From NCBI RefSeq assembly GCF_004366735.1, contig NZ_SOQX01000007.1, positions 62,001 to 126,000 of the forward strand: a stretch of 64,000 nucleotides of DNA. The letters are read 5' to 3'. The position numbers and the translations under genes were made by a program. This DNA is from Thiohalophilus thiocyanatoxydans (lineage in GTDB: Bacteria > Pseudomonadota > Gammaproteobacteria > UBA6429 > Thiohalophilaceae). This document shows positions 1 through 64,000 of this stretch, piece after piece. The number at the start of each line of letters is the position of its first letter. The stretch's first letter is position 1. Below the pieces are notes generated by a model. That model saw only the letters and a list, made by a program, of their open reading frames with translations, had not been told where the DNA came from and ran no database searches.

Positions 1-1353
1 CGAACCTGTTTTCGGATCACCGAGGCCCAGCTGGCCATGGCCCAGGGCAAGGTGCGTTGTGGCAAGTGCAAGACCGTGTTCAACGCCAGGCAGCATTTGC
101 AATCCCCGTCGGGCCCGCCGCCATCGCCGGTTGCCGATCCCGCGCCGTCGGCCAAAACCCCGGACAAAACGGCCCCGCCTGCGGACGATACCGATCGTAT
201 TGATCCCGCCACCCCTGACTCGGAACCGGTCTCTGAAACGCAAGCCCCAACCGGATCTGACGCCGCCGCTGAACCCGCACAGGAATCCGAACCGGACGCC
301 GAATCCGGGCCGAAACGGGAGGCGCAACCCGACCAGAGCGAACCGGCCGCAGCGCACGAGCCGGAACCGGAACCGAGCGATCCGCAAAGTTCGTCGGCAC
401 CGGACAACGATGTCACTGCGGAGGTGTTCTCTCAACAAGCCCTGGATGACATCCTGGCCGAAATGGACCAGCAGCTCGCCTCGGGGGGGATCGACTCGTC
501 GGGCCCCGAGCTGTCCGACCCGCTGGCCATCCCGGACAAGCCGGCGTCCCCAACGGAGACGCCCCGGGATGAGCTGGACGAAGCACTCGACACGCTGTTT
601 GACGACCGGCACAGCAATAACCCCGTCGAGGAGCCCCTTCCCGGGATCGATAGCGACGATGACGCGCCCCCTGAAGCAATACGTGATACCGCTGACCGGG
701 AGAGCGACGAAACCGATGTGCCGGATGAGCCGCAAAGCGAGGCCCCCGGCCCACAACGCGATGCGGTCGATGCCGCGGATGAAGCGCCGGATGCCTCCAC
801 GACATCGGCCGACGTTGATGAGGCGGTCCCCCTGCGCCTGCGTGACTCCCTGGCGATACAACCGCCCAAACGGCGCAGCTGGCTGGAGACGTTCGGCGGC
901 GGCCTGCTGATTCTGCTATTGCTTGTCGTGCTGGCCGGCCAATTGCTTTTGTTTCGCCCGCTGGATGTTTACCGGCTGTTGCCCCAGAGCAAACCCTATC
1001 TCGAACAACTCTGTCAGCAACTGCCCTGCCGGTTCGAGACATACCGGGACCCGGAGCAGATACGTCTACTCAACCGGGACGTGCGCACCCACCCCGAGCA
1101 AGCGGATGCCCTGTTGATCACCGCCGCCCTGGTCAATAAAGCCGATTACCAACAGGCCTATCCCGATCTGCGCGTCACCCTGTTCGATCTGTCCGGTAAC
1201 CGATCGGCCCAGCGTCGCTTTACCCCGACCGATTACCTGGGCGAGCGCTACTCCCCGTTTATGCTGATGGAACCGGGCACCCCGCTGCATATCACGCTCG
1301 AGGTCGTCGACCCGGGAAGCGAGGCGGTCAATTTCGAATTCGACGTTCAGTAA
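1..1353 (+). CDS. DUF3426 / zinc-ribbon membrane protein (5' truncated)
   Basis: The frame is open from the first base, so the start lies outside the window; the visible N-terminus carries the end of an MJ0042-type zinc finger (CGKC at codons 20-23). It is followed by a long acidic, Pro/Glu/Asp-rich low-complexity linker, a single transmembrane helix near 895-950 (GGLLILLLLVVLAGQLLLF) and a C-terminal domain typical of DUF3426. The family is known as inner-membrane proteins of unknown function, often next to prmA and dusB, which fits the dusB gene downstream. The role is not known. The missing part should contain the first CxxC of the finger. Confidence 0.85.
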   Translation, partial: RTCFRITEAQLAMAQGKVRCGKCKTVFNARQHLQSPSGPPPSPVADPAPSAKTPDKTAPPADDTDRIDPATPDSEPVSETQAPTGSDAAAEPAQESEPDAESGPKREAQPDQSEPAAAHEPEPEPSDPQSSSAPDNDVTAEVFSQQALDDILAEMDQQLASGGIDSSGPELSDPLAIPDKPASPTETPRDELDEALDTLFDDRHSNNPVEEPLPGIDSDDDAPPEAIRDTADRESDETDVPDEPQSEAPGPQRDAVDAADEAPDASTTSADVDEAVPLRLRDSLAIQPPKRRSWLETFGGGLLILLLLVVLAGQLLLFRPLDVYRLLPQSKPYLEQLCQQLPCRFETYRDPEQIRLLNRDVRTHPEQADALLITAALVNKADYQQAYPDLRVTLFDLSGNRSAQRRFTPTDYLGERYSPFMLMEPGTPLHITLEVVDPGSEAVNFEFDVQ

Positions 1354-1513
1354 TGTAAAAAATCAACGCCGCCGAAAAGCCCGGTGCGGTAGATCAGGAT
1401 GCAACAAATGGCAAGGGTTCACGCCCGGTTTTCGCGCTTTATCCTGTCTGCCCGAACGGGTATGATAATTCGCCTCGTGCAACGGTGCGCGAGGTCAGCC
1501 AGACGATATCAAC

Positions 1514-2500
1514 ATGCAAATCGGCCCCTACCAGCTTAATAATCCACTGATCCTCGCGCCCATGGCGGGCGTGACCGATCTGCCGTTTCGCCAGTTGTGT
1601 AAACAACTGGGAGCGGGCATGGCGGTCTCGGAGATGGTCTCCTCCAACTCCCTGTTGTGGGGCAGCGAGAAGACCCGGCGACGCGCCAGCCATGAGGGCG
1701 AGATCGAGCCCCGTTCGGTACAGATCGCCGGCGCCGATCCGCAAATGATGGCCGACGCCGCGCGTCACAACGCCGACCAGGGTGCCCAGATCATCGACAT
1801 CAATATGGGTTGCCCGGCCAAGAAGGTGTGTAACGTCATGGCCGGCTCGGCCCTGCTGCAGGATGAGGCACTGGTCGAGCGCATTGTCAAAGCGGTGGTC
1901 GATGCGGTGGATGTCCCCGTGACCCTGAAGATCCGCACCGGCTGGGACAGCGAGCACAAAAATGCCCCGTTGATCGCCCGGATCGCCGAAAACGCCGGCA
2001 TCCAGGCACTGGCCATTCACGGCCGCACCCGGGCCGATCAATACAACGGCGAGGCCGAGTACGACACCATTGCCGAGGTCAAATCGCGAATTGGTATCCC
2101 GGTCATCGCCAACGGTGACATCAGCACCCCGCAAAAAGCGGAATTCGTGCTGCGCCATACCGGCGCCGACGCGGTGATGATCGGCCGCGCGGCCCAGGGG
2201 CGTCCCTGGATCTTCGGCGAAATCGATCACTATTTACAAACCGGCGAATTGCTGCCGGAACCGTCCGCGGAGACCATCCGCGACATCCTGGTCGGCCATT
2301 TGAAAAACCTGTATGCCTTTTACGGGGAAGATACCGGCGTGCGTGTGGCCCGCAAACATATCAGCTGGTACAGCAAGGGACAGTCTCATGGTGCCGCCTT
2401 TCGCCAGGCTGTCAACCGCGTCGACAACGTAGAACAACAACTGGATATGATTTTTGAATTTTTTGAACGCTTGATAAATAGGGAGGAACTTGCCGCATGA
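1514..2500 (+). CDS. dusB: tRNA-dihydrouridine synthase B
   Basis: Flavin enzyme that reduces uridine to dihydrouridine in the tRNA D-loop. The 328-aa length is normal. The N-terminal TIM barrel opens with LAPMAGVTDLPFR, and the catalytic-cysteine motif NMGCPAKKVCN sits near residue 100. Later barrel strands carry IHGRTR and VIANGDI. The stop overlaps the fis start by 4 nt (ATGA), the conserved dusB-fis operon of gammaproteobacteria; in Escherichia coli this operon is under strong growth-phase control. Confidence 0.97.
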   Translation: MQIGPYQLNNPLILAPMAGVTDLPFRQLCKQLGAGMAVSEMVSSNSLLWGSEKTRRRASHEGEIEPRSVQIAGADPQMMADAARHNADQGAQIIDINMGCPAKKVCNVMAGSALLQDEALVERIVKAVVDAVDVPVTLKIRTGWDSEHKNAPLIARIAENAGIQALAIHGRTRADQYNGEAEYDTIAEVKSRIGIPVIANGDISTPQKAEFVLRHTGADAVMIGRAAQGRPWIFGEIDHYLQTGELLPEPSAETIRDILVGHLKNLYAFYGEDTGVRVARKHISWYSKGQSHGAAFRQAVNRVDNVEQQLDMIFEFFERLINREELAA

Positions 2501-2793
2501 ATGAAGCAGTGCTAATGGAAAACGCTGTGCTGACCAATAACGACGACATAACCGACTCGGCCCAGAAACCGCTGCGAAACTGTGTTGAGGATGCCATGGA
2601 AAACTATTTCCACCAATTGGAAGGCCATCCGACCAACGATCTGTATAAAATGGTGCTCGCCGAACTGGAAGAGCCGCTGTTCCGCGCCGTGCTCAAACAT
2701 ACGGGCGGCAATCAGAGCAAAGCCTCCGAGATGCTGGGCATCAACCGGGGTACCCTGCGCAAGAAACTCAAGCAGTACGGATTACACGAATAA
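2497..2793 (+). CDS. fis: DNA-binding protein Fis
   Basis: Nucleoid protein that bends DNA and controls rRNA, growth-phase and recombination functions. The 98 residues match the usual size. The C-terminal helix-turn-helix is clear (KASEMLGINRGTLRKKLKQY), and the ALKHTGGNQSKA stretch before it is the hallmark of the family. The start codon overlaps the dusB stop, so the two are translationally coupled. No U-rich terminator follows directly, but a large inverted repeat lies at 2840-2925. Confidence 0.96.
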   Translation: MNEAVLMENAVLTNNDDITDSAQKPLRNCVEDAMENYFHQLEGHPTNDLYKMVLAELEEPLFRAVLKHTGGNQSKASEMLGINRGTLRKKLKQYGLHE

Positions 2794-2839
2794 GCAGCAA
2801 CAACGGCTGAGCGTTCATTGATCAACCAACCGGGCAGGA

Positions 2840-2925
2840 GAACCACCGAAAACATCGAATTCACTGAAATAATGTGCAGCTCGCCCAGCTGATCACTTTA
2901 TCGATGTTTTCAGTGGCTCGGTGGT
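2840..2925. repeat. Imperfect inverted repeat between fis and purH
   Basis: The arms share the 11-mer GAAAACATCGA and its complement TCGATGTTTTC, and the outer parts read ACCACCGA and TCGGTGGT. The right arm has an extra 7-nt bulge. There is no U-run, so a factor-independent terminator is not obvious. It could be a 3' stabilising hairpin for dusB-fis mRNA. Confidence 0.5.
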
Positions 2926-2997
2926 CAAACACATGGCCCGATAACAACGTGTCATGTTAAACACTCTGCCAGGTCTTTAAACATGCAAACACAATCC

Positions 2998-3020
2998 CGG
3001 CCACGGCAATCCCGTGGCCG
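2998..3020 (+). promoter_or_regulatory. Perfect 9-bp stem hairpin in the purH leader
   Basis: Arms CGGCCACGG and CCGTGGCCG are separated by a 5-nt loop and end 25 nt before the purH start codon. No poly-U follows. It may influence translation initiation or mRNA stability of purH; no known purine riboswitch motif is seen. Confidence 0.4.
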
Positions 3021-3045
3021 AATTGTTGGTGGGAAACACACAACC

Positions 3046-4605
<1,560 letters not shown>

Positions 4606-4650
4606 GCGGACTGGCCGCAACACACGATTAGCCACGCAACGGGAGCAGCC

Positions 4651-5958
4651 ATGAAAATTCTGGTCATCGGCGGCGGCGGCCGGGAACACGCCCTGGCCTG
4701 GAAAGCCGCCCAGTCCGAACGGGTCGAAACTGTCTATGTCGCGCCCGGCAACGCGGGCACCGCCCGGGAACCCGGCCTGCAAAACGTGGCCATTGGCGCC
4801 GAGGACATTCGGGCCCTGCTCGACTTTGCCCGCGCCGAGACGATCGATCTGACCCTGGTGGGGCCCGAGGCCCCGCTGGTGGCCGGCGTGGTGGATGAAT
4901 TTACCGCCGCCGGTCTGCGCTGTTTCGGCCCCACTCGCGCCGCCGCGCAACTGGAAGGCTCCAAGGCCTTCAGCAAGGACTTTCTGGCGCGCCATCACAT
5001 CCCCACTGCCGCCTATGACAACTTCACCGATGTGGACGAGGCCATCGCCTATGTGCGCCAGCAGGGCGCGCCCATCGTGATCAAGGCCGATGGCCTGGCC
5101 GCCGGCAAGGGCGTGATTCTGGCCCAGACCGAGGACGAGGCGATCGCCGCAATACGCGACATGCTGGCCGGTAACGCCTTCGGCGACGCCGGCCATCGGG
5201 TGGTCATCGAGGAGTTTCTGCAGGGCGAGGAGGCGAGTTTCATCGTCATGGCCGACGGCTTGCACGCTCTGCCGATGGCCAGCTCACAGGACCACAAGGC
5301 CCGTGATGATGGCGATCGCGGCCCCAACACCGGCGGCATGGGGGCCTACTCACCCGCGCCGGTGGTCACCCCCGAGATTCACGACCGGGTCATGCGCGAG
5401 GTGATCGAACCCACCATCCGGGGGATGGCCGCCGAAGGCCATCCCTATACCGGCTTTCTTTATGCGGGGCTGATGATCGGTCCCGACGGCGCGCCCAGGG
5501 TACTGGAGTTCAACTGCCGTTTCGGCGATCCCGAAACCCAGCCGATCCTGATGCGCCTGCGTTCGGATCTGGTCGAGCTGTGCGATGCAGCCCTGGACCG
5601 GCGACTGGACACCATCCACATCGACTGGGATCCGCGCGCCGCGGTCGGCGTGGTCCTGGCGGCGGGCGGCTACCCGGACCGCTATCGCAAGGGCGACGTC
5701 ATCCAGGGCCTCCCGGAAGACACCCCCGAGAGCAAGGTATTCCATGCCGGCACCGCCGAACAGGACGGGCAGATCGTCACCAGCGGCGGACGCGTGTTGT
5801 GTGCCGTGGGCCTGGGCGAGACGGTCACCACCGCCCAGCAGCGGGCCTATGCCGTGACCCGGCAGATCCGGTGGGACGGCGTCTATTACCGCTCCGACAT
5901 CGGATATCGCGCCATCGCCCGCGAACAGGCGGGTAACTGGCACGAACCCCGGCAATAG
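4651..5958 (+). CDS. purD: Phosphoribosylamine-glycine ligase
   Basis: ATP-grasp ligase that joins glycine to phosphoribosylamine in purine synthesis. The N-terminus reads [17 protein letters not shown], the mid part has [11 protein letters not shown] (ATP-grasp lysine loop), and [12 protein letters not shown] gives the metal-binding residues. The 435-aa length is standard. It follows purH with a Shine-Dalgarno (GGGAGC) just before the ATG. No fusion to other pur domains is seen. Confidence 0.97.
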
Positions 5959-6102
5959 CCGCCCATCATCAATAATTTCAGGCATGGCGAGACTTCCGCC
6001 ACGCATTCTATTAGAATAGGCGGCTCGCTCGCGGCCCGGCCGCCGCTGGACACCGAATTCCAAAACAAGATTTAAAACACGTTTGACCAAAGGGAGATCC
6101 CC

Positions 6103-6990
6103 ATGTCTGCAAAACATCCCATTATCGCGGTCACCGGTTCCTCAGGGGCCGGGACCACCACGGTAAAGAACGCCTTTGAACATATCTTCTTCCGCGAGCA
6201 GATCAATCCGCTGGTGATCGAGGGCGACAGCTACCATCGCTATGACCGCGCTGCCATGAAAGAGGCCATTGCCGATTTCGCCAAACAGGGCAAACAGCTC
6301 AGCCATTTCGGCCCGGAAGCCAACCACTTCGATCTGCTGGAAGAAACCTTCAAGAACTATGGCAATAGCGGCACCTGCAAACGCCGTTATTATCTGCACA
6401 GCGATGAAGAAGCCGCCGAGCATAACGGCCGTCTCGGTACCGATCTCACCCCCGGACAGTTCACTCCCTGGGAAGAGATCAAGGACAAGACCGACCTGCT
6501 GTTTTACGAAGGTCTGCACGGTGGTGTCGCGGACGGCGATGTTGATGTCTCCAAACATGTCGACCTGCTGGTCGGTGTGGTACCGATTGTGAACCTGGAA
6601 TGGATCCAGAAAATCCACCGCGACAACGAACAGCGCGGCTATTCCGCCGAAGCCATTGTCGATACCATCCTGCGGCGCATGGAAGACTACGTGAATTACA
6701 TCACCCCGCAGTTCTCCCGCACCCATGTCAATTTTCAGCGGGTACCGACGGTCGATACGTCCAATCCCTTTATCGCCCGGGATATCCCGACACCCGACGA
6801 AAGTTTCATTGTCATCCGTTTCAGCGATCCCACCGGCATTGATTTCCCCTATCTGCTGAACATGATCCCCGACTCCTTCATGTCACGGCGCAACACCCTC
6901 GTGGTGCCGGGTGGCAAGATGGGGTTCGCCATGGAACTGATCCTCAACCCGCTGATTCATGAGATGATCGAGAAAAAGAAAAACGCCTGA
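6103..6990 (+). CDS. prkB: Phosphoribulokinase (Calvin cycle)
   Basis: Phosphorylates ribulose 5-phosphate to ribulose 1,5-bisphosphate, a step specific to the Calvin-Benson-Bassham cycle, so it marks CO2 fixation in this organism. The Walker A loop is GSSGAGTTT at residues 12-20, followed by IEGDSYHRYDR and FYEGLHGG (Walker B region). The 295-aa length is that of the proteobacterial octameric form. A good ribosome site (AGGGAG) precedes the ATG. It stands apart from RuBisCO genes in this window and is closed by a strong terminator. Confidence 0.96.
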   Translation: MSAKHPIIAVTGSSGAGTTTVKNAFEHIFFREQINPLVIEGDSYHRYDRAAMKEAIADFAKQGKQLSHFGPEANHFDLLEETFKNYGNSGTCKRRYYLHSDEEAAEHNGRLGTDLTPGQFTPWEEIKDKTDLLFYEGLHGGVADGDVDVSKHVDLLVGVVPIVNLEWIQKIHRDNEQRGYSAEAIVDTILRRMEDYVNYITPQFSRTHVNFQRVPTVDTSNPFIARDIPTPDESFIVIRFSDPTGIDFPYLLNMIPDSFMSRRNTLVVPGGKMGFAMELILNPLIHEMIEKKKNA

Positions 6991-7012
6991 GCGCAAGCCC
7001 GTGACAGGTAAT

Positions 7013-7043
7013 CCAAAAAACCGGGCCTCTGCCCGGTTTTTTT
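7013..7043 (+). terminator. Rho-independent terminator after phosphoribulokinase
   Basis: A-run, then CCGGGC and GCCCGG arms around a short loop, then seven Ts. The A-run on the other side makes it potentially bidirectional. It lies 23 nt after the prkB stop. Confidence 0.9.
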
Positions 7044-7271
7044 ATGCCAGGCAGACAACGGACACCATCACCGGTGTGGAACAATCGAGGCACACCACCC
7101 GAGCAGTGCATAACCGAGCCGCTTCAAGCTGCGTCCCGATCTTCCGGGTCAGTTTATTCATCCCCTTTCAAACCACGGCTCACCGGGATGGATTTTAGCG
7201 CTTCATATCGATAACAGGCCCGGTTACGTGCTAGCATGATTGGCCCTGACAGCATGCATATGGTCTGAACT

Positions 7272-8378
7272 ATGACACAATTTAAACTGGGGCATGCCGC
7301 TGATAACGACTGGCAGCAGGCCGCCGAACAGGTAATCGAACAGCTCGGCTCCTGCGACGGGTGTAATCTCGCCTTTCTCTATGTCACCGATGATTTCAAC
7401 AATGAGCTGAGCAAACTCCTGCGCCTGCTCAAAGAGCGGACCGCCATTCCCCACTGGGTCGGCACCGTCGGCAGCGGGATCTGCTGTACCAACACCGAAT
7501 ACTATGATCGTCCGGCACTGGCGGTACTGGCCTGCCAGTTCCCCGAAGAGAGTTTCAGCGTCTTCGATCTGTCCCGGGAAGAACAAAACACAATCACCCG
7601 GACCGATGACTACGACTTCTCATTGCGCCCTGCCGTGGTACACGGTGATCCGCGTAACGGCCACCTCCCGCAACTGATTGATGAACTGCCCGAGAAGCTG
7701 GGTAATGGCTATTTAATCGGCGGTCTGACCTCCTCCGAACAGCACTACTTTCAGGTTGCCGACGATCTTACCGAAGGTTCCCTCTCGGGCGTCGTGTTCA
7801 AGGACATCCCCATGGTCACCGGCCTGAGTCAGGGCTGCACCCCGATCACCGAACCCCGAAAGCTGACCAGCTGCGATCACCATATGGCCATCACCATCGA
7901 CAACCGCCCCGCCCTGGACGTCTTCAAGGAAGACATCGGGGAGGTTCTGGCACGGGACATTGATCGTGCCGCCGGCTACATCTTCGCCGCCTTTCCCGTG
8001 CGCGGTAGCGACACCGGCGATTACCTGGTACGCAACGTGATCGGTTTTGATCCCGAAAACAATCTGCTGGCCATCGGAGAACACATGAGTCCGGATACGC
8101 CGATCATGTTCTGTCGCCGCGACGGCAAATCCGCCGTCGAGGACATGCAACGCATGCTGGCCGACGTCAAAAAACGCCTCGGCGACGCCAAACCCAAAGG
8201 CGGCCTCTATATGACCTGCCTGGGCCGCGGCCGACACCTTTTCGGTGAGAACTCTGAAGAAATGAAAATGATCAGCGAAGCGCTCGGCGACATCCCGCTG
8301 GTCGGCTTCTACGCCAACGGCGAAATCGCCGGCCAGCGCCTCTACGGCTACACCGGCGTTTTAACTTTATTTTTATAA
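7272..8378 (+). CDS. FIST domain signal-transduction protein
   Basis: 368 aa with an N-terminal FIST_N region (LAFLYVTDDFNNELSKLL, WVGTVGSGICC, then ALAVLACQFPEE) and a C-terminal FIST_C region ending LVGFYANGEIAGQRLYGYTGVLTLFL, which is diagnostic. FIST proteins are thought to be sensory input modules that bind small ligands, perhaps amino acids. There is no attached output domain, so its partner is unknown. A long palindromic element begins 7 nt after the stop. Confidence 0.85.
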   Translation: MTQFKLGHAADNDWQQAAEQVIEQLGSCDGCNLAFLYVTDDFNNELSKLLRLLKERTAIPHWVGTVGSGICCTNTEYYDRPALAVLACQFPEESFSVFDLSREEQNTITRTDDYDFSLRPAVVHGDPRNGHLPQLIDELPEKLGNGYLIGGLTSSEQHYFQVADDLTEGSLSGVVFKDIPMVTGLSQGCTPITEPRKLTSCDHHMAITIDNRPALDVFKEDIGEVLARDIDRAAGYIFAAFPVRGSDTGDYLVRNVIGFDPENNLLAIGEHMSPDTPIMFCRRDGKSAVEDMQRMLADVKKRLGDAKPKGGLYMTCLGRGRHLFGENSEEMKMISEALGDIPLVGFYANGEIAGQRLYGYTGVLTLFL

Positions 8379-8384
8379 TTTTAT

Positions 8385-8560
8385 CAACGCAAAGAACGCA
8401 AAGCCGCAAAGGACGCAGAGTTAAAATTTTTTTCATAATAAACTAAAAATGTGAGCAAACAACCGGATCGCTTGCGTTGATTGTTGCCGACTTATCCGGA
8501 AAAAGTAATAATTATTTATATTTTCCTTTGCGTCCTTTGCGGCTTTGCGTCCTTTGCGTT
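8385..8560. repeat. Long inverted-repeat element with CGCAAAG-type arms
   Basis: The left arm (8385-8420) is built from CGCAAAGA/CGCAAAGG units and the right arm (8526-8560) is its complement (CTTTGCGTCC units). Between them is about 105 nt of AT-rich sequence. There is no transposase frame. The design matches the element at 10130-10269, so the two look like members of one mobile or miniature palindromic family. Confidence 0.75.
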
Positions 8561-8593
8561 ATTTTTTATCTCTCTAACAAACAGGTCCATAGC

Positions 8594-9637
8594 ATGGAAT
8601 ATCGCAAGCTGGGTAATACCGATATCGACGTCAGTGTCATCTGCCTGGGCACGATGACCTGGGGCGAGCAGAACACGCCTGCCGAGGCGTTCGAGCAGAT
8701 CGAGTACGCGCTGGAGCAGGGGGTGAACTTTATCGACACCGCCGAGTTGTATTCGATTCCGCCGCAGGCGAAGACCTACGGGCGCACCGAGGAGATCATC
8801 GGCGAATGGTTGCAGAAAAGCGGCCGGCGTAACGAGATCGTCCTGGCCAGTAAGATCGCCGGGCCCGGCGAGAGCTGGATCCCGCACATTCGCGGCGGCA
8901 AGACCCGCTATAACCGCGAGTATATCCGCCAGGCGGTGGACGCCAGTCTCCAGCGGCTGCGGACCGATTACCTGGATCTCTATCAGTTGCACTGGCCCGA
9001 GCGTCAGACCAACTTCTTTGGTCAGCTCGGCTATCAGCACCAGTTCGATGAAGACTTTACGCCGTTACTGGAAACCCTCGAGGCCCTGGAAGAGCAGCGC
9101 CAGGCGGGCAAGATTCGCCATGTGGGTCTGTCCAATGAAACCCCCTGGGGTGTCATGCGCTTCCTGCAACTGGCCGAAGCGCATGATCTGCCGCGCCTCG
9201 TTTCGGTCCAGAACCCCTACAGCCTGCTGAACCGAAGTTATGAGGTGGGCCTGGCGGAAATTTCCTGTCGCGAACAGTGCGGCCTGCTGGCCTATTCACC
9301 GCTGGGCTTCGGGGTGCTCTCAGGAAAATACCTCGGCGGCGAGAAGCCGGCCGGCGCGCGTCTGACCCGCTATCCGGATTACACCCGCTACAGCAATCCG
9401 CAGGCGATCGCCGCCACCGAACAATACGTGGCACTGGCCCGCAAGCACAATCTGGATCCGGCACAAATGGCCCTCGCTTATATTAACAGCCGACCGTTTC
9501 TGACCAGCAATATTGTCGGCGCCACAAGCATGGCCCAGCTGCAAAGCAATATCGCCAGTATCGATCTGCAACTGTCCGATGAAGTGCTCGCCGGAATCGA
9601 GGCGATCCACCAGCAACACCCCAATCCGAGTCCCTGA
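8594..9637 (+). CDS. Aldo/keto reductase, Tas-like
   Basis: NADPH-dependent oxidoreductase. I placed the start at ATG 8594 (MEYRKLGNTDIDVSVICLGT), giving 347 aa, about the length of E. coli Tas; the open frame upstream runs through the inverted repeat and is not coding. Visible catalytic tetrad: Asp and Tyr in FIDTAELYS, Lys in ASKIAG, His in DLYQLHWPER. The NADPH-binding region near the C-terminus reads SNIVGATSMAQL. The substrate is unknown. Confidence 0.9.
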   Translation: MEYRKLGNTDIDVSVICLGTMTWGEQNTPAEAFEQIEYALEQGVNFIDTAELYSIPPQAKTYGRTEEIIGEWLQKSGRRNEIVLASKIAGPGESWIPHIRGGKTRYNREYIRQAVDASLQRLRTDYLDLYQLHWPERQTNFFGQLGYQHQFDEDFTPLLETLEALEEQRQAGKIRHVGLSNETPWGVMRFLQLAEAHDLPRLVSVQNPYSLLNRSYEVGLAEISCREQCGLLAYSPLGFGVLSGKYLGGEKPAGARLTRYPDYTRYSNPQAIAATEQYVALARKHNLDPAQMALAYINSRPFLTSNIVGATSMAQLQSNIASIDLQLSDEVLAGIEAIHQQHPNPSP

Positions 9638-9645
9638 TCCAGGGG

Positions 9646-9692
9646 CTAGGTACTTAGTACTTAGTACTTAGTACTTAGTACTAAGTACCAAG
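9646..9692. repeat. Tandem ACTTAGT repeat
   Basis: Short head-to-tail copies of the heptamer TTAGTAC/ACTTAGT, ending in an inverted copy (ACTAAGTACC). The same motif recurs in intergenic DNA at 25021-25060, 42637-42660 and 43358-43400. Confidence 0.8.
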
Positions 9693-9717
9693 AGACTGGT
9701 TGATAAGGGAGATATGT

Positions 9718-10059
9718 ATGGCATGCCTGTTTTGTCAAATCGTCGAAGGGACCCAACCGGCCGACATTGTTTACACCGATGAAGACGTTATCGGCTTTCG
9801 CGACATCAATCCCCAGGCCCCGCAGCATGTGCTGTTCATCCCGCGGCGTCATGTCAGTACTATTAATGATTTCGGCAGCGAAGACGCCGCCCTGATCGGC
9901 AGATTGACACTGGCCGCACAGGACTATGCCCGGCAACAGGGCTTTGACGAAGAGGGTTACCGGGTGGTGATGAACTGCAACCACCTGGCCGGACAGACCG
10001 TCTACCACGTCCACCTGCACCTGCTCGCCGGCCGCCCCCTGCACTGGCCGCCGGGCTAA
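9718..10059 (+). CDS. HIT family (histidine triad) nucleotide hydrolase
   Basis: 113-aa protein of the HinT branch; such enzymes hydrolyse AMP conjugates such as adenosine phosphoramidates. It starts MACLFCQIVEG after a ribosome site AAGGGAG; Cys residues near the N-terminus are common in the branch. The histidine triad is YHVHLHLLAG near residue 100. The usual C-terminal Trp-rich tail is reduced to LHWPPG. The gene sits between two palindromic elements with the aldo/keto reductase. Confidence 0.93.
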   Translation: MACLFCQIVEGTQPADIVYTDEDVIGFRDINPQAPQHVLFIPRRHVSTINDFGSEDAALIGRLTLAAQDYARQQGFDEEGYRVVMNCNHLAGQTVYHVHLHLLAGRPLHWPPG

Positions 10060-10129
10060 AACAGGTATCAGGTGCTAGAGACTAGACTGTAGATACAGTT
10101 CCCGCTTCATAGCCTGTTTATGTGTAAAA

Positions 10130-10269
10130 AACGCAGAGTTCGCGGAGGCGCAGAGGCGCGGAGAAAAAATATTTGGAAATTACCTCTTTCAGATGTAATA
10201 CAATTAAAAACGCCTTATGTCTTAATTATGTATTACTCTGCGTCTCTGCGCCTCCGCGAACTCCGCGTT
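10130..10269. repeat. Long inverted-repeat element with CGCAGAG/CGCGGAG arms
   Basis: Left arm 10130-10163 and right arm 10236-10269 are complementary (left ACGCAGAGTTCGCGGAGGCG, right CGCCTCCGCGAACTCCGCGT) around about 70 nt of AT-rich DNA. Arms and architecture resemble the element at 8385-8560. No coding capacity is seen. Confidence 0.75.
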
Positions 10270-10303
10270 AATTCCCAGAGGAAACAAACAAAGGGGTGTG
10301 GCT

Positions 10304-11389
10304 CTAGCCACGTTGAAGGTCCTGGGGCATGACCTGGATGCCGCCGTTGAGGACACTGGCTTTGTAGCCGTTTTGCACCAGCAGGAAGGCGGCGGCGGCA
10401 CTGCGCTTGCCGGTGGTGCAATAGCAGATGTATTCGGCCGCCTTGTCGAGTTCATCCAGGCGCATGCGCAGTTCGTGCAGAGGGATGTTGTCCGCGCCCG
10501 GCATATGATTGTGATGGAATTCGCGTGCATGACGCACGTCCAGCCAGCGCGCCCCGCCGGCGACCCGAACCCGCGCCTCATCGGGCGGGATACGGGCCAG
10601 TAGCGGCTCCCTTAGCAAGGCGTCAAACTCCTCCTTGGACAGACGCATCACCTGTCCATCGGAAGTCATAGTCACCGACGCGTTACGCTTGCCGCCGGAC
10701 AGCAGCGCCTCTTCACCAAAACTGTTTCCCGCCTCCAGGCTCGCCAACCTGATGCTGCGGGTAACCTGCGCCTTGCCTTCTGTCAGGACATAGTAATAAT
10801 CGCCCGGCTCACCCTGCTCGATGATGACCTCTCCGGCCCTGACCTCCACAGGCTGCATTTTCTCCAGTAACTGCTTGATGTTCGCCGGCGGCATCGCTTC
10901 AAAGGCCATAATATGCCGCACCTTGCGAATCCAGCTGCGGTCGGGTTCGCCGCTGTCCGCCGACTGCGGCCTTGCCGAAGAGGGACTTTCCTGTTCCGAA
11001 TTTGTGACCGTGTTTTCCGAGACCGCCATCTGATCCCACATCATCATATAATCGAGTATGCTGTTATCGATTCGGATCACTCGCGCCCGTGTCAGGGCGG
11101 TCGCAGTGGCCCGGCGCGGCTGGCCGTCCGCCAGCGGGAAGCGGGCGGCATCATCGTGCGCCGAAATCACCCGATTCATATCCCCATCTGATGATACAAG
11201 CTGGATATCGCCCTCCAGAAGATACACAGTCTGGTTGTCAATATCGCCCTCACGAAAAAGACTGACACCGATTCCCGGTGAATCGAGTGTGATCAGCGTG
11301 ATCAGTTCCTCCAGGCGCTCCGTGGAAAGAGAAGCGATAGGCTCATATGTTTTGAATTGCTCAATACTTAAAGCCGACTTGTCGTTCAT
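10304..11389 (-). CDS. Tandem cyclic-nucleotide-binding domains fused to rhodanese
   Basis: About 361 aa. Residues roughly 15-125 form a first, diverged cNMP-binding domain (FREGDIDNQTVYLLEGDIQLV), residues 160-265 a second one (GEVIIEQGEPGDYYYVLTEGKAQV, then GNSFGEEALLSGGKRNASV), and the C-terminal about 90 residues are a rhodanese domain with the active-site loop CTTGKRS preceded by WLDVRHAREF. Fusions of this kind are taken to couple nucleotide sensing to sulfur or persulfide transfer, but ligand and acceptor are unknown. ATG 11389 is preferred over GTG 11398. The gene has no close operon partner. Confidence 0.85.
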   Translation of the reverse strand: MNDKSALSIEQFKTYEPIASLSTERLEELITLITLDSPGIGVSLFREGDIDNQTVYLLEGDIQLVSSDGDMNRVISAHDDAARFPLADGQPRRATATALTRARVIRIDNSILDYMMMWDQMAVSENTVTNSEQESPSSARPQSADSGEPDRSWIRKVRHIMAFEAMPPANIKQLLEKMQPVEVRAGEVIIEQGEPGDYYYVLTEGKAQVTRSIRLASLEAGNSFGEEALLSGGKRNASVTMTSDGQVMRLSKEEFDALLREPLLARIPPDEARVRVAGGARWLDVRHAREFHHNHMPGADNIPLHELRMRLDELDKAAEYICYCTTGKRSAAAAFLLVQNGYKASVLNGGIQVMPQDLQRG

Positions 11390-11398
11390 CCGCGACAC

Positions 11399-12065
11399 CC
11401 ATCAAGATTGTTATAATCATCCTGAACAGCCGGCATCCAGCCCGAACTGTTCCCCTGAATCAGTCATAATAAACAACCGGGTGGGTATTGTTATAAAGTC
11501 ATCTGCACAAGGTATGTTAACCCCATCACACAACAGCAGTGCAGAACAGCGCTCGCCTGACAGTGACAGCGCGTTTGCCCATTCACCATAAAAGCCTGTC
11601 GCACCTGAGTGTACAGTTCTGCCCGTACATGTCCTGCCAGCGACTGCAGTTTCCCTTTCTCTGCCTGTCACCCGGACGAATGGCCTGATTGATTGCCGTC
11701 CGGGGACGCTAACGTGCCAGGCCGGTTCCATCCGCATACTTGAGGGCATGCTCAATAATCTGTTAGTGGCGGGAGATGGGAAATCACGGCAAAGATCGCA
11801 AAACAAGAAACAAGCAGCCGTCCGGACAGGCGTTCCAAATAGCACGACAGCTATACGGTACGGGGGTGGCGCGCCCTTTCAGGGTCGTCGGCTGGAGGAC
11901 GGGCCCGGGGAAAGCCCCGAGAGCGACGCACGACGCCATACATGGCGTCGGTAGACCCTGTCGGGAAAGACGTAACCGTCGGCCTGCACGGATGTATTAC
12001 GGCGTGCCGGGGGAAGGGCACGGCCGCCCCGGTAAAAGGGTGAGCGGGGCAATCGGAACGCCTGT
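11399..12065. other. 667-bp region without a supported gene, structured GC-rich part
   Basis: Open frames here have unlikely compositions (many Arg, Cys or Pro) and no family resemblance. Segment 11865-12060 is rich in dyads: a perfect hairpin with arms CGACGCCA and TGGCGTCG around TACA at 11931-11950, a GGGG/CCCC hairpin near 11907-11918, and several shorter ones. It may be a structured RNA, a palindromic intergenic repeat, or remains of one. No promoter is assigned. Confidence 0.4.
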
Positions 12066-12650
12066 TTAAAGGCGCAGCCCGCCCAGACGCCGGGTGGTCT
12101 GTCGCCGCTGCCAGAGGACGCCGCCGGCAAATGCCGCCACCGCCGACACCACCAGACCTGTCAACCAGAGAAGCCCGTAGCTGCCCTGCTGCTTTTGTCC
12201 AAAGGCATCGCGCGCCAGGCGCAGCTGGAGCTTGGCACGTTCCGCCTTGACCTGATCCAGCTGGTTGTTGAGGCGCTCGTTCGCCTCCTCCAGTGCGGTT
12301 TGATTCTGACGCAGTGCTTCGAGCTCCTCGAGATTCTCGGCCCGCTTCGTCTCAAGCCGTTCAAGCTGAACCATTGCCGGCGGTTCCTCGGCGGTGTAAA
12401 TTTCCTTGATCCAGCCGGTGAGATCCTTGTCAGTCCGGATCTGCAAATAGCCATTCCGGCTATCCAGTACCTCCAGTTGCATACCGGTGGTAACCACCCC
12501 CACCGGTGTTGAACGGCTGTCCGGTTCCGGACGCACCCCGACCCGCAGTTGATCGCTGATATAAATCGTATCGGCGTCCTCATCCGCATGGAGTGCGCCG
12601 TTTAACGGGCCGACCAGGCAAATCAGGAAAATGAGGGGTCTATAATACAT
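12066..12650 (-). CDS. SH3b / coiled-coil membrane protein (TIGR04211 type)
   Basis: 194 aa: signal peptide (residues 1-22), a bacterial SH3 domain (about 25-88; LRVGVRPEPDSRSTPVG, GWIKEIYTAEEP), a coiled coil (about 95-150; LEELEALRQNQTALEEANER) and one C-terminal transmembrane helix (YGLLWLTGLVVSAVAAFAGG) with an Arg-rich tail. This is the layout of the E. coli YgiM-like family. SH3b domains in this position are thought to contact the cell wall. Function unknown. Confidence 0.85.
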   Translation of the reverse strand: MYYRPLIFLICLVGPLNGALHADEDADTIYISDQLRVGVRPEPDSRSTPVGVVTTGMQLEVLDSRNGYLQIRTDKDLTGWIKEIYTAEEPPAMVQLERLETKRAENLEELEALRQNQTALEEANERLNNQLDQVKAERAKLQLRLARDAFGQKQQGSYGLLWLTGLVVSAVAAFAGGVLWQRRQTTRRLGGLRL

Positions 12651-12736
12651 GGCGGGAACAGTGTAATAAATTTCTTCCGTTTATGCAGCATCAGGGGGCC
12701 CCTGTCCGGACCGGATGCGAGTGACAAGGCCCGCTT

Positions 12737-13084
12737 TCAGGCACAGGAGACATAGATCTGCCGCTGTCGAACTGAGACCGGCAAAGACTTCAGAGATTGC
12801 CCCTGACAGGGCCCCCATACGCAATAGCCGTCCCCGGGGCGAAACCGGGCGCCATGCAGGGTGCACTGTATCAGCTCATGCGAATAGTCGAGAAACTGAT
12901 CCGGCAGCCAGTTGAGCGGCGCGCCGGTGTGCGGACAACTGTTGACATAGGCGTATATCCGCCCTTCCATCTTGACAAGGAAAATCGTCGGCTCCATATC
13001 CTCGCATGGCAATGTCACCTCCAGGCTTCCCGGATCAGTGAGCTCATCGACATGACAAACCCTGAACTCTTTCACACGCGCCAC
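12737..13084 (-). CDS. Rieske [2Fe-2S] ferredoxin-type protein
   Basis: 115-aa stand-alone Rieske domain. Cluster ligands are C50-x-H52 (CPHTG) and C74-x-x-H77 (CTLHG). The long stretch between them (APLNWLPDQFLDYSHELIQ) is typical of small soluble NirD/ferredoxin-like members. No oxygenase or reductase subunit is adjacent, so the electron partner is unknown. Confidence 0.9.
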   Translation of the reverse strand: MARVKEFRVCHVDELTDPGSLEVTLPCEDMEPTIFLVKMEGRIYAYVNSCPHTGAPLNWLPDQFLDYSHELIQCTLHGARFRPGDGYCVWGPCQGQSLKSLPVSVRQRQIYVSCA

Positions 13085-13242
13085 CTGTCTGCATATGCCT
13101 CTGAGCCCCTGAAAATCAGGGAAAACACTTGCATCGTCAACACAAAATCGTCAAAAATAGCCTTATGTCAGCTTTAAATTTCGTTAGAGTGTGCTATTTT
13201 AGCATCAGTTAAACAATACGTTGAGAACATTCAGGAGCAATC

Positions 13243-13629
13243 ATGGCAACGAAGAAAAAAGCCAAGAAGAAAACTGCGAAGAAGAAAACCGCTGCCAAAA
13301 AGACCCCGGCAGTCAAAAGCATCAAGGAACCGATGACCAAATCCACCCTGTATGCGACTATCGCTGAACGTACTGATCTGCAGAAGAAGCAGGTTGCCGC
13401 TGTATTCGAGGAACTGGCCACTATCATCAATGGCCACGTCAAGCGTAATGGCGCCGGCGTCTTCACTCTGCCGGGTCTGCTCAAAATCAAGGTTGTCCGC
13501 AAACCGGCCACCAAGGCTCGCAAGGGTATCAACCCCTTCACCGGCGAACCGACTGTATTCAAGGCCAAACCGGCCCGCAATGTGGTCAAGGCCCAGCCGC
13601 TCAAGGCGCTCAAGGATATGGCCGCCTGA
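13243..13629 (+). CDS. HU-family DNA-binding protein with Lys-rich N-terminal tail
   Basis: 128 aa. The first about 25 residues are an AK/KK-repeat tail (MATKKKAKKKTAKKKTAAKK) like that of histone H1-like proteins. From residue 30 on there is an HU/IHF fold (MTKSTLYATIAERTDLQKKQV, then NPFTGEP near residue 100). Such HU variants bind DNA non-specifically and compact it. A strong ribosome site (AGGAG) precedes the ATG and a perfect terminator follows, so it is monocistronic and probably well expressed. Confidence 0.9.
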   Translation: MATKKKAKKKTAKKKTAAKKTPAVKSIKEPMTKSTLYATIAERTDLQKKQVAAVFEELATIINGHVKRNGAGVFTLPGLLKIKVVRKPATKARKGINPFTGEPTVFKAKPARNVVKAQPLKALKDMAA

Positions 13630-13653
13630 ACGACGGCAACGACCAGAGAAGCT

Positions 13654-13685
13654 AACGGCCGGGCATCTGCCCGGCCGTTTTCGTT
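13654..13685 (+). terminator. Rho-independent terminator after the HU-like gene
   Basis: Arms ACGGCCGGGC and GCCCGGCCGT around ATCT, followed by TTTCGTT. Confidence 0.9.
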
Positions 13686-13883
13686 CCGGTGCCGGCCGCC
13701 TGCCTCAAGGCAAATACGGCACTCACACTCTCCCCAACCGGCTCTGGCCAACGCCCGTTGCCGAACAAGCCCGCTATTCCCCTGTAACTTATCCCGGCTA
13801 TTGACCCGGGGGGATTTGCAAAGTCGCCCGGAATTGGCTATTTACTAAAGACATTCCTGAACAAAGTCGACGGTAACCCAATA

Positions 13884-14480
13884 ATGCCTACTCACTATAC
13901 GCCCTTGGCTCTGCACAAATTATCCAGCCACATCGGCTTCCATCGCCCCCAGCAATTGCTGCCCGATCATCTGACACTGGATATGCCTGCTATCTATGCC
14001 ATGACCGATTTACAACGGGTCGCAGCGGTCACAGTGGAACCCTCCGTATCGCTGGCTGCCGCCAATCAGAAAATGATTTCCAATCAGGTGAGGTTATTGC
14101 TGGTTTGCAGGGCGGATAATTCGATTGCGGGCATTCTGACCGCAACCGATATTCTGGGAGAAAAGCCTGTACGTTACATGCACGAGGTGAACTGTACCTA
14201 TAATGAAGTGACAGTGCGCGATATCATGACACCGCACGACGAGCTCGATGTACTCAGACTCACCGACATCCAGATGGCCTGTGTCGGCGATATTGTCGCG
14301 ACACTACAGCAGGTGGCCCGCCAACACGCCCTGGTCATCGACAGTGACCGTTATGGGCTGCAGCGGGTACGGGGCATTTTCTCCGCATCGCACATCAGTC
14401 GGCAACTGGGCATGCCGATCCCCGAAAGTGGCCGGGCTCACAGCTTTGCCGAACTGGAGCAGGTCCTGGCGACAGGCTGA
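13884..14480 (+). CDS. CBS domain pair protein
   Basis: 198 aa. Two CBS repeats are visible: VTVEPSVSLAAANQKMISNQVRLLLV...GILTATDILG (about 50-95) and VRDIMTPHDELDVL...IVATLQQVARQHALVID (about 112-170). CBS pairs bind adenosine ligands and act as energy or ion sensors. No enzymatic domain is attached. The N-terminal about 45 residues are unassigned. The gene has no operon partner on the same strand. Confidence 0.85.
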   Translation: MPTHYTPLALHKLSSHIGFHRPQQLLPDHLTLDMPAIYAMTDLQRVAAVTVEPSVSLAAANQKMISNQVRLLLVCRADNSIAGILTATDILGEKPVRYMHEVNCTYNEVTVRDIMTPHDELDVLRLTDIQMACVGDIVATLQQVARQHALVIDSDRYGLQRVRGIFSASHISRQLGMPIPESGRAHSFAELEQVLATG

Positions 14481-14546
14481 CAGTCCGGGCCGGGCCGGCC
14501 TCAACGCGACGCCGGCCGCAGGCACCGGATTATCAGAAACAGTGGC

Positions 14547-15125
14547 TCAGAAGCGGATATCCACCCCGACGAAACCGCCATCCTCAAGTTCCACATCGCC
14601 CCCACCATTTTCGATCTCGGCCTCTATGTTCTGAACGCCCGCCATAATGCTGGCCTGGGGCGTTATCTGGAAGGAGGCGAACAACCCCCATTCGGTGAAA
14701 CTTTCCGCATCCTGGAACGTAACAACCTTCGGGGCGTAATAGAAAAACCCACCCAGGCCGAAACCACCCCAGTTCTCCGGCAGCAACAACATATCACCGC
14801 CGATCGCGACCGCGGAGACATTATACTCACTGGCTTCACCATAATAGGCTCTGCCGCCAATCGAGACGATCAGGGGAAAATCAAGGCTTTCACCACGTAC
14901 CTGCACCCCAAGATGAGTCAGAAAATCATCATTCCGTACTGCTTCATCGCGATCGGTGAACATCACGCCGAACTCTGTTTCCAGTCGACCGAGCTGTTCT
15001 CCGAACGAATCGGTGGCATAGGAGAAACGCGCCACCTCGTCACCCAGATAAGCCTTGATGGCTTCGGCGCTGGCAGTGCTGCTGACAAGGGTAAGTATAA
15101 TAATCTGGATTATTCTGCTTGGCAT
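14547..15125 (-). CDS. YfaZ-like outer-membrane protein
   Basis: 192 aa with a signal peptide (cleavage near STASA-EAIK) and alternating beta strands ending in an aromatic C-terminal residue (GFVGVDIRF), as expected for a beta barrel. Internal motifs ALFASFQ-like and GGFFYYAPKVV match the YfaZ family. The function of YfaZ proteins is unknown. It is a single gene. Confidence 0.75.
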   Translation of the reverse strand: MPSRIIQIIILTLVSSTASAEAIKAYLGDEVARFSYATDSFGEQLGRLETEFGVMFTDRDEAVRNDDFLTHLGVQVRGESLDFPLIVSIGGRAYYGEASEYNVSAVAIGGDMLLLPENWGGFGLGGFFYYAPKVVTFQDAESFTEWGLFASFQITPQASIMAGVQNIEAEIENGGGDVELEDGGFVGVDIRF

Positions 15126-15258
15126 AGTAATTCCTGACCTGTGTTTTAATAGACCTGATTGGAATAACGGGATATTAACAGGGAATCCCGGTCAAAAAAC
15201 AGTATTTTTACCTCTGTAACAGCGGCTGGGAACGGCCAGAGTCCGGTTTTACAGCGCA

Positions 15259-15965
15259 TCAGCCCTCCTGGCAAATCTGTCTGTACGAGTCAGGGACATC
15301 GGTAATTTGCGGGTTTTCCCTTATAAGCGGCAGGGCAAGATCCCGGGATGCGCCGCCCACTTGATGGGTAACCCTGGCCGTCCCATAAATGATCACACAA
15401 AGGGCTTCGCCCGGTTCGCCTACGCTGACGATCACCTCCCCCGGCGGGATCCCGACCAGCGAGGAGCACTCGTTCAATGCGACCAGCCTGTCTGGCGCAA
15501 CATGACGAAACAGCGCGACACCGCGTAATGCGGTATCCGTGAGGCGCTGCTTATAACGCTGAACCACACGGCATCGTAAAGTTCAGCCCGGCCGCTGATC
15601 ACTTTCTCCAGGGTGTCGCCGGAGATCGCCAGCAAAACGGAAGGCTGGCTTACCCTGATCGCCGAGATGCGCGGCAAACAAAACAAAGCGGCGATTTCGC
15701 CGAACAGTCCACTCCACCCCAGACGGGCCAATACCGTACTTTTCATTTCGGCGCGATCCCGAACCTCGACTTCACCAACCGCCAATAGGTAGCTTCGGGT
15801 ATCAATTTGATGTGGACGACACAGGAATTCACCGGGCACGGTACTGCGCACCACCCCATGATCGACTAATCGTGACTTTTCTTGTCGATTCAACAACTCC
15901 CCGAATGCCTCATGGCGCTCGACGGCCAGCTCAGCGCTGCGCCGCAGATGTCCGTTTCCTTGCAT
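15259..15965 (-). pseudogene. Frameshifted double cyclic-nucleotide-binding protein
   Basis: From ATG 15965 a cNMP-binding domain reads well (PGEFLCRPHQIDTRSYLLAVGEVEV...GLFGEIAALFCLPRISAI) up to RAELYDAV at about 15580, then the frame turns into nonsense. In another frame from about 15567 the protein continues with VQRYKQRLTDTALRGVALFRHVAPDRL and a second cNMP domain (PPGEVIVSVGEPGEALCVIIYG). Removing one TG from the GTGTG at the junction would restore a single frame. The second domain also stops early (at IRENPQITDV). It is either a decaying gene or a sequencing error plus a truncation. Confidence 0.75.
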
Positions 15966-16169
15966 AGTCTCCTCCTGTCAGGGCTTTCGACGGGGCCAAT
16001 GCCTGTCCGGGGCTGTATTAGCAAAGTTTAATAATCAGCCCCGGACAGCAGCAAGAACAGGAATCGTTTCACAGTTTCCATTTTTCAACCCAGCTGGCAA
16101 AATACCCGGATGCGAAGTCATGTCACTGTTCCGTTGCAGCCATCAGCCCCCTGACCGGACGCCAGCCAG

Positions 16170-17609
16170 ATGTTTATTCCTTTGGACAGGAAACCCGAAT
16201 GGCGCAATCCGCCGGTCATTACGCTATTGCTGCTCGTGATCAATGTCCTCTGTTTCACGCTCTGGCAAGGAGAGGATCAACGCCTGGAGGAGCAGGCCTA
16301 CGACTATTATCTCGATTCCAGGCTACCCGCCATTGAGCTCCCGCTATATCGTAAATTTTTGAGCGAACAGGGATTCGAGGCCCAGCTCGAGCAACAGGAA
16401 GACGATGATATATTGTTATCCCGTCTGCTGACTGACGGGAAATTCCAGCAACTTATGAAGGGTGGCCAGCTCATTAATCCGCAACATCCGGACTACGCTA
16501 CCTGGCAGGAACAGCGCCGCATCTTCGAAGACTATTTGCAACGTATTGTCACATATCAATACAGTTTCAAAACCGCCGAGCCTTCGCTCACCACGCTGAT
16601 TACTCATATGTTTCTGCATGCCGACTGGGGGCATCTGATCGGCAATATGATTTTCCTGTTCCTGGTGGGTTTCAGCGTGGAAATGACACTGGGGCGAACC
16701 CTCTATCTCTCCGCCTACCTGATCGCCGGTGCCAGCTCCGGACTGTTTTATCTCTGGCTCGATCCCGACAGCCTGATGTGGGGTATTGGCGCCTCGGGCG
16801 CGATCTCCGGACTGATGGGTATGTATACAGTCCTCTTCGGCCGGCGTAAAATCCGTTTCTTCTATACCCTGCTGTTCTATTTTGATTTTGTCCGGGCACC
16901 GGCGATCATTCTGTTACCAATCTGGCTGGGTTACGAGGTCATTACCCAGATCTATTCACCGAGCAATATCAATAATTTCGCGCATATTGGCGGACTGTTG
17001 AGCGGAGCATTAATCGGCTATATCGCCCTGCGCTATGGCAAAGCCGATCTCGACTATCTGGACCGCGAAGAGAACAAACAAGCCTACCTTAAGGGATATC
17101 AGCAGGGACTCGAACATGTCGCCCACATGGAATTCGACAAGGCACGCAGAATTTTTCTGGAACTCAGGGAGAAGCATCCGGAAAAGATCGAGATTACCGA
17201 GCAGCTTTTTAATATTGCAAAATTGTCCAGCGATGAGGCCATACACGAATACGCCAGGGAACTTCTCGACCCCGACAATTCCCGAACCATGCCGGTTCGA
17301 CAATTGCGCGATATCTTTATTGCCTATGTTGAACAGGTACAGCCCAACGTCCGTCTCGGCCCGGACCAACTCATATCAATCGCATTACGCTTATCCTCAG
17401 GCAATTACCTTCAAGATGCCGAAAAGATCATTTTATACCTGACAACACGCAAAAGTGATTTTGCCCGTAACCCGGAAGGATTGTTGGCGCTGGCGAGTCA
17501 ATATAACCGCAATAATAACCACAAGAAAGCCGAAAAATATTTCAATATTCTTTTACAGTGCTATCCTGACAGCCGTGAAGCTGAACACGCACGTCAAGTA
17601 CTGGGTTGA
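16170..17609 (+). CDS. Rhomboid-family intramembrane serine protease with TPR-like tail
   Basis: 479 aa. After TM1 (residues 14-33) comes a long charged insertion (35-135), then the rhomboid core: HxxxN in helix 2 (H155, N159 in GHLIGNM), catalytic Ser209 in GIGASGAISG, and His272 in NNFAHIGG. Residues 300-479 are helical and carry TPR-like repeats (EKAEKYFNILLQCYPDS type). The start matches MFIPLDRKP of the family. The 3' end overlaps the convergent gene by 16 nt. Confidence 0.88.
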   Translation: MFIPLDRKPEWRNPPVITLLLLVINVLCFTLWQGEDQRLEEQAYDYYLDSRLPAIELPLYRKFLSEQGFEAQLEQQEDDDILLSRLLTDGKFQQLMKGGQLINPQHPDYATWQEQRRIFEDYLQRIVTYQYSFKTAEPSLTTLITHMFLHADWGHLIGNMIFLFLVGFSVEMTLGRTLYLSAYLIAGASSGLFYLWLDPDSLMWGIGASGAISGLMGMYTVLFGRRKIRFFYTLLFYFDFVRAPAIILLPIWLGYEVITQIYSPSNINNFAHIGGLLSGALIGYIALRYGKADLDYLDREENKQAYLKGYQQGLEHVAHMEFDKARRIFLELREKHPEKIEITEQLFNIAKLSSDEAIHEYARELLDPDNSRTMPVRQLRDIFIAYVEQVQPNVRLGPDQLISIALRLSSGNYLQDAEKIILYLTTRKSDFARNPEGLLALASQYNRNNNHKKAEKYFNILLQCYPDSREAEHARQVLG

Positions 17610-19021
17610 TTCGCTACCATCATACGCTCTATTACCTGACGGTACTCCTCAACATCCTTTAAAAGAGGGTGGCCCGCATATTTTTTATTCAGAAAGTCGA
17701 GAACCTGCAGTGCCTTCTTCTCCTCCCCGAAGTACTCAAACATAATCTGCGAAACCAGCAAATATGCTCCGGGAATCCCCTCGTAACTGGGAAATTCCTG
17801 ATGCAGGTTATTCAACAGATTCAAGGCTGCACGTGACTGACCATTCTTCCTGAGTAATTCCGCCAGTTCATGTCGTTCGCGAGCGCCGGCCGGCTTCAAC
17901 TTCGGGGCAATTTGCGACGCTTCCAGATAAACCCGCATGGCCTCCGACGGTTTGTTGGCATGCAATAATCGCATGATATAATCTGCGCTGTGCTGAATCA
18001 GACCTTGCTGGTTATTCGCTGCAATATAGAAACGGTGTAATTTTTCTCTGACATCAAGCTCTCCCGGATTCTTTTCTATTTCACGGATGAGTTTCTTTTC
18101 CGCCTCTTCCGTTTTCCCTTCCTGCAACAATATATCAACCTGACGAAAACGTGGATCGGAAGCCGGCTTTCCGCTATCTTCCTCCAGGTATGCTTCTGTC
18201 ACGGAAAACCCTAGCTGTTCATGATACTGGTAAATCACATACCCCATCATGTTGTACATAATAAGCATGAAATACATATTGATGAAATTGCTGCTGGCGA
18301 ACCAGATGTTTTTGGGCAGGGTGGTTGTCAACAAATCACTGGCGACCGTCGCGCCACTCAACAACAGCGCAAGGAACAGGCACATAATAAAATACGACGG
18401 TCCAATTCGCTTGATGGTTACCAGTATCATCAGCGGATTAAGCGCCTTGAAAATACTGTGCTCAACGGCAAGTATCATCACAGCTGCCGGGAAAGCCGCA
18501 ACGGATATCATAACTGCCAGAATAAAGGGGCCGAAACCGAAAAGACCAAGCACTTTATAGTTGAGCAGGGCAATAAAAAATATTAACAACAGTTGTTTGA
18601 GCGGCAGTTCCAGCTCATCAAAAATAACACTTCCGGTAATCGGCTTCGGCTTGAGATAGCCTTGTGCGGTGTCCTCCAGAATTGCGAATGCATACTTGAA
18701 GAACACAATATTGATGACCAGCATGAACAGCATACCGAAGGCGGAACCCGACACCAGCATGCTCAACCCGGCCAGGGCCAGAATGAACAACAATGGAACC
18801 GCATGCGCGGGAAACAGAAAAAAGCGAGGGATCCGCTGCCAGAACGGCCGAATCAGGTTGCCGGCACCCAAAGAGACGGTTTTCTGCCCGCATAAGGGAC
18901 AAACCGGCTCGATACCATCGGTATCAGACGCCGCGCATGTAGTGCAGAAATTGACCCGACATGCATTGCACTGCCAGCGTGCCGGTGCGGCAGGATGATA
19001 TTTACAATAGATTTTTTCCAT
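17594..19021 (-). CDS. B-box zinc-finger, multi-pass membrane, TPR protein
   Basis: 475 aa from ATG 19021 (MEKIYCKYHPAAPARWQC). The N-terminal Cys/His-rich module (CKYHP, CNAC, FCTTCA, CPLCG; residues 6-50) is a B-box-type zinc finger. Several TM helices follow (about 75-290), then a TPR-rich cytosolic part (about 310-475; RQVDILLQEGKTEEAEKKL). It resembles Yip1/DUF4013-like membrane proteins with tetratricopeptides. Like its convergent neighbour it combines membrane helices with TPRs. Function unknown. Confidence 0.75.
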   Translation of the reverse strand: MEKIYCKYHPAAPARWQCNACRVNFCTTCAASDTDGIEPVCPLCGQKTVSLGAGNLIRPFWQRIPRFFLFPAHAVPLLFILALAGLSMLVSGSAFGMLFMLVINIVFFKYAFAILEDTAQGYLKPKPITGSVIFDELELPLKQLLLIFFIALLNYKVLGLFGFGPFILAVMISVAAFPAAVMILAVEHSIFKALNPLMILVTIKRIGPSYFIMCLFLALLLSGATVASDLLTTTLPKNIWFASSNFINMYFMLIMYNMMGYVIYQYHEQLGFSVTEAYLEEDSGKPASDPRFRQVDILLQEGKTEEAEKKLIREIEKNPGELDVREKLHRFYIAANNQQGLIQHSADYIMRLLHANKPSEAMRVYLEASQIAPKLKPAGARERHELAELLRKNGQSRAALNLLNNLHQEFPSYEGIPGAYLLVSQIMFEYFGEEKKALQVLDFLNKKYAGHPLLKDVEEYRQVIERMMVANQPST

Positions 19022-19150
19022 AATACCGGGCGCCTGGCCAACAATGACCTTCACAAGACACGATGCAGGCTATTGTCGCCTCTTTGCTCACAAAAATCGA
19101 CACAACAAGCGCGTACACGGGAACCAGAGGCTGTTTTGCAACAGGCACAT

Positions 19151-19188
19151 AAAAAAAAACCTTCCCACTCAGTGCTCAACGGGAAGGG
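19151..19188 (-). terminator. Rho-independent terminator (minus strand)
   Basis: Read on the minus strand: arms CCTTCCC and GGGAAGG around a 14-nt loop, followed by nine Ts. It should end the yajQ-DUF3565 transcript. The loop includes GTTGAGCACTGA, also found in the 62-nt repeat family near 50-55 kb. The rest of 19022-19387 holds no gene; an additional GTC/GAC dyad is seen near 19220-19250. Confidence 0.85.
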
Positions 19189-19387
19189 TCCAAGCGAAGG
19201 TCTGGCTTGAAAAGTCGCGCTGTCTCTTGTCGGTAGCGACAGCAGGGAGACCGGTTGTTTAAACCTAGCCGCCACTTCCCTCCCTTGCAAGTCCGGATCG
19301 AGCGCCTGGCATACCGTTTCGCTTCGCTTTTTTATCTTATGAGTGAAGTTTTCCTGCCAAGTTATTGAATTGTTTTTATATTAGATT

Positions 19388-19591
19388 TCACTTATTTTCT
19401 TTCTGGCACTCCCGACAAATCAGGCGGTAGCCCAGCATTTTCTGCCGGCCTGCCGCACTCATTACCCAGGGCCGGTTCTGCCAGGGTGGACGATGACGCA
19501 CGTGCCGGCGGTGCCCGCATGAAAGCTCGGCGATCCAGTCGCCCTCTTCATCCTGCACAAATCCGGAAATACTGACCAGAGACTCAGTCAC
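19388..19591 (-). CDS. DUF3565 zinc-binding protein
   Basis: 67 aa from GTG 19591, overlapping the yajQ stop by 8 nt. The core [20 protein letters not shown], then [15 protein letters not shown] and CRECQ, is the DUF3565 pattern: conserved Cys/His probably bind a metal. Function unknown. An upstream ATG at 19663 lies inside yajQ and gives an Arg/Trp-rich sequence unlike protein, so GTG is preferred. Confidence 0.75.
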
Positions 19592-20066
19592 GGAAGTTGG
19601 TGAACTGCAGCGGCATCTCCAGGTTGGCCTCCTTGAGCAGCGCCATCGCCGCCTGCAAGTCATCGCGCTTTTTGCCGGTAATCCGCACCTGCTCGCCCTG
19701 TATCTGGCTTTGCACCTTGAGCTTGCTGTCCTTGATCAGCTTGACGATCTTCTTGGCCAGGGCCTGATCGATACCTTCTTTCATGGTCACATCCTGGCGT
19801 ACCTGCTTGCCGGCATGTTCGACATTGCCCGGCTCCATGCAATCCAGATCCACGCCCCGTTTGCTGAATTTGTTGCGCAAAATATCCAGCATCTGCTTGA
19901 GCTGAAAATCGGCATCACCATGCAACGTCACGGTTTTGTCATTCATTTCAAACTTCGCCCCGCTGCCCTTGAAGTCAAAACGGGTCGACACTTCACGATT
20001 GGCCTGATCCACCGCGTTGGTCACCTCGTGCATGTCGATTTCAGATACGACGTCAAAACTGGGCAT
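19584..20066 (-). CDS. yajQ: YajQ family nucleotide-binding protein
   Basis: 160 aa, the usual length, starting [15 protein letters not shown] and containing TRFDFKGS and the C-terminal [17 protein letters not shown]. YajQ proteins bind nucleotides, and some (Xanthomonas, Pseudomonas) bind cyclic-di-GMP and control transcription through a LysR partner. It is translationally coupled to the DUF3565 gene and lies upstream of a PilZ cluster, which suits a c-di-GMP role but does not prove it. Confidence 0.93.
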
Positions 20067-20329
20067 ACCGGCTCCTTTATCGTCTTGTTATTCAGCAGGA
20101 CACCGGCGGATTGTCTGAAGCCGTCGCATCCTGGTCCATAAACGCCGGCCCGCGGGGATAAAGCGACAGGGCAAGCCGGCCCAATCCGGTTCCGGATTTT
20201 ACACCATTTGACAACAACATTCAGGCAGGTAGAAACCCATGCCGTCCCGGTAGCCGAAAACAACTCCTCGCAACAACCCGGCGCGCCATCCCGATGTTAT
20301 TCCCCGCCGGCGCGAGCCCGAAAAGCGGA

Positions 20330-20785
20330 CTACTCTTCACCTTCCCGTTCATACCATTGAATAATATGTTCGGGATACTGCTCCGGGTGTATATAGTCCT
20401 CACTGACCACTTTCTCGCTCACACTGATTCCCGCCTGCGCCACGGAATCGGGGTCTCCGGTGATCAGCGGGTGCCAGGCAGGCAGGGACAAACCCTGATA
20501 CAGGCGTTTATAAGCGCAACTGGACGGTAAATGATCAATCAGCTCGGGCAGACTGTCAGGCGTCAACTCCAGGCACTCGGGAACCGCCCGGGTACGGGTT
20601 GCGTAATGGCGACACTGACAACCCGGCTGCTGCAACTGCCGGCAGGCAATATTGGTGAAGTAGAGATCCCCGTTGTCCTCATCTTCCAGCTTGAGCAGAC
20701 AGCAACGCCCGCAACGATCACACAGGGATTCCCATTCTTCGGGGCTCATCTGCGCCAACGTCTTGTCGCGCCAGAAATCAGCCAT
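20330..20785 (-). CDS. ycgN: YcgN family cysteine-cluster protein
   Basis: 151 aa. It has CDRCGRCCLLKLED near residue 22, ACRQLQQPGCQCRHY, then SCAYKRL, the eight-Cys pattern of the UPF0260/YcgN family, which probably binds a metal or Fe-S cluster. The start overlaps the upstream DUF2244 gene stop by 8 nt. The catalytic role is not known. Confidence 0.9.
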   Translation of the reverse strand: MADFWRDKTLAQMSPEEWESLCDRCGRCCLLKLEDEDNGDLYFTNIACRQLQQPGCQCRHYATRTRAVPECLELTPDSLPELIDHLPSSCAYKRLYQGLSLPAWHPLITGDPDSVAQAGISVSEKVVSEDYIHPEQYPEHIIQWYEREGEE

Positions 20786-21257
20786 GACTTAAAAAGGCGT
20801 TGAGGTTGCGGATCAGGGCGCGCTTGTCCCGATCTGACAGAAATTGGCCCAACTCCAGCTCCCGGCCCTGGCAACGCAACTCTATCCGGCTGCTGTACCA
20901 GGGGTGTGACGGGCTATAGACATGCAGGCGGCACCAGAATCGCTGGCAATACCACTCCAGTGTCGGCCAGCGCCGCCCGCGCTGTACCCACACTTCATTG
21001 TCCTTGAAGCGGATGACTTCCTGCACCCGGGTTTTAAGCGAGACATAATAAAGCAGACAGAACAGGGCGGTGATCTCCAGCCCGGCAAAGGGCAATATGA
21101 GCCAGGCTCCGGCCAGGGCAAAGCCGATAGCAAACGACAGGCACAAGACCGCCGCCACCCCCACAAACCAGAGATTGACCTGCCAGCTTGAGGGAGCGTG
21201 GGGACGCGCGATGATGCAACCGCTGCTCCAGTGCGTATCGTGTTCAACCTGCACCAT
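20778..21257 (-). CDS. DUF2244 membrane protein
   Basis: 159 aa with two close transmembrane helices (about 30-48 and 52-72), then a cytosolic domain with RVQEVIRFKDNEVWVQRGRRW and IELRCQGRELELGQFLSD, the DUF2244 layout. Function unknown. It is probably co-transcribed with ycgN and the PilZ gene just upstream (3-nt gap). Confidence 0.8.
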   Translation of the reverse strand: MVQVEHDTHWSSGCIIARPHAPSSWQVNLWFVGVAAVLCLSFAIGFALAGAWLILPFAGLEITALFCLLYYVSLKTRVQEVIRFKDNEVWVQRGRRWPTLEWYCQRFWCRLHVYSPSHPWYSSRIELRCQGRELELGQFLSDRDKRALIRNLNAFLSHG

Positions 21258-21260
21258 GGC

Positions 21261-21533
21261 TCAATTTAAAAAGCTGACTCCGAGCCGGAAGTTGTTCGCC
21301 GCCGGATCCACATGCCGGATTTCAGCCTGCAGGTTCAGCTCACGGGACTCGCCCAGAGTATTGACCCTGAACCGCAACCGGACTTTTTCACCCACTTGCG
21401 CCGGCCGCTGGCTGACCATGGCCATACCACTGAGAGAGAAATCGGAGGACTCCAGAACCTGCTCATCACCGCGGTGGTTTACCAGATGCACGGTCCGCCG
21501 AAACGGGATACGTCGATGCTGTCGCTTTTCCAT
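21261..21533 (-). CDS. PilZ domain protein (copy 1)
   Basis: 90 aa from ATG 21533 (MEKRQHRRIPFRR). The c-di-GMP-binding signatures are present: RQHRR (RxxxR) and DFSLSG (DxSxxG). A full single PilZ domain with no output domain. It is followed after 3 nt by the DUF2244 gene. Confidence 0.88.
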   Translation of the reverse strand: MEKRQHRRIPFRRTVHLVNHRGDEQVLESSDFSLSGMAMVSQRPAQVGEKVRLRFRVNTLGESRELNLQAEIRHVDPAANNFRLGVSFLN

Positions 21534-21855
21534 AAAATACCTCCCTGCAACCGGAGTCCTCCCGGCAGGCTCTATGGAAGCATAGACCATTTGCGCGGCG
21601 AGTAACGGTATTCCCGCGGCTTATCCCCCTCGAGCGTGAGTTGGCGCACGTCTGGCCGCATCGAAGGGACTCGTCCGGGCCGGACCCGCCTCATACCGGT
21701 CTCTGCTGCCCCGGCCAAACCACACCCCGCCGTGGCTGGCAGACCGCCGGCACACCTGGCATCAGGCGCCTGTTCAGCGACGAGAGCTCCCGGCCTCTGG
21801 CGGCAAGAACCCCGGTGTTCGTTGGATATTCCAGGCCGGGAACCGTCCCGCCGGA

Positions 21856-22209
21856 TCAGCGTGACGGTGACCAGTGATGACGTAACTCGTCCATTTTGTA
21901 ACGCTGGCCGTCCAGCTCAAAATCGACAAACGACAGGGCAACTCCCTCATCGCTTTCGCGAATCACTTTCATATTGAAGGCAATCTCGGGACGGGCGGAA
22001 TCCAGAAACTGCAGCTTGATGTGGGCCCCGATGGGCAAGCGGAGCCGATGGCGCAGCTCGACGAAGACGCCGGTATCGGAGATATCCCGCGTAGTGGCAT
22101 GAATCACGCCGAAGGTGGAATGGCTGATCTTGACCCGCGCCGGTCTTGGCTTGCGCAGCTGGTTACGCTTCTCGCGCACATCAAAATAAGAGGAGAGCCT
22201 GGCAATCAT
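21856..22209 (-). CDS. PilZ domain protein (copy 2)
   Basis: 117 aa from ATG 22209. RNQLR (RxxxR) and DISDTG (DxSxxG) are both kept. The C-terminal extension (ALSFVDFELDGQRYKMDELRHHW) resembles that of copy 3 (LMFLDYEFQGQRGSIEELR), so the two are likely paralogues. Confidence 0.88.
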   Translation of the reverse strand: MIARLSSYFDVREKRNQLRKPRPARVKISHSTFGVIHATTRDISDTGVFVELRHRLRLPIGAHIKLQFLDSARPEIAFNMKVIRESDEGVALSFVDFELDGQRYKMDELRHHWSPSR

Positions 22210-22366
22210 TCCCCGTCCATCCCCATAACGCTTCGTCCTGACATGATTATTCTTGGTTATTTGTCCCGATTTTATCGGGTTATTTATCTCGATTTTACCG
22301 TGAGTTGGCGAAAAGCCCAAGCCTCATACCGGGTTTTCTTCAGACGCGCCTCGCCGCCAGCCACGC

Positions 22367-22471
22367 TCAATCTCGACCGGGACGGGCGGTCAGGACTATC
22401 AACAGCAGCAGCCCTCCCGCCAGGGTCACAATGATAATCCCTTCAAGGTATTCGAGTACAAAATTCAGCAC
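22367..22471 (-). CDS. Possible small membrane protein (34 aa)
   Basis: GTG start at 22471 gives VLNFVLEYLEGIIIVTLAGG then LLLLIVLTARPGRD: one transmembrane helix and a basic end. It sits 23 nt after the dksA-like gene on the same strand. No strong ribosome site and no homologue is remembered, so it is tentative. Confidence 0.35.
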   Translation of the reverse strand: MLNFVLEYLEGIIIVTLAGGLLLLIVLTARPGRD

Positions 22472-22494
22472 CGGCCCCCCGTGATGCAGGCAAC

Positions 22495-22827
22495 TCAGCC
22501 CGACTCCTGCCTGTCGGCACAGTCGATACACAGGGCAGCGTGGGGAATCGCCCTGAGCCGGGCCGGCGCGATGGGGTTGCCACAGGCACGGCACAGTCCA
22601 TACTCATTCTGCTCAATACGCTGCAGGGCCTGATCGATCTGGCTCAGCGTCTCGCGTGCCTCCTCGTCCAGCGCCGAGAGCACTTCCTCGTTTTCCAGCT
22701 CGACAGCCTGTTCTTCCGAGTCTGCGCTGGCTGGCCGCTGTTTATCGTCAGCAATCGCGGTAACCCGCTCGAGCAGTTCACGGCGTTTGGCAAGCAGGGC
22801 CTGGCGGTATTGCGCGTAATCGGACAT
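22495..22827 (-). CDS. TraR/DksA-type zinc-finger protein
   Basis: 110 aa from ATG 22827 (MSDYAQYRQALLAKRRELLERV). A helical hairpin is followed by a four-Cys finger: CRACGNPI...CIDC at the C-terminus. Members bind RNA polymerase through its secondary channel and modulate transcription with ppGpp, though short ones may differ. It sits between PilZ copies 2 and 3. Confidence 0.88.
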   Translation of the reverse strand: MSDYAQYRQALLAKRRELLERVTAIADDKQRPASADSEEQAVELENEEVLSALDEEARETLSQIDQALQRIEQNEYGLCRACGNPIAPARLRAIPHAALCIDCADRQESG

Positions 22828-22925
22828 CGCGAATGTATTCCCTGTTGGTTGGGTGAACCAAAGAACACCGTAAGCCACAATCCCGACCCGAATCAAGCGT
22901 GCCGCCCCCCCGGCGCCGGCCGGGG

Positions 22926-23249
22926 CTACTCTTTCTTCCGAAAACTGCTACGCAGTTCCTCGATGCTGCCGCGCTGCCCCTGGAACTCATAATCGAGAAA
23001 CATCAGTCCGAGACCATCAGACTCGACCCGAATCACCTGCATATTAAATACAATATCCGGAGAGCGGGACTGGGGCAGTAGCATTTTCAGCTGAGCCCCC
23101 TCATCCAGGGGCAGGGTCGTATCCGTCATCACGAACACCCCGCCGTCGGAAATATCCCGGGTGCTACCTTCCACAACATCAAGCTCGGGAGAATAAAGTT
23201 TAACGCGCGCATTGACCAGCTTGCGCTTGTAGTACCGGCGTTCTTTCAT
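22926..23249 (-). CDS. PilZ domain protein (copy 3)
   Basis: 107 aa with RYYKR (RxxxR) at residues 5-9 and DISDGG (DxSxxG) at about 33. Closely similar in layout to copy 2. Expected to bind c-di-GMP. Confidence 0.9.
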   Translation of the reverse strand: MKERRYYKRKLVNARVKLYSPELDVVEGSTRDISDGGVFVMTDTTLPLDEGAQLKMLLPQSRSPDIVFNMQVIRVESDGLGLMFLDYEFQGQRGSIEELRSSFRKKE

Positions 23250-23434
23250 ACCCTGCTCTCCTGCGGATTTGGACCGGGCTGTTGTTATTTATCCTCGCCA
23301 CGCAGACACCTCTTCCCGCCGCTTATACGCACAAATAATACGTGATAAAGCACCCGGTCACGAGGCGCTGAGTCAGCCCCTTATCAGAACTATCGGCTAT
23401 ACAGCCTCAAAATTTAATCCCGCCGGACGAGCAG

Positions 23435-23725
23435 CTAGCGCCTGTCGCCGGCGGCGGTTTGCCCCTCTTCGACAAATCGCAGTATCAGGCTGCTGCCGCT
23501 GCGACGCACAAGCTGCATGGTGAACAACACATCCATGGAATCCGTGCCCAGCTGAAAGGGGATCTCAGAAAAATCGTGTCCGTTGTGGCCAATCTCGGCA
23601 CAGAGGCGAACCGCCGACGGCGACCACTCTTCGATCCGCGCCGAAACACAGCCCAAAGCCGGGTGGTAGAGACGAACATCGGCTGCTGCCAGCTGACGGT
23701 TAAACTGACGACGTTCCTGTTTCAT
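23435..23725 (-). CDS. Degenerate PilZ-like protein (copy 4)
   Basis: 96 aa, starting MKQERRQFNRQL, which still resembles the RxxxR entry, but the second motif is EEWSPSA instead of DxSxxG. The rest (FQLGTDSMDVLFTMQLVRR) fits a PilZ barrel and aligns with FNMQVIR of copy 3. Loss of the Asp and Gly suggests it no longer binds c-di-GMP in the canonical way. Confidence 0.7.
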   Translation of the reverse strand: MKQERRQFNRQLAAADVRLYHPALGCVSARIEEWSPSAVRLCAEIGHNGHDFSEIPFQLGTDSMDVLFTMQLVRRSGSSLILRFVEEGQTAAGDRR

Positions 23726-23859
23726 TTGCCGCCTCCTGTGGATTATGGCCTGAAACCTTGATACTGACGCACCTGACTCAGAATAGTCCGCGGGGCATTA
23801 AATTGCCATTAACCCGGTGCCAGCAGACGCGCCATGGATGTCGGGTACAGCGTCCCCTT

Positions 23860-24219
23860 CTACTCAACCCACCAGCCGGTAAATTCCACCTCGCCCACGG
23901 GCATTTCCTCGATATAGCGGCAACCCCGCTTGAGCAGGGTATAGCACTCGAATTGCTCCAGTTGCCTGACATAAGAGCCGAATTTTTCCGGCGCGGAGAG
24001 GTTCATCTCGATCGTCCCGTCGGGATGAACAAAAAACTGCAGCGTATTGCCTTTCTCGTCAATAATGCCCAGGAGATTGCGCGGATAACCCAGCAAACCG
24101 CTCTGTATTGTCGACAGAATATTATCCAGCGCCATAAAGCGCGCATCATCGATGGAAACGAACTCATCGGCGATGTTATCCGTATAAAAACAGATGTAAC
24201 CTTCGACCCGATCACTCAT
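23860..24219 (-). CDS. Hypothetical soluble protein
   Basis: 119 aa from ATG 24219 (MSDRVEGYICFYTDNIADEF). No family is recognised. Mixed alpha/beta composition with LGIIDEKGNTLQFFVHPDGT in the middle and a Trp-rich end (FTGWWVE). Start overlaps the stop of the upstream small membrane-protein gene by 8 nt, so the two are coupled. Confidence 0.65.
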   Translation of the reverse strand: MSDRVEGYICFYTDNIADEFVSIDDARFMALDNILSTIQSGLLGYPRNLLGIIDEKGNTLQFFVHPDGTIEMNLSAPEKFGSYVRQLEQFECYTLLKRGCRYIEEMPVGEVEFTGWWVE

Positions 24220-24421
24220 TGCGTCCCGCTCCGTCACCTTGCCGACGTTCAACCTGCCGACCGATCAACGTCAGCACACCACCGAGGAGCAAAGAAATAA
24301 TACCCTGCATAATGTCAATACCGACATTCGAGTAAATCAACGGCGCAGCGAACTTCCATACCCCGAACAAAACGATCACACTGCCGACAAGGGTCAGCAT
24401 TCTGGCAAATATCACGCGCAT
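24212..24421 (-). CDS. Small two-helix membrane protein
   Basis: 69 aa, two hydrophobic helices (MLTLVGSVIVLFGVWKFAA and IMQGIISLLLGGVLTLIG) and a charged tail (RQVERRQGDGAGRNE). Unknown. Coupled to the following gene by overlap. Confidence 0.65.
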   Translation of the reverse strand: MRVIFARMLTLVGSVIVLFGVWKFAAPLIYSNVGIDIMQGIISLLLGGVLTLIGRQVERRQGDGAGRNE

Positions 24422-24433
24422 CTCCCGGCTAGA

Positions 24434-24934
24434 TTATTCGATAAAATCCAGTCTCTCCTGCACACTGGCGATACCTTCTGCTGCACAGTCCGCATCAATA
24501 TCACCACCCGGCGCACCGCTGACACCAATCGCCGCGATGTTGGTCCCCGCCGCCTGAATCGGCAGCCCGCCATCCATCACCACAATCCCGTCGATGTGAT
24601 TGAGTTCCGGGCGAATATCCTGGCGACTGCCGCGAAACTCACCGGACGGCATCCCCGACATGATCACCAGATTGGCTTTTTCCTCGGCAATCTGCAGAGT
24701 GAAGCGGCTGGCCAGGGTATCGCGCATCGCCATCTGGGTATTCCCGTTGCGATCCACGACGACCGCACTCACCTGGTAGCCCTTATCCCGACACGCCTTG
24801 ACCGCCGCGTCGGCAATCTCGGCGGCCAGATCCATCGTGATACGTTTTACACTGACCACCTCGTTGGCCTGCAGCGGCAACGCCGCCAGTAGCAGCACGC
24901 CCGCCAGGCAGACACCGTGTCGCCCTGTTCTCAT
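24434..24934 (-). CDS. GlcG/HbpS family heme-binding protein, exported
   Basis: 166 aa from ATG 24934 with a signal peptide (GVCLAGVLLLAALPLQA). The body is a GlcG/HbpS domain: DAAVKACRDKGYQVSAVVVD, MRDTLASRFT, and IAAIGVSGAPGGDIDADCA near the end. HbpS-type proteins bind heme or take part in redox sensing in the periplasm. No two-component partner is adjacent. Confidence 0.88.
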   Translation of the reverse strand: MRTGRHGVCLAGVLLLAALPLQANEVVSVKRITMDLAAEIADAAVKACRDKGYQVSAVVVDRNGNTQMAMRDTLASRFTLQIAEEKANLVIMSGMPSGEFRGSRQDIRPELNHIDGIVVMDGGLPIQAAGTNIAAIGVSGAPGGDIDADCAAEGIASVQERLDFIE

Positions 24935-25020
24935 ACTTGCCTCCTGAACCATTTGTCCGACAGTCGGCCCAATATTGGCCCTGTTCTTATAACTCTATCA
25001 ACGATGGCAGCGGAAATGCC

Positions 25021-25060
25021 ACTTAGTTCTTAGTACTAAGTACTTAGTTCCTAGCCCCTG
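25021..25060. repeat. ACTTAGT-type repeat
   Basis: Alternating direct and inverted copies of ACTTAGT/ACTAAGT just downstream of pldA. Same family as 9646-9692. Confidence 0.7.
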
Positions 25061-25063
25061 TTT

Positions 25064-25960
25064 TTACAGCCAGTCCGTTAACGCAATCCCGATCCCGACC
25101 CGTTTCACTCTGGCGTTATAGTCAATCAGACTCTCGCCATAACCATCAAAATACTGGATAAACCACCTGGCCCGGCGACTCATGGGAAAACTCCAGTTCA
25201 ACTCCACTGCGCCCCGGTTATCGTTCTTCAGGTTGTTACGCAACATCATTGAGAGGGTATGCTTTTCATTGGCATAGGCCAGACGGATCTCGCCCTTCCC
25301 CATATAGTGTTCAATATCCGGATTGTCATCCTGCTGCCCCGACGACTCAAGCCGCAGCCACGGTTTAAAACTCAGGTAGAAGTTCTTTCTCTCTAAAATA
25401 AATTCGGCATACACCCGGTTCCAGCTACGGGATCTGTCACCGCTTCGCCCGTTGGACTGATGACTGATACCGATCGTATTCATCTTGTTGGTAACCCCGA
25501 GCCACTGCCAGTCATTCTGCATGAGCAGGAACAGCTCCGGCTCGTGGTTGGTCTCGCGAAACGGCTGCGAGTTGTCATCGTTATAGGCCTGCCAGTAGGA
25601 CTGGTTGGTATAGGCTGCGTAAAGGGTCGATTCATCTCCGAACAGCTCGTCGGTAATCGGCATCTTGATGCTGATCTGGAACTTGACCTCGGTCTCATCG
25701 AGCTCAGCCTCTTTCTGGGGATCTAACGGGGGCTGATTGGGCCTGCTGTTGTAGGTCAGCGGCAACAGATAATTGGGTCTGTGCGGTGTCAGGACAAACT
25801 CCTGAAAACGGGTCTCCCGTTCGATCCGTACCCGTTTATCCAGCGGCGTTTCGGCGGTTTTATCTGCTTCTGCGGCCGGCAAATTTCCCGGCAGCAATCC
25901 GGCCAGAAATAATAATCCGTACGCCACTGCCGGGCGCCGGAGGCTTTTAGAAAGCAGCAT
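25064..25960 (-). CDS. pldA: Outer-membrane phospholipase A
   Basis: 298 aa from ATG 25960, chosen for the AGGAG five bases upstream and the clear signal peptide (SLRRPAVAYGLLFLAGLLPG). OMPLA motifs: YTNQSYWQAY, then ISHQSNGRSGDRSRSWNR with the catalytic His and Ser, and a final strand set (GYGESLIDYN, RVGIGIALTDWL). It hydrolyses phospholipids in the outer leaflet after envelope damage. The patatin gene lies 60 nt upstream, so two phospholipases are adjacent. Confidence 0.93.
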   Translation of the reverse strand: MLLSKSLRRPAVAYGLLFLAGLLPGNLPAAEADKTAETPLDKRVRIERETRFQEFVLTPHRPNYLLPLTYNSRPNQPPLDPQKEAELDETEVKFQISIKMPITDELFGDESTLYAAYTNQSYWQAYNDDNSQPFRETNHEPELFLLMQNDWQWLGVTNKMNTIGISHQSNGRSGDRSRSWNRVYAEFILERKNFYLSFKPWLRLESSGQQDDNPDIEHYMGKGEIRLAYANEKHTLSMMLRNNLKNDNRGAVELNWSFPMSRRARWFIQYFDGYGESLIDYNARVKRVGIGIALTDWL

Positions 25961-26019
25961 GACAACTCCTGGTGTGCGCACCTGTATTTCCATAGCACAT
26001 TCCGGTTCAACACTTCCTT

Positions 26020-26919
26020 TTAACGACGCAGATCCGACAATGCCCACTCGGCGCGCTCATAACCCAGGTCAATCATTTCCTGCGCTCGATGGAACTCGAA
26101 CATCCCGCAGGCATTGACCGGGATCTCGATCAGGTGATCCGGGTTGTAGGCGGCGATTCGAAAACGGGCAATGCTGTTTTGCATCGCCTCAAGGGAACGG
26201 GAAGTAATGTTGAATATATCGATCTCCGGCGCCGGCTCATCGCTCATCCCCAGCTTGTCCTGCAATCCCTCGATGAACTGGCCGATGGCACGTTGATAGC
26301 GGTTTTGATCGTCTGCGACCGGTGCGGACTGTGGCTCTTTTTGTTCAAGTTTTTCCTCGCTGCGGCCGCTGAGCGTGACCGCCACGGTCTTGTCGGTGCT
26401 GTCGCGCAGGGTCGGGGCTATCGGCACCGGATTAAGCAGTCCGCCGTCGACCAGCAGTCGGCCCCGGCGCTTGACCGGGGTAAAGACGGTCGGGATGGCA
26501 ATGGAGGCGCGAATGGCTTCGAACAGGGAACCTTCGCTCAGCCACACTTCGCGACCGGATTCGATATCGGTGGCCACGGCGGTGAAGGTGATAGGCAGAT
26601 CTTCGATATTGACATCCCCCAGCATCGCCTCAAGCTTGTTCATAATCCGCTCGCCGCTGAACAACCCGCTGCGGCTGAAGGCAAAATCGAGCAGCCGCAC
26701 GACATCGTAGCGATTGAGCTGAGTGACCCACTCTTCGTACAGTTCCAGTTTACCGGCAGCATAGATACCGCCGATCAGCGCCCCCATCGAGGCCCCGGCG
26801 ATCGAGGTGATGCGATAATCACTGTTTTGCTCCAGCCAGTGAATCACACCGATCTGCGCCAGTCCCCGAGCTCCGCCGCTACCCAGGGCCAGAGAGAGTT
26901 CCTGCTCACCGTCAGTCAT
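26020..26919 (-). CDS. Patatin-like phospholipase (RssA type)
   Basis: 299 aa. Oxyanion loop GSGGARGLAQIG (residues 13-24), nucleophile GASMG, and the catalytic Asp in VDGGLLNPVP. It acts on acyl esters in the cytosol or at the membrane; substrate unknown. It probably shares a transcript with pldA. Confidence 0.92.
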   Translation of the reverse strand: MTDGEQELSLALGSGGARGLAQIGVIHWLEQNSDYRITSIAGASMGALIGGIYAAGKLELYEEWVTQLNRYDVVRLLDFAFSRSGLFSGERIMNKLEAMLGDVNIEDLPITFTAVATDIESGREVWLSEGSLFEAIRASIAIPTVFTPVKRRGRLLVDGGLLNPVPIAPTLRDSTDKTVAVTLSGRSEEKLEQKEPQSAPVADDQNRYQRAIGQFIEGLQDKLGMSDEPAPEIDIFNITSRSLEAMQNSIARFRIAAYNPDHLIEIPVNACGMFEFHRAQEMIDLGYERAEWALSDLRR

Positions 26920-27142
26920 GTCATCATCTACCTGTCTTCATAAGTAGGACAAGTGGTGCGGCAATACCGGGACAAACCGTATCCCCTCACCGCTTCTAAC
27001 AGATCCGCATCATGCGCCATGCCGCCTGTAAAATACAGGCCCGATCACTGCCGACCCGTCCGCCTCAGGGGAAGACTTCGCAGAGACAGATGGGATCACG
27101 ACAAACGCTGACCTTTTCCGGCATACCGTTTTTGCAGAGCCG

Positions 27143-27940
27143 TCAGACCACCGGCGGCTCGTTCCGCGGCCAGGCCGAGGCGTCGATGGTCTCCTGATAG
27201 GCGTGCCAGGTGGCATGGCCAATCACCGGCATGCCCAGCGCCAGTCCCAGCAGGCCGGTGGCAAAACTGAGTAATACAATGGCCACGATCAAGCCCGCCC
27301 AGAGCAGCATTGCCGGCTTGTTGCGCAGCACCGCGTTGATACTGGTCAGCACGGCGGTCACCGTATCCGCGCGCCGATCCAGCAGCATCGGCAGGGAGAA
27401 GGCACTGGCGCAAAACACGATCGCGGCGAAAAGGGTTCCCACCGCCGTGCCGACACCGAGAAACAGCGCAAAGTCGGCCAGTTCGGGATCCCCGGCCACC
27501 GGAAAAAAGACATGCACCATCGACGCGGCCCGGGCCCAGATCAGCACCACCACCAGCAGGATCACCGCGAAAACCAGCAGATTGCCCAGATGCCGGCGCC
27601 CCTCGCGCAAGCAATAGCCCAGCACCGGCTGACGCCCGGCCTGCAGCTGACGGCTGATGGAGTAGAGTCCCACTGCCATCACCGGCCCGATAAAAATAAA
27701 CCCCGACAACATCGCCAGCAGCAGATAGACACTGCCGTAGTACCAGGCTATCAGACTGATGAGGTAACTGAGCAATAACACGATGCTGCCGTAACTGAGG
27801 CTGGGCAGCGGTGCGCCCATCAGATCCTGCCAGCCCAGACTCAGCCAGCGTAACGGCGCGCCGGGGGCCAGCCGCCGACAGGGGGCGACAAACGGCAGTT
27901 CCTCCGGATTGCCGGATTCGTCGGATGACGATGTACTCAT
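27143..27940 (-). CDS. DUF2189 membrane protein
   Basis: 265 aa from ATG 27940 (MSTSSSDESG). Six or so TM helices in pairs; the sequence WLSLGWQDLMGAPLPSLSYG is the DUF2189 signature before TM1, and GHATWHAYQETID lies near the end. These proteins occur near heme-copper oxidase and cytochrome genes, which fits the sNOR cluster nearby. Function unknown. Confidence 0.85.
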   Translation of the reverse strand: MSTSSSDESGNPEELPFVAPCRRLAPGAPLRWLSLGWQDLMGAPLPSLSYGSIVLLLSYLISLIAWYYGSVYLLLAMLSGFIFIGPVMAVGLYSISRQLQAGRQPVLGYCLREGRRHLGNLLVFAVILLVVVLIWARAASMVHVFFPVAGDPELADFALFLGVGTAVGTLFAAIVFCASAFSLPMLLDRRADTVTAVLTSINAVLRNKPAMLLWAGLIVAIVLLSFATGLLGLALGMPVIGHATWHAYQETIDASAWPRNEPPVV

Positions 27941-28151
27941 AGCTGTCCCCCGAAATGGAGAAAACCGGTGTTGTTGTTCTGATAAGCCAGCCGATTGCCC
28001 GGCCAATCGGCTGGCCGCTGGCAGCGAGCATCAACCGTCGACGCGAGCAGGGTAAAAAAACCCGTCAGTACCGCGCCCCAAACATAAACCACGCCCTCCC
28101 CAATAAAACAGGGGGCGGTTCATTGACTCACTTCAGGTGCGCACCGCGCTG

Positions 28152-28517
28152 TTACTGCACCGACCCGAAGTGGGGATCGGTCACGTCCGCCGGTGCCGGC
28201 ACACCGGCAATCCGCGAGCCCTGGTTCACCGGGCCATTGGGAAACAGGCGATACAACCATTGTGCACCCCCCTCCTCCTCGAAACGCTCCTTGAGCGCCT
28301 CGGTCAGCTCGCGCGCATGTTGCAGCTGGCCATTGTTCTCGTAGTGCACACGCATAAATTTGATCACCTTCCAGTGATCATCGCTCAGGGGAATACCGAG
28401 CTCGCTGGCGATCTCTTCCGCCTTGCTCTCGTTCCAGGCCCGGAAGGTCTCCAGTGACTCGTCATCATGGATGCCGAGCACATTATCCCGTTTCTCTTGA
28501 TTGGTCATGTCGTTCAT
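28152..28517 (-). CDS. DsrC/TusE-family protein without redox cysteines
   Basis: 121 aa from ATG 28517. The DsrC fold is recognisable (ESLETFRAWNESKAEEIASE, LSDDHWKVIKFMRVHY, LTEALKERF, LYRLFPNGPVNQGSRIAGVP). DsrC carries two C-terminal cysteines and TusE one; here the tail reads PAPADVTDPHFGSVQ and has none, and there is no Cys elsewhere. This places it with the cysteine-free RspA-type members, thought to be regulatory. It is divergent from norS. Confidence 0.85.
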   Translation of the reverse strand: MNDMTNQEKRDNVLGIHDDESLETFRAWNESKAEEIASELGIPLSDDHWKVIKFMRVHYENNGQLQHARELTEALKERFEEEGGAQWLYRLFPNGPVNQGSRIAGVPAPADVTDPHFGSVQ

Positions 28518-28755
28518 TAACGTTTCTCCTTGCGCGTACATCAATCAGGGAAGCTTGTCTGAATCATTTACTCAGGAATAAAACAACGCTTCATATTTCA
28601 AGTCTAGTTGAAATTTCGTTGACCGCGAAATCCCGCCACCTATCCGAACATACCTTGAGAAATCTGACTAGCGCTGCGTACCAGGCAGGTTGCCCACGTT
28701 TGCACACCACCTGTTTATTTTATAACCAGAAATCAAGCCGGTTTCAGGCTGGTTG

Positions 28756-28801
28756 TTGACACCAAAGGCACAAAAATTTAAAGTAGTATATTAAATACTA
28801 C
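28756..28801 (+). promoter_or_regulatory. Predicted norS promoter with overlapping palindrome
   Basis: -35 TTGACA (28756-28761), 17-nt spacer, -10 TAAAGT (28779-28784). Overlapping the -10 is an inverted repeat with 7-nt arms, GTAGTAT and ATACTAC (28783-28801, 5-nt spacer), extended by AA/TT. Size, position and AT core recall NsrR-type operators, but the match is partial. Upstream, 28518-28755 shows no gene. Confidence 0.6.
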
Positions 28802-28835
28802 ATTCAAAAACCGACTGTCTGACCCGGAGTACCCA

Positions 28836-29354
28836 ATGCAATCGACTGCCTGGTATACCTCGCTTGTTCTTATCCTGTTGCTCAGTGCGATCTTTATTTT
28901 CGTGTTGCGCCGCTCGCGTGACAGTGGCGATGCCGCCGAAGTGGCGCGCCGCGCCTACGCCCCGCGCAGCAAACTGTTCGCCCTGGCGCTGGCCGCCGGC
29001 GTGATTATCACCGTCGTCACCCTGCTGCCCTGGCCGCATCAGCTGCAGGCCGGCGCCGGGATAGACCGGGTGGTCGAAGCCACCGCCCGCCAGTGGAGCT
29101 GGAGCCTGAGCGAGGACCGGGCACAGGTTGGCGAGCGTATCGAATTCAAAGTCAGCAGCGAGGACGTCAATCACGGTTTCGCTCTCTATGACCCGGACAT
29201 GCAGCTGGTCACCCAGATCCAGGCCATGCCCGGCTACATCAACCGTTTGCAGCACACCTTCGAGAAACCCGGTGAGTACCGGATCCTGTGTCTCGAATAT
29301 TGCGGCCTGGCCCATCACGCCATGACCGCCAGTTTCACGGTCTCCCCGAACTAA
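28836..29354 (+). CDS. norS: CuA subunit II of an sNOR-type heme-copper nitric oxide reductase
   Basis: 172 aa. TM helices at 5-23 and 47-65; the periplasmic cupredoxin part carries a complete CuA site: H113, C152, E154, C156, H160, M163 (CLEYCGLAHHAM). It would receive electrons from cytochrome c or cupredoxin and pass them to subunit I. The short length and the gene order (subunit II, subunit I, SCO, membrane protein) match the norSY-senC-orf1 cluster known from ammonia oxidisers. An aa3/ba3-like oxidase is the alternative. Confidence 0.8.
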   Translation: MQSTAWYTSLVLILLLSAIFIFVLRRSRDSGDAAEVARRAYAPRSKLFALALAAGVIITVVTLLPWPHQLQAGAGIDRVVEATARQWSWSLSEDRAQVGERIEFKVSSEDVNHGFALYDPDMQLVTQIQAMPGYINRLQHTFEKPGEYRILCLEYCGLAHHAMTASFTVSPN

Positions 29355-29382
29355 CAATTAATAACCAGCACGAGGTAATCCG

Positions 29383-30837
29383 ATGAGTTCATCCGTCACC
29401 GCGACTGCAACGCAGTCCAGGGAACGTCTTTATCTGCAGATCTACATGGGAATCACCCTGGCGGTCCTGTTGCTGATGCTGCTGGCCGGGGTCGCACTAC
29501 GCGCGGCCCAGGGCACGCTGATCAATCTGCCGCCCGATCTGTTCTATCAGGCCATGTCCCTGCACGGTACCGGCATGGTGGGTATCGCCGGCCTGGCCGG
29601 GGTTTCGATCATGTGGTATTTCCTGCGCCGGTACGTGGCGCTGACCCCGGGTATCTTCCTGGCCAATTTACTGCTGTTTACGCTTGGCGTGGTGATGATT
29701 CTGGGGGCGATCCTGCTGGGCGGCTTCGCCGGCGGCTGGACCTTCCTCTATCCGCTGCCGGCCAGCTCCATGGGCCAGTGGAACACTCATGCCGCGGCCG
29801 CCTTCATTGGCGGACTGCTGATCATCGGCGTCGGCTTTTTACTCTTCTATCTGGATGCCGGGCGCGCCCTGCTCGCCCGCTATGGCAGCCTGGGCCGCGC
29901 GCTGGGGCTGGATCAGCTCTTCTCCGGCAAGGTGGATGCGGACCATCCGCCGACCGTGGTCGCCAGCACCATGGTGCTGATCATTAACATTCTCGGCACC
30001 CTGGCCGGCGCGGTGATCCTGGTGATGAGCCTGATCAACCTTTACCTGCCCGCCGTGACCATCGACCCGCTGTGGGCCAAAAACCTGATCTATTTCTTCG
30101 GTCACGTCTTCATCAACGCCACCATATATATGGCCGTGATTGCGGTATACGAGCTGCTGCCCCACTACACCGGGCGCCCCTGGAAACTGACCCGCCCGTT
30201 TCTCGCCGCCTGGGCCGCCAGCACCCTCATGGTCATGATCGTCTATCCCCACCATCTGCTGATGGACATGGTGATGCCCGCGTGGATGCTGATCATGGGG
30301 CAGATTATCTCCTACCTCAGCGGGCTGCCGGTGTTACTGGTCACCGCCTGGGGCACGCTGGTGCAGATCTACCGTGCCAACGTCAACTGGGAAGCGCCGG
30401 CCAGGTTTCTGGTCCTGGGCGTATTCGGCTGGTCGATCGGGGTCATTCCGGCCATCGTCGACGGCACCATGACGATCAACAAGGTGATGCACAACACCCT
30501 CTGGGTACCGGGCCATTTCCATTTTTATCTGCTGCTCGGCCTGCTGCCGATGGTGCTGGGCTTCATGCTGCACGTCACCCGCCTCCCCGACAGCCGCATC
30601 CATCCGTTACTGGAACGGGGCGGATTCTGGCTGTTCAGTGGCAGTGCGGCCGCCTTTGTCGTCATGTTCCTCTATAGCGGCCTGCACAGCATCCCACGTC
30701 GCTTTGCCGAATACCTGCCGGCCTGGGTCGCTCAGGCACAGCTTTCCACCCTGTTCGGAACGCTTGTCCTGCTCAGCCTGGCGGCGTTTTTCATCCTGCT
30801 GCTGCGGCGTCTGGCGCAGGTGCGCATGCAGGCATGA
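29383..30837 (+). CDS. norY: Heme-copper catalytic subunit I, sNOR type
   Basis: 484 aa, about 12 TM helices. Heme and CuB ligands are all there: H61 (LHGTGM, low-spin heme), H241 (GHVFIN), H290 and H291 (YPHHLLMD), H378 and H380 (WVPGHFHFYL). In oxygen reductases of A and B type a Tyr lies four residues after the first CuB His; here position 245 is Asn. No Tyr is seen at the C-type position in the HH helix either. This argues for NO reduction rather than O2 reduction. The stop overlaps senC by 4 nt. Confidence 0.8.
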   Translation: MSSSVTATATQSRERLYLQIYMGITLAVLLLMLLAGVALRAAQGTLINLPPDLFYQAMSLHGTGMVGIAGLAGVSIMWYFLRRYVALTPGIFLANLLLFTLGVVMILGAILLGGFAGGWTFLYPLPASSMGQWNTHAAAAFIGGLLIIGVGFLLFYLDAGRALLARYGSLGRALGLDQLFSGKVDADHPPTVVASTMVLIINILGTLAGAVILVMSLINLYLPAVTIDPLWAKNLIYFFGHVFINATIYMAVIAVYELLPHYTGRPWKLTRPFLAAWAASTLMVMIVYPHHLLMDMVMPAWMLIMGQIISYLSGLPVLLVTAWGTLVQIYRANVNWEAPARFLVLGVFGWSIGVIPAIVDGTMTINKVMHNTLWVPGHFHFYLLLGLLPMVLGFMLHVTRLPDSRIHPLLERGGFWLFSGSAAAFVVMFLYSGLHSIPRRFAEYLPAWVAQAQLSTLFGTLVLLSLAAFFILLLRRLAQVRMQA

Positions 30838-31475
30838 GGCGCGCGCTACCGCTACTGACGGCCCTGGGCGTGGCGGTGAGCGGCGCGCTGATCGGCTGGC
30901 AGCTGACCCACGGCTTTCAGGCCTTTACCTGGGAGAGTTACCGGCGGATGGAGGTGGCACAGACGCCGCGCAAGGTCCCCGATGTGCCGTTGCAAACGCA
31001 TACCGGCCGGCCATGGCGCCTGGCCGAGTCGGCGGGCCGGCTGCGGCTGATCAATTTCATCTATACCCGCTGTCCGACCCTGTGCCGGACCTCGGGCAGC
31101 CGCTATGCCCGGCTGTTGCAGGCCATCGAACAACGAGGCTGGGACGATCGGCTGCAGTTGATCAGCCTCTCCCTGCAACCGGACTACGACACCCCGCCGC
31201 GCCTGCGCGACTACCGCCGACGCTATCACGCCGCTGACGACGGGTTGTGGCTCACGGCGCGCACCCGCCGGGAAGCGGATCATCGCCGCCTGCTCGAGAG
31301 TTACGGTGTGGTCAGTATTCCCGATCCCTGGGGCGGCATTCAGCACAATGACGCCATCCATGTCGTCGATGCAGCAGGCAACCTGATTCGTATCCTCGAC
31401 GCCACCGGGGTGAAATCGATCCTGGCTCAACTCGAACCGCTGGTTGAAAATCATGTGGCGCTGGCGACCCGCTAG
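30834..31475 (+). CDS. senC: SCO1/SenC copper chaperone
   Basis: 213 aa, one N-terminal TM anchor, thioredoxin fold facing the periplasm. Copper ligands are C80 and C84 (TRCPTLC) and H176 (NDAIHVVD). SCO proteins deliver Cu to the CuA site, so this is the assembly factor for the norS product. Coupled by ATGA overlap to norY. Confidence 0.92.
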   Translation: MRRALPLLTALGVAVSGALIGWQLTHGFQAFTWESYRRMEVAQTPRKVPDVPLQTHTGRPWRLAESAGRLRLINFIYTRCPTLCRTSGSRYARLLQAIEQRGWDDRLQLISLSLQPDYDTPPRLRDYRRRYHAADDGLWLTARTRREADHRRLLESYGVVSIPDPWGGIQHNDAIHVVDAAGNLIRILDATGVKSILAQLEPLVENHVALATR

Positions 31476-32046
31476 CGGCGGCCTCGCACTGGGCCTGCTA
31501 TTGGCCCTGTTGATCAGCCGGCCGTGGCTCGAGGCCGGCATGGCCTGGCACATGGGGGTGCAGATCCCGCTGCTGGTGGTCGTGGGCGCTCTGCTCGCCG
31601 GCCACTGGCGCGCCCGCCTGAGCCCGCCGGGGATCCGTCGTTACCGCGCGACTCTGTTGCTCTTCGCCCTGTTCACCCTGGCCCTGTGGATGCTGCCCCG
31701 GCTGCTGGATGCCGCCCTGCATCAGCTCCCGGTGGAGCTGGCCAAGTGGTTCAGCCTGCCACTGGCCGGGGCCGCGCTGCGCCTGGCCTGGCCCCACCTG
31801 CCGGTCATCCTGCGCGGCGTCCTGCATCTGGAAGCCATTGCCACCCTGCTGCGCCTCGGTTGGCTCTATCTGCAGGCGCCGGAGCGCTATTGCGTCAGTT
31901 ACGGCATCGGCGATCAACAAAGCCTGGGCTATCTGCTCGTGATCTATGGCGCCCTCTACGGGGGACTGCTGGCGATCAAAATCCTGTTCCTGCCCGGCGG
32001 GGTTCGCCCGCTTCACGTCGAATCCTCAAACGCCAAATTATCCTAA
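31453..32046 (+). CDS. Membrane protein of the sNOR cluster (orf1)
   Basis: 197 aa from ATG 31453, overlapping senC by 23 nt. Five to six hydrophobic helices (GGLALGLLLALLIS, IPLLVVVGALLAGH, ATLLLFALFTLALWMLP and others). It takes the position of orf1 in norSY-senC-orf1 clusters. Its function is unknown; a role in assembly is an inference from position. Confidence 0.75.
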   Translation: MWRWRPASGGLALGLLLALLISRPWLEAGMAWHMGVQIPLLVVVGALLAGHWRARLSPPGIRRYRATLLLFALFTLALWMLPRLLDAALHQLPVELAKWFSLPLAGAALRLAWPHLPVILRGVLHLEAIATLLRLGWLYLQAPERYCVSYGIGDQQSLGYLLVIYGALYGGLLAIKILFLPGGVRPLHVESSNAKLS

Positions 32047-32148
32047 TCCTCTGTCACCCGTTGCCGACATACTGCTCAAGGCCTGTCAAAAGCATTATTA
32101 TGGGCAACCCCCGGCCCTGATAACCAAGAATGACTATCAAGTATTCCG

Positions 32149-33339
32149 ATGCGCAAAAAGCTGGAATCCAAACAGATCATTATTGTGAATGCAGTCGTCG
32201 TTCTGCTGTTCATTGTCATACTGGTTACTGTCAATCTGTTTCACTTCAACCACCTCAACAGCAATCTCTCGTCGATCAACGAAATCTATAACACCAAGCT
32301 TGAGATCATCACCCGGATGTCACGTATCGTCCGGGATCGCTCCCTGACCATGTTGAATATGCACCTGTCGAACGATATCTGGCATATCGATGAGCAATAT
32401 ATGCGCTTCAACCAACTGGCACCGGAATTTATTCAGCTGCGCGAACGCCTGCGCCAGCAGCCCATGGCCCCGGATGAACAGGCCGAGCTGGATCGCTGTC
32501 TGGCCCTGATCAGGAAAACCCAGCCCCTGCAAGAGCGAATCGTGCAACGCATCTACGACGGCCGTGATGCGCAGGTTCTGGATGACATCATGTACGAGGA
32601 TATGCCGCTGGAGAGCCGGCTATGGGAAGGTTTTAACAGGCTGGATCGGATCGTACGCAACAATGCCGAACAGGCCCGCCAGGTCGCCAATGAAGAGTTT
32701 AAAAACTCGCTGTATATCATCATCAGCGTGGCGGCTGTACTGGCGTTATTGACGGTCCTGCTGATGAAGCATGCCCTGCGTCGGCTGCAGCTTATCGAAA
32801 CCCGTCTCATCGATCGCGCCGAACTGCTCAGCTGGGATGCGACTCACGATCCCCTGACCAATATATGGAACCGTCGCTTTCTGGAACACCGCGTCAATCA
32901 GTTAATCAACGGTGATTATCCGCCCGAACCCCGGCATGTACTGGTCTATATCGATCTGGATAATTTCAAACCGATCAATGATATCTACGGCCATTTTCTG
33001 GGCGACGATTTCCTGCGAGCCATCGCCCTGTGTGTCGAAGCCTGCATCCGCAAGAATGATACCCTGGCCCGTATTGGCGGCGATGAGTTCGCTATCCTGC
33101 TGGAAAACTGCACCGGCGAGAAGGCTAGTGCCATTGCCGAATGCGTCCGCTCCGCCATTAGTAACTGCACGATAACCTATGATGGCCAGCCGATTCGTAA
33201 CGGTGGCTGCAGTATCGGTATTGCTGTTTTCGACGAACATCTCGAGAATTTTCAAAATCTGCTCAAACAGGCCGACCATGCCTGTTACGACGCCAAGCGG
33301 GCCGGCGGGAATCGCATCAGCTACGCCGACCGCAACTAA
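32149..33339 (+). CDS. Membrane diguanylate cyclase
   Basis: 396 aa. TM1 (9-31) and TM2 (187-205) enclose a helical periplasmic sensor of about 155 residues with no recognised ligand site. A short helix and a GGDEF domain follow: LSWDATHDPLTNIWNRR, the active-site GGDEF at 310-314, and an I-site RKND (301-304) five residues before it, so product inhibition by c-di-GMP is expected. It makes c-di-GMP from GTP. It lies directly after the sNOR genes and before a c-di-GMP-riboswitch-controlled operon. Confidence 0.93.
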   Translation: MRKKLESKQIIIVNAVVVLLFIVILVTVNLFHFNHLNSNLSSINEIYNTKLEIITRMSRIVRDRSLTMLNMHLSNDIWHIDEQYMRFNQLAPEFIQLRERLRQQPMAPDEQAELDRCLALIRKTQPLQERIVQRIYDGRDAQVLDDIMYEDMPLESRLWEGFNRLDRIVRNNAEQARQVANEEFKNSLYIIISVAAVLALLTVLLMKHALRRLQLIETRLIDRAELLSWDATHDPLTNIWNRRFLEHRVNQLINGDYPPEPRHVLVYIDLDNFKPINDIYGHFLGDDFLRAIALCVEACIRKNDTLARIGGDEFAILLENCTGEKASAIAECVRSAISNCTITYDGQPIRNGGCSIGIAVFDEHLENFQNLLKQADHACYDAKRAGGNRISYADRN

Positions 33340-33431
33340 CCGGAAACCAAAGGCCGCCTTCCAGCACCGGGTTAAACCCCGCGCATATCCCGGTCGTCAG
33401 GGACAAACGGGCACAGCTCGTTACAAATGCG

Positions 33432-33830
33432 CTATAGTACTTTCGCTTCCTCGATCTCGCGCGCAATCTTGCGGGCTTCGTTGAAAACCATTCCCAATCT
33501 GGATGTCGGCTTGGAGACAACAGCCAGTACGGCGCGATCACCGATTTGAACAATAAGAACGCACCCGTTATCCCCTTCGATCAAAACCTGCTTGAGGTTG
33601 CCTCGCTCCAGTTCGGAGGCCGTCTTGCCTCCCAGAGAGAGCAGTGAGGCACACATCGCACCCAAACGGTCCTGATCGACATTATTACGCATCACGGAGG
33701 CAAGATTAATCCCGTCACGCGACATAACCGATGACGCTTCGATGTCCTGTGAAATATTGTTGAGCCTTTTTAAAATCGGGCGGATTTTCTGTCCCGTATC
33801 TTCCTGAACGTTCTGTTTCTGCTCTGTCAT
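33432..33830 (-). CDS. Roadblock/LC7 domain protein (last gene of riboswitch operon)
   Basis: 132 aa. The Roadblock/LC7 fold is seen in IKPILKRLNNISQDIEASSVMSRDG-like helix-strand order, GAMCASLLSLGGKTASEL and VLIEGDNGCVLIVQIGDRAVLAVV. In such modules roadblock proteins act as partners or GTPase-activating factors for MglA/CvnD-type GTPases. It ends the operon that starts at 38027. Confidence 0.85.
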   Translation of the reverse strand: MTEQKQNVQEDTGQKIRPILKRLNNISQDIEASSVMSRDGINLASVMRNNVDQDRLGAMCASLLSLGGKTASELERGNLKQVLIEGDNGCVLIVQIGDRAVLAVVSKPTSRLGMVFNEARKIAREIEEAKVL

Positions 33831-33920
33831 CATATAGCAAACTCTCCATGGTATTTAACCGCTTCCACACATTAATGATTGTTAATATTTACAACCAGAA
33901 ACATGAACAAATTAAACTAT

Positions 33921-34505
33921 TTATATTTGACAGTCTGAAGGGCGGCAGCTTACACAATACAGCTTGCCGGTACGGACATGACAGACCACCTCGGCACCGG
34001 CTTCGACTTCACCGGCACAACTGTCACATAACGTCCCAACCTCAACCTTCTCTTTAAAATATCCCACAACAGGGCGCCTGATACCGCCGTAATTCAGCTC
34101 GAATGGCTCCGACTTGACTATAGCACCCCGAAAAACCTCTTCAACGCTTCGCCAGCGCGAAACAAGATACTCCTCCAGTCCGTACTCGCGCAGACTTTCT
34201 TCCATCAGATTTTCACGATAATCAAACAACTCATCCGATATCACCATCCAGTGATGCGCGGTTTTCGGATGATCGCCAAAATAACACTTCTCACCTGTAA
34301 AAATTGATTTCAGAAACGAGAACTGCTTCTCAATTGCGCGTTCCCGTGTCACCCCCTCAAAAAAAACCGATAACTTCGGATCGGTATATACTTTAGCGTA
34401 AAAGTTGGTCAAAATTTCTCTTAAACCCGTATCCTGATTCAGCGCGTCCCACAACGCCTTATCCGGAGCCAGCACACCCTTGCGCTTGTGAAAGTTGTTA
34501 TACAT
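33921..34505 (-). CDS. Truncated globin fused to a C-terminal zinc ribbon
   Basis: 194 aa from ATG 34505. Residues about 20-125 form a truncated-hemoglobin domain (FYAKVYTDPKLSVFFEGV, FLKSIFTGEKCYFG, then HPKTAHHWMVISDELFDYREN with the likely proximal His). The last about 40 residues hold CDSCAGEV...VVCHVRTGKLYCVSC, a Cys-rich ribbon that probably binds zinc. Globin plus zinc ribbon suggests a gas or redox sensor with a protein or nucleic-acid contact. Located between two roadblock genes. Confidence 0.8.
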   Translation of the reverse strand: MYNNFHKRKGVLAPDKALWDALNQDTGLREILTNFYAKVYTDPKLSVFFEGVTRERAIEKQFSFLKSIFTGEKCYFGDHPKTAHHWMVISDELFDYRENLMEESLREYGLEEYLVSRWRSVEEVFRGAIVKSEPFELNYGGIRRPVVGYFKEKVEVGTLCDSCAGEVEAGAEVVCHVRTGKLYCVSCRPSDCQI

Positions 34506-34555
34506 CACACACCATATAATAAATATGGCCCGGCCAATAAGGCCGGGCCGAAACA

Positions 34556-34960
34556 TCACACCGCCCCGTCAAGACCGGTCATGGCCTGGCGCGACTTGGT
34601 CAAAGCCATTCCCAGGTTGACACTCTTGCGACAGACAAAAGTAACAACGTGCTCTTCATTGCTTTTCATTCGCAGAAAAATATGCACGAGGTTGTCACTC
34701 ATAATGACAATTTCCTGGAAATAATGGTGGCCGTCGTCGGCAACACCACGCGCCTTTTTAAACAGGCTCTCGATCGTCGAAACATTCGGCCCCTGAAAAA
34801 GATCAGCCGTTGCCGCCGCGAGGATGTCCATAACTTCCTGTGGGTGTGAATCAACGGTTTTGATTCCCAGCAGCATACCTGTAGTCAGGTCGACATACCC
34901 ACCGGCAAGACATTCCGGGATTTCACCAACCGATTTTGCAATTGCCTGATCTAATGACAT
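34556..34960 (-). CDS. Roadblock-like protein
   Basis: 134 aa. Divergent Roadblock/LC7 fold: MSLDQAIAKSVGEIPECLAG, the strand GYVDLTTGMLLGIKTVD, a long helix, and NLVHIFLRMKSNEEHVVTFVC. Less certain than the other two roadblock proteins of this region. 50 nt upstream of the globin gene. Confidence 0.7.
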   Translation of the reverse strand: MSLDQAIAKSVGEIPECLAGGYVDLTTGMLLGIKTVDSHPQEVMDILAAATADLFQGPNVSTIESLFKKARGVADDGHHYFQEIVIMSDNLVHIFLRMKSNEEHVVTFVCRKSVNLGMALTKSRQAMTGLDGAV

Positions 34961-34994
34961 CGTTTTCTCCTTCGCTGAATAATATTAGTGTTTG

Positions 34995-36314
34995 TTATAA
35001 CTCATTGCTGACCGTTTTTTTCATGCCATTATTGACATAGTCAGCAAAACCTTCGATAAATTTGACCTGTTCGTCCGACTGCACCCATCGGGGCTCAATT
35101 TTTCGAACAGACTCAAGTGCTTCCAGTGCAGACTTGCCTTCCATAATCAATTGCGCGGCAAGCAGGGTGCCGGTTCGACCCAGACCTGCCTTGCAGTGAT
35201 ACGCGACCGGTTTCCCTTCGGCCATTCTCTTCCTGACCTGTTGGCACATCTCATAGGCCTCTTCATATTCCGGTGCTTTCATGTCATCGATCTCCAGCCA
35301 CAGGGCGTCGATGCCATACTCTTTCAGTTTCCGTGGCTCGAATTGCTCCTCGGTCAGGGAAACAAGCACCTTGATTCCGACACGCTGCAGCGCGCGCAGA
35401 TCATGATCTTCATCCGCCACGATACCCGGCCAGGGCGTACCCGCCAGCAGTCCCTGTTTCAACCACAAAAAACCGCGCGGGCCAAATGAATCACTGACAA
35501 ATTCCCTGGCGGCTTCAGGCATCGGTGGCGGTGTCGGGATATCAGCCTCCGCATCGATTTCCTCTGGTTTGGCGTCTGGTGATGGCACCGAGCATGTGCC
35601 GTTCAGAATAAAATTACGCGTGACCTTGCTTTCGGGTTCTATAAAGAACTTTTCAGTCTCATTACACTCCTGGATCCAGCCACCGGCCAGCAAGGCGGTT
35701 TTATCGGCCAGCGCCTTTGCTTCCTGCTGGTTATGCAGCACCACCAGTAACGCACTGCTTTCTCCAAGTTTGTACAAATAGTCAAGAATTCGCTCTGCCT
35801 CGCTTGTGCTCAATTCGGCGGTTGGCTCATCCACGCAGAGCAGGCCGGGACCGGCCGCCGCCTCGCGGGCGATCGCCAGCTGCCTCTGCACGGGAATGGG
35901 TAACTGCACGACCCGCTGATCGAGACAATCGGCCAATTCATCCAGACCGGATTGTTTCAGCAGACGGATGGCGAGATCCTGTTTTTGCGCTTTTGACAGC
36001 TCATGTTTTTCAGGTAATTCGTTCAGAATATTCTCCTGCACCGTCGAGGTAATCAGGCGCATATTCTGTGACACCAGAACCGGATATTCCGCCTCGCCCA
36101 GTGGATCGCCCCGATAGGTCACCTCGCCCCAGGTGCGTAGATTGGATACCGCCTGGTTGATACCGCAGATGGTACGCAACAGGGTCGACTTGCCGGTCCC
36201 TCCCGGTCCCAGCAATGCGAAGACACCGCGTTCAGGCACAGACAAATCGACCGAACGCAGGATTACGTTGTCGCCAAAGGCAACGCCAAATTGACTCAAA
36301 TTAAGCACAGGCAT
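34995..36314 (-). CDS. ABC-type ATPase fused to a tyrosine/dual-specificity phosphatase
   Basis: 439 aa. Residues 1-225 are an ABC ATPase: Walker A GPGGTGKS at 36-43, Q83, Walker B LLCVDE ending at E163, H-loop H194. The LSGGQ signature is replaced by LPIPVQRQ (138-145). A Pro/Glu-rich linker (240-270) joins it to a phosphatase of the DSP/PTP class: general-acid Asp at 343/344, then HCKAGLGRTG with Cys374 and Arg380. No permease is encoded nearby. ATP binding may gate the phosphatase; this is inference. Confidence 0.88.
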   Translation of the reverse strand: MPVLNLSQFGVAFGDNVILRSVDLSVPERGVFALLGPGGTGKSTLLRTICGINQAVSNLRTWGEVTYRGDPLGEAEYPVLVSQNMRLITSTVQENILNELPEKHELSKAQKQDLAIRLLKQSGLDELADCLDQRVVQLPIPVQRQLAIAREAAAGPGLLCVDEPTAELSTSEAERILDYLYKLGESSALLVVLHNQQEAKALADKTALLAGGWIQECNETEKFFIEPESKVTRNFILNGTCSVPSPDAKPEEIDAEADIPTPPPMPEAAREFVSDSFGPRGFLWLKQGLLAGTPWPGIVADEDHDLRALQRVGIKVLVSLTEEQFEPRKLKEYGIDALWLEIDDMKAPEYEEAYEMCQQVRKRMAEGKPVAYHCKAGLGRTGTLLAAQLIMEGKSALEALESVRKIEPRWVQSDEQVKFIEGFADYVNNGMKKTVSNEL

Positions 36315-36345
36315 GTTCCGGTTAGTTGTACATCGTGTTTTTTAG

Positions 36346-36876
36346 CTACAGTCCCGGATCCAGGCTGTATAGCAGGGACTCGGTGAGTCGAATGACATCA
36401 TTCGACACCCGGGGATCCACCTCCATGACGGGAGCGGTAATCTGTCTTCCTGACAGGACAGCGTGATAATCATCGATCGAAGGTCCCTCACCGGTTTCCA
36501 TCCGGGTCACCCCCAGCGCGATACCGGAAGCATCGATATGTCCGGAAAATGCATCCAGATACTTCTCCAGCGTCTGTAACGGATCTGGTTCGAGATTATT
36601 CATCAGGATAATCAATCCGATCGCGCCATCGGAGAGAATTTCCCACATAAAATCAAAACGCTCCTGACCCGGGGTACCGTACAGATGAATTCTTTCGCCG
36701 TCCTCGAGCTTGATCAGGCCGTAGTCCATGGCCACGGTCGTATTGTCCTTCATCTTGCTGACATCATCCGTTGCAGACTCTTCGGTCTGAAACGGCTCAA
36801 TATCACTGATCGAGGTGATGGCCGTTGTCTTCCCCGCACCCACCGGGCCGGTAAAAAGAATTTTATAGGTACTCAT
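36346..36876 (-). CDS. Conservon-type small GTPase (CvnD/MglA-like)
   Basis: 176 aa. P-loop GPVGAGKT at 10-17, switch I TTVAMDYG at 46-53, switch II GTPGQERF at 67-74, FMWE after it. The guanine-specificity motif is not a normal NKxD; TRME lies at 124-127. The PGQ form without the usual Asp is typical of the CvnD family. Such GTPases work with roadblock proteins in cell polarity or signalling. Its start overlaps the previous gene by 4 nt. Confidence 0.88.
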   Translation of the reverse strand: MSTYKILFTGPVGAGKTTAITSISDIEPFQTEESATDDVSKMKDNTTVAMDYGLIKLEDGERIHLYGTPGQERFDFMWEILSDGAIGLIILMNNLEPDPLQTLEKYLDAFSGHIDASGIALGVTRMETGEGPSIDDYHAVLSGRQITAPVMEVDPRVSNDVIRLTESLLYSLDPGL

Positions 36877-38027
36877 GCCACCTCACTGTCCATGTTTCTC
36901 AGGCGACTCAGTAGCGACCCGAACAGTCCCCGTTTCTCATTTTTCGGTACCTCTACAGGCTCCACGACCGCATCGGCCTCCCGTCTGGCCCGATCGGCCA
37001 GACCAGCGGCATGGGCCGCGGTAAAGATAGAAAACACCTCCTGCAAAGGCAGTTCCAGCTTTTCGCTCATTTCATACAGGCTGCAGGGATTCCTGGCCCA
37101 GTAAGCGATGATTTTGAGTCCGTCATCGGTCAATTTGATACGGGTGATATTCGGCCAGCGGCGTAAATACTGTCTGTCCGCCGTCGAAATGTCGTACGGT
37201 ATGCGCCCCTTGCAGGTCAACAAACCCAGATCCCACATAAACGTTTCAACCGACATGCTGCGGGTCTGTCCCGAGATGGAAGCGGCAACGCTGTCCACCC
37301 CGGCCCTGTCCAGGTAGGTAACTTCCACGGAGGAGGACAATCTGTCATCCAGCGGCGCGATGGCCATGCTGCGGATTTGATTGTCTGACAGGTTGGTCAA
37401 CACCTCGCCTTTTGCAGGCTGAATCAGAATCGATTTATGACCCCAGCATTTAATCAGCGCGCTCTCATGTCCCTGCTTTGAGGTGTCGAGTGCCTCAATG
37501 GCACGGCCGAGCAGGAACCGATCCAGATCAAAGCACATCTCATCGGTTTTTCTGATCATCTCCCGTTGCCGGTTGAACGTCGATTTGTCCTGCTCAATTT
37601 TGGTATTCAGTTTTGACGCGACTTTTTTGGTTTCAATTTTGGTTTCAATGGCTTCCATCGCCTTTTTCACCCTGTCTTCCGATATCCCGGCACTTGCCGG
37701 AACATCAAGCTCGACATCGGGCAACTCTTTTCGGATCGAATCAATCAACTCATCAGTATTTATCGGCATTTTCATACTCCTTATCGCCCAGCCATCGGCT
37801 TCGGTATTACAAAAACCGATAGCGGGAATGGACTGATTGTCTTTCACGATATCTCTGTATTTTTCTGCCATGTTCTCCGCTTCCAGGTTCAGCAAGAAGA
37901 GCTGGGCATCCGTTACTGAATCAAGCAGACGAATGTTGCGTACCTTCGGGCTTATCGCCTGACTCAGTCGTTCAATCGACCGCTTGTCAAAGCCGAACGC
38001 TGAAATTGTGATGTTGTTTTGCGGCAT
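36873..38027 (-). CDS. 384-aa receiver-like protein, first gene of riboswitch operon
   Basis: No assigned family. Residues 1-105 look like a degenerate response-regulator receiver fold (ITISAFGFDKRSIERLSQAI, then IPAIGFCN). A charged helical linker (about 110-165) precedes a central domain, and the part 260-345 resembles a winged helix (ITRIKLTDDGLKIIAYWARN, LYEMSEKLELPLQEVFSIFT). Ribosome site AGGA five nt before ATG. It is the first gene after the c-di-GMP riboswitch and is coupled to the GTPase gene. Confidence 0.75.
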   Translation of the reverse strand: MPQNNITISAFGFDKRSIERLSQAISPKVRNIRLLDSVTDAQLFLLNLEAENMAEKYRDIVKDNQSIPAIGFCNTEADGWAIRSMKMPINTDELIDSIRKELPDVELDVPASAGISEDRVKKAMEAIETKIETKKVASKLNTKIEQDKSTFNRQREMIRKTDEMCFDLDRFLLGRAIEALDTSKQGHESALIKCWGHKSILIQPAKGEVLTNLSDNQIRSMAIAPLDDRLSSSVEVTYLDRAGVDSVAASISGQTRSMSVETFMWDLGLLTCKGRIPYDISTADRQYLRRWPNITRIKLTDDGLKIIAYWARNPCSLYEMSEKLELPLQEVFSIFTAAHAAGLADRARREADAVVEPVEVPKNEKRGLFGSLLSRLRNMDSEVA

Positions 38028-38251
38028 AGTCCTGCTTCAGGGTTTACCAGGGCACCGCCCCGATTTTCAGATTCGTCGCTTCGTCCATGCCATCCTTACA
38101 ATGGCTTTCCACGAGCAACAGATGAATGTCGCCGCTGTTATCCCCGCAGGGGCTGTCAGCCAGAGCGACACAGGTCGTACTCGTGTGTAGTGTTGTGACT
38201 CGGGAATCGGTCTGCCGGGAAGCGCACGCTGGAAAACACGCGGAAGTGTTC

Positions 38252-38335
38252 CTGTGGCAACCCAGCCGTCCTAGAGCACGCTCCGTAGACCTGTAGTTTT
38301 GAGCCCCCGACTTTCACCGGGTTTTCCCTTGTCAC
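38252..38335 (-). ncRNA. Cyclic-di-GMP-I (GEMM-I) riboswitch
   Basis: Read on the minus strand, the aptamer has AGGGAAAACC, a GAAA tetraloop, GGGCTCAAAAC, GGTCTA and GGACGGCTGGGTTGCC. Aligned to the Vc2 aptamer from memory, the ligand-binding bases G20, A47 and C92 and the tertiary pair C44-G83 are kept. The pair C22-G45 is changed to A-U on both sides, so it is compensatory. G20 points to c-di-GMP rather than cGAMP. A hairpin (arms AACAC and GTGTT) follows, then about 200 nt to the start codon at 38027. Confidence 0.85.
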
Positions 38336-38342
38336 ATTCTTG

Positions 38343-38372
38343 ATTACATTCTCGAATTGAGAACCTTACCAA
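38343..38372 (-). promoter_or_regulatory. Predicted sigma70 promoter of the riboswitch operon
   Basis: Minus strand: -35 TTGGTA (38367-38372), 18-nt spacer, -10 TGTAAT (38343-38348). The expected start at about 38335 coincides with the first base of the aptamer. The spacer carries the palindrome TTCTC-AATTC-GAGAA (38349-38363), a possible operator. Confidence 0.6.
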
Positions 38373-38408
38373 TCATGTCAGTTAAGAACCTTAACAACCT
38401 TGTCAGTT
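38359..38408. repeat. Two tandem 25-nt direct repeats upstream of the riboswitch
   Basis: Units 38359-38383 and 38384-38408 agree at 21 of 25 positions; both contain GAACCTTA and TGTCAGTT. They reach into the -35 and so could bind a transcription factor as a helically phased pair. The rest of 38409-38567 is AT-rich and holds no gene. Confidence 0.75.
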
Positions 38409-38567
38409 ATATATCTATAGTTTATAGCGCTACAGAAAACAAGGTTAAAAGAATTATTTTTTATGCTAGTTTTAACTCTCTGACAAATGAGGATTTTTAT
38501 TACACGCAACAAAAGGATGGTTTATAAGAGTTTCTGATGGTTTATTCAAAAATGGGAAAAAGGCGTT

Positions 38568-38927
38568 TTAAAGGAGTCTGGCGAGCCGGTTGACCGCTTT
38601 CCAGGTCACCAGCTGCAGCATCCCCGAATTCACATCGGGGGTCGACATACAGGCCAGAATGGCCTTGTCGAAAACCGGCAGAATAGTGACACAACCCGAG
38701 CTGGAGCGAATAAACATCTCCTCGACCTGGCCGTACTGCAGCTCATCGATAATCTTGCCGCACACCAGCTGCAGCTCGATATACAGCGCCGCCACCCTGT
38801 CCGCATCCTGAACATTGCCTTCATGCGCGATCACCAGACCGTCCGGTGAGACGACAATCGACAGCAGAATACTCGGATTCGCCGAGTTCAACTCCTGCAG
38901 GACGGATTCAAGATCGGAGACTGGCAA
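38568..38927 (-). CDS. Roadblock/LC7 domain protein, upstream of the operon
   Basis: 119 aa. MPVSDLESVLQELNSANPSI, VVSPDGLVIAHEGNVQDADR and GQVEEMFIRSSSGCVTILPV are typical roadblock strands and helices. It has its own leader, and the riboswitch and promoter of the next operon lie between its stop and that operon. Probably a third partner of the GTPase. Confidence 0.87.
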   Translation of the reverse strand: MPVSDLESVLQELNSANPSILLSIVVSPDGLVIAHEGNVQDADRVAALYIELQLVCGKIIDELQYGQVEEMFIRSSSGCVTILPVFDKAILACMSTPDVNSGMLQLVTWKAVNRLARLL

Positions 38928-39110
38928 AACGATTCCTTAAATTTAACTGCTGCCGACAGGATGCAAACAGGGATTGATTGTTAACTATTATTATCATCAA
39001 ACTCGCGAAGACAACAAGCATGCCACTACATATGTTACCAAATTTTGAAGTTTTTGTTATACGCGTCACGCATCCCGCCCGTGTCATGGGGCAACACATA
39101 CCAATAAGGT

Positions 39111-39608
39111 TCAGCCACGACGGTTGTTGAACATCTCATCGGTATCGTGACCGACCGTTTCCCGTGCGACTCGCTGACGCTTGTAGCCGGTGGTAGTGCG
39201 GATTCGTGTCCACATGGTCCAGATGTAGAGCACGATCGCGATCAGCTGCAGCAGACCGCCACACAACACGACCCAGCTCAGCAGGGTCATGTCATTGGTG
39301 CTGCGCACCAGTTCCCCGGCGAAGCGCAACAGGGTACCGCTTAACAACAGCCAGTAGACCCGTCTGATCGCGGTTTCCCGGTAACGGGGATCATCGCGGG
39401 AAGGTTTGGGAAATAGCCACAGGGCCACGCCGAGGATCATAAACATCACAAAACCGACGAACATGATATGGGTGTGGGCCGAGATCAGATAGGGATGCGG
39501 CCATTCGCCGTACAACTCGCGGCGCAGCAGCATCCAGCCCCCGAGCAGCAGACCGAGGATCAAAAACACAAATGCGGTCTTGATAAATCGTCGGGGCAGT
39601 TCGGTCAT
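39111..39608 (-). CDS. Four-helix membrane protein similar to a heme-copper/NorB fragment
   Basis: 165 aa, TM helices at about 9-27, 42-66, 82-100 and 108-132. The segment HPYLISAHTHIMFVGFVMFM with three His recalls helix II of NorB/heme-copper subunit I, where a His binds low-spin heme, but most of a real subunit I is missing. Small proteins of this type are often found near NO-related genes. It could bind heme; this is inferred from the His pattern. Confidence 0.6.
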   Translation of the reverse strand: MTELPRRFIKTAFVFLILGLLLGGWMLLRRELYGEWPHPYLISAHTHIMFVGFVMFMILGVALWLFPKPSRDDPRYRETAIRRVYWLLLSGTLLRFAGELVRSTNDMTLLSWVVLCGGLLQLIAIVLYIWTMWTRIRTTTGYKRQRVARETVGHDTDEMFNNRRG

Positions 39609-39755
39609 CGCGGCTTAATTCCGTATCAGAATAATAGAAGAAGCGTACCAGATCGGTGCCGTGATGGGGTTGTCGAAGCCGGCGTTGGCGTTATACCTGT
39701 ACACTGGCCCGGCTCCCGGCGGGTATTTTGCCAGCCGGGGCCGAGCCGCCGACTT

Positions 39756-40220
39756 CTACTCGTCCTGATCCCAGATAAGATTGAGCAGCGCCACATCCTG
39801 ACGCTGCTGCTTGAGCGGGCAGGCGGGACAGCCCTGGGAAGACGGTTCGTTGCGGCATCCGCGACACTGTTCAAGCAAGGCCTCCGCCTCGGTGAGCCGG
39901 TGTTGCAACCGGGTCAGATCAGCAATGCGTTCGCCAAGCGTCTGGCCGACAGCCGACAGCCGGGCCGAGACGGCCCGCCGCCCCTCCTCGCCCGTTTGAC
40001 ACTGCTCTCTGGCCTGCACCACCTCGCCAATCGTCTCCAGTGACAAACCGCTGTCGGCCAGCTCGAGGATCGCCGCCAGCCGGGCCCGGTGATGATCGGT
40101 ATACAGCCGGGTGCCGCCGCCGCTGCGTAACGGTTTCAGCAAACCCGCCTCTTCGTAATAGCGAATCGTGCGTACCGTGGTGCCGAGCTGTTCGGCCAGC
40201 TCCCCGATTTTATACTTCAT
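39756..40220 (-). CDS. MerR-family transcriptional regulator
   Basis: 154 aa. N-terminal HTH YKIGELAEQLGTTVRTIRYYEEAGLL, wing TRLYTDHHRARLAAI, dimerisation coil, and a Cys-rich C-terminus (CRGCRNEPSSQGCPACPLKQ), suggesting metal or redox sensing. It lies 23 nt after the 75-aa gene, and a perfect 22-bp palindrome precedes that gene, consistent with autoregulation. Confidence 0.92.
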   Translation of the reverse strand: MKYKIGELAEQLGTTVRTIRYYEEAGLLKPLRSGGGTRLYTDHHRARLAAILELADSGLSLETIGEVVQAREQCQTGEEGRRAVSARLSAVGQTLGERIADLTRLQHRLTEAEALLEQCRGCRNEPSSQGCPACPLKQQRQDVALLNLIWDQDE

Positions 40221-40243
40221 CACACCTGCCGGAACCGATCCGG

Positions 40244-40471
40244 TTACATCCCGACCAGTTGCGCATTGTAGCCGCCGGACTCGACCTGCTGGAGCAGGCG
40301 GCTTGAGTCGGCCACCTCGCTGTCATAACTGACCAGCAGCAGATGCGGCTTCTGCTCGCTGAAGCGCGGGGCAATCACCCCGTCGACCTGGCGCAGCCGC
40401 TCTTGCAGAGCATTGCGCTCGGTGTCGGGCAGGGTTTCGTTCACATGAATCATGATGTCGGCAACTTGCAT
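40244..40471 (-). CDS. Small ferredoxin-fold (HMA-like) protein without CxxC
   Basis: 75 aa, predicted beta-alpha-beta pattern as in HMA domains (MQVADIMIHVNETLPDTERN...VISPRFSEQ-type strand...LLLVSYDSE), but no cysteine to bind metal. Strong AAGGAG ribosome site. Co-transcribed with the MerR gene. Confidence 0.65.
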   Translation of the reverse strand: MQVADIMIHVNETLPDTERNALQERLRQVDGVIAPRFSEQKPHLLLVSYDSEVADSSRLLQQVESGGYNAQLVGM

Positions 40472-40496
40472 GCTCTTCTCCTTCCGGTTCCGTTAA

Positions 40497-40518
40497 AATC
40501 TTACGTTAACGTAAGATT
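40497..40518 (-). promoter_or_regulatory. Perfect 22-bp palindrome, probable MerR operator
   Basis: Perfectly self-complementary around GTTAAC, core CTTACGTTAACGTAAG. On the minus strand a -10-like TAAGAT lies at its 3' half with a -35-like TTTCGT 17 nt before. MerR regulators bind dyads between -35 and -10, and the operon encodes one. Confidence 0.75.
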
Positions 40519-40560
40519 AGACGAAATGCTCGGCAATGCCAACCTCCCGGCGGCTTGCGT

Positions 40561-40980
40561 TCAGCCGGTCGGCGGCAGGCCCTGCAGGATGTTGCCGCGC
40601 ACCGGCGGGGAGAAGAAGGTTCGCCGCAGCAGATCGGCCGAAAACGGCTCGCTCCGATTCCAGGGCAGCAGCGATACCAGCCGGGCCATGGTGCAGTAGC
40701 CGAACAGGATCTGTGCCCAGGTGCCGAGTGTCGGAATCCAGTAAATCAGCTGCAGCGGCGCGGGCAGCGCGATCAGCAACAACAGCAGATAACCGAGGCG
40801 CACCTGTACCGGAAAGGCGGCAAGACTGCGCTCGCGCAGCAGAAAGTGGATCAGCTGGAACACGGTGATACCGATGGCGACATAAAATCCCGGGGTCCAG
40901 CCCAGCACCCCGGCGCTGAGAAACCCCACCGTCACCAGCCAGTACCACCAGCTCAGGGTTCGGTATTCGAGCAGGAACAT
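40561..40980 (-). CDS. Hypothetical four-helix membrane protein
   Basis: 139 aa. Hydrophobic helices WWYWLVTVGFLSAGVLGW, FYVAIGITVFQLIHFLL, LGYLLLLLIALPAPLQLIYW and ILFGYCTMARLVSLL. Ends with LLRRTFFSPPVRGNILQGLP. No family recognised. It is divergent in neither direction from the MerR operon, being 43 nt upstream of its palindrome on the same strand. Confidence 0.65.
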   Translation of the reverse strand: MFLLEYRTLSWWYWLVTVGFLSAGVLGWTPGFYVAIGITVFQLIHFLLRERSLAAFPVQVRLGYLLLLLIALPAPLQLIYWIPTLGTWAQILFGYCTMARLVSLLPWNRSEPFSADLLRRTFFSPPVRGNILQGLPPTG

Positions 40981-41098
40981 GGCATCTCTCCCGGGTCAGA
41001 ATAAGTCAAAACGGTTCGGGCGAATTATAGAACAGGCAACAAGCGCGGACAGTCCCCTCATCGACAGAGCGCCGCTCCCACCCGTGCCGCCCGGCGTG

Positions 41099-42448
41099 TC
41101 AGCCCACCCCGGGCAGATGGTGCAGCGCCTGATCGATGGCCTCGGCCGGGTACTCGAAGTCCTCCAGCTCGCCGCTGAAGTACTTGTCGTAGGAGCCCAT
41201 GTCGAAATGGCCGTGGCCGGAGAGGTTGAAGAACAGGGTCTTCGCCTCGCCGCTTTCCCTGCAGCGGTTGGCCTCGTCGATCACCGCGCGAATGGCGTGG
41301 TTCGACTCGGGCGCGGGGATGATGCCCTCGGCCCGGGCGAACTGCACCCCGGCCTCGAAGGTGGCCAGCTGCGGTACCGCCACCGCCTCGATCAGCCCTT
41401 CATTATACAGTTGCGAGACCAGCGCCGAGTCGCCGTGATAGCGCAATCCGCCGGCGTGGATGCCCGGCGGCACGAAGTCGTGGCCCAGGGTGTACATCTT
41501 CATCAGCGGGGTCAGCCCCACCGAATCGCCGAAGTCATAGGCGTAATGGCCGCGGGTCAGGGTCGGGCAGGAGGCCGGCTCCACCGCCACCAGGCGCACG
41601 GCCTTGCCGGCCGCCTTGTCGGCAAAGAACGGGAAGGCCGCACCGCCGAAGTTGGAGCCGCCGCCACAGGGGGCGAAGACCATATCCGGATAGTCGCCCA
41701 CCTTCTCGAACTGTTTCTTCGCCTCCAGGCCGATCACCGTCTGGTGCAGCAGCACATGGTTGAGCACCGAGCCCAGCGCGTAGTTGGTGTCGTCCCGCGA
41801 GGCCGCCTCTTCCACCGCCTCGGAAATGGCAATCCCCAGCGAGCCGGGGGAATCGGGATCCTTGGCCAGGATCTGGCGCCCCGATTCGGTCCGGTCGGTG
41901 GGGCTGGGCAGCACCTCGGCGCCCCAGGTCTGCATCATCGAGCGGCGAAACGGCTTCTGCTCGTAGCTCACCTTCACCATATAGACCCGCACCTCAATGC
42001 CGAACTTCTGGCCCACCATCGCCAGGGAGGAGCCCCACTGGCCGGCGCCGGTCTCGGTGGCCAGGCGGCGAATCCCCGCCTCGCGGTTGTAATAGGCCTG
42101 GGCCACGGCGGTGTTGGGCTTGTGCGAACCGGCCGGGCTGACACCCTCGTACTTGTAATAGATCTTCGCCGGGGTGCCCAGCGCCGCCTCCAGCTGGTGG
42201 GCGCGGTACAGCGGCGAGGGTCGCCACAGCTGATACACCTCGCGCACCGGCTCGGGGATGGTGATCCAGCGCTGATCGCTCACCTCCTGTTCGATCAGCG
42301 ACATGGGAAAAATCGCACTCAGGGCATCGGGGCCGATCGGCTGCCCATCGGGCCCCAGCGGCGGCAATGGCGCGTTGGGCATATCCGCCACCACGTTATA
42401 CCACTGGGTGGGCATTTCGGACTCGTCGAGCAGGATCTTGGTTTGCAT
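41099..42448 (-). CDS. trpB2: TrpB2-type tryptophan synthase beta-like enzyme
   Basis: 449 aa, longer than TrpB1 (about 400). PLP-binding Lys in [13 protein letters not shown], glycine loop CGGGSNFGG, and the TrpB2-type start [20 protein letters not shown]. No trpA is adjacent. TrpB2 enzymes can make tryptophan from indole and serine without TrpA, as indole salvage or serine deamination. Single gene. Confidence 0.92.
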
Positions 42449-42514
42449 TATTGTTATCCCGGCTGGTGGACCTCACAGAATCTTACCCGAAGGCACTGGC
42501 GAGGCAAACCACAG

Positions 42515-42660
42515 ACTGAGTTCTGAGTGCTGAGTGCCGAGTCTGGGTCACTGATGTTATCGAAGGACCTGTGGGAGGCGATGTCTTGCCACTTGTCCTT
42601 CGCGCTTGAAAAGCGCTCCCACAAGCCCTTCGGGCGAAGTGCTTAGTACTTAGTTGTCCC
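42515..42660. repeat. Short intergenic repeats between trpB2 and the DUF2459 gene
   Basis: 42515-42545 has CTGAGTTCTGAGTGCTGAGT units. 42570-42620 holds an imperfect hairpin with GTGGGAG and CTCCCAC arms of the REP style. 42637-42660 carries GCTTAGTACTTAGT, same family as 9646-9692. Confidence 0.6.
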
Positions 42661-43320
42661 GCCACAATCCGACACGACGCTGGATAACAGGCCATCGACC
42701 GTGATATTGAAGGCTGGGGTGATGGGACAGCCTGCCGCGTGCAGGACCCGGGCGGTCCAGACGTTGCAGGTGTTGAACAGATGGTACGTCTCGCGGGAGC
42801 GATAAAAGCGGCTGTTGCCGTACAGCCCTGGCTGAAGCGCGACCGCCGACTCACCCTCGCGGGCGAAGCGGCTATCGAGATGCCGGCCCATCCGGGCGAA
42901 GCCGTCACGGGAGAATTCAAGGTAAACGATCTCGCTGCGCGGAAAGTAGTCGATCACCGGCTCACTGAACCCGACCACATGCAATACACTTGAAGTCGGC
43001 CACAACCCGGCCTTGAGCAGATGACCGACGTGAGGTTCCGGACTCAGGTAGTAACCGCGATCACCCCAGCCAAACTCCAGATAACGCGCACCGGGAAAGT
43101 CCGCCTGCTCGGGCAGCAGCCCCGGTGGAATCGCAGCCCGTTCGATCACGATCCCTGCGTGCCAACCGTGGCTGACCAGGTAGATCGGCACCACCGGCTC
43201 CCCCTCACCGGGTGGAAACAGACCGTCAGGCGGCGCCGCGCAAGCACCCAGCCACAAGGCCAATGCGCCAAGCCACAGCCCCGCCACGACGGGATTGAGA
43301 CATGCCGATATGCTGTTCAT
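42643..43320 (-). CDS. DUF2459 (TIGR02117) lipoprotein-like protein
   Basis: 225 aa. Signal sequence with a lipobox-like LGACAAP, then VVPIYLVSHGWHAGIVIERA, FGWGDRGYYL, and the family-typical HLFNTCNVWTARVLHAAG near residue 180. Members are small NlpC-like proteins with conserved Cys and His, function unknown. The 3' end overlaps a short ACTTAGT repeat. Confidence 0.87.
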   Translation of the reverse strand: MNSISACLNPVVAGLWLGALALWLGACAAPPDGLFPPGEGEPVVPIYLVSHGWHAGIVIERAAIPPGLLPEQADFPGARYLEFGWGDRGYYLSPEPHVGHLLKAGLWPTSSVLHVVGFSEPVIDYFPRSEIVYLEFSRDGFARMGRHLDSRFAREGESAVALQPGLYGNSRFYRSRETYHLFNTCNVWTARVLHAAGCPITPAFNITVDGLLSSVVSDCGGTTKY

Positions 43321-43357
43321 CAATACAGCATATCAGAACAGGTTACGGGAACGAGGG

Positions 43358-43400
43358 CGAAGTACTGAGTACTGAGTACTTAGAACTAAGAACTAAGTAC
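43358..43400. repeat. ACTTAGT/ACTGAGT repeat
   Basis: AGTACTGAGTACTGAGTACT followed by inverted AACTAAGAACTAAGTAC. Same dispersed family as 9646-9692. Confidence 0.7.
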
Positions 43401-43406
43401 TTTTAT

Positions 43407-43832
43407 TTAATATTTCCTGGAGAAGTGCCCGATGATCTGCCCCATCGCCTCCCGCCAGCGGCCCTCAAGCTGCGGATTGAACTGTGGATCGTGTTCACGG
43501 ATGGCCGTCAGCAGGCTGTTGAGCCAGTAGTCATACAAATGCGGCTGCACGGGAGCGTGCCCATGGCGGCTGTGAATCTCGGCCATCTTGTCCACCTCCC
43601 GTTTGACGATCTCGCTGCCGGCGGCAAACATGATGGAGTTGGACAGGGTCCGGCGCAGCAGGCGCCGCTGGCGATTGAAGTCGGTGTTGGCAAAGGCGTT
43701 TTTCACCTCCGGATGACTTTCGAGAAACACATCGTAAAAGCGTTCGATAAAACCGCCGTTATGCAAACAGCGGCCGTAACTCTGGTGTAGATCGTCGTAG
43801 CTGTCGCCCGACGCGGTATTTCCTGCTGACAT
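43407..43832 (-). CDS. Single-domain globin
   Basis: 141 aa. Helix pattern of myoglobin-like bacterial globins: SYGRCLHNGGFIERFYDVFL (A/B), HPEVKNAFANTDFNRQRRLL (C-E), EIVKREVDKMAEIHSRHG with the likely proximal His, and a G/H end AIREHDPQFNPQLEGRWREA. It could bind O2 or NO; no reductase domain is fused. A second globin is encoded at 33921. Confidence 0.88.
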   Translation of the reverse strand: MSAGNTASGDSYDDLHQSYGRCLHNGGFIERFYDVFLESHPEVKNAFANTDFNRQRRLLRRTLSNSIMFAAGSEIVKREVDKMAEIHSRHGHAPVQPHLYDYWLNSLLTAIREHDPQFNPQLEGRWREAMGQIIGHFSRKY

Positions 43833-44167
43833 TGATTACCTCGGATAATTTGTGAACATTCCTGGCCTGGGGGAGGGGCCAATCACTAAACCGTATTATA
43901 CGCAAGATAAACTTATTGAAAAACAGTAACAGGAAGTCGATCTGTTACAACAATGTAAACAATCCACAAGACGCAGCAATATAGTCAGGAATAAAACACT
44001 CGTCACCCGGGCGTCCGGCACCGGCAGCGCATCATCGAGCCTGACTCGCATTCAAAGAATGGGTTACAACGGGAGGCTGTCTGGCGTCTTTGGCAAACGC
44101 CATTTAGTGCATGATGTTGCGCTCTGTCATCCCGGCGACACGGGGATGACAGAGCAATGAACGCCGT
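43833..44167. other. 335-bp gene-free region upstream of the globin gene
   Basis: Contains an AT-rich globin upstream segment with GTTACAACAATGTAAAC (43942-43960), a partial dyad that might be an operator, and near the other end the terminator-like hairpin described next. No coding frame is supported. Confidence 0.45.
44122..44154. terminator. Hairpin between the DUF3617 and globin genes
   Basis: Arms CTCTGTCATCCC and GGGATGACAGAG with a short loop. No strong U-run. It lies 14 nt after the DUF3617 stop (minus strand). Confidence 0.6.
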
Positions 44168-44611
44168 TCAGCAGTCACCGACCCGCTTGCCGTCGAAGGT
44201 ATTGCGCATCTGCATTTCACCCATCGGCCCGGCCTGGACCTTCATCTCGAACCAGCCATCGGAGGTTGTGCCGTGAAAGTTCACTTCACCATGCCCGGAA
44301 GAGGAACCCTGTGCCGTTTCACACTCGATCTCCCAGACAACCTTGCTCGGCGAATCCGAGGTTTTGTTAAATGTACAGCCCTCTTCCATGTCCTCGGGCT
44401 TGAAGCTGATATCCTCTTTGGTCACACATTCCTGCTTGGTCGTTGGTTCCTTTTTCATCATGGACGCCATATTCTCCGGCATGCCGCTGACGTCCATCTT
44501 GTAGGTCATCTCCCACATTCCGGGGTCGACATTATAATCCTGCCCGTGGACCGGCTGGGCCAGCATGGCAACCAGCATTCCCAGTGCGACAAAAAGCTTT
44601 TTCGAAAACAT
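44168..44611 (-). CDS. DUF3617 exported protein
   Basis: 147 aa from ATG 44611 with a signal peptide (SKKLFVALGMLVAMLAQPVHG). PGMWEMTYKMDVSGMP and CVTKEDISFKPEDMEEGCTF are the family pattern, with paired cysteines. Periplasmic, function unknown. Confidence 0.87.
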   Translation of the reverse strand: MFSKKLFVALGMLVAMLAQPVHGQDYNVDPGMWEMTYKMDVSGMPENMASMMKKEPTTKQECVTKEDISFKPEDMEEGCTFNKTSDSPSKVVWEIECETAQGSSSGHGEVNFHGTTSDGWFEMKVQAGPMGEMQMRNTFDGKRVGDC

Positions 44612-44668
44612 TGTCTTCTCCTTATTCTTTGTTGCAATCATAGATTTGAATTCAGGGAACTAGACATC

Positions 44669-44899
44669 CTAATCGTCCCCGATCTGAAACTCGCCATTTT
44701 CATAGCGTTCGATAACCCGCTGCGCCGCCGACTCGTCTTCATCCTCCACGCTCAGCTTGATGTGACCCATCGGCATCAGCTCGCCGATCCCGCCCTGCAG
44801 GTACTCGCCGTTGACGTAGGTGTCGATCCCCTGCGACTCCAGCAGTCCCTTGACCAGGTTGCCCTCGATATAGTCATTGGCAGTGTAGACGATAACCAT
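44669..44899 (-). CDS. DUF2007 protein
   Basis: 76 aa. MVIVYTANDYIEGNLVKGLL, then GIDTYVNGEYLQGG and AAQRVIERYENG is the DUF2007 ferredoxin-like pattern, called signal-transducing in databases but unproven. Its first base overlaps the stop of the psiE-like gene. Confidence 0.88.
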   Translation of the reverse strand: MVIVYTANDYIEGNLVKGLLESQGIDTYVNGEYLQGGIGELMPMGHIKLSVEDEDESAAQRVIERYENGEFQIGDD

Positions 44900-45297
44900 C
44901 AGCTGCTGCTGTCCGACTCATACGGATAGCGGACATGACCGTAACGAATCACCAGTACTGTCAATGCGATGACCAGCGCCGCGCCGGCCACCGCCAGGAT
45001 ACGCCAGACATCCATGTCCTTCATATCCAGTATCATGTAACGGGCCAGGGCAATGATGGCGATATACAGCGGAATCCGGATCGGCAGTTTGCCCGACTTG
45101 AGATAGATGCCGACCATCGCCAGCACTTCCAGATAGATGAACATCAGCAGCAGATCCGCCAGGGTGACCGCCCGGGCCTCGACCATTACCCCGATCTCGA
45201 TGCCGAAGGCGATAATCGTCGCCACTGCGATCAGAACCAGCCCGATCTCCTGCAGCAGATCCAGCGACTCGCCTGTGACTATTTTCAGTTTTTTCAT
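44899..45297 (-). CDS. PsiE-family membrane protein (copy 1)
   Basis: 132 aa from ATG 45297 (MKKLKIVTGESLDLLQEIGL). Four TM helices, with LLLMFIYLEVLAMVGIYLKS and PLYIAIIALARYMILD typical of PsiE, the phosphate-starvation-induced family. Function unknown. A second, more distant copy is at 50612. Confidence 0.85.
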   Translation of the reverse strand: MKKLKIVTGESLDLLQEIGLVLIAVATIIAFGIEIGVMVEARAVTLADLLLMFIYLEVLAMVGIYLKSGKLPIRIPLYIAIIALARYMILDMKDMDVWRILAVAGAALVIALTVLVIRYGHVRYPYESDSSS

Positions 45298-45424
45298 TAA
45301 TACCACCTGTCAAATCGCCCTGTCGGGTGAAGGAATCGAAAACCATGCCAGTCAATCGTTCCCCCTTCTTCCCAACCCCGCGTTTGTTCGCTATATTCTC
45401 CGAAATCCGACACCAAGCCTACCC

Positions 45425-45619
45425 ATGCCCGACATTATCTGCAAACACTGCGACCATGTCTTTGACGACAGCCAGAACTACTGTCCCCACTGCCGTACGC
45501 CGACCCCGGCCCAGCAGGAGCGTCTCGCCGCCGGTTCCAAAAAGCGCTTCCTCTACGCCTTCATCGGGCTGATCGTGTTTGCCACGCTGATGATTCTGAT
45601 CCTGCCGCGCGACGCCTGA
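45425..45619 (+). CDS. Small zinc-ribbon membrane protein
   Basis: 64 aa from ATG 45425. N-terminal CKHC...CPHC ribbon (residues 6-23), a basic stretch, and one TM helix (YAFIGLIVFATLMILIL). Unknown. The ATG is chosen because the frame further upstream is not protein-like. Confidence 0.75.
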   Translation: MPDIICKHCDHVFDDSQNYCPHCRTPTPAQQERLAAGSKKRFLYAFIGLIVFATLMILILPRDA

Positions 45620-46026
45620 GCCCTCACCACAACCTTTCCCTTGCAACAATCCCCCTTAACCGGGCAACCGGACAGGCTCTTGTCAGCCTGGACATCCCCC
45701 GGGTACTGGCCGGTGTCCGACCCCGATCTTCCCTGTAACGGATTCAATCGGTGGAATTAGACTGAATCTAAACTACACTGTATCTAAAGGTTGGACACAC
45801 GGGCTGTGCCGGTTGTGTTCGGTCCCGGTCAATAGACGCTATTTTATTATCTGTTCAGGCAGGTTTGCGCGATGTATCAGGCCGATAAAGCGCGTCGACA
45901 ACCATCAGGCAACCGTCTGACGAGCCAATTTGAACCTGAGCGCAACATGAACGGTGTCCCGGACACCAAGCCGGACCCGTGTTCCTCAATTGAAACAAAC
46001 CACGACCCGATCATTTGCACCACACG
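45620..46026. other. Gene-free region upstream of katG
   Basis: Holds a GGACATC/GGTGTCC dyad near 45691-45719 and two direct copies of ACTG(A/T)ATCTAAA 16 nt apart at 45760-45787. No frame reads like a protein. Confidence 0.45.
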
Positions 46027-48316
<2,290 letters not shown>

Positions 48317-48336
48317 ATAACGGCTCAACGGTACGC

Positions 48337-48650
48337 AAAGGCGCAGGTCAGGTTGCGCGCAGCGCTACCTGACATTCTGCGTATCAACAGGCGTGTCACG
48401 CAGGCTAACGCCAGCGTGACCTACACTGGTTAGGTGCCAGGTGCTAGAGGCGTAGGTCAGGTTGCGCACAGCGCTACCTGACATTCTGCTAACACCCGCG
48501 TGACCTGCAGAATAAGCCGGAGTATAAGGTGCGCATGAATTTGGAACAGAGGCGGTTCGTTTCTATCTGGCGGCCTGAATACCTATTCCTGACAAGCAGC
48601 GCAAAGGCGTAGGTCAGGTTGCGCGCAGCGCTACCTGACATTCTGCGTAT
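48337..48650. repeat. Three copies of a REP-like palindrome
   Basis: Copies at 48337-48383, 48450-48490 and 48601-48650. Each has GGTCAGGTTGCGC and GCGCTACCTGACATTCTGC, forming a stem between GTCAGGT and ACCTGAC. They are nearly identical and all in the same orientation. The region 48317-48827 holds no gene. Confidence 0.85.
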
Positions 48651-48827
48651 CGACTGAAACGGACTATAACCTGAAGCAACAGGTATCAGGGATACGACTC
48701 TCTGGCACCTTTTTTATTTCAGACAGATCCCCTGCGCGGGATCCCCCTGCGCACTTGTTTTGCGTTTAAGCTCCCGACTACACTGAGGTCGGTCCACGCC
48801 CCCGGCGTTTAAACAAGGAACATCACC

Positions 48828-49427
48828 ATGACCGGCCTGAAACTCTACGACTTCGACCGTTCCGGCAACTGCTACAAGATCCGGCTGCTGCTGGCCATGC
48901 TGGGGCTGGACTACGAGCGCATCCCCACCGACAGCAGCGTCGGCGAGACCCAGACCCCTGAGTTCAAACGCCTTAACCCGCGCGGGCAGATCCCGGTGCT
49001 GATCGATGGCGAGACGCTGCTCTGGGATTCCATGGCGATCCTGGTTTACCTGGCGCGGCGCTACGGCGACGAGCGCTGGCTGGCGAGCGATGCCCTGGGC
49101 GAGGCGCGGGTGATGCAGTGGCTGGCCGTGTCGGAGAACGAACTGCTCTACGGCCTGGCCCGCGCCCGCGTCGCACTGCGCTTCAACAAGCCCTTTGATG
49201 TGGAACAGTGTCACCGCGACGCCACACCGGGGCTCGATACACTGGAGCAGCACCTGGGACACAACGACTGGCTGGCGGCGGATCACCTGACCATCGCCGA
49301 CATCGCCTGCTACCCCTACGTCACTCTCGCCGATGAAGCCGGTCTCTCCCTGGCTGATTACCCGGCGATCCGCGCCTGGCTGCAACGGATTGAAGCCGCA
49401 CCGGGCTGGGTGCCGATGGTCGAATGA
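48828..49427 (+). CDS. Glutathione S-transferase
   Basis: 199 aa. N-terminal thioredoxin fold with SGNCYKIRLLLAMLGL (Ser/Cys region), cis-Pro loop NPRGQIPVLIDG and DSMAILVYLARRYG; C-terminal helical domain with ADHLTIADIACYPYV. Detoxification or reductive function; substrate unknown. A clear AAGGAAC ribosome site precedes. Confidence 0.93.
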   Translation: MTGLKLYDFDRSGNCYKIRLLLAMLGLDYERIPTDSSVGETQTPEFKRLNPRGQIPVLIDGETLLWDSMAILVYLARRYGDERWLASDALGEARVMQWLAVSENELLYGLARARVALRFNKPFDVEQCHRDATPGLDTLEQHLGHNDWLAADHLTIADIACYPYVTLADEAGLSLADYPAIRAWLQRIEAAPGWVPMVE

Positions 49428-49445
49428 CCCGCCGGCAAGGGAGGA

Positions 49446-50267
49446 TTACAGGTTCGCCACCCTGCCCGGCTCCCCGGCCCACCTTTGAATAATGCGCGAC
49501 AGTTCGGCCAGGCCGTCGCTCAACGCAGCCGGACCGGGCTGTAATATCAACGGCGATTTGATCTCGTATAACTGGTTATCCCGTACCGCCGGGATCCGAT
49601 CCCAGCCGGGGCGTTCGGCCACCGTGGTCGGCTGGAACTTCTTGCCGCACCAGGAGCCGATGATGATCTCGGGCTGGTGTTCTATCACTTCGCGGTCATC
49701 GGCAATGATGCGCCGTTTGGCGTCGGGATGTTGCGCCCGATCCGCACAGACATCCTCACCGCCGGCGATGGCGATCAGCTCCGAGACCCAGCGGATGCCG
49801 GAGATCCTCGGCTCATCCCACTCCTCGAAATAGACCCGCGGCCGGCGTGACAGCGCGGCGGCCTGTTCCCGGGCCTGTTCGATATTCCCTGACAACTCGG
49901 CAACCAGCGCCTGCGCCTTTTCTCCGGCACCGACCATGTTGCCCAGCAGCAGGATGTTATCCAGAATCTCATCGACACGGCGCTGGTTGGTGATCAGCAC
50001 CTGCACGCCCTCGCGGATCAACCCGGCGGCGATGTCCGCCTGCAGATCGGAAAAGCCCACCACCAGGTCCGGTTCCAGCTCGAGAATCTTGTCCAGCTTC
50101 GCCGTGGTAAACGCCGCCACCTTCGGCTTCTCTTTGCGCGCCTGCGGCGGGCGCACGGTAAACCCCGAGATCCCGACGATCCGATCCTGCTCGCCCAGGC
50201 GATAAAGAATCTCGGTCGGCTCCTCGGTCAGGCAGACGATCCGCCGGGGCAGGCTGGCCTGCATCAC
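49446..50267 (-). CDS. BtuF-like cobalamin-binding protein without signal peptide
   Basis: 273 aa. Two-lobe ABC substrate-binding fold: RIVCLTEEPTEILYRLGEQD, then DKILELEPDLVVGFSDLQAD and EIIIGSWCGKKFQP. Family members bind vitamin B12 or related metal chelates in the periplasm. Neither a signal peptide nor a lipobox is seen, so it may be cytosolic or use another start. No transport genes are adjacent. Start overlaps the previous gene by 4 nt. Confidence 0.8.
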   Translation of the reverse strand: MMQASLPRRIVCLTEEPTEILYRLGEQDRIVGISGFTVRPPQARKEKPKVAAFTTAKLDKILELEPDLVVGFSDLQADIAAGLIREGVQVLITNQRRVDEILDNILLLGNMVGAGEKAQALVAELSGNIEQAREQAAALSRRPRVYFEEWDEPRISGIRWVSELIAIAGGEDVCADRAQHPDAKRRIIADDREVIEHQPEIIIGSWCGKKFQPTTVAERPGWDRIPAVRDNQLYEIKSPLILQPGPAALSDGLAELSRIIQRWAGEPGRVANL

Positions 50268-50494
50268 GATTTGCTCAACGCCCGGATCTTGCGAGTGTGC
50301 TGCAGCCGGTTATACTCCCCGCGCACTTCCAGCAGACAGCGACTGCACAGACAGTCCTCGTACTGCTCGGAGATATACTCCAGCTGCTCGGTACTCAGCA
50401 CCACCGTCTGGCACTGGCAGAGCATGATCGATCCGGACTTGCATTCAAAAAGTGTGTTACAACGCGCGCATTGTTTGGATTCATGTTTTGGCAT
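50264..50494 (-). CDS. Cysteine-rich CWC-type small protein
   Basis: 76 aa from ATG 50494. CARCNTLFECKSGSIMLCQC...CLCSRCLLEV: the CWC family zinc-binding pattern. Coupled to the BtuF-like gene. Confidence 0.8.
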   Translation of the reverse strand: MPKHESKQCARCNTLFECKSGSIMLCQCQTVVLSTEQLEYISEQYEDCLCSRCLLEVRGEYNRLQHTRKIRALSKS

Positions 50495-50517
50495 AACGAC
50501 TCCTGTTGTGACAAACA

Positions 50518-50574
50518 ACCCTCCCTGGCCACGCGGGTTATTGCTCTTATTTCCGAACTTTCCTGTTGAGATTG
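50518..50574. repeat. 62-nt repeat family, divergent copy
   Basis: ACCCTCCCTGGCCACGCGGG, an AT-rich middle and TCCTGTTGAGATTGA. Diverged relative of the five copies at 52-55 kb. Confidence 0.5.
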
Positions 50575-50611
50575 ATAAAACTGACTGGAACGAAAGATCT
50601 TCGCGATATTT

Positions 50612-51052
50612 TTACGATCCCAAATCCTTCGATATCATCTTTTCTCTTTGATACACAATGACCGAACCAATCCTGATTAAACCCAACACCAATATAAATG
50701 CGGAAAAGGCGTAGATCATATCGGGCTGCAACTCATGCTTGAACAGCGCAATTAATATCTCCCGAATAACAAAAACAATTGCCGCGTCGATAATAAAAGT
50801 AAGCCTGAGTCTGCTGGTATGAAAATACTCAACCAGAGAGCGGGATAACTCGATCAGTACATAGAGCGTGAGAACATCAGCAATAATGTCGATGTAGTAT
50901 CCAGTGACACCTTCAAAGGCAAGTAACTTCCAGGTCGTAAAAAACAGCTGCACCGCACCAATCGCCACGCCGAAAATCAGGAACACCAGAATAATCCCAA
51001 ATACGATATCAACGGCCTTGTTAAAATAACCCTGTATTTTTTTACTAATCAT
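50612..51052 (-). CDS. PsiE-like membrane protein (copy 2)
   Basis: 146 aa. Four TM helices; YIDIIADVLTLYVLIELSRS and FIIDAAIVFVIREILIALFK fit PsiE. More distant from copy 1 at 44899. Confidence 0.78.
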   Translation of the reverse strand: MISKKIQGYFNKAVDIVFGIILVFLIFGVAIGAVQLFFTTWKLLAFEGVTGYYIDIIADVLTLYVLIELSRSLVEYFHTSRLRLTFIIDAAIVFVIREILIALFKHELQPDMIYAFSAFILVLGLIRIGSVIVYQREKMISKDLGS

Positions 51053-51135
51053 GTATCCCTCTCATATCCTGAATGATACGCCCTGGTTTATAAAACTTTA
51101 TCCGAACATGGATGACCTCACCGAAACTCGCCGGC

Positions 51136-51645
51136 TCACAATAACGGCGCATTCACCTCCAGCTGCCAGCGGATATCGAAGTAGTCCTGCCGGCCGGAAA
51201 ACCGGAACTGCACCCGCTCCTCGTCAAAGCGGTAATTGCGCAACACTTCGTTGCCCGAGAAACGGCCGTTCAGGTTGTCCGTGGCATTCTTCTTGTTGAT
51301 CCCGTAGACCATCAGGTAATAGCTGCGCAGAACCTCCGCCGAGCTGAAATCCGCCGGGGTATTGCGCATCTCCAGCGTGGCATAGGGATACCAGCCCCAT
51401 TTGCTGTTATCCGGACTCGACTTGGTCAGCAGCACCATCATGGCGTTGCCCGCCTTCATCCGTTTTTTCTCCCTCGCCGACAACCGGCTGGGCAGCAGAT
51501 AGATCGTCAACTTGCCCACCTGCTCGTCCAGCACCGCGACCGAATCCTTGATTTCCAGCCGGGTCCCTGCTTTTTCGATATACCCCTGCGAGGCAGTACA
51601 CACCCCGGATATAACTAACGCCAGCAATGTAACCAGAATACGCAT
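51136..51645 (-). CDS. Exported hypothetical protein
   Basis: 169 aa from ATG 51645, with a signal peptide (RILVTLLALVISGVCTASQG). Beta-rich body (GKLTIYLLPSRLSAREKKRM, KWGWYPYATLEMRN). No family recognised. Confidence 0.65.
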   Translation of the reverse strand: MRILVTLLALVISGVCTASQGYIEKAGTRLEIKDSVAVLDEQVGKLTIYLLPSRLSAREKKRMKAGNAMMVLLTKSSPDNSKWGWYPYATLEMRNTPADFSSAEVLRSYYLMVYGINKKNATDNLNGRFSGNEVLRNYRFDEERVQFRFSGRQDYFDIRWQLEVNAPLL

Positions 51646-51693
51646 GGTCCCTCCCCATTGAGTCAATAACATCTCAATACTAAAAATCCCGCC

Positions 51694-52314
51694 TCACGCC
51701 GCCAGCAGCGTCTCGATCTGCTGCAGGTTGGCCTCGACATCGGTATAACTGTGCCGGATGAAATGGATCTGATCCCCCACCTTCAGCACCACGCTGGGAT
51801 AGCCGCGGGCGCCCAGTTGCTCCGCCAGCGCCATATCCGCCTGCAATTGTTGCGCGATATCATCCGAATGAATCCGCTCGATAAACGTCTCCCGCGGGAT
51901 GCCCAGCGCCTCACCCAGATCGTATAAATTGGCATACAGCGACGGATTGCCCGCCTCCAGGTAATAAAAGCGCTGAATCCGCTCGTCCATCGCCCGCTCC
52001 TTGCCATACTCGCGCGCCACCAGCGCCGCCTTGCAGGCCGGATACGTCGAGCGCAGCGGCGTATTCTGCGTCCAGAAATCGAAATTGAATTCCACCTCAC
52101 ACTGCTCGCTGATCCGCCGCCAGGTCTTTTGCAAATAGTCGCTGACCTCCGGCTCCATCGGCTCGTCCGTCTCCGGCGCCAGCCCGCCGAGCACGTAAAC
52201 CACCTCCACCCGGTCCGCCAGCGCCGCCTTCACCTGCGACCACACGGGCCGAAACCCCCAGCACCAGCTACACATCGGGTCATACAGATAATACAGCGTC
52301 GCTTCACGGCTCAT
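51694..52314 (-). CDS. DsbA-family oxidoreductase (FrnE-like)
   Basis: 206 aa without signal peptide. Active site CSWC in YLYDPMCSWCWGF, helical insertion, then GARGYPSVVLKVGD (cis-Pro). Cytosolic DsbA-like thioredoxin-fold protein, substrate unknown. Confidence 0.9.
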   Translation of the reverse strand: MSREATLYYLYDPMCSWCWGFRPVWSQVKAALADRVEVVYVLGGLAPETDEPMEPEVSDYLQKTWRRISEQCEVEFNFDFWTQNTPLRSTYPACKAALVAREYGKERAMDERIQRFYYLEAGNPSLYANLYDLGEALGIPRETFIERIHSDDIAQQLQADMALAEQLGARGYPSVVLKVGDQIHFIRHSYTDVEANLQQIETLLAA

Positions 52315-52350
52315 CTCACCTCACCCTCGCGCACCAGCGCGGTTAAAAAT

Positions 52351-52413
52351 AGTGCCGTCCGTGGCCATGCGGCTTGTTTTTATTATTCCCGCACCCCTCC
52401 CGTTGAGCACTGA
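52351..52413. repeat. 62-nt repeat family, copy 1
   Basis: Has GGCCATGCGG, TTATTCCCGC and CCCGTTGAGCACTGA. Between the DsbA gene start and the permease stop. Confidence 0.8.
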
Positions 52414-52464
52414 ATATAACCGGTTAAAATCAAATCGCTTCGACCTGTTTTTACGAACAGCTTT

Positions 52465-53781
52465 TTACGTCGCTTTGCGATAATGGCTTAAAAACAGGTG
52501 CTCCCCGAAGAAGACCAGTAGCAAGCCGACGATGGCGGTGTAGATCACCAGCATGTCGGTCTGCGCCTTGATGATCAGCAACGCCACCAGCACCACCAGG
52601 TCCAGGATGAGCGCCGTGATCAGTATATAAGCGTTGGCATTGATCTGTTTGCGGATGTGCCGCAGGATGCCCCAGTGCACCGCCATGTCCATGATGATGT
52701 AGAAGATCGCGCCCAGCGCCGCGATGCGACTCAGATCGAAGAAGATGGTCAGCAGCATGGCCAGCACGATAGTGTAGACCAGGGTGTGTTTCTGGATACT
52801 GCCCGGCATGCCGAAGTGGCTGTGCGGCACCAGCTTCATCTCGGTCAGCATGGCCAGCATGCGTGAGACGGCAAACACGCTGGCGATCACCCCCGAGACC
52901 GTGGCAATGATGGCAAACACCACCGTAAACCACAGGCCGTAATCACCGAAGGCCGGGCGGGCCGCCTCGGCCAGGGCATAGTCCCGCGCCCGGACGATCT
53001 CGGCGATAGACAGGTTGCCGCCCACCGCCAGGGTCACCAGCATGTACAGCACCAGACAGATCACGATGGAAATGACGATCGCCCGCCCGACATTGCGGTG
53101 CGGATCGACGATCTCCCCGCCGCTGTTGGTGATGGTGGTAAAGCCCTTGTAGGCCAGGATCGCCAGCGCCACCGCGCCAAGAAAACTGCCGCCCTCCAGA
53201 TTCGCCGGGGCCACCGAGATACTCTCGAACGACAGGCCCGAGACCCACAACCCGCCCAGGGCAAATACCACAATCCCGCCGATCTTGATGAAAGCCGTGA
53301 TGAAGGAGAAGGTCTCGATCAAGCGGTTGCTGAGGATATTGATCAAAAAGGCGAAGAACAGCAGCCCGACTCCGAGCACGATCACCAGCACACTGTCCTG
53401 GCTCACGTCGAACAACTGCAGGGTATAGGTGCCGAAGGTCCGCGCCACCAGGCTCTCGTTGATCACCATGGAGAAATACATCAGCAGCGCGCAGGCCCCG
53501 GTCATGACCGACTTGCCGTAGGCCTTCTCCAGAAACATCGCGATCCCGCCCGCCGACGGCCAGGCCCGGGACAGCTTGATATAGGAATAGGCACTGAAAC
53601 CCGAGATCACCGCCGCCAGCAGAAAGGCCAGCGGAAACCACTCCCGCGCCAGCTCCGCCACCTGCCCGGTCAGCGCGAAGATCCCGGCACCGATCATCAC
53701 CCCGGTACCCATCGCCACCGCCCCGGTCAGCGTCAGGCTGTTGGCCGTGTACTTCGCCGATCTGTCATCCGATCCCGGCAT
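52465..53781 (-). CDS. APC-family amino acid permease
   Basis: 438 aa, 12 TM helices. GTGVMIGAGIFALTG in TM1 is the APC substrate-binding glycine loop; ALAILAYKGFTTITNSGGEI in TM6 is also typical. The substrate cannot be told. Its first about 60 bases are copied at 55110. Confidence 0.9.
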   Translation of the reverse strand: MPGSDDRSAKYTANSLTLTGAVAMGTGVMIGAGIFALTGQVAELAREWFPLAFLLAAVISGFSAYSYIKLSRAWPSAGGIAMFLEKAYGKSVMTGACALLMYFSMVINESLVARTFGTYTLQLFDVSQDSVLVIVLGVGLLFFAFLINILSNRLIETFSFITAFIKIGGIVVFALGGLWVSGLSFESISVAPANLEGGSFLGAVALAILAYKGFTTITNSGGEIVDPHRNVGRAIVISIVICLVLYMLVTLAVGGNLSIAEIVRARDYALAEAARPAFGDYGLWFTVVFAIIATVSGVIASVFAVSRMLAMLTEMKLVPHSHFGMPGSIQKHTLVYTIVLAMLLTIFFDLSRIAALGAIFYIIMDMAVHWGILRHIRKQINANAYILITALILDLVVLVALLIIKAQTDMLVIYTAIVGLLLVFFGEHLFLSHYRKAT

Positions 53782-53820
53782 TCGCTCACTCGTCCCCTTT
53801 TATGCCTGCGCGATAAATAA

Positions 53821-53882
53821 AACCGTCCCTGGCCATGCGGCGTTTTATTGTTATTCCCGCAACGCTCCCGTTGAGCACTGAT
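53821..53882. repeat. 62-nt repeat family, copy 2
   Basis: CCGTCCCTGGCCATGCGG, AT-rich middle, AACGCTCCCGTTGAGCACTG. Upstream of the permease gene. Confidence 0.8.
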
Positions 53883-53925
53883 TAAAACTCATCTCAAGTA
53901 TTCTTTTCCCTAGATGCCGAGTTCC

Positions 53926-54429
53926 TCAGTAATAAAACCCGGCCATCAATTCCGCATAACTATCCGAGCAATCCGCAAAGATGCTGTTATCACAGTCCTG
54001 ATACCGGACATACGCCATGCCGACACCCAGCACCAGGTTGCGACCGGCGCGCGCATAGACGCCGGCCCGACCGCCCCAGGCATCACGATCCTCAAAGCCG
54101 TCGATGCGGGTACGGCGATAGAACCCCCCGACATAGGGTGACACGCTGCCCTGCCGGGCAAACACGTAATTCACTTTCGGGCTGATTTGTTCGATGCCCG
54201 GCGAGCCGCCAGACCAGACTTCATAATCCAGCCCCAGCTCCAGACCATCTGCCACATAATAGCCACCGCCGACCCCGAAGATCCGGTAGGTATCATCAAA
54301 CGCCCGGCCCTGACCCAGCACCACCGAGAGATTGAACGAGCCAGCATCGAAGGGATCCGCCGAGACCTTCAGCGGCAGCACAGTGCACAGCAGAACAAAC
54401 ACCAGAACAGCTCGATTCAGAACAGCCAT
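53926..54429 (-). CDS. Outer-membrane beta-barrel protein
   Basis: 167 aa with signal peptide (VLVFVLLCTVLPLKVSA). Strands IFGVGGGYYVADGLELGLDY, VSPYVGGFYRR, ending LMAGFYY with an aromatic terminus. Of the small OmpW/OprD-like kind; function unknown. Its 5' end is duplicated at 54832. Confidence 0.75.
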   Translation of the reverse strand: MAVLNRAVLVFVLLCTVLPLKVSADPFDAGSFNLSVVLGQGRAFDDTYRIFGVGGGYYVADGLELGLDYEVWSGGSPGIEQISPKVNYVFARQGSVSPYVGGFYRRTRIDGFEDRDAWGGRAGVYARAGRNLVLGVGMAYVRYQDCDNSIFADCSDSYAELMAGFYY

Positions 54430-54491
54430 GTCAAGTTCCTCTTGTAACCGCAGGGCCCCAATCGAGTCTAGCCCTGCCGATCGTTGTTAAA

Positions 54492-54554
54492 TAGTGCCTT
54501 CCCTGGCCATGCGGCTGTTTTTGTTATTCCCGCAACGCTCGCGTTGAGCACTGA
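54492..54554. repeat. 62-nt repeat family, copy 3
   Basis: AGTGCCTTCCCTGGCCATGC, then GTTATTCCCGCAACGCTC and GTTGAGCACTGA. Confidence 0.8.
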
Positions 54555-54831
54555 TTAAAACCGTTGATACTTCACTCTTTCGTTAAACAGGCATTTTTAC
54601 CGCAAAAATCGGGCTTCTAAGCCTCTATAAAGGCGATAAAACTGCATAATTTATTGCCAAATCATAAACTTGCATTGGTCCGACCCCGTTATTTTTGAAC
54701 GCAGCAGCACCGGGCGGTTTGAAGCCGGCCCCTGCAGGCAGACTCCGGGAGGCCATACTCCCATCTTCAGTACAGTTCCACAGGTTTTAATCTGTGTTCG
54801 TGGCACACAGTGTTCTGACCCCTTGATCACT

Positions 54832-55064
54832 CCACCGAGAGATTGAACGAGCCGGCATCGAAGGGATCCGCCGAGACCTTCAGCGGCAGCAGAGCGCATA
54901 GCAGGACAAACCCCAGAACAGATCGATTCAGAACATCCATTTCAAGTTCCTCTTGTGACCACAGGGCCCCAATCGAGTCTAACCCTGTAGGTCTTGTTAA
55001 ATAGTGCCTTCCGTGGCCATGCGGCTGTTTTTGTTATTCCCGCAACTCTCCCGTTGAGCACTGA
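54832..55064 (-). pseudogene. Duplicated 5' fragment of the beta-barrel gene
   Basis: A near copy of 54321-54554: the first about 36 codons of the barrel gene (signal peptide to SFNLSV), its ribosome site and upstream DNA, ending in repeat copy 4 (55002-55064). It is cut off at 54832, so no full product is possible. Confidence 0.85.
55002..55064. repeat. 62-nt repeat family, copy 4
   Basis: AGTGCCTTCCGTGGCCATGC, then CAACTCTCCCGTTGAGCACT. Confidence 0.8.
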
Positions 55065-55109
55065 AAAGCCTTCCAAATTTACCCATTAAAGGGCTTTGAC
55101 CCCTTTAAT

Positions 55110-55274
55110 CCGGTCAGCGTCAGGCTGTTGGCCGTGTACTTCGCCGATCTGTCATCCGATCCCGGCATTCGCTCCCTCGCCTCCTTTTATGCCTGCGCTA
55201 TAAATAAAAACCGTCCCTGGCCATGCGGAGTATTATTTTTATTCCCGCAACGCTCCCGTTGAGCACTGATTAAA
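55110..55274 (-). pseudogene. Duplicated 5' fragment of the permease gene
   Basis: Copy of 53723-53887: about the first 20 codons of the APC permease (start at 55168), upstream DNA and repeat copy 5 (55210-55270). Truncated, not functional. Confidence 0.85.
55210..55270. repeat. 62-nt repeat family, copy 5
   Basis: CCGTCCCTGGCCATGCGG, ATTCCCGCAACGCTCCCG, TTGAGCACTGAT. Confidence 0.8.
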
Positions 55275-55400
55275 ACCGTTGATACCTCACTCTTTCGTTA
55301 AACAGGTATTTTTACAGCAAAAATGGGGCATCTAAGCCTCTATAAAGGCGATAAAACTTCATAATTTATTGCCAAATCATTAACTTGCATTGGTCCGCCC
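55258..55400. repeat. Copy of the intergenic segment 54543-54685
   Basis: Includes CTCACTCTTTCGTTAAACAG and CCTCTATAAAGGCGATAAAA; few mismatches. Non-coding. Confidence 0.85.
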
Positions 55401-55453
55401 CTGCACTGCTTACCAAATCATTAACTTGCATTGGTCCGCCCCTGCACTGCTTA
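55372..55453. repeat. Perfect 41-bp tandem duplication at the island border
   Basis: Units 55372-55412 and 55413-55453 are identical. The last three bases of unit 2 are the stop codon of the restriction endonuclease gene. The unit begins CCAAATCATTAACTTGCATT. Confidence 0.95.
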
Positions 55454-56482
55454 ACCTCGCTTTACCACATAAGAAGCTGAGTTATCAGACACCTTAATTT
55501 CATCGTCTGACCAACTTAGATTTATTGACTTTGGCAAGGAGATCTCAACTTCTTCAATCCCTTGGATTGCAGGTCGTATATACTTTTCTATAAATACAGA
55601 AATTACATCTCCTGCTTCTTCTTCCATGTGCTGCCACGCAGCCTCACCATGGTAAAACTCACCCCCACAGGAGATATACTTTTCAGAAAGTTCTGTTAAA
55701 CGACTTGAAGGGGTAGGATCAAGCACTAAGAGAACGGGGATAAAACCAGCCGCTTGGCTTTCCTCAGCGAAAGAAAGCTCCTCTCCGAAACGCCCCTGCC
55801 CGCTAGCCGCGATAGTTACTCTTAACTTCAGCTCATAAGTTCGATTATTACTTGGTACCAGACAATCAATCTGCCGACCTTTTTTAGTTGGCGTCCCGTT
55901 TGAATCTAGCCGTTTTACCGGTGAATTTTTCGCTCCAACTGGCTCACCTCCAAGACAGCTAGCCAATAGCGGTTCAAACAAATATCCCGTTTCCTGTGCT
56001 GAACGATTATCTACATCATAAATCCATTTTCGCCATACCATCCAGTTGGCGAGCAAAGCAGATTCGCAACAACCATACTCTAATAAAGATCTGGGACCAA
56101 TCTGATCCATAGTTGGCATCGGTTGCTCAGCTAAAATTCGGCGATATTTGACTCTGCGACGATGAAGTGCGCTTAAATTTTCAATAAACAGCCCAAAATC
56201 ATTATCCTTCTCGAAAGCAGACCTAAGTGTTTTTTCTATTTGATTCGATTCGATATTTATATGAGCTTGCTGATCGAACCAACTTAGAGGTATTTTGTAG
56301 TAATCATTATTAGGAGCAACGACACGGTCAACTCCAATTTCGGTATGACTCCAATCTAAATTATCGATGGCAATCGATATAAGAGAATAAAGCTCGCCGT
56401 CAGATATAACAACCTGTGCATCCCCAGCCCCATGCATCTTACATTTTGTATACAAATTACGAAAAAATGCTGAATTCCTCAT
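55451..56482 (-). CDS. Type II restriction endonuclease (ApaLI-like)
   Basis: 343 aa. PD-(D/E)xK-type core: Asp in KKGRQIDCLVP, then YELKLRVT giving E-x-K, followed by AASGQGRFGEELSF. As I remember it, this resembles the RE_ApaLI family (GTGCAC), but the target cannot be read from sequence. It lies 3 nt after the methyltransferase gene, AT-rich like it, and unlike the GC-rich neighbours, so it was probably acquired. Cuts unmethylated foreign DNA. Confidence 0.72.
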   Translation of the reverse strand: MRNSAFFRNLYTKCKMHGAGDAQVVISDGELYSLISIAIDNLDWSHTEIGVDRVVAPNNDYYKIPLSWFDQQAHINIESNQIEKTLRSAFEKDNDFGLFIENLSALHRRRVKYRRILAEQPMPTMDQIGPRSLLEYGCCESALLANWMVWRKWIYDVDNRSAQETGYLFEPLLASCLGGEPVGAKNSPVKRLDSNGTPTKKGRQIDCLVPSNNRTYELKLRVTIAASGQGRFGEELSFAEESQAAGFIPVLLVLDPTPSSRLTELSEKYISCGGEFYHGEAAWQHMEEEAGDVISVFIEKYIRPAIQGIEEVEISLPKSINLSWSDDEIKVSDNSASYVVKRG

Positions 56483-56485
56483 ACT

Positions 56486-57769
56486 CTATCCAAATAATAA
56501 ATGTTGTTTCTGGTTTTGATTTTCCATGAGATTTAGCAGCAATGATTCCGTTACCTTCAATGCCGGGCTCATCGCTCCTGCTTTAGTTAATAGATATCCT
56601 ATGAGCCTGCCTTCAGTACAAGCTTTTCCAAAAAAACCGAAATCGTCTCGTATATGCTCAGCGAAAATACGAGCAAGCATAGGGGGGATAGCATTGCCTA
56701 TTTGCTGTATCTTTTGGGAGGCAGTACCATAAAAACAAAAGTCATCCGGGAAGGTTTGGATTCTTGCAGCTTCTCTGATCGTTAACGGTCTATCTTCGAC
56801 AGGGTGGATTAACTCTCGAGTTGCCGCACCAGTGATTGTTAGGCTTGGCTCCGTTTTTATTAACCTTTTCAGCCCTGAAGGAGCACCTCCCCGCTTTTCA
56901 GTAGGCGTTCCATCAGCAACGCGCCTATTAGCCCGCTTCTTGAACGACTCATGTTGAAGGTTCTCAGGCAGATCTTTCATTGTCTGACCAGGCTTAAGAG
57001 CCGAGATCCGTTCTAGCTGAAGTCCTTTAACAATTGGGCAATAGTGATCTGTGATTTCAGTGGCCCTCCCCCTCAACAAAAGATCAAACTTATCGCGGAC
57101 AGGCTCGGAAACAGGTTTTACCGATTTGAGATTGGAGGTAGTTGCTCTTGGGAGGGTTTCAATTGCGTGCGAAATAGTAATATCTGAATTTCTGAATATT
57201 TGCCCAGATACCTTTATTGTCGCCTCGGGCAACTTATACTCATGCCCGATCCGATTACCAACAATTAGCACTCTTTTCCTTCTCTGAGGTACCCCATATT
57301 CCTGCGAATATACTTTTTCAATCCTTATAAGATACCCGAGATCTATAAAGGCTTTAGCTGCTTCATAGACGTATTTTCCTTTATTGGAAGTTAGCAGACC
57401 CTCAACATTTTCCATAATAAACCATTTAGGCCTTATAACTTCCAAAGCTTTGACATAGCTTCTTAATAGATGATTCCTTGGATCGTCCCAAAATCTCGTT
57501 CCGGCAGTTGAAAAGCCTTGGCAAGGTGGGCCACCGATTAACATATCAAGATCACCTGGACCAACCCCAATATCTTTCAATATCTGAGTAAAATCTAAGT
57601 TATTAATATCTTCATTACTACAGACTGTATCGGGGAAATTTTTTTTATAAGTTTCGATGGCTGCGTGGTCTTTATCATTCGCATAAAGTATCTCGTATCC
57701 AGCCTGCTTGAATCCGAGAGAGCACCCGCCTGCACCACAAAAAAGGCTAATCGCTGTCGGCTTTTTCAC
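56486..57769 (-). CDS. DNA (cytosine-5) methyltransferase
   Basis: 427 aa. Motif I LFCGAGGCSLGFKQAGYEI, motif IV GGPPCQGFST with the catalytic Cys, motif VI ENVEGLL, motif VIII QRRKRVLIVG, and motif X IGNAIPPMLARIFAEHI. The target-recognition region lies about 205-330. It protects the host from the partner endonuclease downstream. Confidence 0.95.
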   Translation of the reverse strand: MKKPTAISLFCGAGGCSLGFKQAGYEILYANDKDHAAIETYKKNFPDTVCSNEDINNLDFTQILKDIGVGPGDLDMLIGGPPCQGFSTAGTRFWDDPRNHLLRSYVKALEVIRPKWFIMENVEGLLTSNKGKYVYEAAKAFIDLGYLIRIEKVYSQEYGVPQRRKRVLIVGNRIGHEYKLPEATIKVSGQIFRNSDITISHAIETLPRATTSNLKSVKPVSEPVRDKFDLLLRGRATEITDHYCPIVKGLQLERISALKPGQTMKDLPENLQHESFKKRANRRVADGTPTEKRGGAPSGLKRLIKTEPSLTITGAATRELIHPVEDRPLTIREAARIQTFPDDFCFYGTASQKIQQIGNAIPPMLARIFAEHIRDDFGFFGKACTEGRLIGYLLTKAGAMSPALKVTESLLLNLMENQNQKQHLLFG

Positions 57770-57943
57770 TTTTTCATCACCATAAATAACTTCAAAACTG
57801 TTAATAATGCACCAGGAATCGAGCTTTTGGTAGCGCTAACGCATCAATAACCTGCGCACATTGGGAATTCCTGGGACAGCACACCTATTTTACCTTCTGA
57901 ATCAGTTTAGATTGATAATTAGTATACTGAACCCGGATTTCGA

Positions 57944-59842
57944 TCATCGTTCTGCGACTTTCCTTGCGGAAGCAATCATAGATCTATATTTATCCATGAG
58001 GTATGCGATAATTTTTTTACTATATGCAATAGGTGATGTAGCGGCAAAAAAAGAAATGAATACGCCAAGCACCGCCAGCACATTCTTGTTTCCTCCTTGA
58101 ATTTCTATAAGCAGATAAACTACAACCCCATACAATCCAATAATTATTGACACTAACAATATGGCAAGGCACCAAAATAAAATCATGATATTTCTTTGTT
58201 TTTTTATAACCAATGCACTTCTTTCATTCTCCTTTATGGACTGCAGTTCTTTTATAGCCTTTTCACCTTCATAAGCCTTTTTCTCAAGCAAGCTTTTTTC
58301 TCTTATATGTGACTCAATTTCTTTATTTCCTAGAAATGATAAAGCATCATCAATATCAGTCGCAGTTATCTCCTCAGGCGTAGCTGACTTGCTCCTTAGC
58401 TCTTTATGCAAATATTCAGCTTCTTCCGCCGATAATTTTCTTTGATCATATTGCTCCTTGAGTTGATCAAACTTCTCAGAGACTGAACTATTAATATGAG
58501 AAGCCAAAACAACTTGAGCTTTTATAACAACATCAAATGATAACGGGATTTTTGAATCATTCGACAACCCTTTATTTAACTTAAACCAGAGTCTATTTGT
58601 TATAAAATCAATATCAGTTGCATAAGGGATGCTTCCATCGTTTTCTCTTATTTTAGGATGAAATGCTAAATACTGAGTCACACTATTACCAGTCATTAAA
58701 ATATGGCCAATATCTTCAAAAGATCTTTTATTCTCTCCCTTCCTCAACGCATTGATTTTTGTGAATAATTTCAAGGCATTCTTACATTTTTCTTCATCGA
58801 ATTGCCTATTATTTTCCTCCGCTTCTTTCTTTAAACTTTGTATTAACTCACCACCCTCTACAACATATTGGTATTCATCATAAAAATCGTCTCTATTAAC
58901 CTTAAATATACGCTTCTTTTCTAGCAGAGAAAATAATTTTGCCTTCTTAGTTGCTATATCGCTTTTTGTACCACTACCATTTAGAATATTTTGTATCGCA
59001 GTTTTTGATGGATCCGGCCTTACCTTTCCATCAACTATCAACTCACATACATGAAAAATATTATGAACCTCACTTTCACACTCATCAAAATACTCTAATG
59101 ATATCTTTCCATTTTTCTTTTGGTTGACTTCTTTAACTAACCCATAAAACTCACCAAATAAATTTTTATAAAGTTCACCATTATATCCGGCAACGTTGAA
59201 TAAATGTTCTGTATCTAAATATATCGTGATATCTTTTTTCCATGTTCCAATATCAGCTAAATTAGGCGAATACCTTATCCCGTCATATATAACAAGCCCT
59301 TCTCTTATTGCATTTAAATTTTTGGTAAAGTCACTTTGATCTTTGTTAGCAATGATATACGAGCTTATTAGATCTGAGTATCTCTGCCTCGAGCTGTTAT
59401 CTAAAAGATAATCACAAAATTCATTTTCAATATCTTGCTTTTCGACATCAGCAAGGCTTTGATGTAAACGCTTCTCTATAAAATCAACTAATCCTTCTAC
59501 TATTTTTTTCTGGACACCTTTCGCTGAACTTAGCTGTCCTGACAAAGGGTTTGATTTTTTTAGATCTTCGTCTATTACATAATAACCACCATCTTTTTCA
59601 TCTAATACCTTATAATCCCTCTTTAAGCGATTCCTTAGAGTGGTTTTTACCACTGCCTCTGGAATATGGAAACCAAACACATCCTCAAGATACTGTGTTG
59701 CCTCACTCGCATTAAACTCCCATTTCTTTTCTAGCACGAAAACTGCTTTCAACAACTCCGCAATAACATCATATATATCTTTATTGTTATCATAGAGCTC
59801 ACTAAACAATGCTACTGATGCTAATAGTTTGTTGTCGCTCAT
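57944..59842 (-). CDS. Unknown membrane-anchored protein of the island
   Basis: 632 aa from ATG 59842. N-terminal helical region (1-130), then ITIYLDTEHLFNVAG (205-219), which resembles the first strand of PIN-like nucleases (LDTN/LDTE). A helical part follows, then a Glu/Lys-rich coiled coil (about 465-550), two C-terminal TM helices (about 556-580 and 592-612) and a basic tail. The codon use is AT-rich and Lys-rich. No known family is recognised. Beside a restriction-modification pair, a defence role is possible. Confidence 0.7.
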   Translation of the reverse strand: MSDNKLLASVALFSELYDNNKDIYDVIAELLKAVFVLEKKWEFNASEATQYLEDVFGFHIPEAVVKTTLRNRLKRDYKVLDEKDGGYYVIDEDLKKSNPLSGQLSSAKGVQKKIVEGLVDFIEKRLHQSLADVEKQDIENEFCDYLLDNSSRQRYSDLISSYIIANKDQSDFTKNLNAIREGLVIYDGIRYSPNLADIGTWKKDITIYLDTEHLFNVAGYNGELYKNLFGEFYGLVKEVNQKKNGKISLEYFDECESEVHNIFHVCELIVDGKVRPDPSKTAIQNILNGSGTKSDIATKKAKLFSLLEKKRIFKVNRDDFYDEYQYVVEGGELIQSLKKEAEENNRQFDEEKCKNALKLFTKINALRKGENKRSFEDIGHILMTGNSVTQYLAFHPKIRENDGSIPYATDIDFITNRLWFKLNKGLSNDSKIPLSFDVVIKAQVVLASHINSSVSEKFDQLKEQYDQRKLSAEEAEYLHKELRSKSATPEEITATDIDDALSFLGNKEIESHIREKSLLEKKAYEGEKAIKELQSIKENERSALVIKKQRNIMILFWCLAILLVSIIIGLYGVVVYLLIEIQGGNKNVLAVLGVFISFFAATSPIAYSKKIIAYLMDKYRSMIASARKVAER

Positions 59843-59960
59843 AAATAGACCCAATTCTTTTACTTACCCATATTAAATATATTATTAAATGATATAGCTT
59901 TAAAATACCTTAATTTTCAGTGCAATTCGCATAAACATAATCCAACTTAACTATAAATGC

Positions 59961-59987
59961 AGAAAGCAGCCCGTTGGACTGCTTTCT
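59961..59987. terminator. Hairpin at the right edge of the island
   Basis: Arms AGAAAGCAG and CTGCTTTCT with a 9-nt loop, followed on + by CATTATTATTCTT. No + strand gene leads into it; weak terminator. Confidence 0.35.
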
Positions 59988-60020
59988 CATTATTATTCTT
60001 CGCGTCTCACAACTTGCACA

Positions 60021-60128
60021 GTGAGAAGTGCGAGAGCAAGGCATAAACTGTTTTGAGTACCGGAGCTACCATCTGGCGTAGTGAGGAAACTCAAAACAGT
60101 TTATAACGCGGCTAATCGTGCTTCTCAC
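60021..60128. repeat. 108-nt imperfect palindrome
   Basis: Inner perfect 16-bp arms (60043-60058 and 60089-60104, ATAAACTGTTTTGAGT and complement) around a 30-nt loop, plus outer 8-bp arms GTGAGAAG / CTTCTCAC. It ends 9 nt before the nrdJb stop. May act as 3' structure for the nrdJ transcript or be a mobile repeat. Confidence 0.7.
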
Positions 60129-60136
60129 GAAGCAAG

Positions 60137-60850
60137 CTAGCCGCATTTGCTATCGCCGCAATTCAAACACGTCAAACACCCATCCATTTTAATCACGGCC
60201 TTGGTACTGCATTTGCCACACAACTGCGCCCCGGCCGGGAAGTCGCCTTTGGCTTCTTCGGACTCTTCGGCGACTTTCTTGGCGCCTTCGAACTGGGCGC
60301 GTTTTTCCTCGATCAGTTTCTTCTGATGCTCGTCCAGACCCTCGTCTTTGAGCAGGCCGATCATGCGCATGTGGCATTCGATGGCGTCACCGATCTCGGC
60401 GACCAGCGAGGGCATGTATTTACCGCCCTTTTTGAAGTAGCCGCCGCGCGGGTCGAACACCGAGCGCAGCTCTTCGACCAGGAAAGTGACGTCGCCGCCC
60501 TTGCGGAACACGGCGGAGACGATGCGCGTGAGGGCGACGATCCACTGGAAGTGGTCCATGTTCTTGGAATTGATGAAGATCTCGAACGGGCGGCGCAGTT
60601 CGTGATCGGTGCCCTGGTTGAGAATCACGTCGTTGATGGTGATATACAGCGCGTGCTCGGTCAGCGGGGTTTTGATCTTGTAGGTCGAGCCGAGCAGCAT
60701 TTCCGGGCGCTCGAGCTTCTCGTGCATGTGGATGACGTTGTCTTCTGCCTCCGCTTTCTCTTTCAGCGCCGCTTCGGCGGCCTGGTCGTCGGCGTCTTCT
60801 TCCTTGACCACTTCGTAGGCGGCGATTTTGCTGTCGATTTTGATGGCCAT
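60137..60850 (-). CDS. nrdJb: TSCPD-domain subunit of class II ribonucleotide reductase
   Basis: 237 aa. TSCPD-like region (LLGSTYKIKTPLTEHALYIT), FEIFINSKNMDHFQWIVALT, and a C-terminal Cys-rich ribbon (CGKCSTKAVIKMDGCLTCLN). In Pseudomonas the C-terminal part of NrdJ is split off as NrdJb, needed for activity, probably by re-reducing the active site. Downstream of nrdJa on the same strand. Confidence 0.88.
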   Translation of the reverse strand: MAIKIDSKIAAYEVVKEEDADDQAAEAALKEKAEAEDNVIHMHEKLERPEMLLGSTYKIKTPLTEHALYITINDVILNQGTDHELRRPFEIFINSKNMDHFQWIVALTRIVSAVFRKGGDVTFLVEELRSVFDPRGGYFKKGGKYMPSLVAEIGDAIECHMRMIGLLKDEGLDEHQKKLIEEKRAQFEGAKKVAEESEEAKGDFPAGAQLCGKCSTKAVIKMDGCLTCLNCGDSKCG

Positions 60851-60904
60851 GTTGCTGTTCCTCTCGCTTGTTCTTTTATGTTGTTGGGTTTACCAACTCA
60901 CATC

Positions 60905-61050
60905 GGGTTTTTGCCCCTCTCCCTTTATCCCTCTCCCCGGAGGGGAGAGGGAATTTAAAAAGAGAGTTGTCTGTTTTTATCCTCTCTCCCTAACCTTTAT
61001 GCCCTTCAGGGTGCTCTCCCTGGGGGAGAGGGGATGGGATGAGGGTTTGT
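60905..61050. repeat. CCCTCTCCC-type intergenic repeats
   Basis: Dyads CTCCCCGGAGGGGAG (60933-60948) and CTCTCCCTGGGGGAGAG (61014-61030), in a region of CCTCTCCC repeats. Typical of dispersed palindromes in proteobacterial genomes. It separates nrdJa from nrdJb. Confidence 0.6.
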
Positions 61051-61076
61051 TTGCCGGACAACAGTCCGGCCTACCG

Positions 61077-64000
61077 CTAATATTTTCCGTAATAGCCTTC
61101 TTTGAGGGCATCGTACAAGTTGGCGGCATTATGGGTTTCGCCGTCGTATTCGATCTCCTCGTTGCCCTTGGCTTCGATCACGGTGCCGTCGTCCAGGGTG
61201 AAGCGGTAGGTGGTGTTTTCCAGATCCTTGTCCTTGACCAGCACGCCCTGGAACGCCTCGGGGTTGAAGCGGAAGGTGGTGCAGCCCTTGAGCCCCTGGT
61301 GATAGGCGTAGGTGTAGATGTCCTTGAAGTCCTCGAAGGCGTACTCGGTAGGCACATTCGCGGTCTTGGAGATGGACGAGTCCACCCACTTCTGCGAGGC
61401 GGCCTGGATGTCGACATGCTCCTTGGGCGAGATGTCTTCGGCGGTGATGAAGTAGTCGGGCAGTTTGGCTTCTTCCTCCTCGCTGTAGGGCATCGCCTTC
61501 TGGTTGACCAGCTCGCGGTAGGCCAGCAGTTCGAAGGAGAAGACGTCGACTTTCTCCTTGGACTTGCGCCCCTCGCGGATCACGTTGCGCGCATAGTGAT
61601 GGGCGAACGACGGCTCGATGCCGTTACTGGCGTTGTTGGCCAGCGACAGGGAGATGGTGCCGGTCGGGGCGATGGAGCTGTGATGGGTGAAGCGCACGCC
61701 CTTCTCGGCGATCTGCTCGACCAGTTCCGGATCCACCTCGGCCACCTTCTGCATATAGCGGCTGTACTTGGCCTGCAGCACCTTGCCCTTGAGCTTCTGG
61801 CCGACCTTGATGCCGTCCTTTTTCATCTCCGGGCGCCAGCGCAGCATGTCGGCGGTGACCTTGAATTCCTGCTCCATGATCGGCGCCGGGCCTTTTTCCT
61901 CGGCCAGGGCCAGGCCGGTGCGCCAGCCTTCCAGCGCCAGCTCGCGGCTGACCTTCTCGGTGAATTCCACCGACTCGCCGCTGCCGTACTTCATGCGCAG
62001 CATGGTCAGCGTGGAGCCCAGCCCCAGAAAGCCCATGCCGTGACGACGCTTGCTCAGGATCTCCTTGCGCTGACCTTCCAGCGGCAGGCCGTTGATCTCG
62101 ACCACATTATCCAGCATGCGGGTAAAGATGCTGACCACCTTTTGATATTCCTCCCAGTCGAAGCTCGCCTCGGGAGTGAAGGGGTTGCGCACGAACTTGG
62201 TCAGGTTGATCGAACCCAGCAGGCAGGAGCCGTAGGGCGGTAATGGCTGCTCCCCGCATTGCCCTGTCACCAGCCCGTTGAAGATCACGGTGTTGTGATC
62301 CTGCTGGGTGGTATCAAAGACGGCTTCACGTCCCACGTAGTCAATCGATTCAACAGTGGAGGTAAACTTCTGGCTCTTGTAGAGCGGACGTTCGGCCGCC
62401 CATTCGCGATAACGATCGTTCTTGTAATCGAGCAGGAAGCCGATCTCGTCCATGAACTGTTCGCGGGACTCACCGTCGATAATCAGTTCATGATCGGCCT
62501 GACAGTTGTATTCCTTGCTGCCCCCATGGCCGTCCGGCAGCGACCGTTTGCCGGCATCACGGCGTTTGTGGATACGGCAGAAGACACCGAAGTTGGACAG
62601 CAGCATCTGCACTTCCTGCAACAGCTTCCTGTGGCTGGAAGCCAGGCGAATGGAACAGCTCTGGCTCTTGCCGGAGATATTGACCGTCCCGTCGGCCTGG
62701 AACAGGGCGCGCAGATAGCCCCTGACGCATTCTTCGGACCCGCGCCAGACGACTTCCGGCACCTGCAGCTTGGTCTGTTTGGTGAAGCCGTAATGTTCGA
62801 GTACCCGCGCCAGGATCACGGAGCGGACAAACACATGATTGCGATCCGGCACTGCAACCGGTGACACATGATAGGCACGCGGCGTCATGGCCACATCGCC
62901 GATCAGCGAGTTGACATAATTAACAATAGCCGGGGCCAGAACTCGATCTTCACCCCAGAAATTGACAATCGCGGCTTCCTTGCCACCACCGCGATTGGTG
63001 AAGTGGCCGTCACCGGCGATCAGCCCCAGCAACATGCCCAGTTCTTTGGAACCTTCATCGCCAAACTGACCCTTGCCGGACTGCACCAGCAGGCTGTCGC
63101 CCTGCTGGAGTTCGCTCAGCGGAATCTTGCCCCGACCGGTATAAAAGTCGTGCCACTCGGTCGCCTTGATTTCATAACCTTCCTTGGTGGTCACGCGGTA
63201 AACATCGGCTTCGCCGGCGGTCATAAAGGCCGGTACGGCTGATCTTGCCTCGGTCCCTCTGCCGTCCTGGCCCAGCGCGCGGGTATCCACAGTGGTTTGC
63301 AGCTCGGCACCGGACTTGTACAGCTCGCCGATTTCGACCATGCCGTACTGGGTATGCAGACGGGTATCGGCCGTGACACACGGATTGGTCGCGCGAATGT
63401 TTTCGCAGTACCAGTTGTTGTTCTGCTCGTTGACTCTATCTATAAGAATGAACCCCGGCTCGGCGAAGTCGTAGGTGGAGTTCATGATCATGTTCCACAG
63501 GTGTTTGGCCTTGATGGTCTTGTACACCTTGCAGGCCACCAGTCCTTCCTTGTTGGTGAAGTACTTATCCTTCACCGGCCAGTCGCGCCAGATGATCTGC
63601 TCGCTGTCCTTGAGATCGAGGCCGTCTTCGTCGATCTCTTTTTCGGTCAGCGGGAAGGCCAGTTGCCACCAGCCGTCGCTCTCCACCGCCTGCATGAACT
63701 CGTCGGTGATCAGCAGGGAAAGATTGAACTGGCGCAGGCGGGCGTTTTCGCGCTTGGCGCGAATAAAGTCCATCACGTCCGGATGACCGACCTCGAAGGT
63801 CGCCATCTGCGCGCCGCGGCGTCCGCCGGCGGAGGAGACGGTGAAGCACATCTTGTCGTAGATATCCATGAACGACAGCGGCCCGGAGGTATAGGCGCCG
63901 GCGCCGGAGACATACGCGCCTTTGGGACGCAGGGTGGAAAAGTCATAACCGATACCTGAACCCGACTTCAGAGTCAGCCCTGCTTCATGCACCTTGTTTA
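61077..64000 (-). CDS. nrdJa: Adenosylcobalamin-dependent ribonucleotide reductase, large subunit (5' truncated, with intein)
   Basis: Reduces ribonucleoside di- or triphosphates with B12 as radical source, so it works with or without O2. The frame runs off the end of the window; visible N-terminal part begins NKVHEAGLTLKSGSGIGYDF. The finger loop NPCGEQPLPPYGSCLLGSIN (N-x-C-x-E) is broken by a 374-aa intein right before the thiyl-radical Cys. C-terminal part has PTGTISLSLANNASNGIEPS, substrate phosphate binding. Functional only after splicing. Confidence 0.95.
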   Translation of the reverse strand, partial: NKVHEAGLTLKSGSGIGYDFSTLRPKGAYVSGAGAYTSGPLSFMDIYDKMCFTVSSAGGRRGAQMATFEVGHPDVMDFIRAKRENARLRQFNLSLLITDEFMQAVESDGWWQLAFPLTEKEIDEDGLDLKDSEQIIWRDWPVKDKYFTNKEGLVACKVYKTIKAKHLWNMIMNSTYDFAEPGFILIDRVNEQNNNWYCENIRATNPCVTADTRLHTQYGMVEIGELYKSGAELQTTVDTRALGQDGRGTEARSAVPAFMTAGEADVYRVTTKEGYEIKATEWHDFYTGRGKIPLSELQQGDSLLVQSGKGQFGDEGSKELGMLLGLIAGDGHFTNRGGGKEAAIVNFWGEDRVLAPAIVNYVNSLIGDVAMTPRAYHVSPVAVPDRNHVFVRSVILARVLEHYGFTKQTKLQVPEVVWRGSEECVRGYLRALFQADGTVNISGKSQSCSIRLASSHRKLLQEVQMLLSNFGVFCRIHKRRDAGKRSLPDGHGGSKEYNCQADHELIIDGESREQFMDEIGFLLDYKNDRYREWAAERPLYKSQKFTSTVESIDYVGREAVFDTTQQDHNTVIFNGLVTGQCGEQPLPPYGSCLLGSINLTKFVRNPFTPEASFDWEEYQKVVSIFTRMLDNVVEINGLPLEGQRKEILSKRRHGMGFLGLGSTLTMLRMKYGSGESVEFTEKVSRELALEGWRTGLALAEEKGPAPIMEQEFKVTADMLRWRPEMKKDGIKVGQKLKGKVLQAKYSRYMQKVAEVDPELVEQIAEKGVRFTHHSSIAPTGTISLSLANNASNGIEPSFAHHYARNVIREGRKSKEKVDVFSFELLAYRELVNQKAMPYSEEEEAKLPDYFITAEDISPKEHVDIQAASQKWVDSSISKTANVPTEYAFEDFKDIYTYAYHQGLKGCTTFRFNPEAFQGVLVKDKDLENTTYRFTLDDGTVIEAKGNEEIEYDGETHNAANLYDALKEGYYGKY
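62259..63380 (-). mobile_element. Intein with LAGLIDADG endonuclease in nrdJa
   Basis: 374 aa, starting CVTADTRLHTQYGM (Cys1) and ending IFNGLVTGQ before the extein Cys. Block B is seen in IKATEWHDF (TxxH). Two LAGLIDADG motifs: LGLIAGDGHF and LRALFQADGTV. The last residues are Gly-Gln, not the usual His-Asn; Gln at the end is known from some ribonucleotide-reductase inteins. The homing endonuclease looks intact. Confidence 0.95.

Follow-up and report, generated by a model that had tools for sequence, protein, structure and literature searches.

The window, as we call the whole stretch of 64,000 nucleotides that was analysed, carries the following features at the locus (window positions and strand are given for each):
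32149-33339, plus strand: diguanylate cyclase (GGDEF), convergent with the operon (Pfam GGDEF, 1.4e-44; 81% identical to its orthologue in the congener G001)
33328-39160, no strand: lower-GC segment of 5.8 kb that contains the entire system and is missing from the corresponding site in G001
33432-33833, minus strand: gene 6, roadblock/LC7 protein, MglB-like (Pfam Robl_LC7, 2.3e-15)
33921-34559, minus strand: gene 5, bacterial globin with C-terminal CxxC motifs (Pfam Bac_globin)
34556-34960, minus strand: gene 4, small conserved protein of 134 aa next to gene 3 (57-73% identity across loci)
34995-36314, minus strand: gene 3, ABC ATPase fused to a dual-specificity phosphatase, 439 aa (Pfam ABC_tran and DSPc/PTP)
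36346-36876, minus strand: gene 2, MglA-like small GTPase, 176 aa (Pfam ATP_bind_1 over the cut-off, Roc/Ras below the cut-off)
36873-38027, minus strand: gene 1, 384 aa, N-terminal receiver-like domain and conserved C-terminal domain to which no function is assigned (AlphaFold model, fold match, homologue alignment)
38028-38252, minus strand: leader of 225 nt after the aptamer, the presumed expression platform, with no intrinsic terminator found
38253-38337, minus strand: c-di-GMP-I (GEMM-I) aptamer (RF01051 match, own model, family covariation)
38343-38372, minus strand: possible promoter TTGGTA-18-TGTAAT, found by eye and below the criteria of the consensus scan
38568-38927, minus strand: second roadblock/LC7 protein, upstream of the riboswitch (Pfam Robl_LC7)

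Neither gene 1 nor gene 4 gave a Pfam match. The AlphaFold model of the gene 1 product (pLDDT 73) has a helical C-terminal region, and in a fold search limited to the N-terminal part, residues 2-106 matched receiver domains (Z 12.9, 2.3 Å over 102 residues). The homologue alignment places an asparagine at the phosphoacceptor position after strand 3 in the window protein, while the aspartate is kept in relatives. The globin of the operon is a stand-alone protein with CxxC motifs in the window (33921-34559) and is fused to a ferredoxin-reductase-like protein in G020 (L045:3470-5071), a genome from another genus. A homologue of the second roadblock protein is found at the end of the operon in some relatives. 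An earlier note on this DNA had described a GTPase/roadblock operon downstream of a riboswitch, which is borne out by the Pfam matches to GTPase and Robl_LC7 families.

The same note had claimed a class I c-di-GMP riboswitch on the minus strand at 38252-38335 and had named a covariance-model search with RF01051 as the check. When the whole window was scanned with all Rfam models, two matches exceeded their thresholds and RF01051 was the best, at 38337-38253 on the minus strand (67.9 bits, E 3.8e-11, model positions 1-87 of 87). The score is well above the gathering cut-off of 35 bits, and the claimed coordinates are correct to within 2 nt. A further Rfam match, group-II-D1D4-2 at 54644-54762 on the minus strand (50.1 bits, cut-off 36), marks a group II intron fragment or element. 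No non-standard pairs are marked in the RF01051 alignment of the aptamer, our own model R1 scores it at 78 bits, and RF01051 finds no other copy in the 2.9 Mb genome. Among 23 aligned aptamers from the same bacterial family, covariation over the structure is strong, with double changes at 13 pairs and none of 500 shuffles reaching as high a value.

The aptamer lies in the 5' leader on the same strand as gene 1, 225 nt before it. Counting along the sequence and the Rfam alignment places the contact nucleotides G20, A47 and C92 at 38327, 38300 and 38257, and the inter-helix pair C44-G83 at 38303 and 38266; all carry the expected letters, as had been claimed, and the GAAA tetraloop is present in P2. 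Roles of G20, A47 and C92 in ligand contact were taken from PMC4744006, and those of aptamer positions also from PMC3764141. At 38327, the position where an A would mark a cGAMP (GEMM-Ib) aptamer, the window has G. The specificity change in cGAMP-sensing GEMM-Ib riboswitches is from G20 to A, so that the ligand, by homology, would be c-di-GMP rather than cGAMP.

One core pair departs from the consensus. Positions 22 and 45 (38325/38302) are A and U instead of C and G, so that the A-U swap reported earlier is present with pairing kept. In the family alignment, this pair is C-G in 22 of the 23 aptamers and A-U in the window only. The tetraloop receptor is also slightly altered (CUACG/UAGGA for CUAAG/UAUGA). 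The A22-U45 pair raises the question of a variant GEMM-I aptamer that would bind another ligand, such as cGAMP, or c-di-GMP with altered affinity. According to PMC3764141, C22 and G45 both show high conservation, and A49 docks onto the pair through an A-minor-like contact that helps the ligand to stack; this, like the singular position of the window among the 23 aptamers, speaks for such a variant. However, G20, A47 and C92 are all kept, the pair lies outside the direct ligand contacts, and the aptamers on the four other orthologous operons (see below) have the usual C22-G45. Furthermore, A-U is a clean compensatory double change, indicating a paired departure rather than decay. We therefore regard a variant ligand or affinity as unlikely and retain the reading as a c-di-GMP aptamer.

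The riboswitch and the operon appear to form one unit. In the congener G001, the flanking GGDEF gene (81% identical) and a COX1-like gene (79%) stand side by side. In the window, the flanks can be aligned up to 33327 and from 39161 onwards, and the corresponding points in G001 are separated by 26 bp. The segment between them has a G + C content of about 50%, compared to about 62% in most of the flanks. Repeats were sought at the segment ends and none was convincing. Based on the absence from G001 and the lower G + C content, joint acquisition of riboswitch and operon is most likely, the alternative being a deletion in G001.

To find orthologous operons, about 85,000 species genomes were scanned with the ABC-phosphatase protein (alignment of gene 3), which yielded about 50 operon loci. 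A sequence scan of genome contigs with gene 1 alone found no relatives. The model built from the 23 family aptamers was searched over 786 kb of operon loci and gave seven matches, six of which stand immediately before gene 1 and represent five different operons. Besides the window, these operons belong to G020 (also sampled as L074; Rfam RF01051 score 66.6 bits), L094 (75.6 bits) and L106 (74.8 bits), both Nitrosomonadales, and the gammaproteobacterium L087 (60.0 bits). The four other RNA-bearing genomes thus comprise two Nitrosomonadales and two gammaproteobacteria. In them the aptamer precedes gene 1 by 84-164 nt, compared to 225 nt in the window. G020 has two aptamers, one of which directly precedes the orthologous operon, and there the operon occupies a different chromosomal site, next to glmU-glmS. 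By our estimate, chance alone would account for about 0.003 (<0.01) such placements over about 50 operons, against five seen; the estimate is based on 47 GEMM-I matches in 40 genomes, or about 1.2 aptamers per 3 Mb genome. The context had been called unusual for this riboswitch class, a remark that can be extended, since the same placement recurs in five genomes.

The RNA is absent from most orthologous operons, including those of the same-family genomes G059 and G060 and those of G235, G348 and G398. In a tree of the ABC-phosphatase protein the RNA-bearing operons occupy separate places, with four label changes, three of them forced by well-supported branches. As no single clade unites these operons, three to four gains or losses of the RNA are the minimum required, a pattern that fits either repeated gain or old presence with many losses. 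On balance we favour, with some reserve, that c-di-GMP riboswitches were recruited repeatedly and independently to this one kind of MglA-type operon; in beta- and gammaproteobacteria, this GTPase module would then be a direct output of c-di-GMP signalling that has so far gone unrecognised.

The riboswitch was said in the earlier note to begin exactly at the +1 given by a predicted promoter. With TTGGTA (38372-38367) and TGTAAT (38348-38343), separated by 18 nt, +1 would indeed fall at about 38336, close to where the aptamer begins. However, position 2 of the -10 element TGTAAT is not the expected A, and the consensus promoter scan lists none there; in this region the scan finds promoters no more often than in shuffles. 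The promoter is thus plausible, but unproven.

A search of the 225-nt leader for an intrinsic terminator found none. Forcing the aptamer to form costs 13.9 kcal/mol in the window leader, a cost not above that obtained when the downstream sequence is shuffled (0.30). An anti-aptamer helix was not in excess over shuffles in the leaders of the window, L074 and L087; an excess was observed only in those of L094 (0/60) and L106 (0.05), and therefore no shared platform is claimed. Leaders differ between the species. Start-codon accessibility differs little (0.48 against 0.56); once the aptamer is formed, the start region opens slightly in the leaders of the window, L074 and L087 and hardly changes in those of L094 and L106. 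The folding z-score of the whole leader (-1.37) was uninformative. As an intrinsic terminator was not found, we infer control at the translation start or by Rho-dependent termination. Its direction likewise has to be deduced, given that the window leader shows neither a terminator nor anti-aptamer pairing above chance; our guess, with a slight lean, is that c-di-GMP turns the operon on.

Taken together, the locus very probably holds a functional GEMM-I riboswitch (c-di-GMP class I), placed in the 5' leader of a small-GTPase operon of the MglA type. This reading of the sequence builds on the observed aptamer with its intact contacts, on its position immediately before gene 1 and on the recurrence of this arrangement in four other genomes. 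Rising cellular c-di-GMP would lock the P1/P2/P3 fold of the aptamer; the 225-nt leader would then fold differently, and this would change the expression of genes 1 to 3 (receiver-like protein, GTPase and ABC-phosphatase fusion) and of the accessory globin and roadblock genes. The reading is weakened by the many orthologous operons that lack the RNA, the missing recognisable expression platform and the departure in the tetraloop receptor. The lack of a platform would also suit a decaying relic, i.e. an aptamer that came with the acquired cassette and has since lost control of it, as would the two unusual positions, the long leader and the location on a transferred segment. Such a relic is nevertheless very unlikely, given the high score, the fully standard pairing and the compensation of the single core change, which is not expected from drift. 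A chance match to RF01051 is refuted by the E-value of 3.8e-11, the single match in the genome and the repeated placement before the same gene, and its probability is negligible.

For a functional switch, a c-di-GMP pool is likely to be available, since the window genome contains 47 GGDEF and 20 EAL matches. With 47 GGDEF matches, the nearness of a GGDEF gene to the operon means little; the neighbouring diguanylate cyclase was considered as a part of the system and rejected, as it belongs to the flank common to G001, outside the inserted segment. GEMM-I RNAs occur in 29 of 40 genomes of the window's bacterial family (47 matches), and several of them precede a protein family without evident link to GTPases. 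In L016, L017, L018, L024, L025, L036, L037 and L044, the aptamers precede one conserved family of about 480-500 aa (start near 'KVVSL...YFDSMRIVRLKR'), which is apparently a main c-di-GMP riboswitch target in the window's family. Small, apparently secreted proteins of about 180 aa ('LNGRSFHL...NLTYIPP') are a second recurrent target (L019, L027, L031, L032 and L033), and one aptamer (L030:1501-1588, minus strand) stands before two consecutive single-domain receiver (CheY-like) proteins. A weak second GEMM-I-like match in L094 (12438-12537, plus strand; 35.1 bits with our own model, unreported by Rfam at E 0.01) precedes by about 200 nt a large GGDEF protein that runs on into an EAL-like region; the GTPase operon lies a few kb upstream.

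Riboswitch targets reveal what a second messenger controls. To our knowledge, no input is known for MglA-type GTPase operons other than those of Myxococcus and the actinobacterial conservons. The same c-di-GMP sensor on orthologous operons of distantly related genomes would provide a testable input for such a module and would tie it to the decision between motile and sessile life. The riboswitch class is known; judged from the genomes, its target operon recurs across beta- and gammaproteobacteria and is apparently unreported. Titles and abstracts of the literature searched report no c-di-GMP riboswitch linked with roadblock/GTPase proteins or MglA, and a search for literature on operons combining roadblock, globin, phosphatase and ABC proteins found none.

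Compared to the c-di-GMP-I type aptamers Vc2 and Vc1 of Vibrio cholerae (GEMM-I, RF01051), the window aptamer shares the full-length match, the three-helix layout, the GAAA tetraloop, G20/A47/C92 and C44-G83. It differs in A22-U45, the variant tetraloop receptor and the apparently unreported small GTPase/roadblock target operon. With the cGAMP-sensing GEMM-Ib of Geobacter it has the fold and the Rfam family in common, but keeps G20. For 'Group 3 MglA', the neighbourhood text of Wuichet and Sogaard-Andersen (2014, PMC4316618) describes a receiver-like partner protein, MglA and one or two MglB. The window likewise encodes a partner with a receiver-like N-terminus (Z 12.9), an MglA homologue and MglB/roadblock proteins (GTPase and Robl_LC7 Pfam matches), a likeness at the level of gene neighbourhood. 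The partner protein of Group 3 systems also carries a winged-helix region at its C-terminus; the model of the gene 1 product is helical in that part. The window adds the ABC-phosphatase fusion, the 134-aa protein, the globin and the c-di-GMP riboswitch, none of which is named in that neighbourhood text. The Group 1 Rup GTPase systems, as presented there (PMC4316618), also tie a small-GTPase module to c-di-GMP signalling; their link is an adjacent GGDEF/EAL protein, whereas in the window it would be an RNA sensor in the operon leader.
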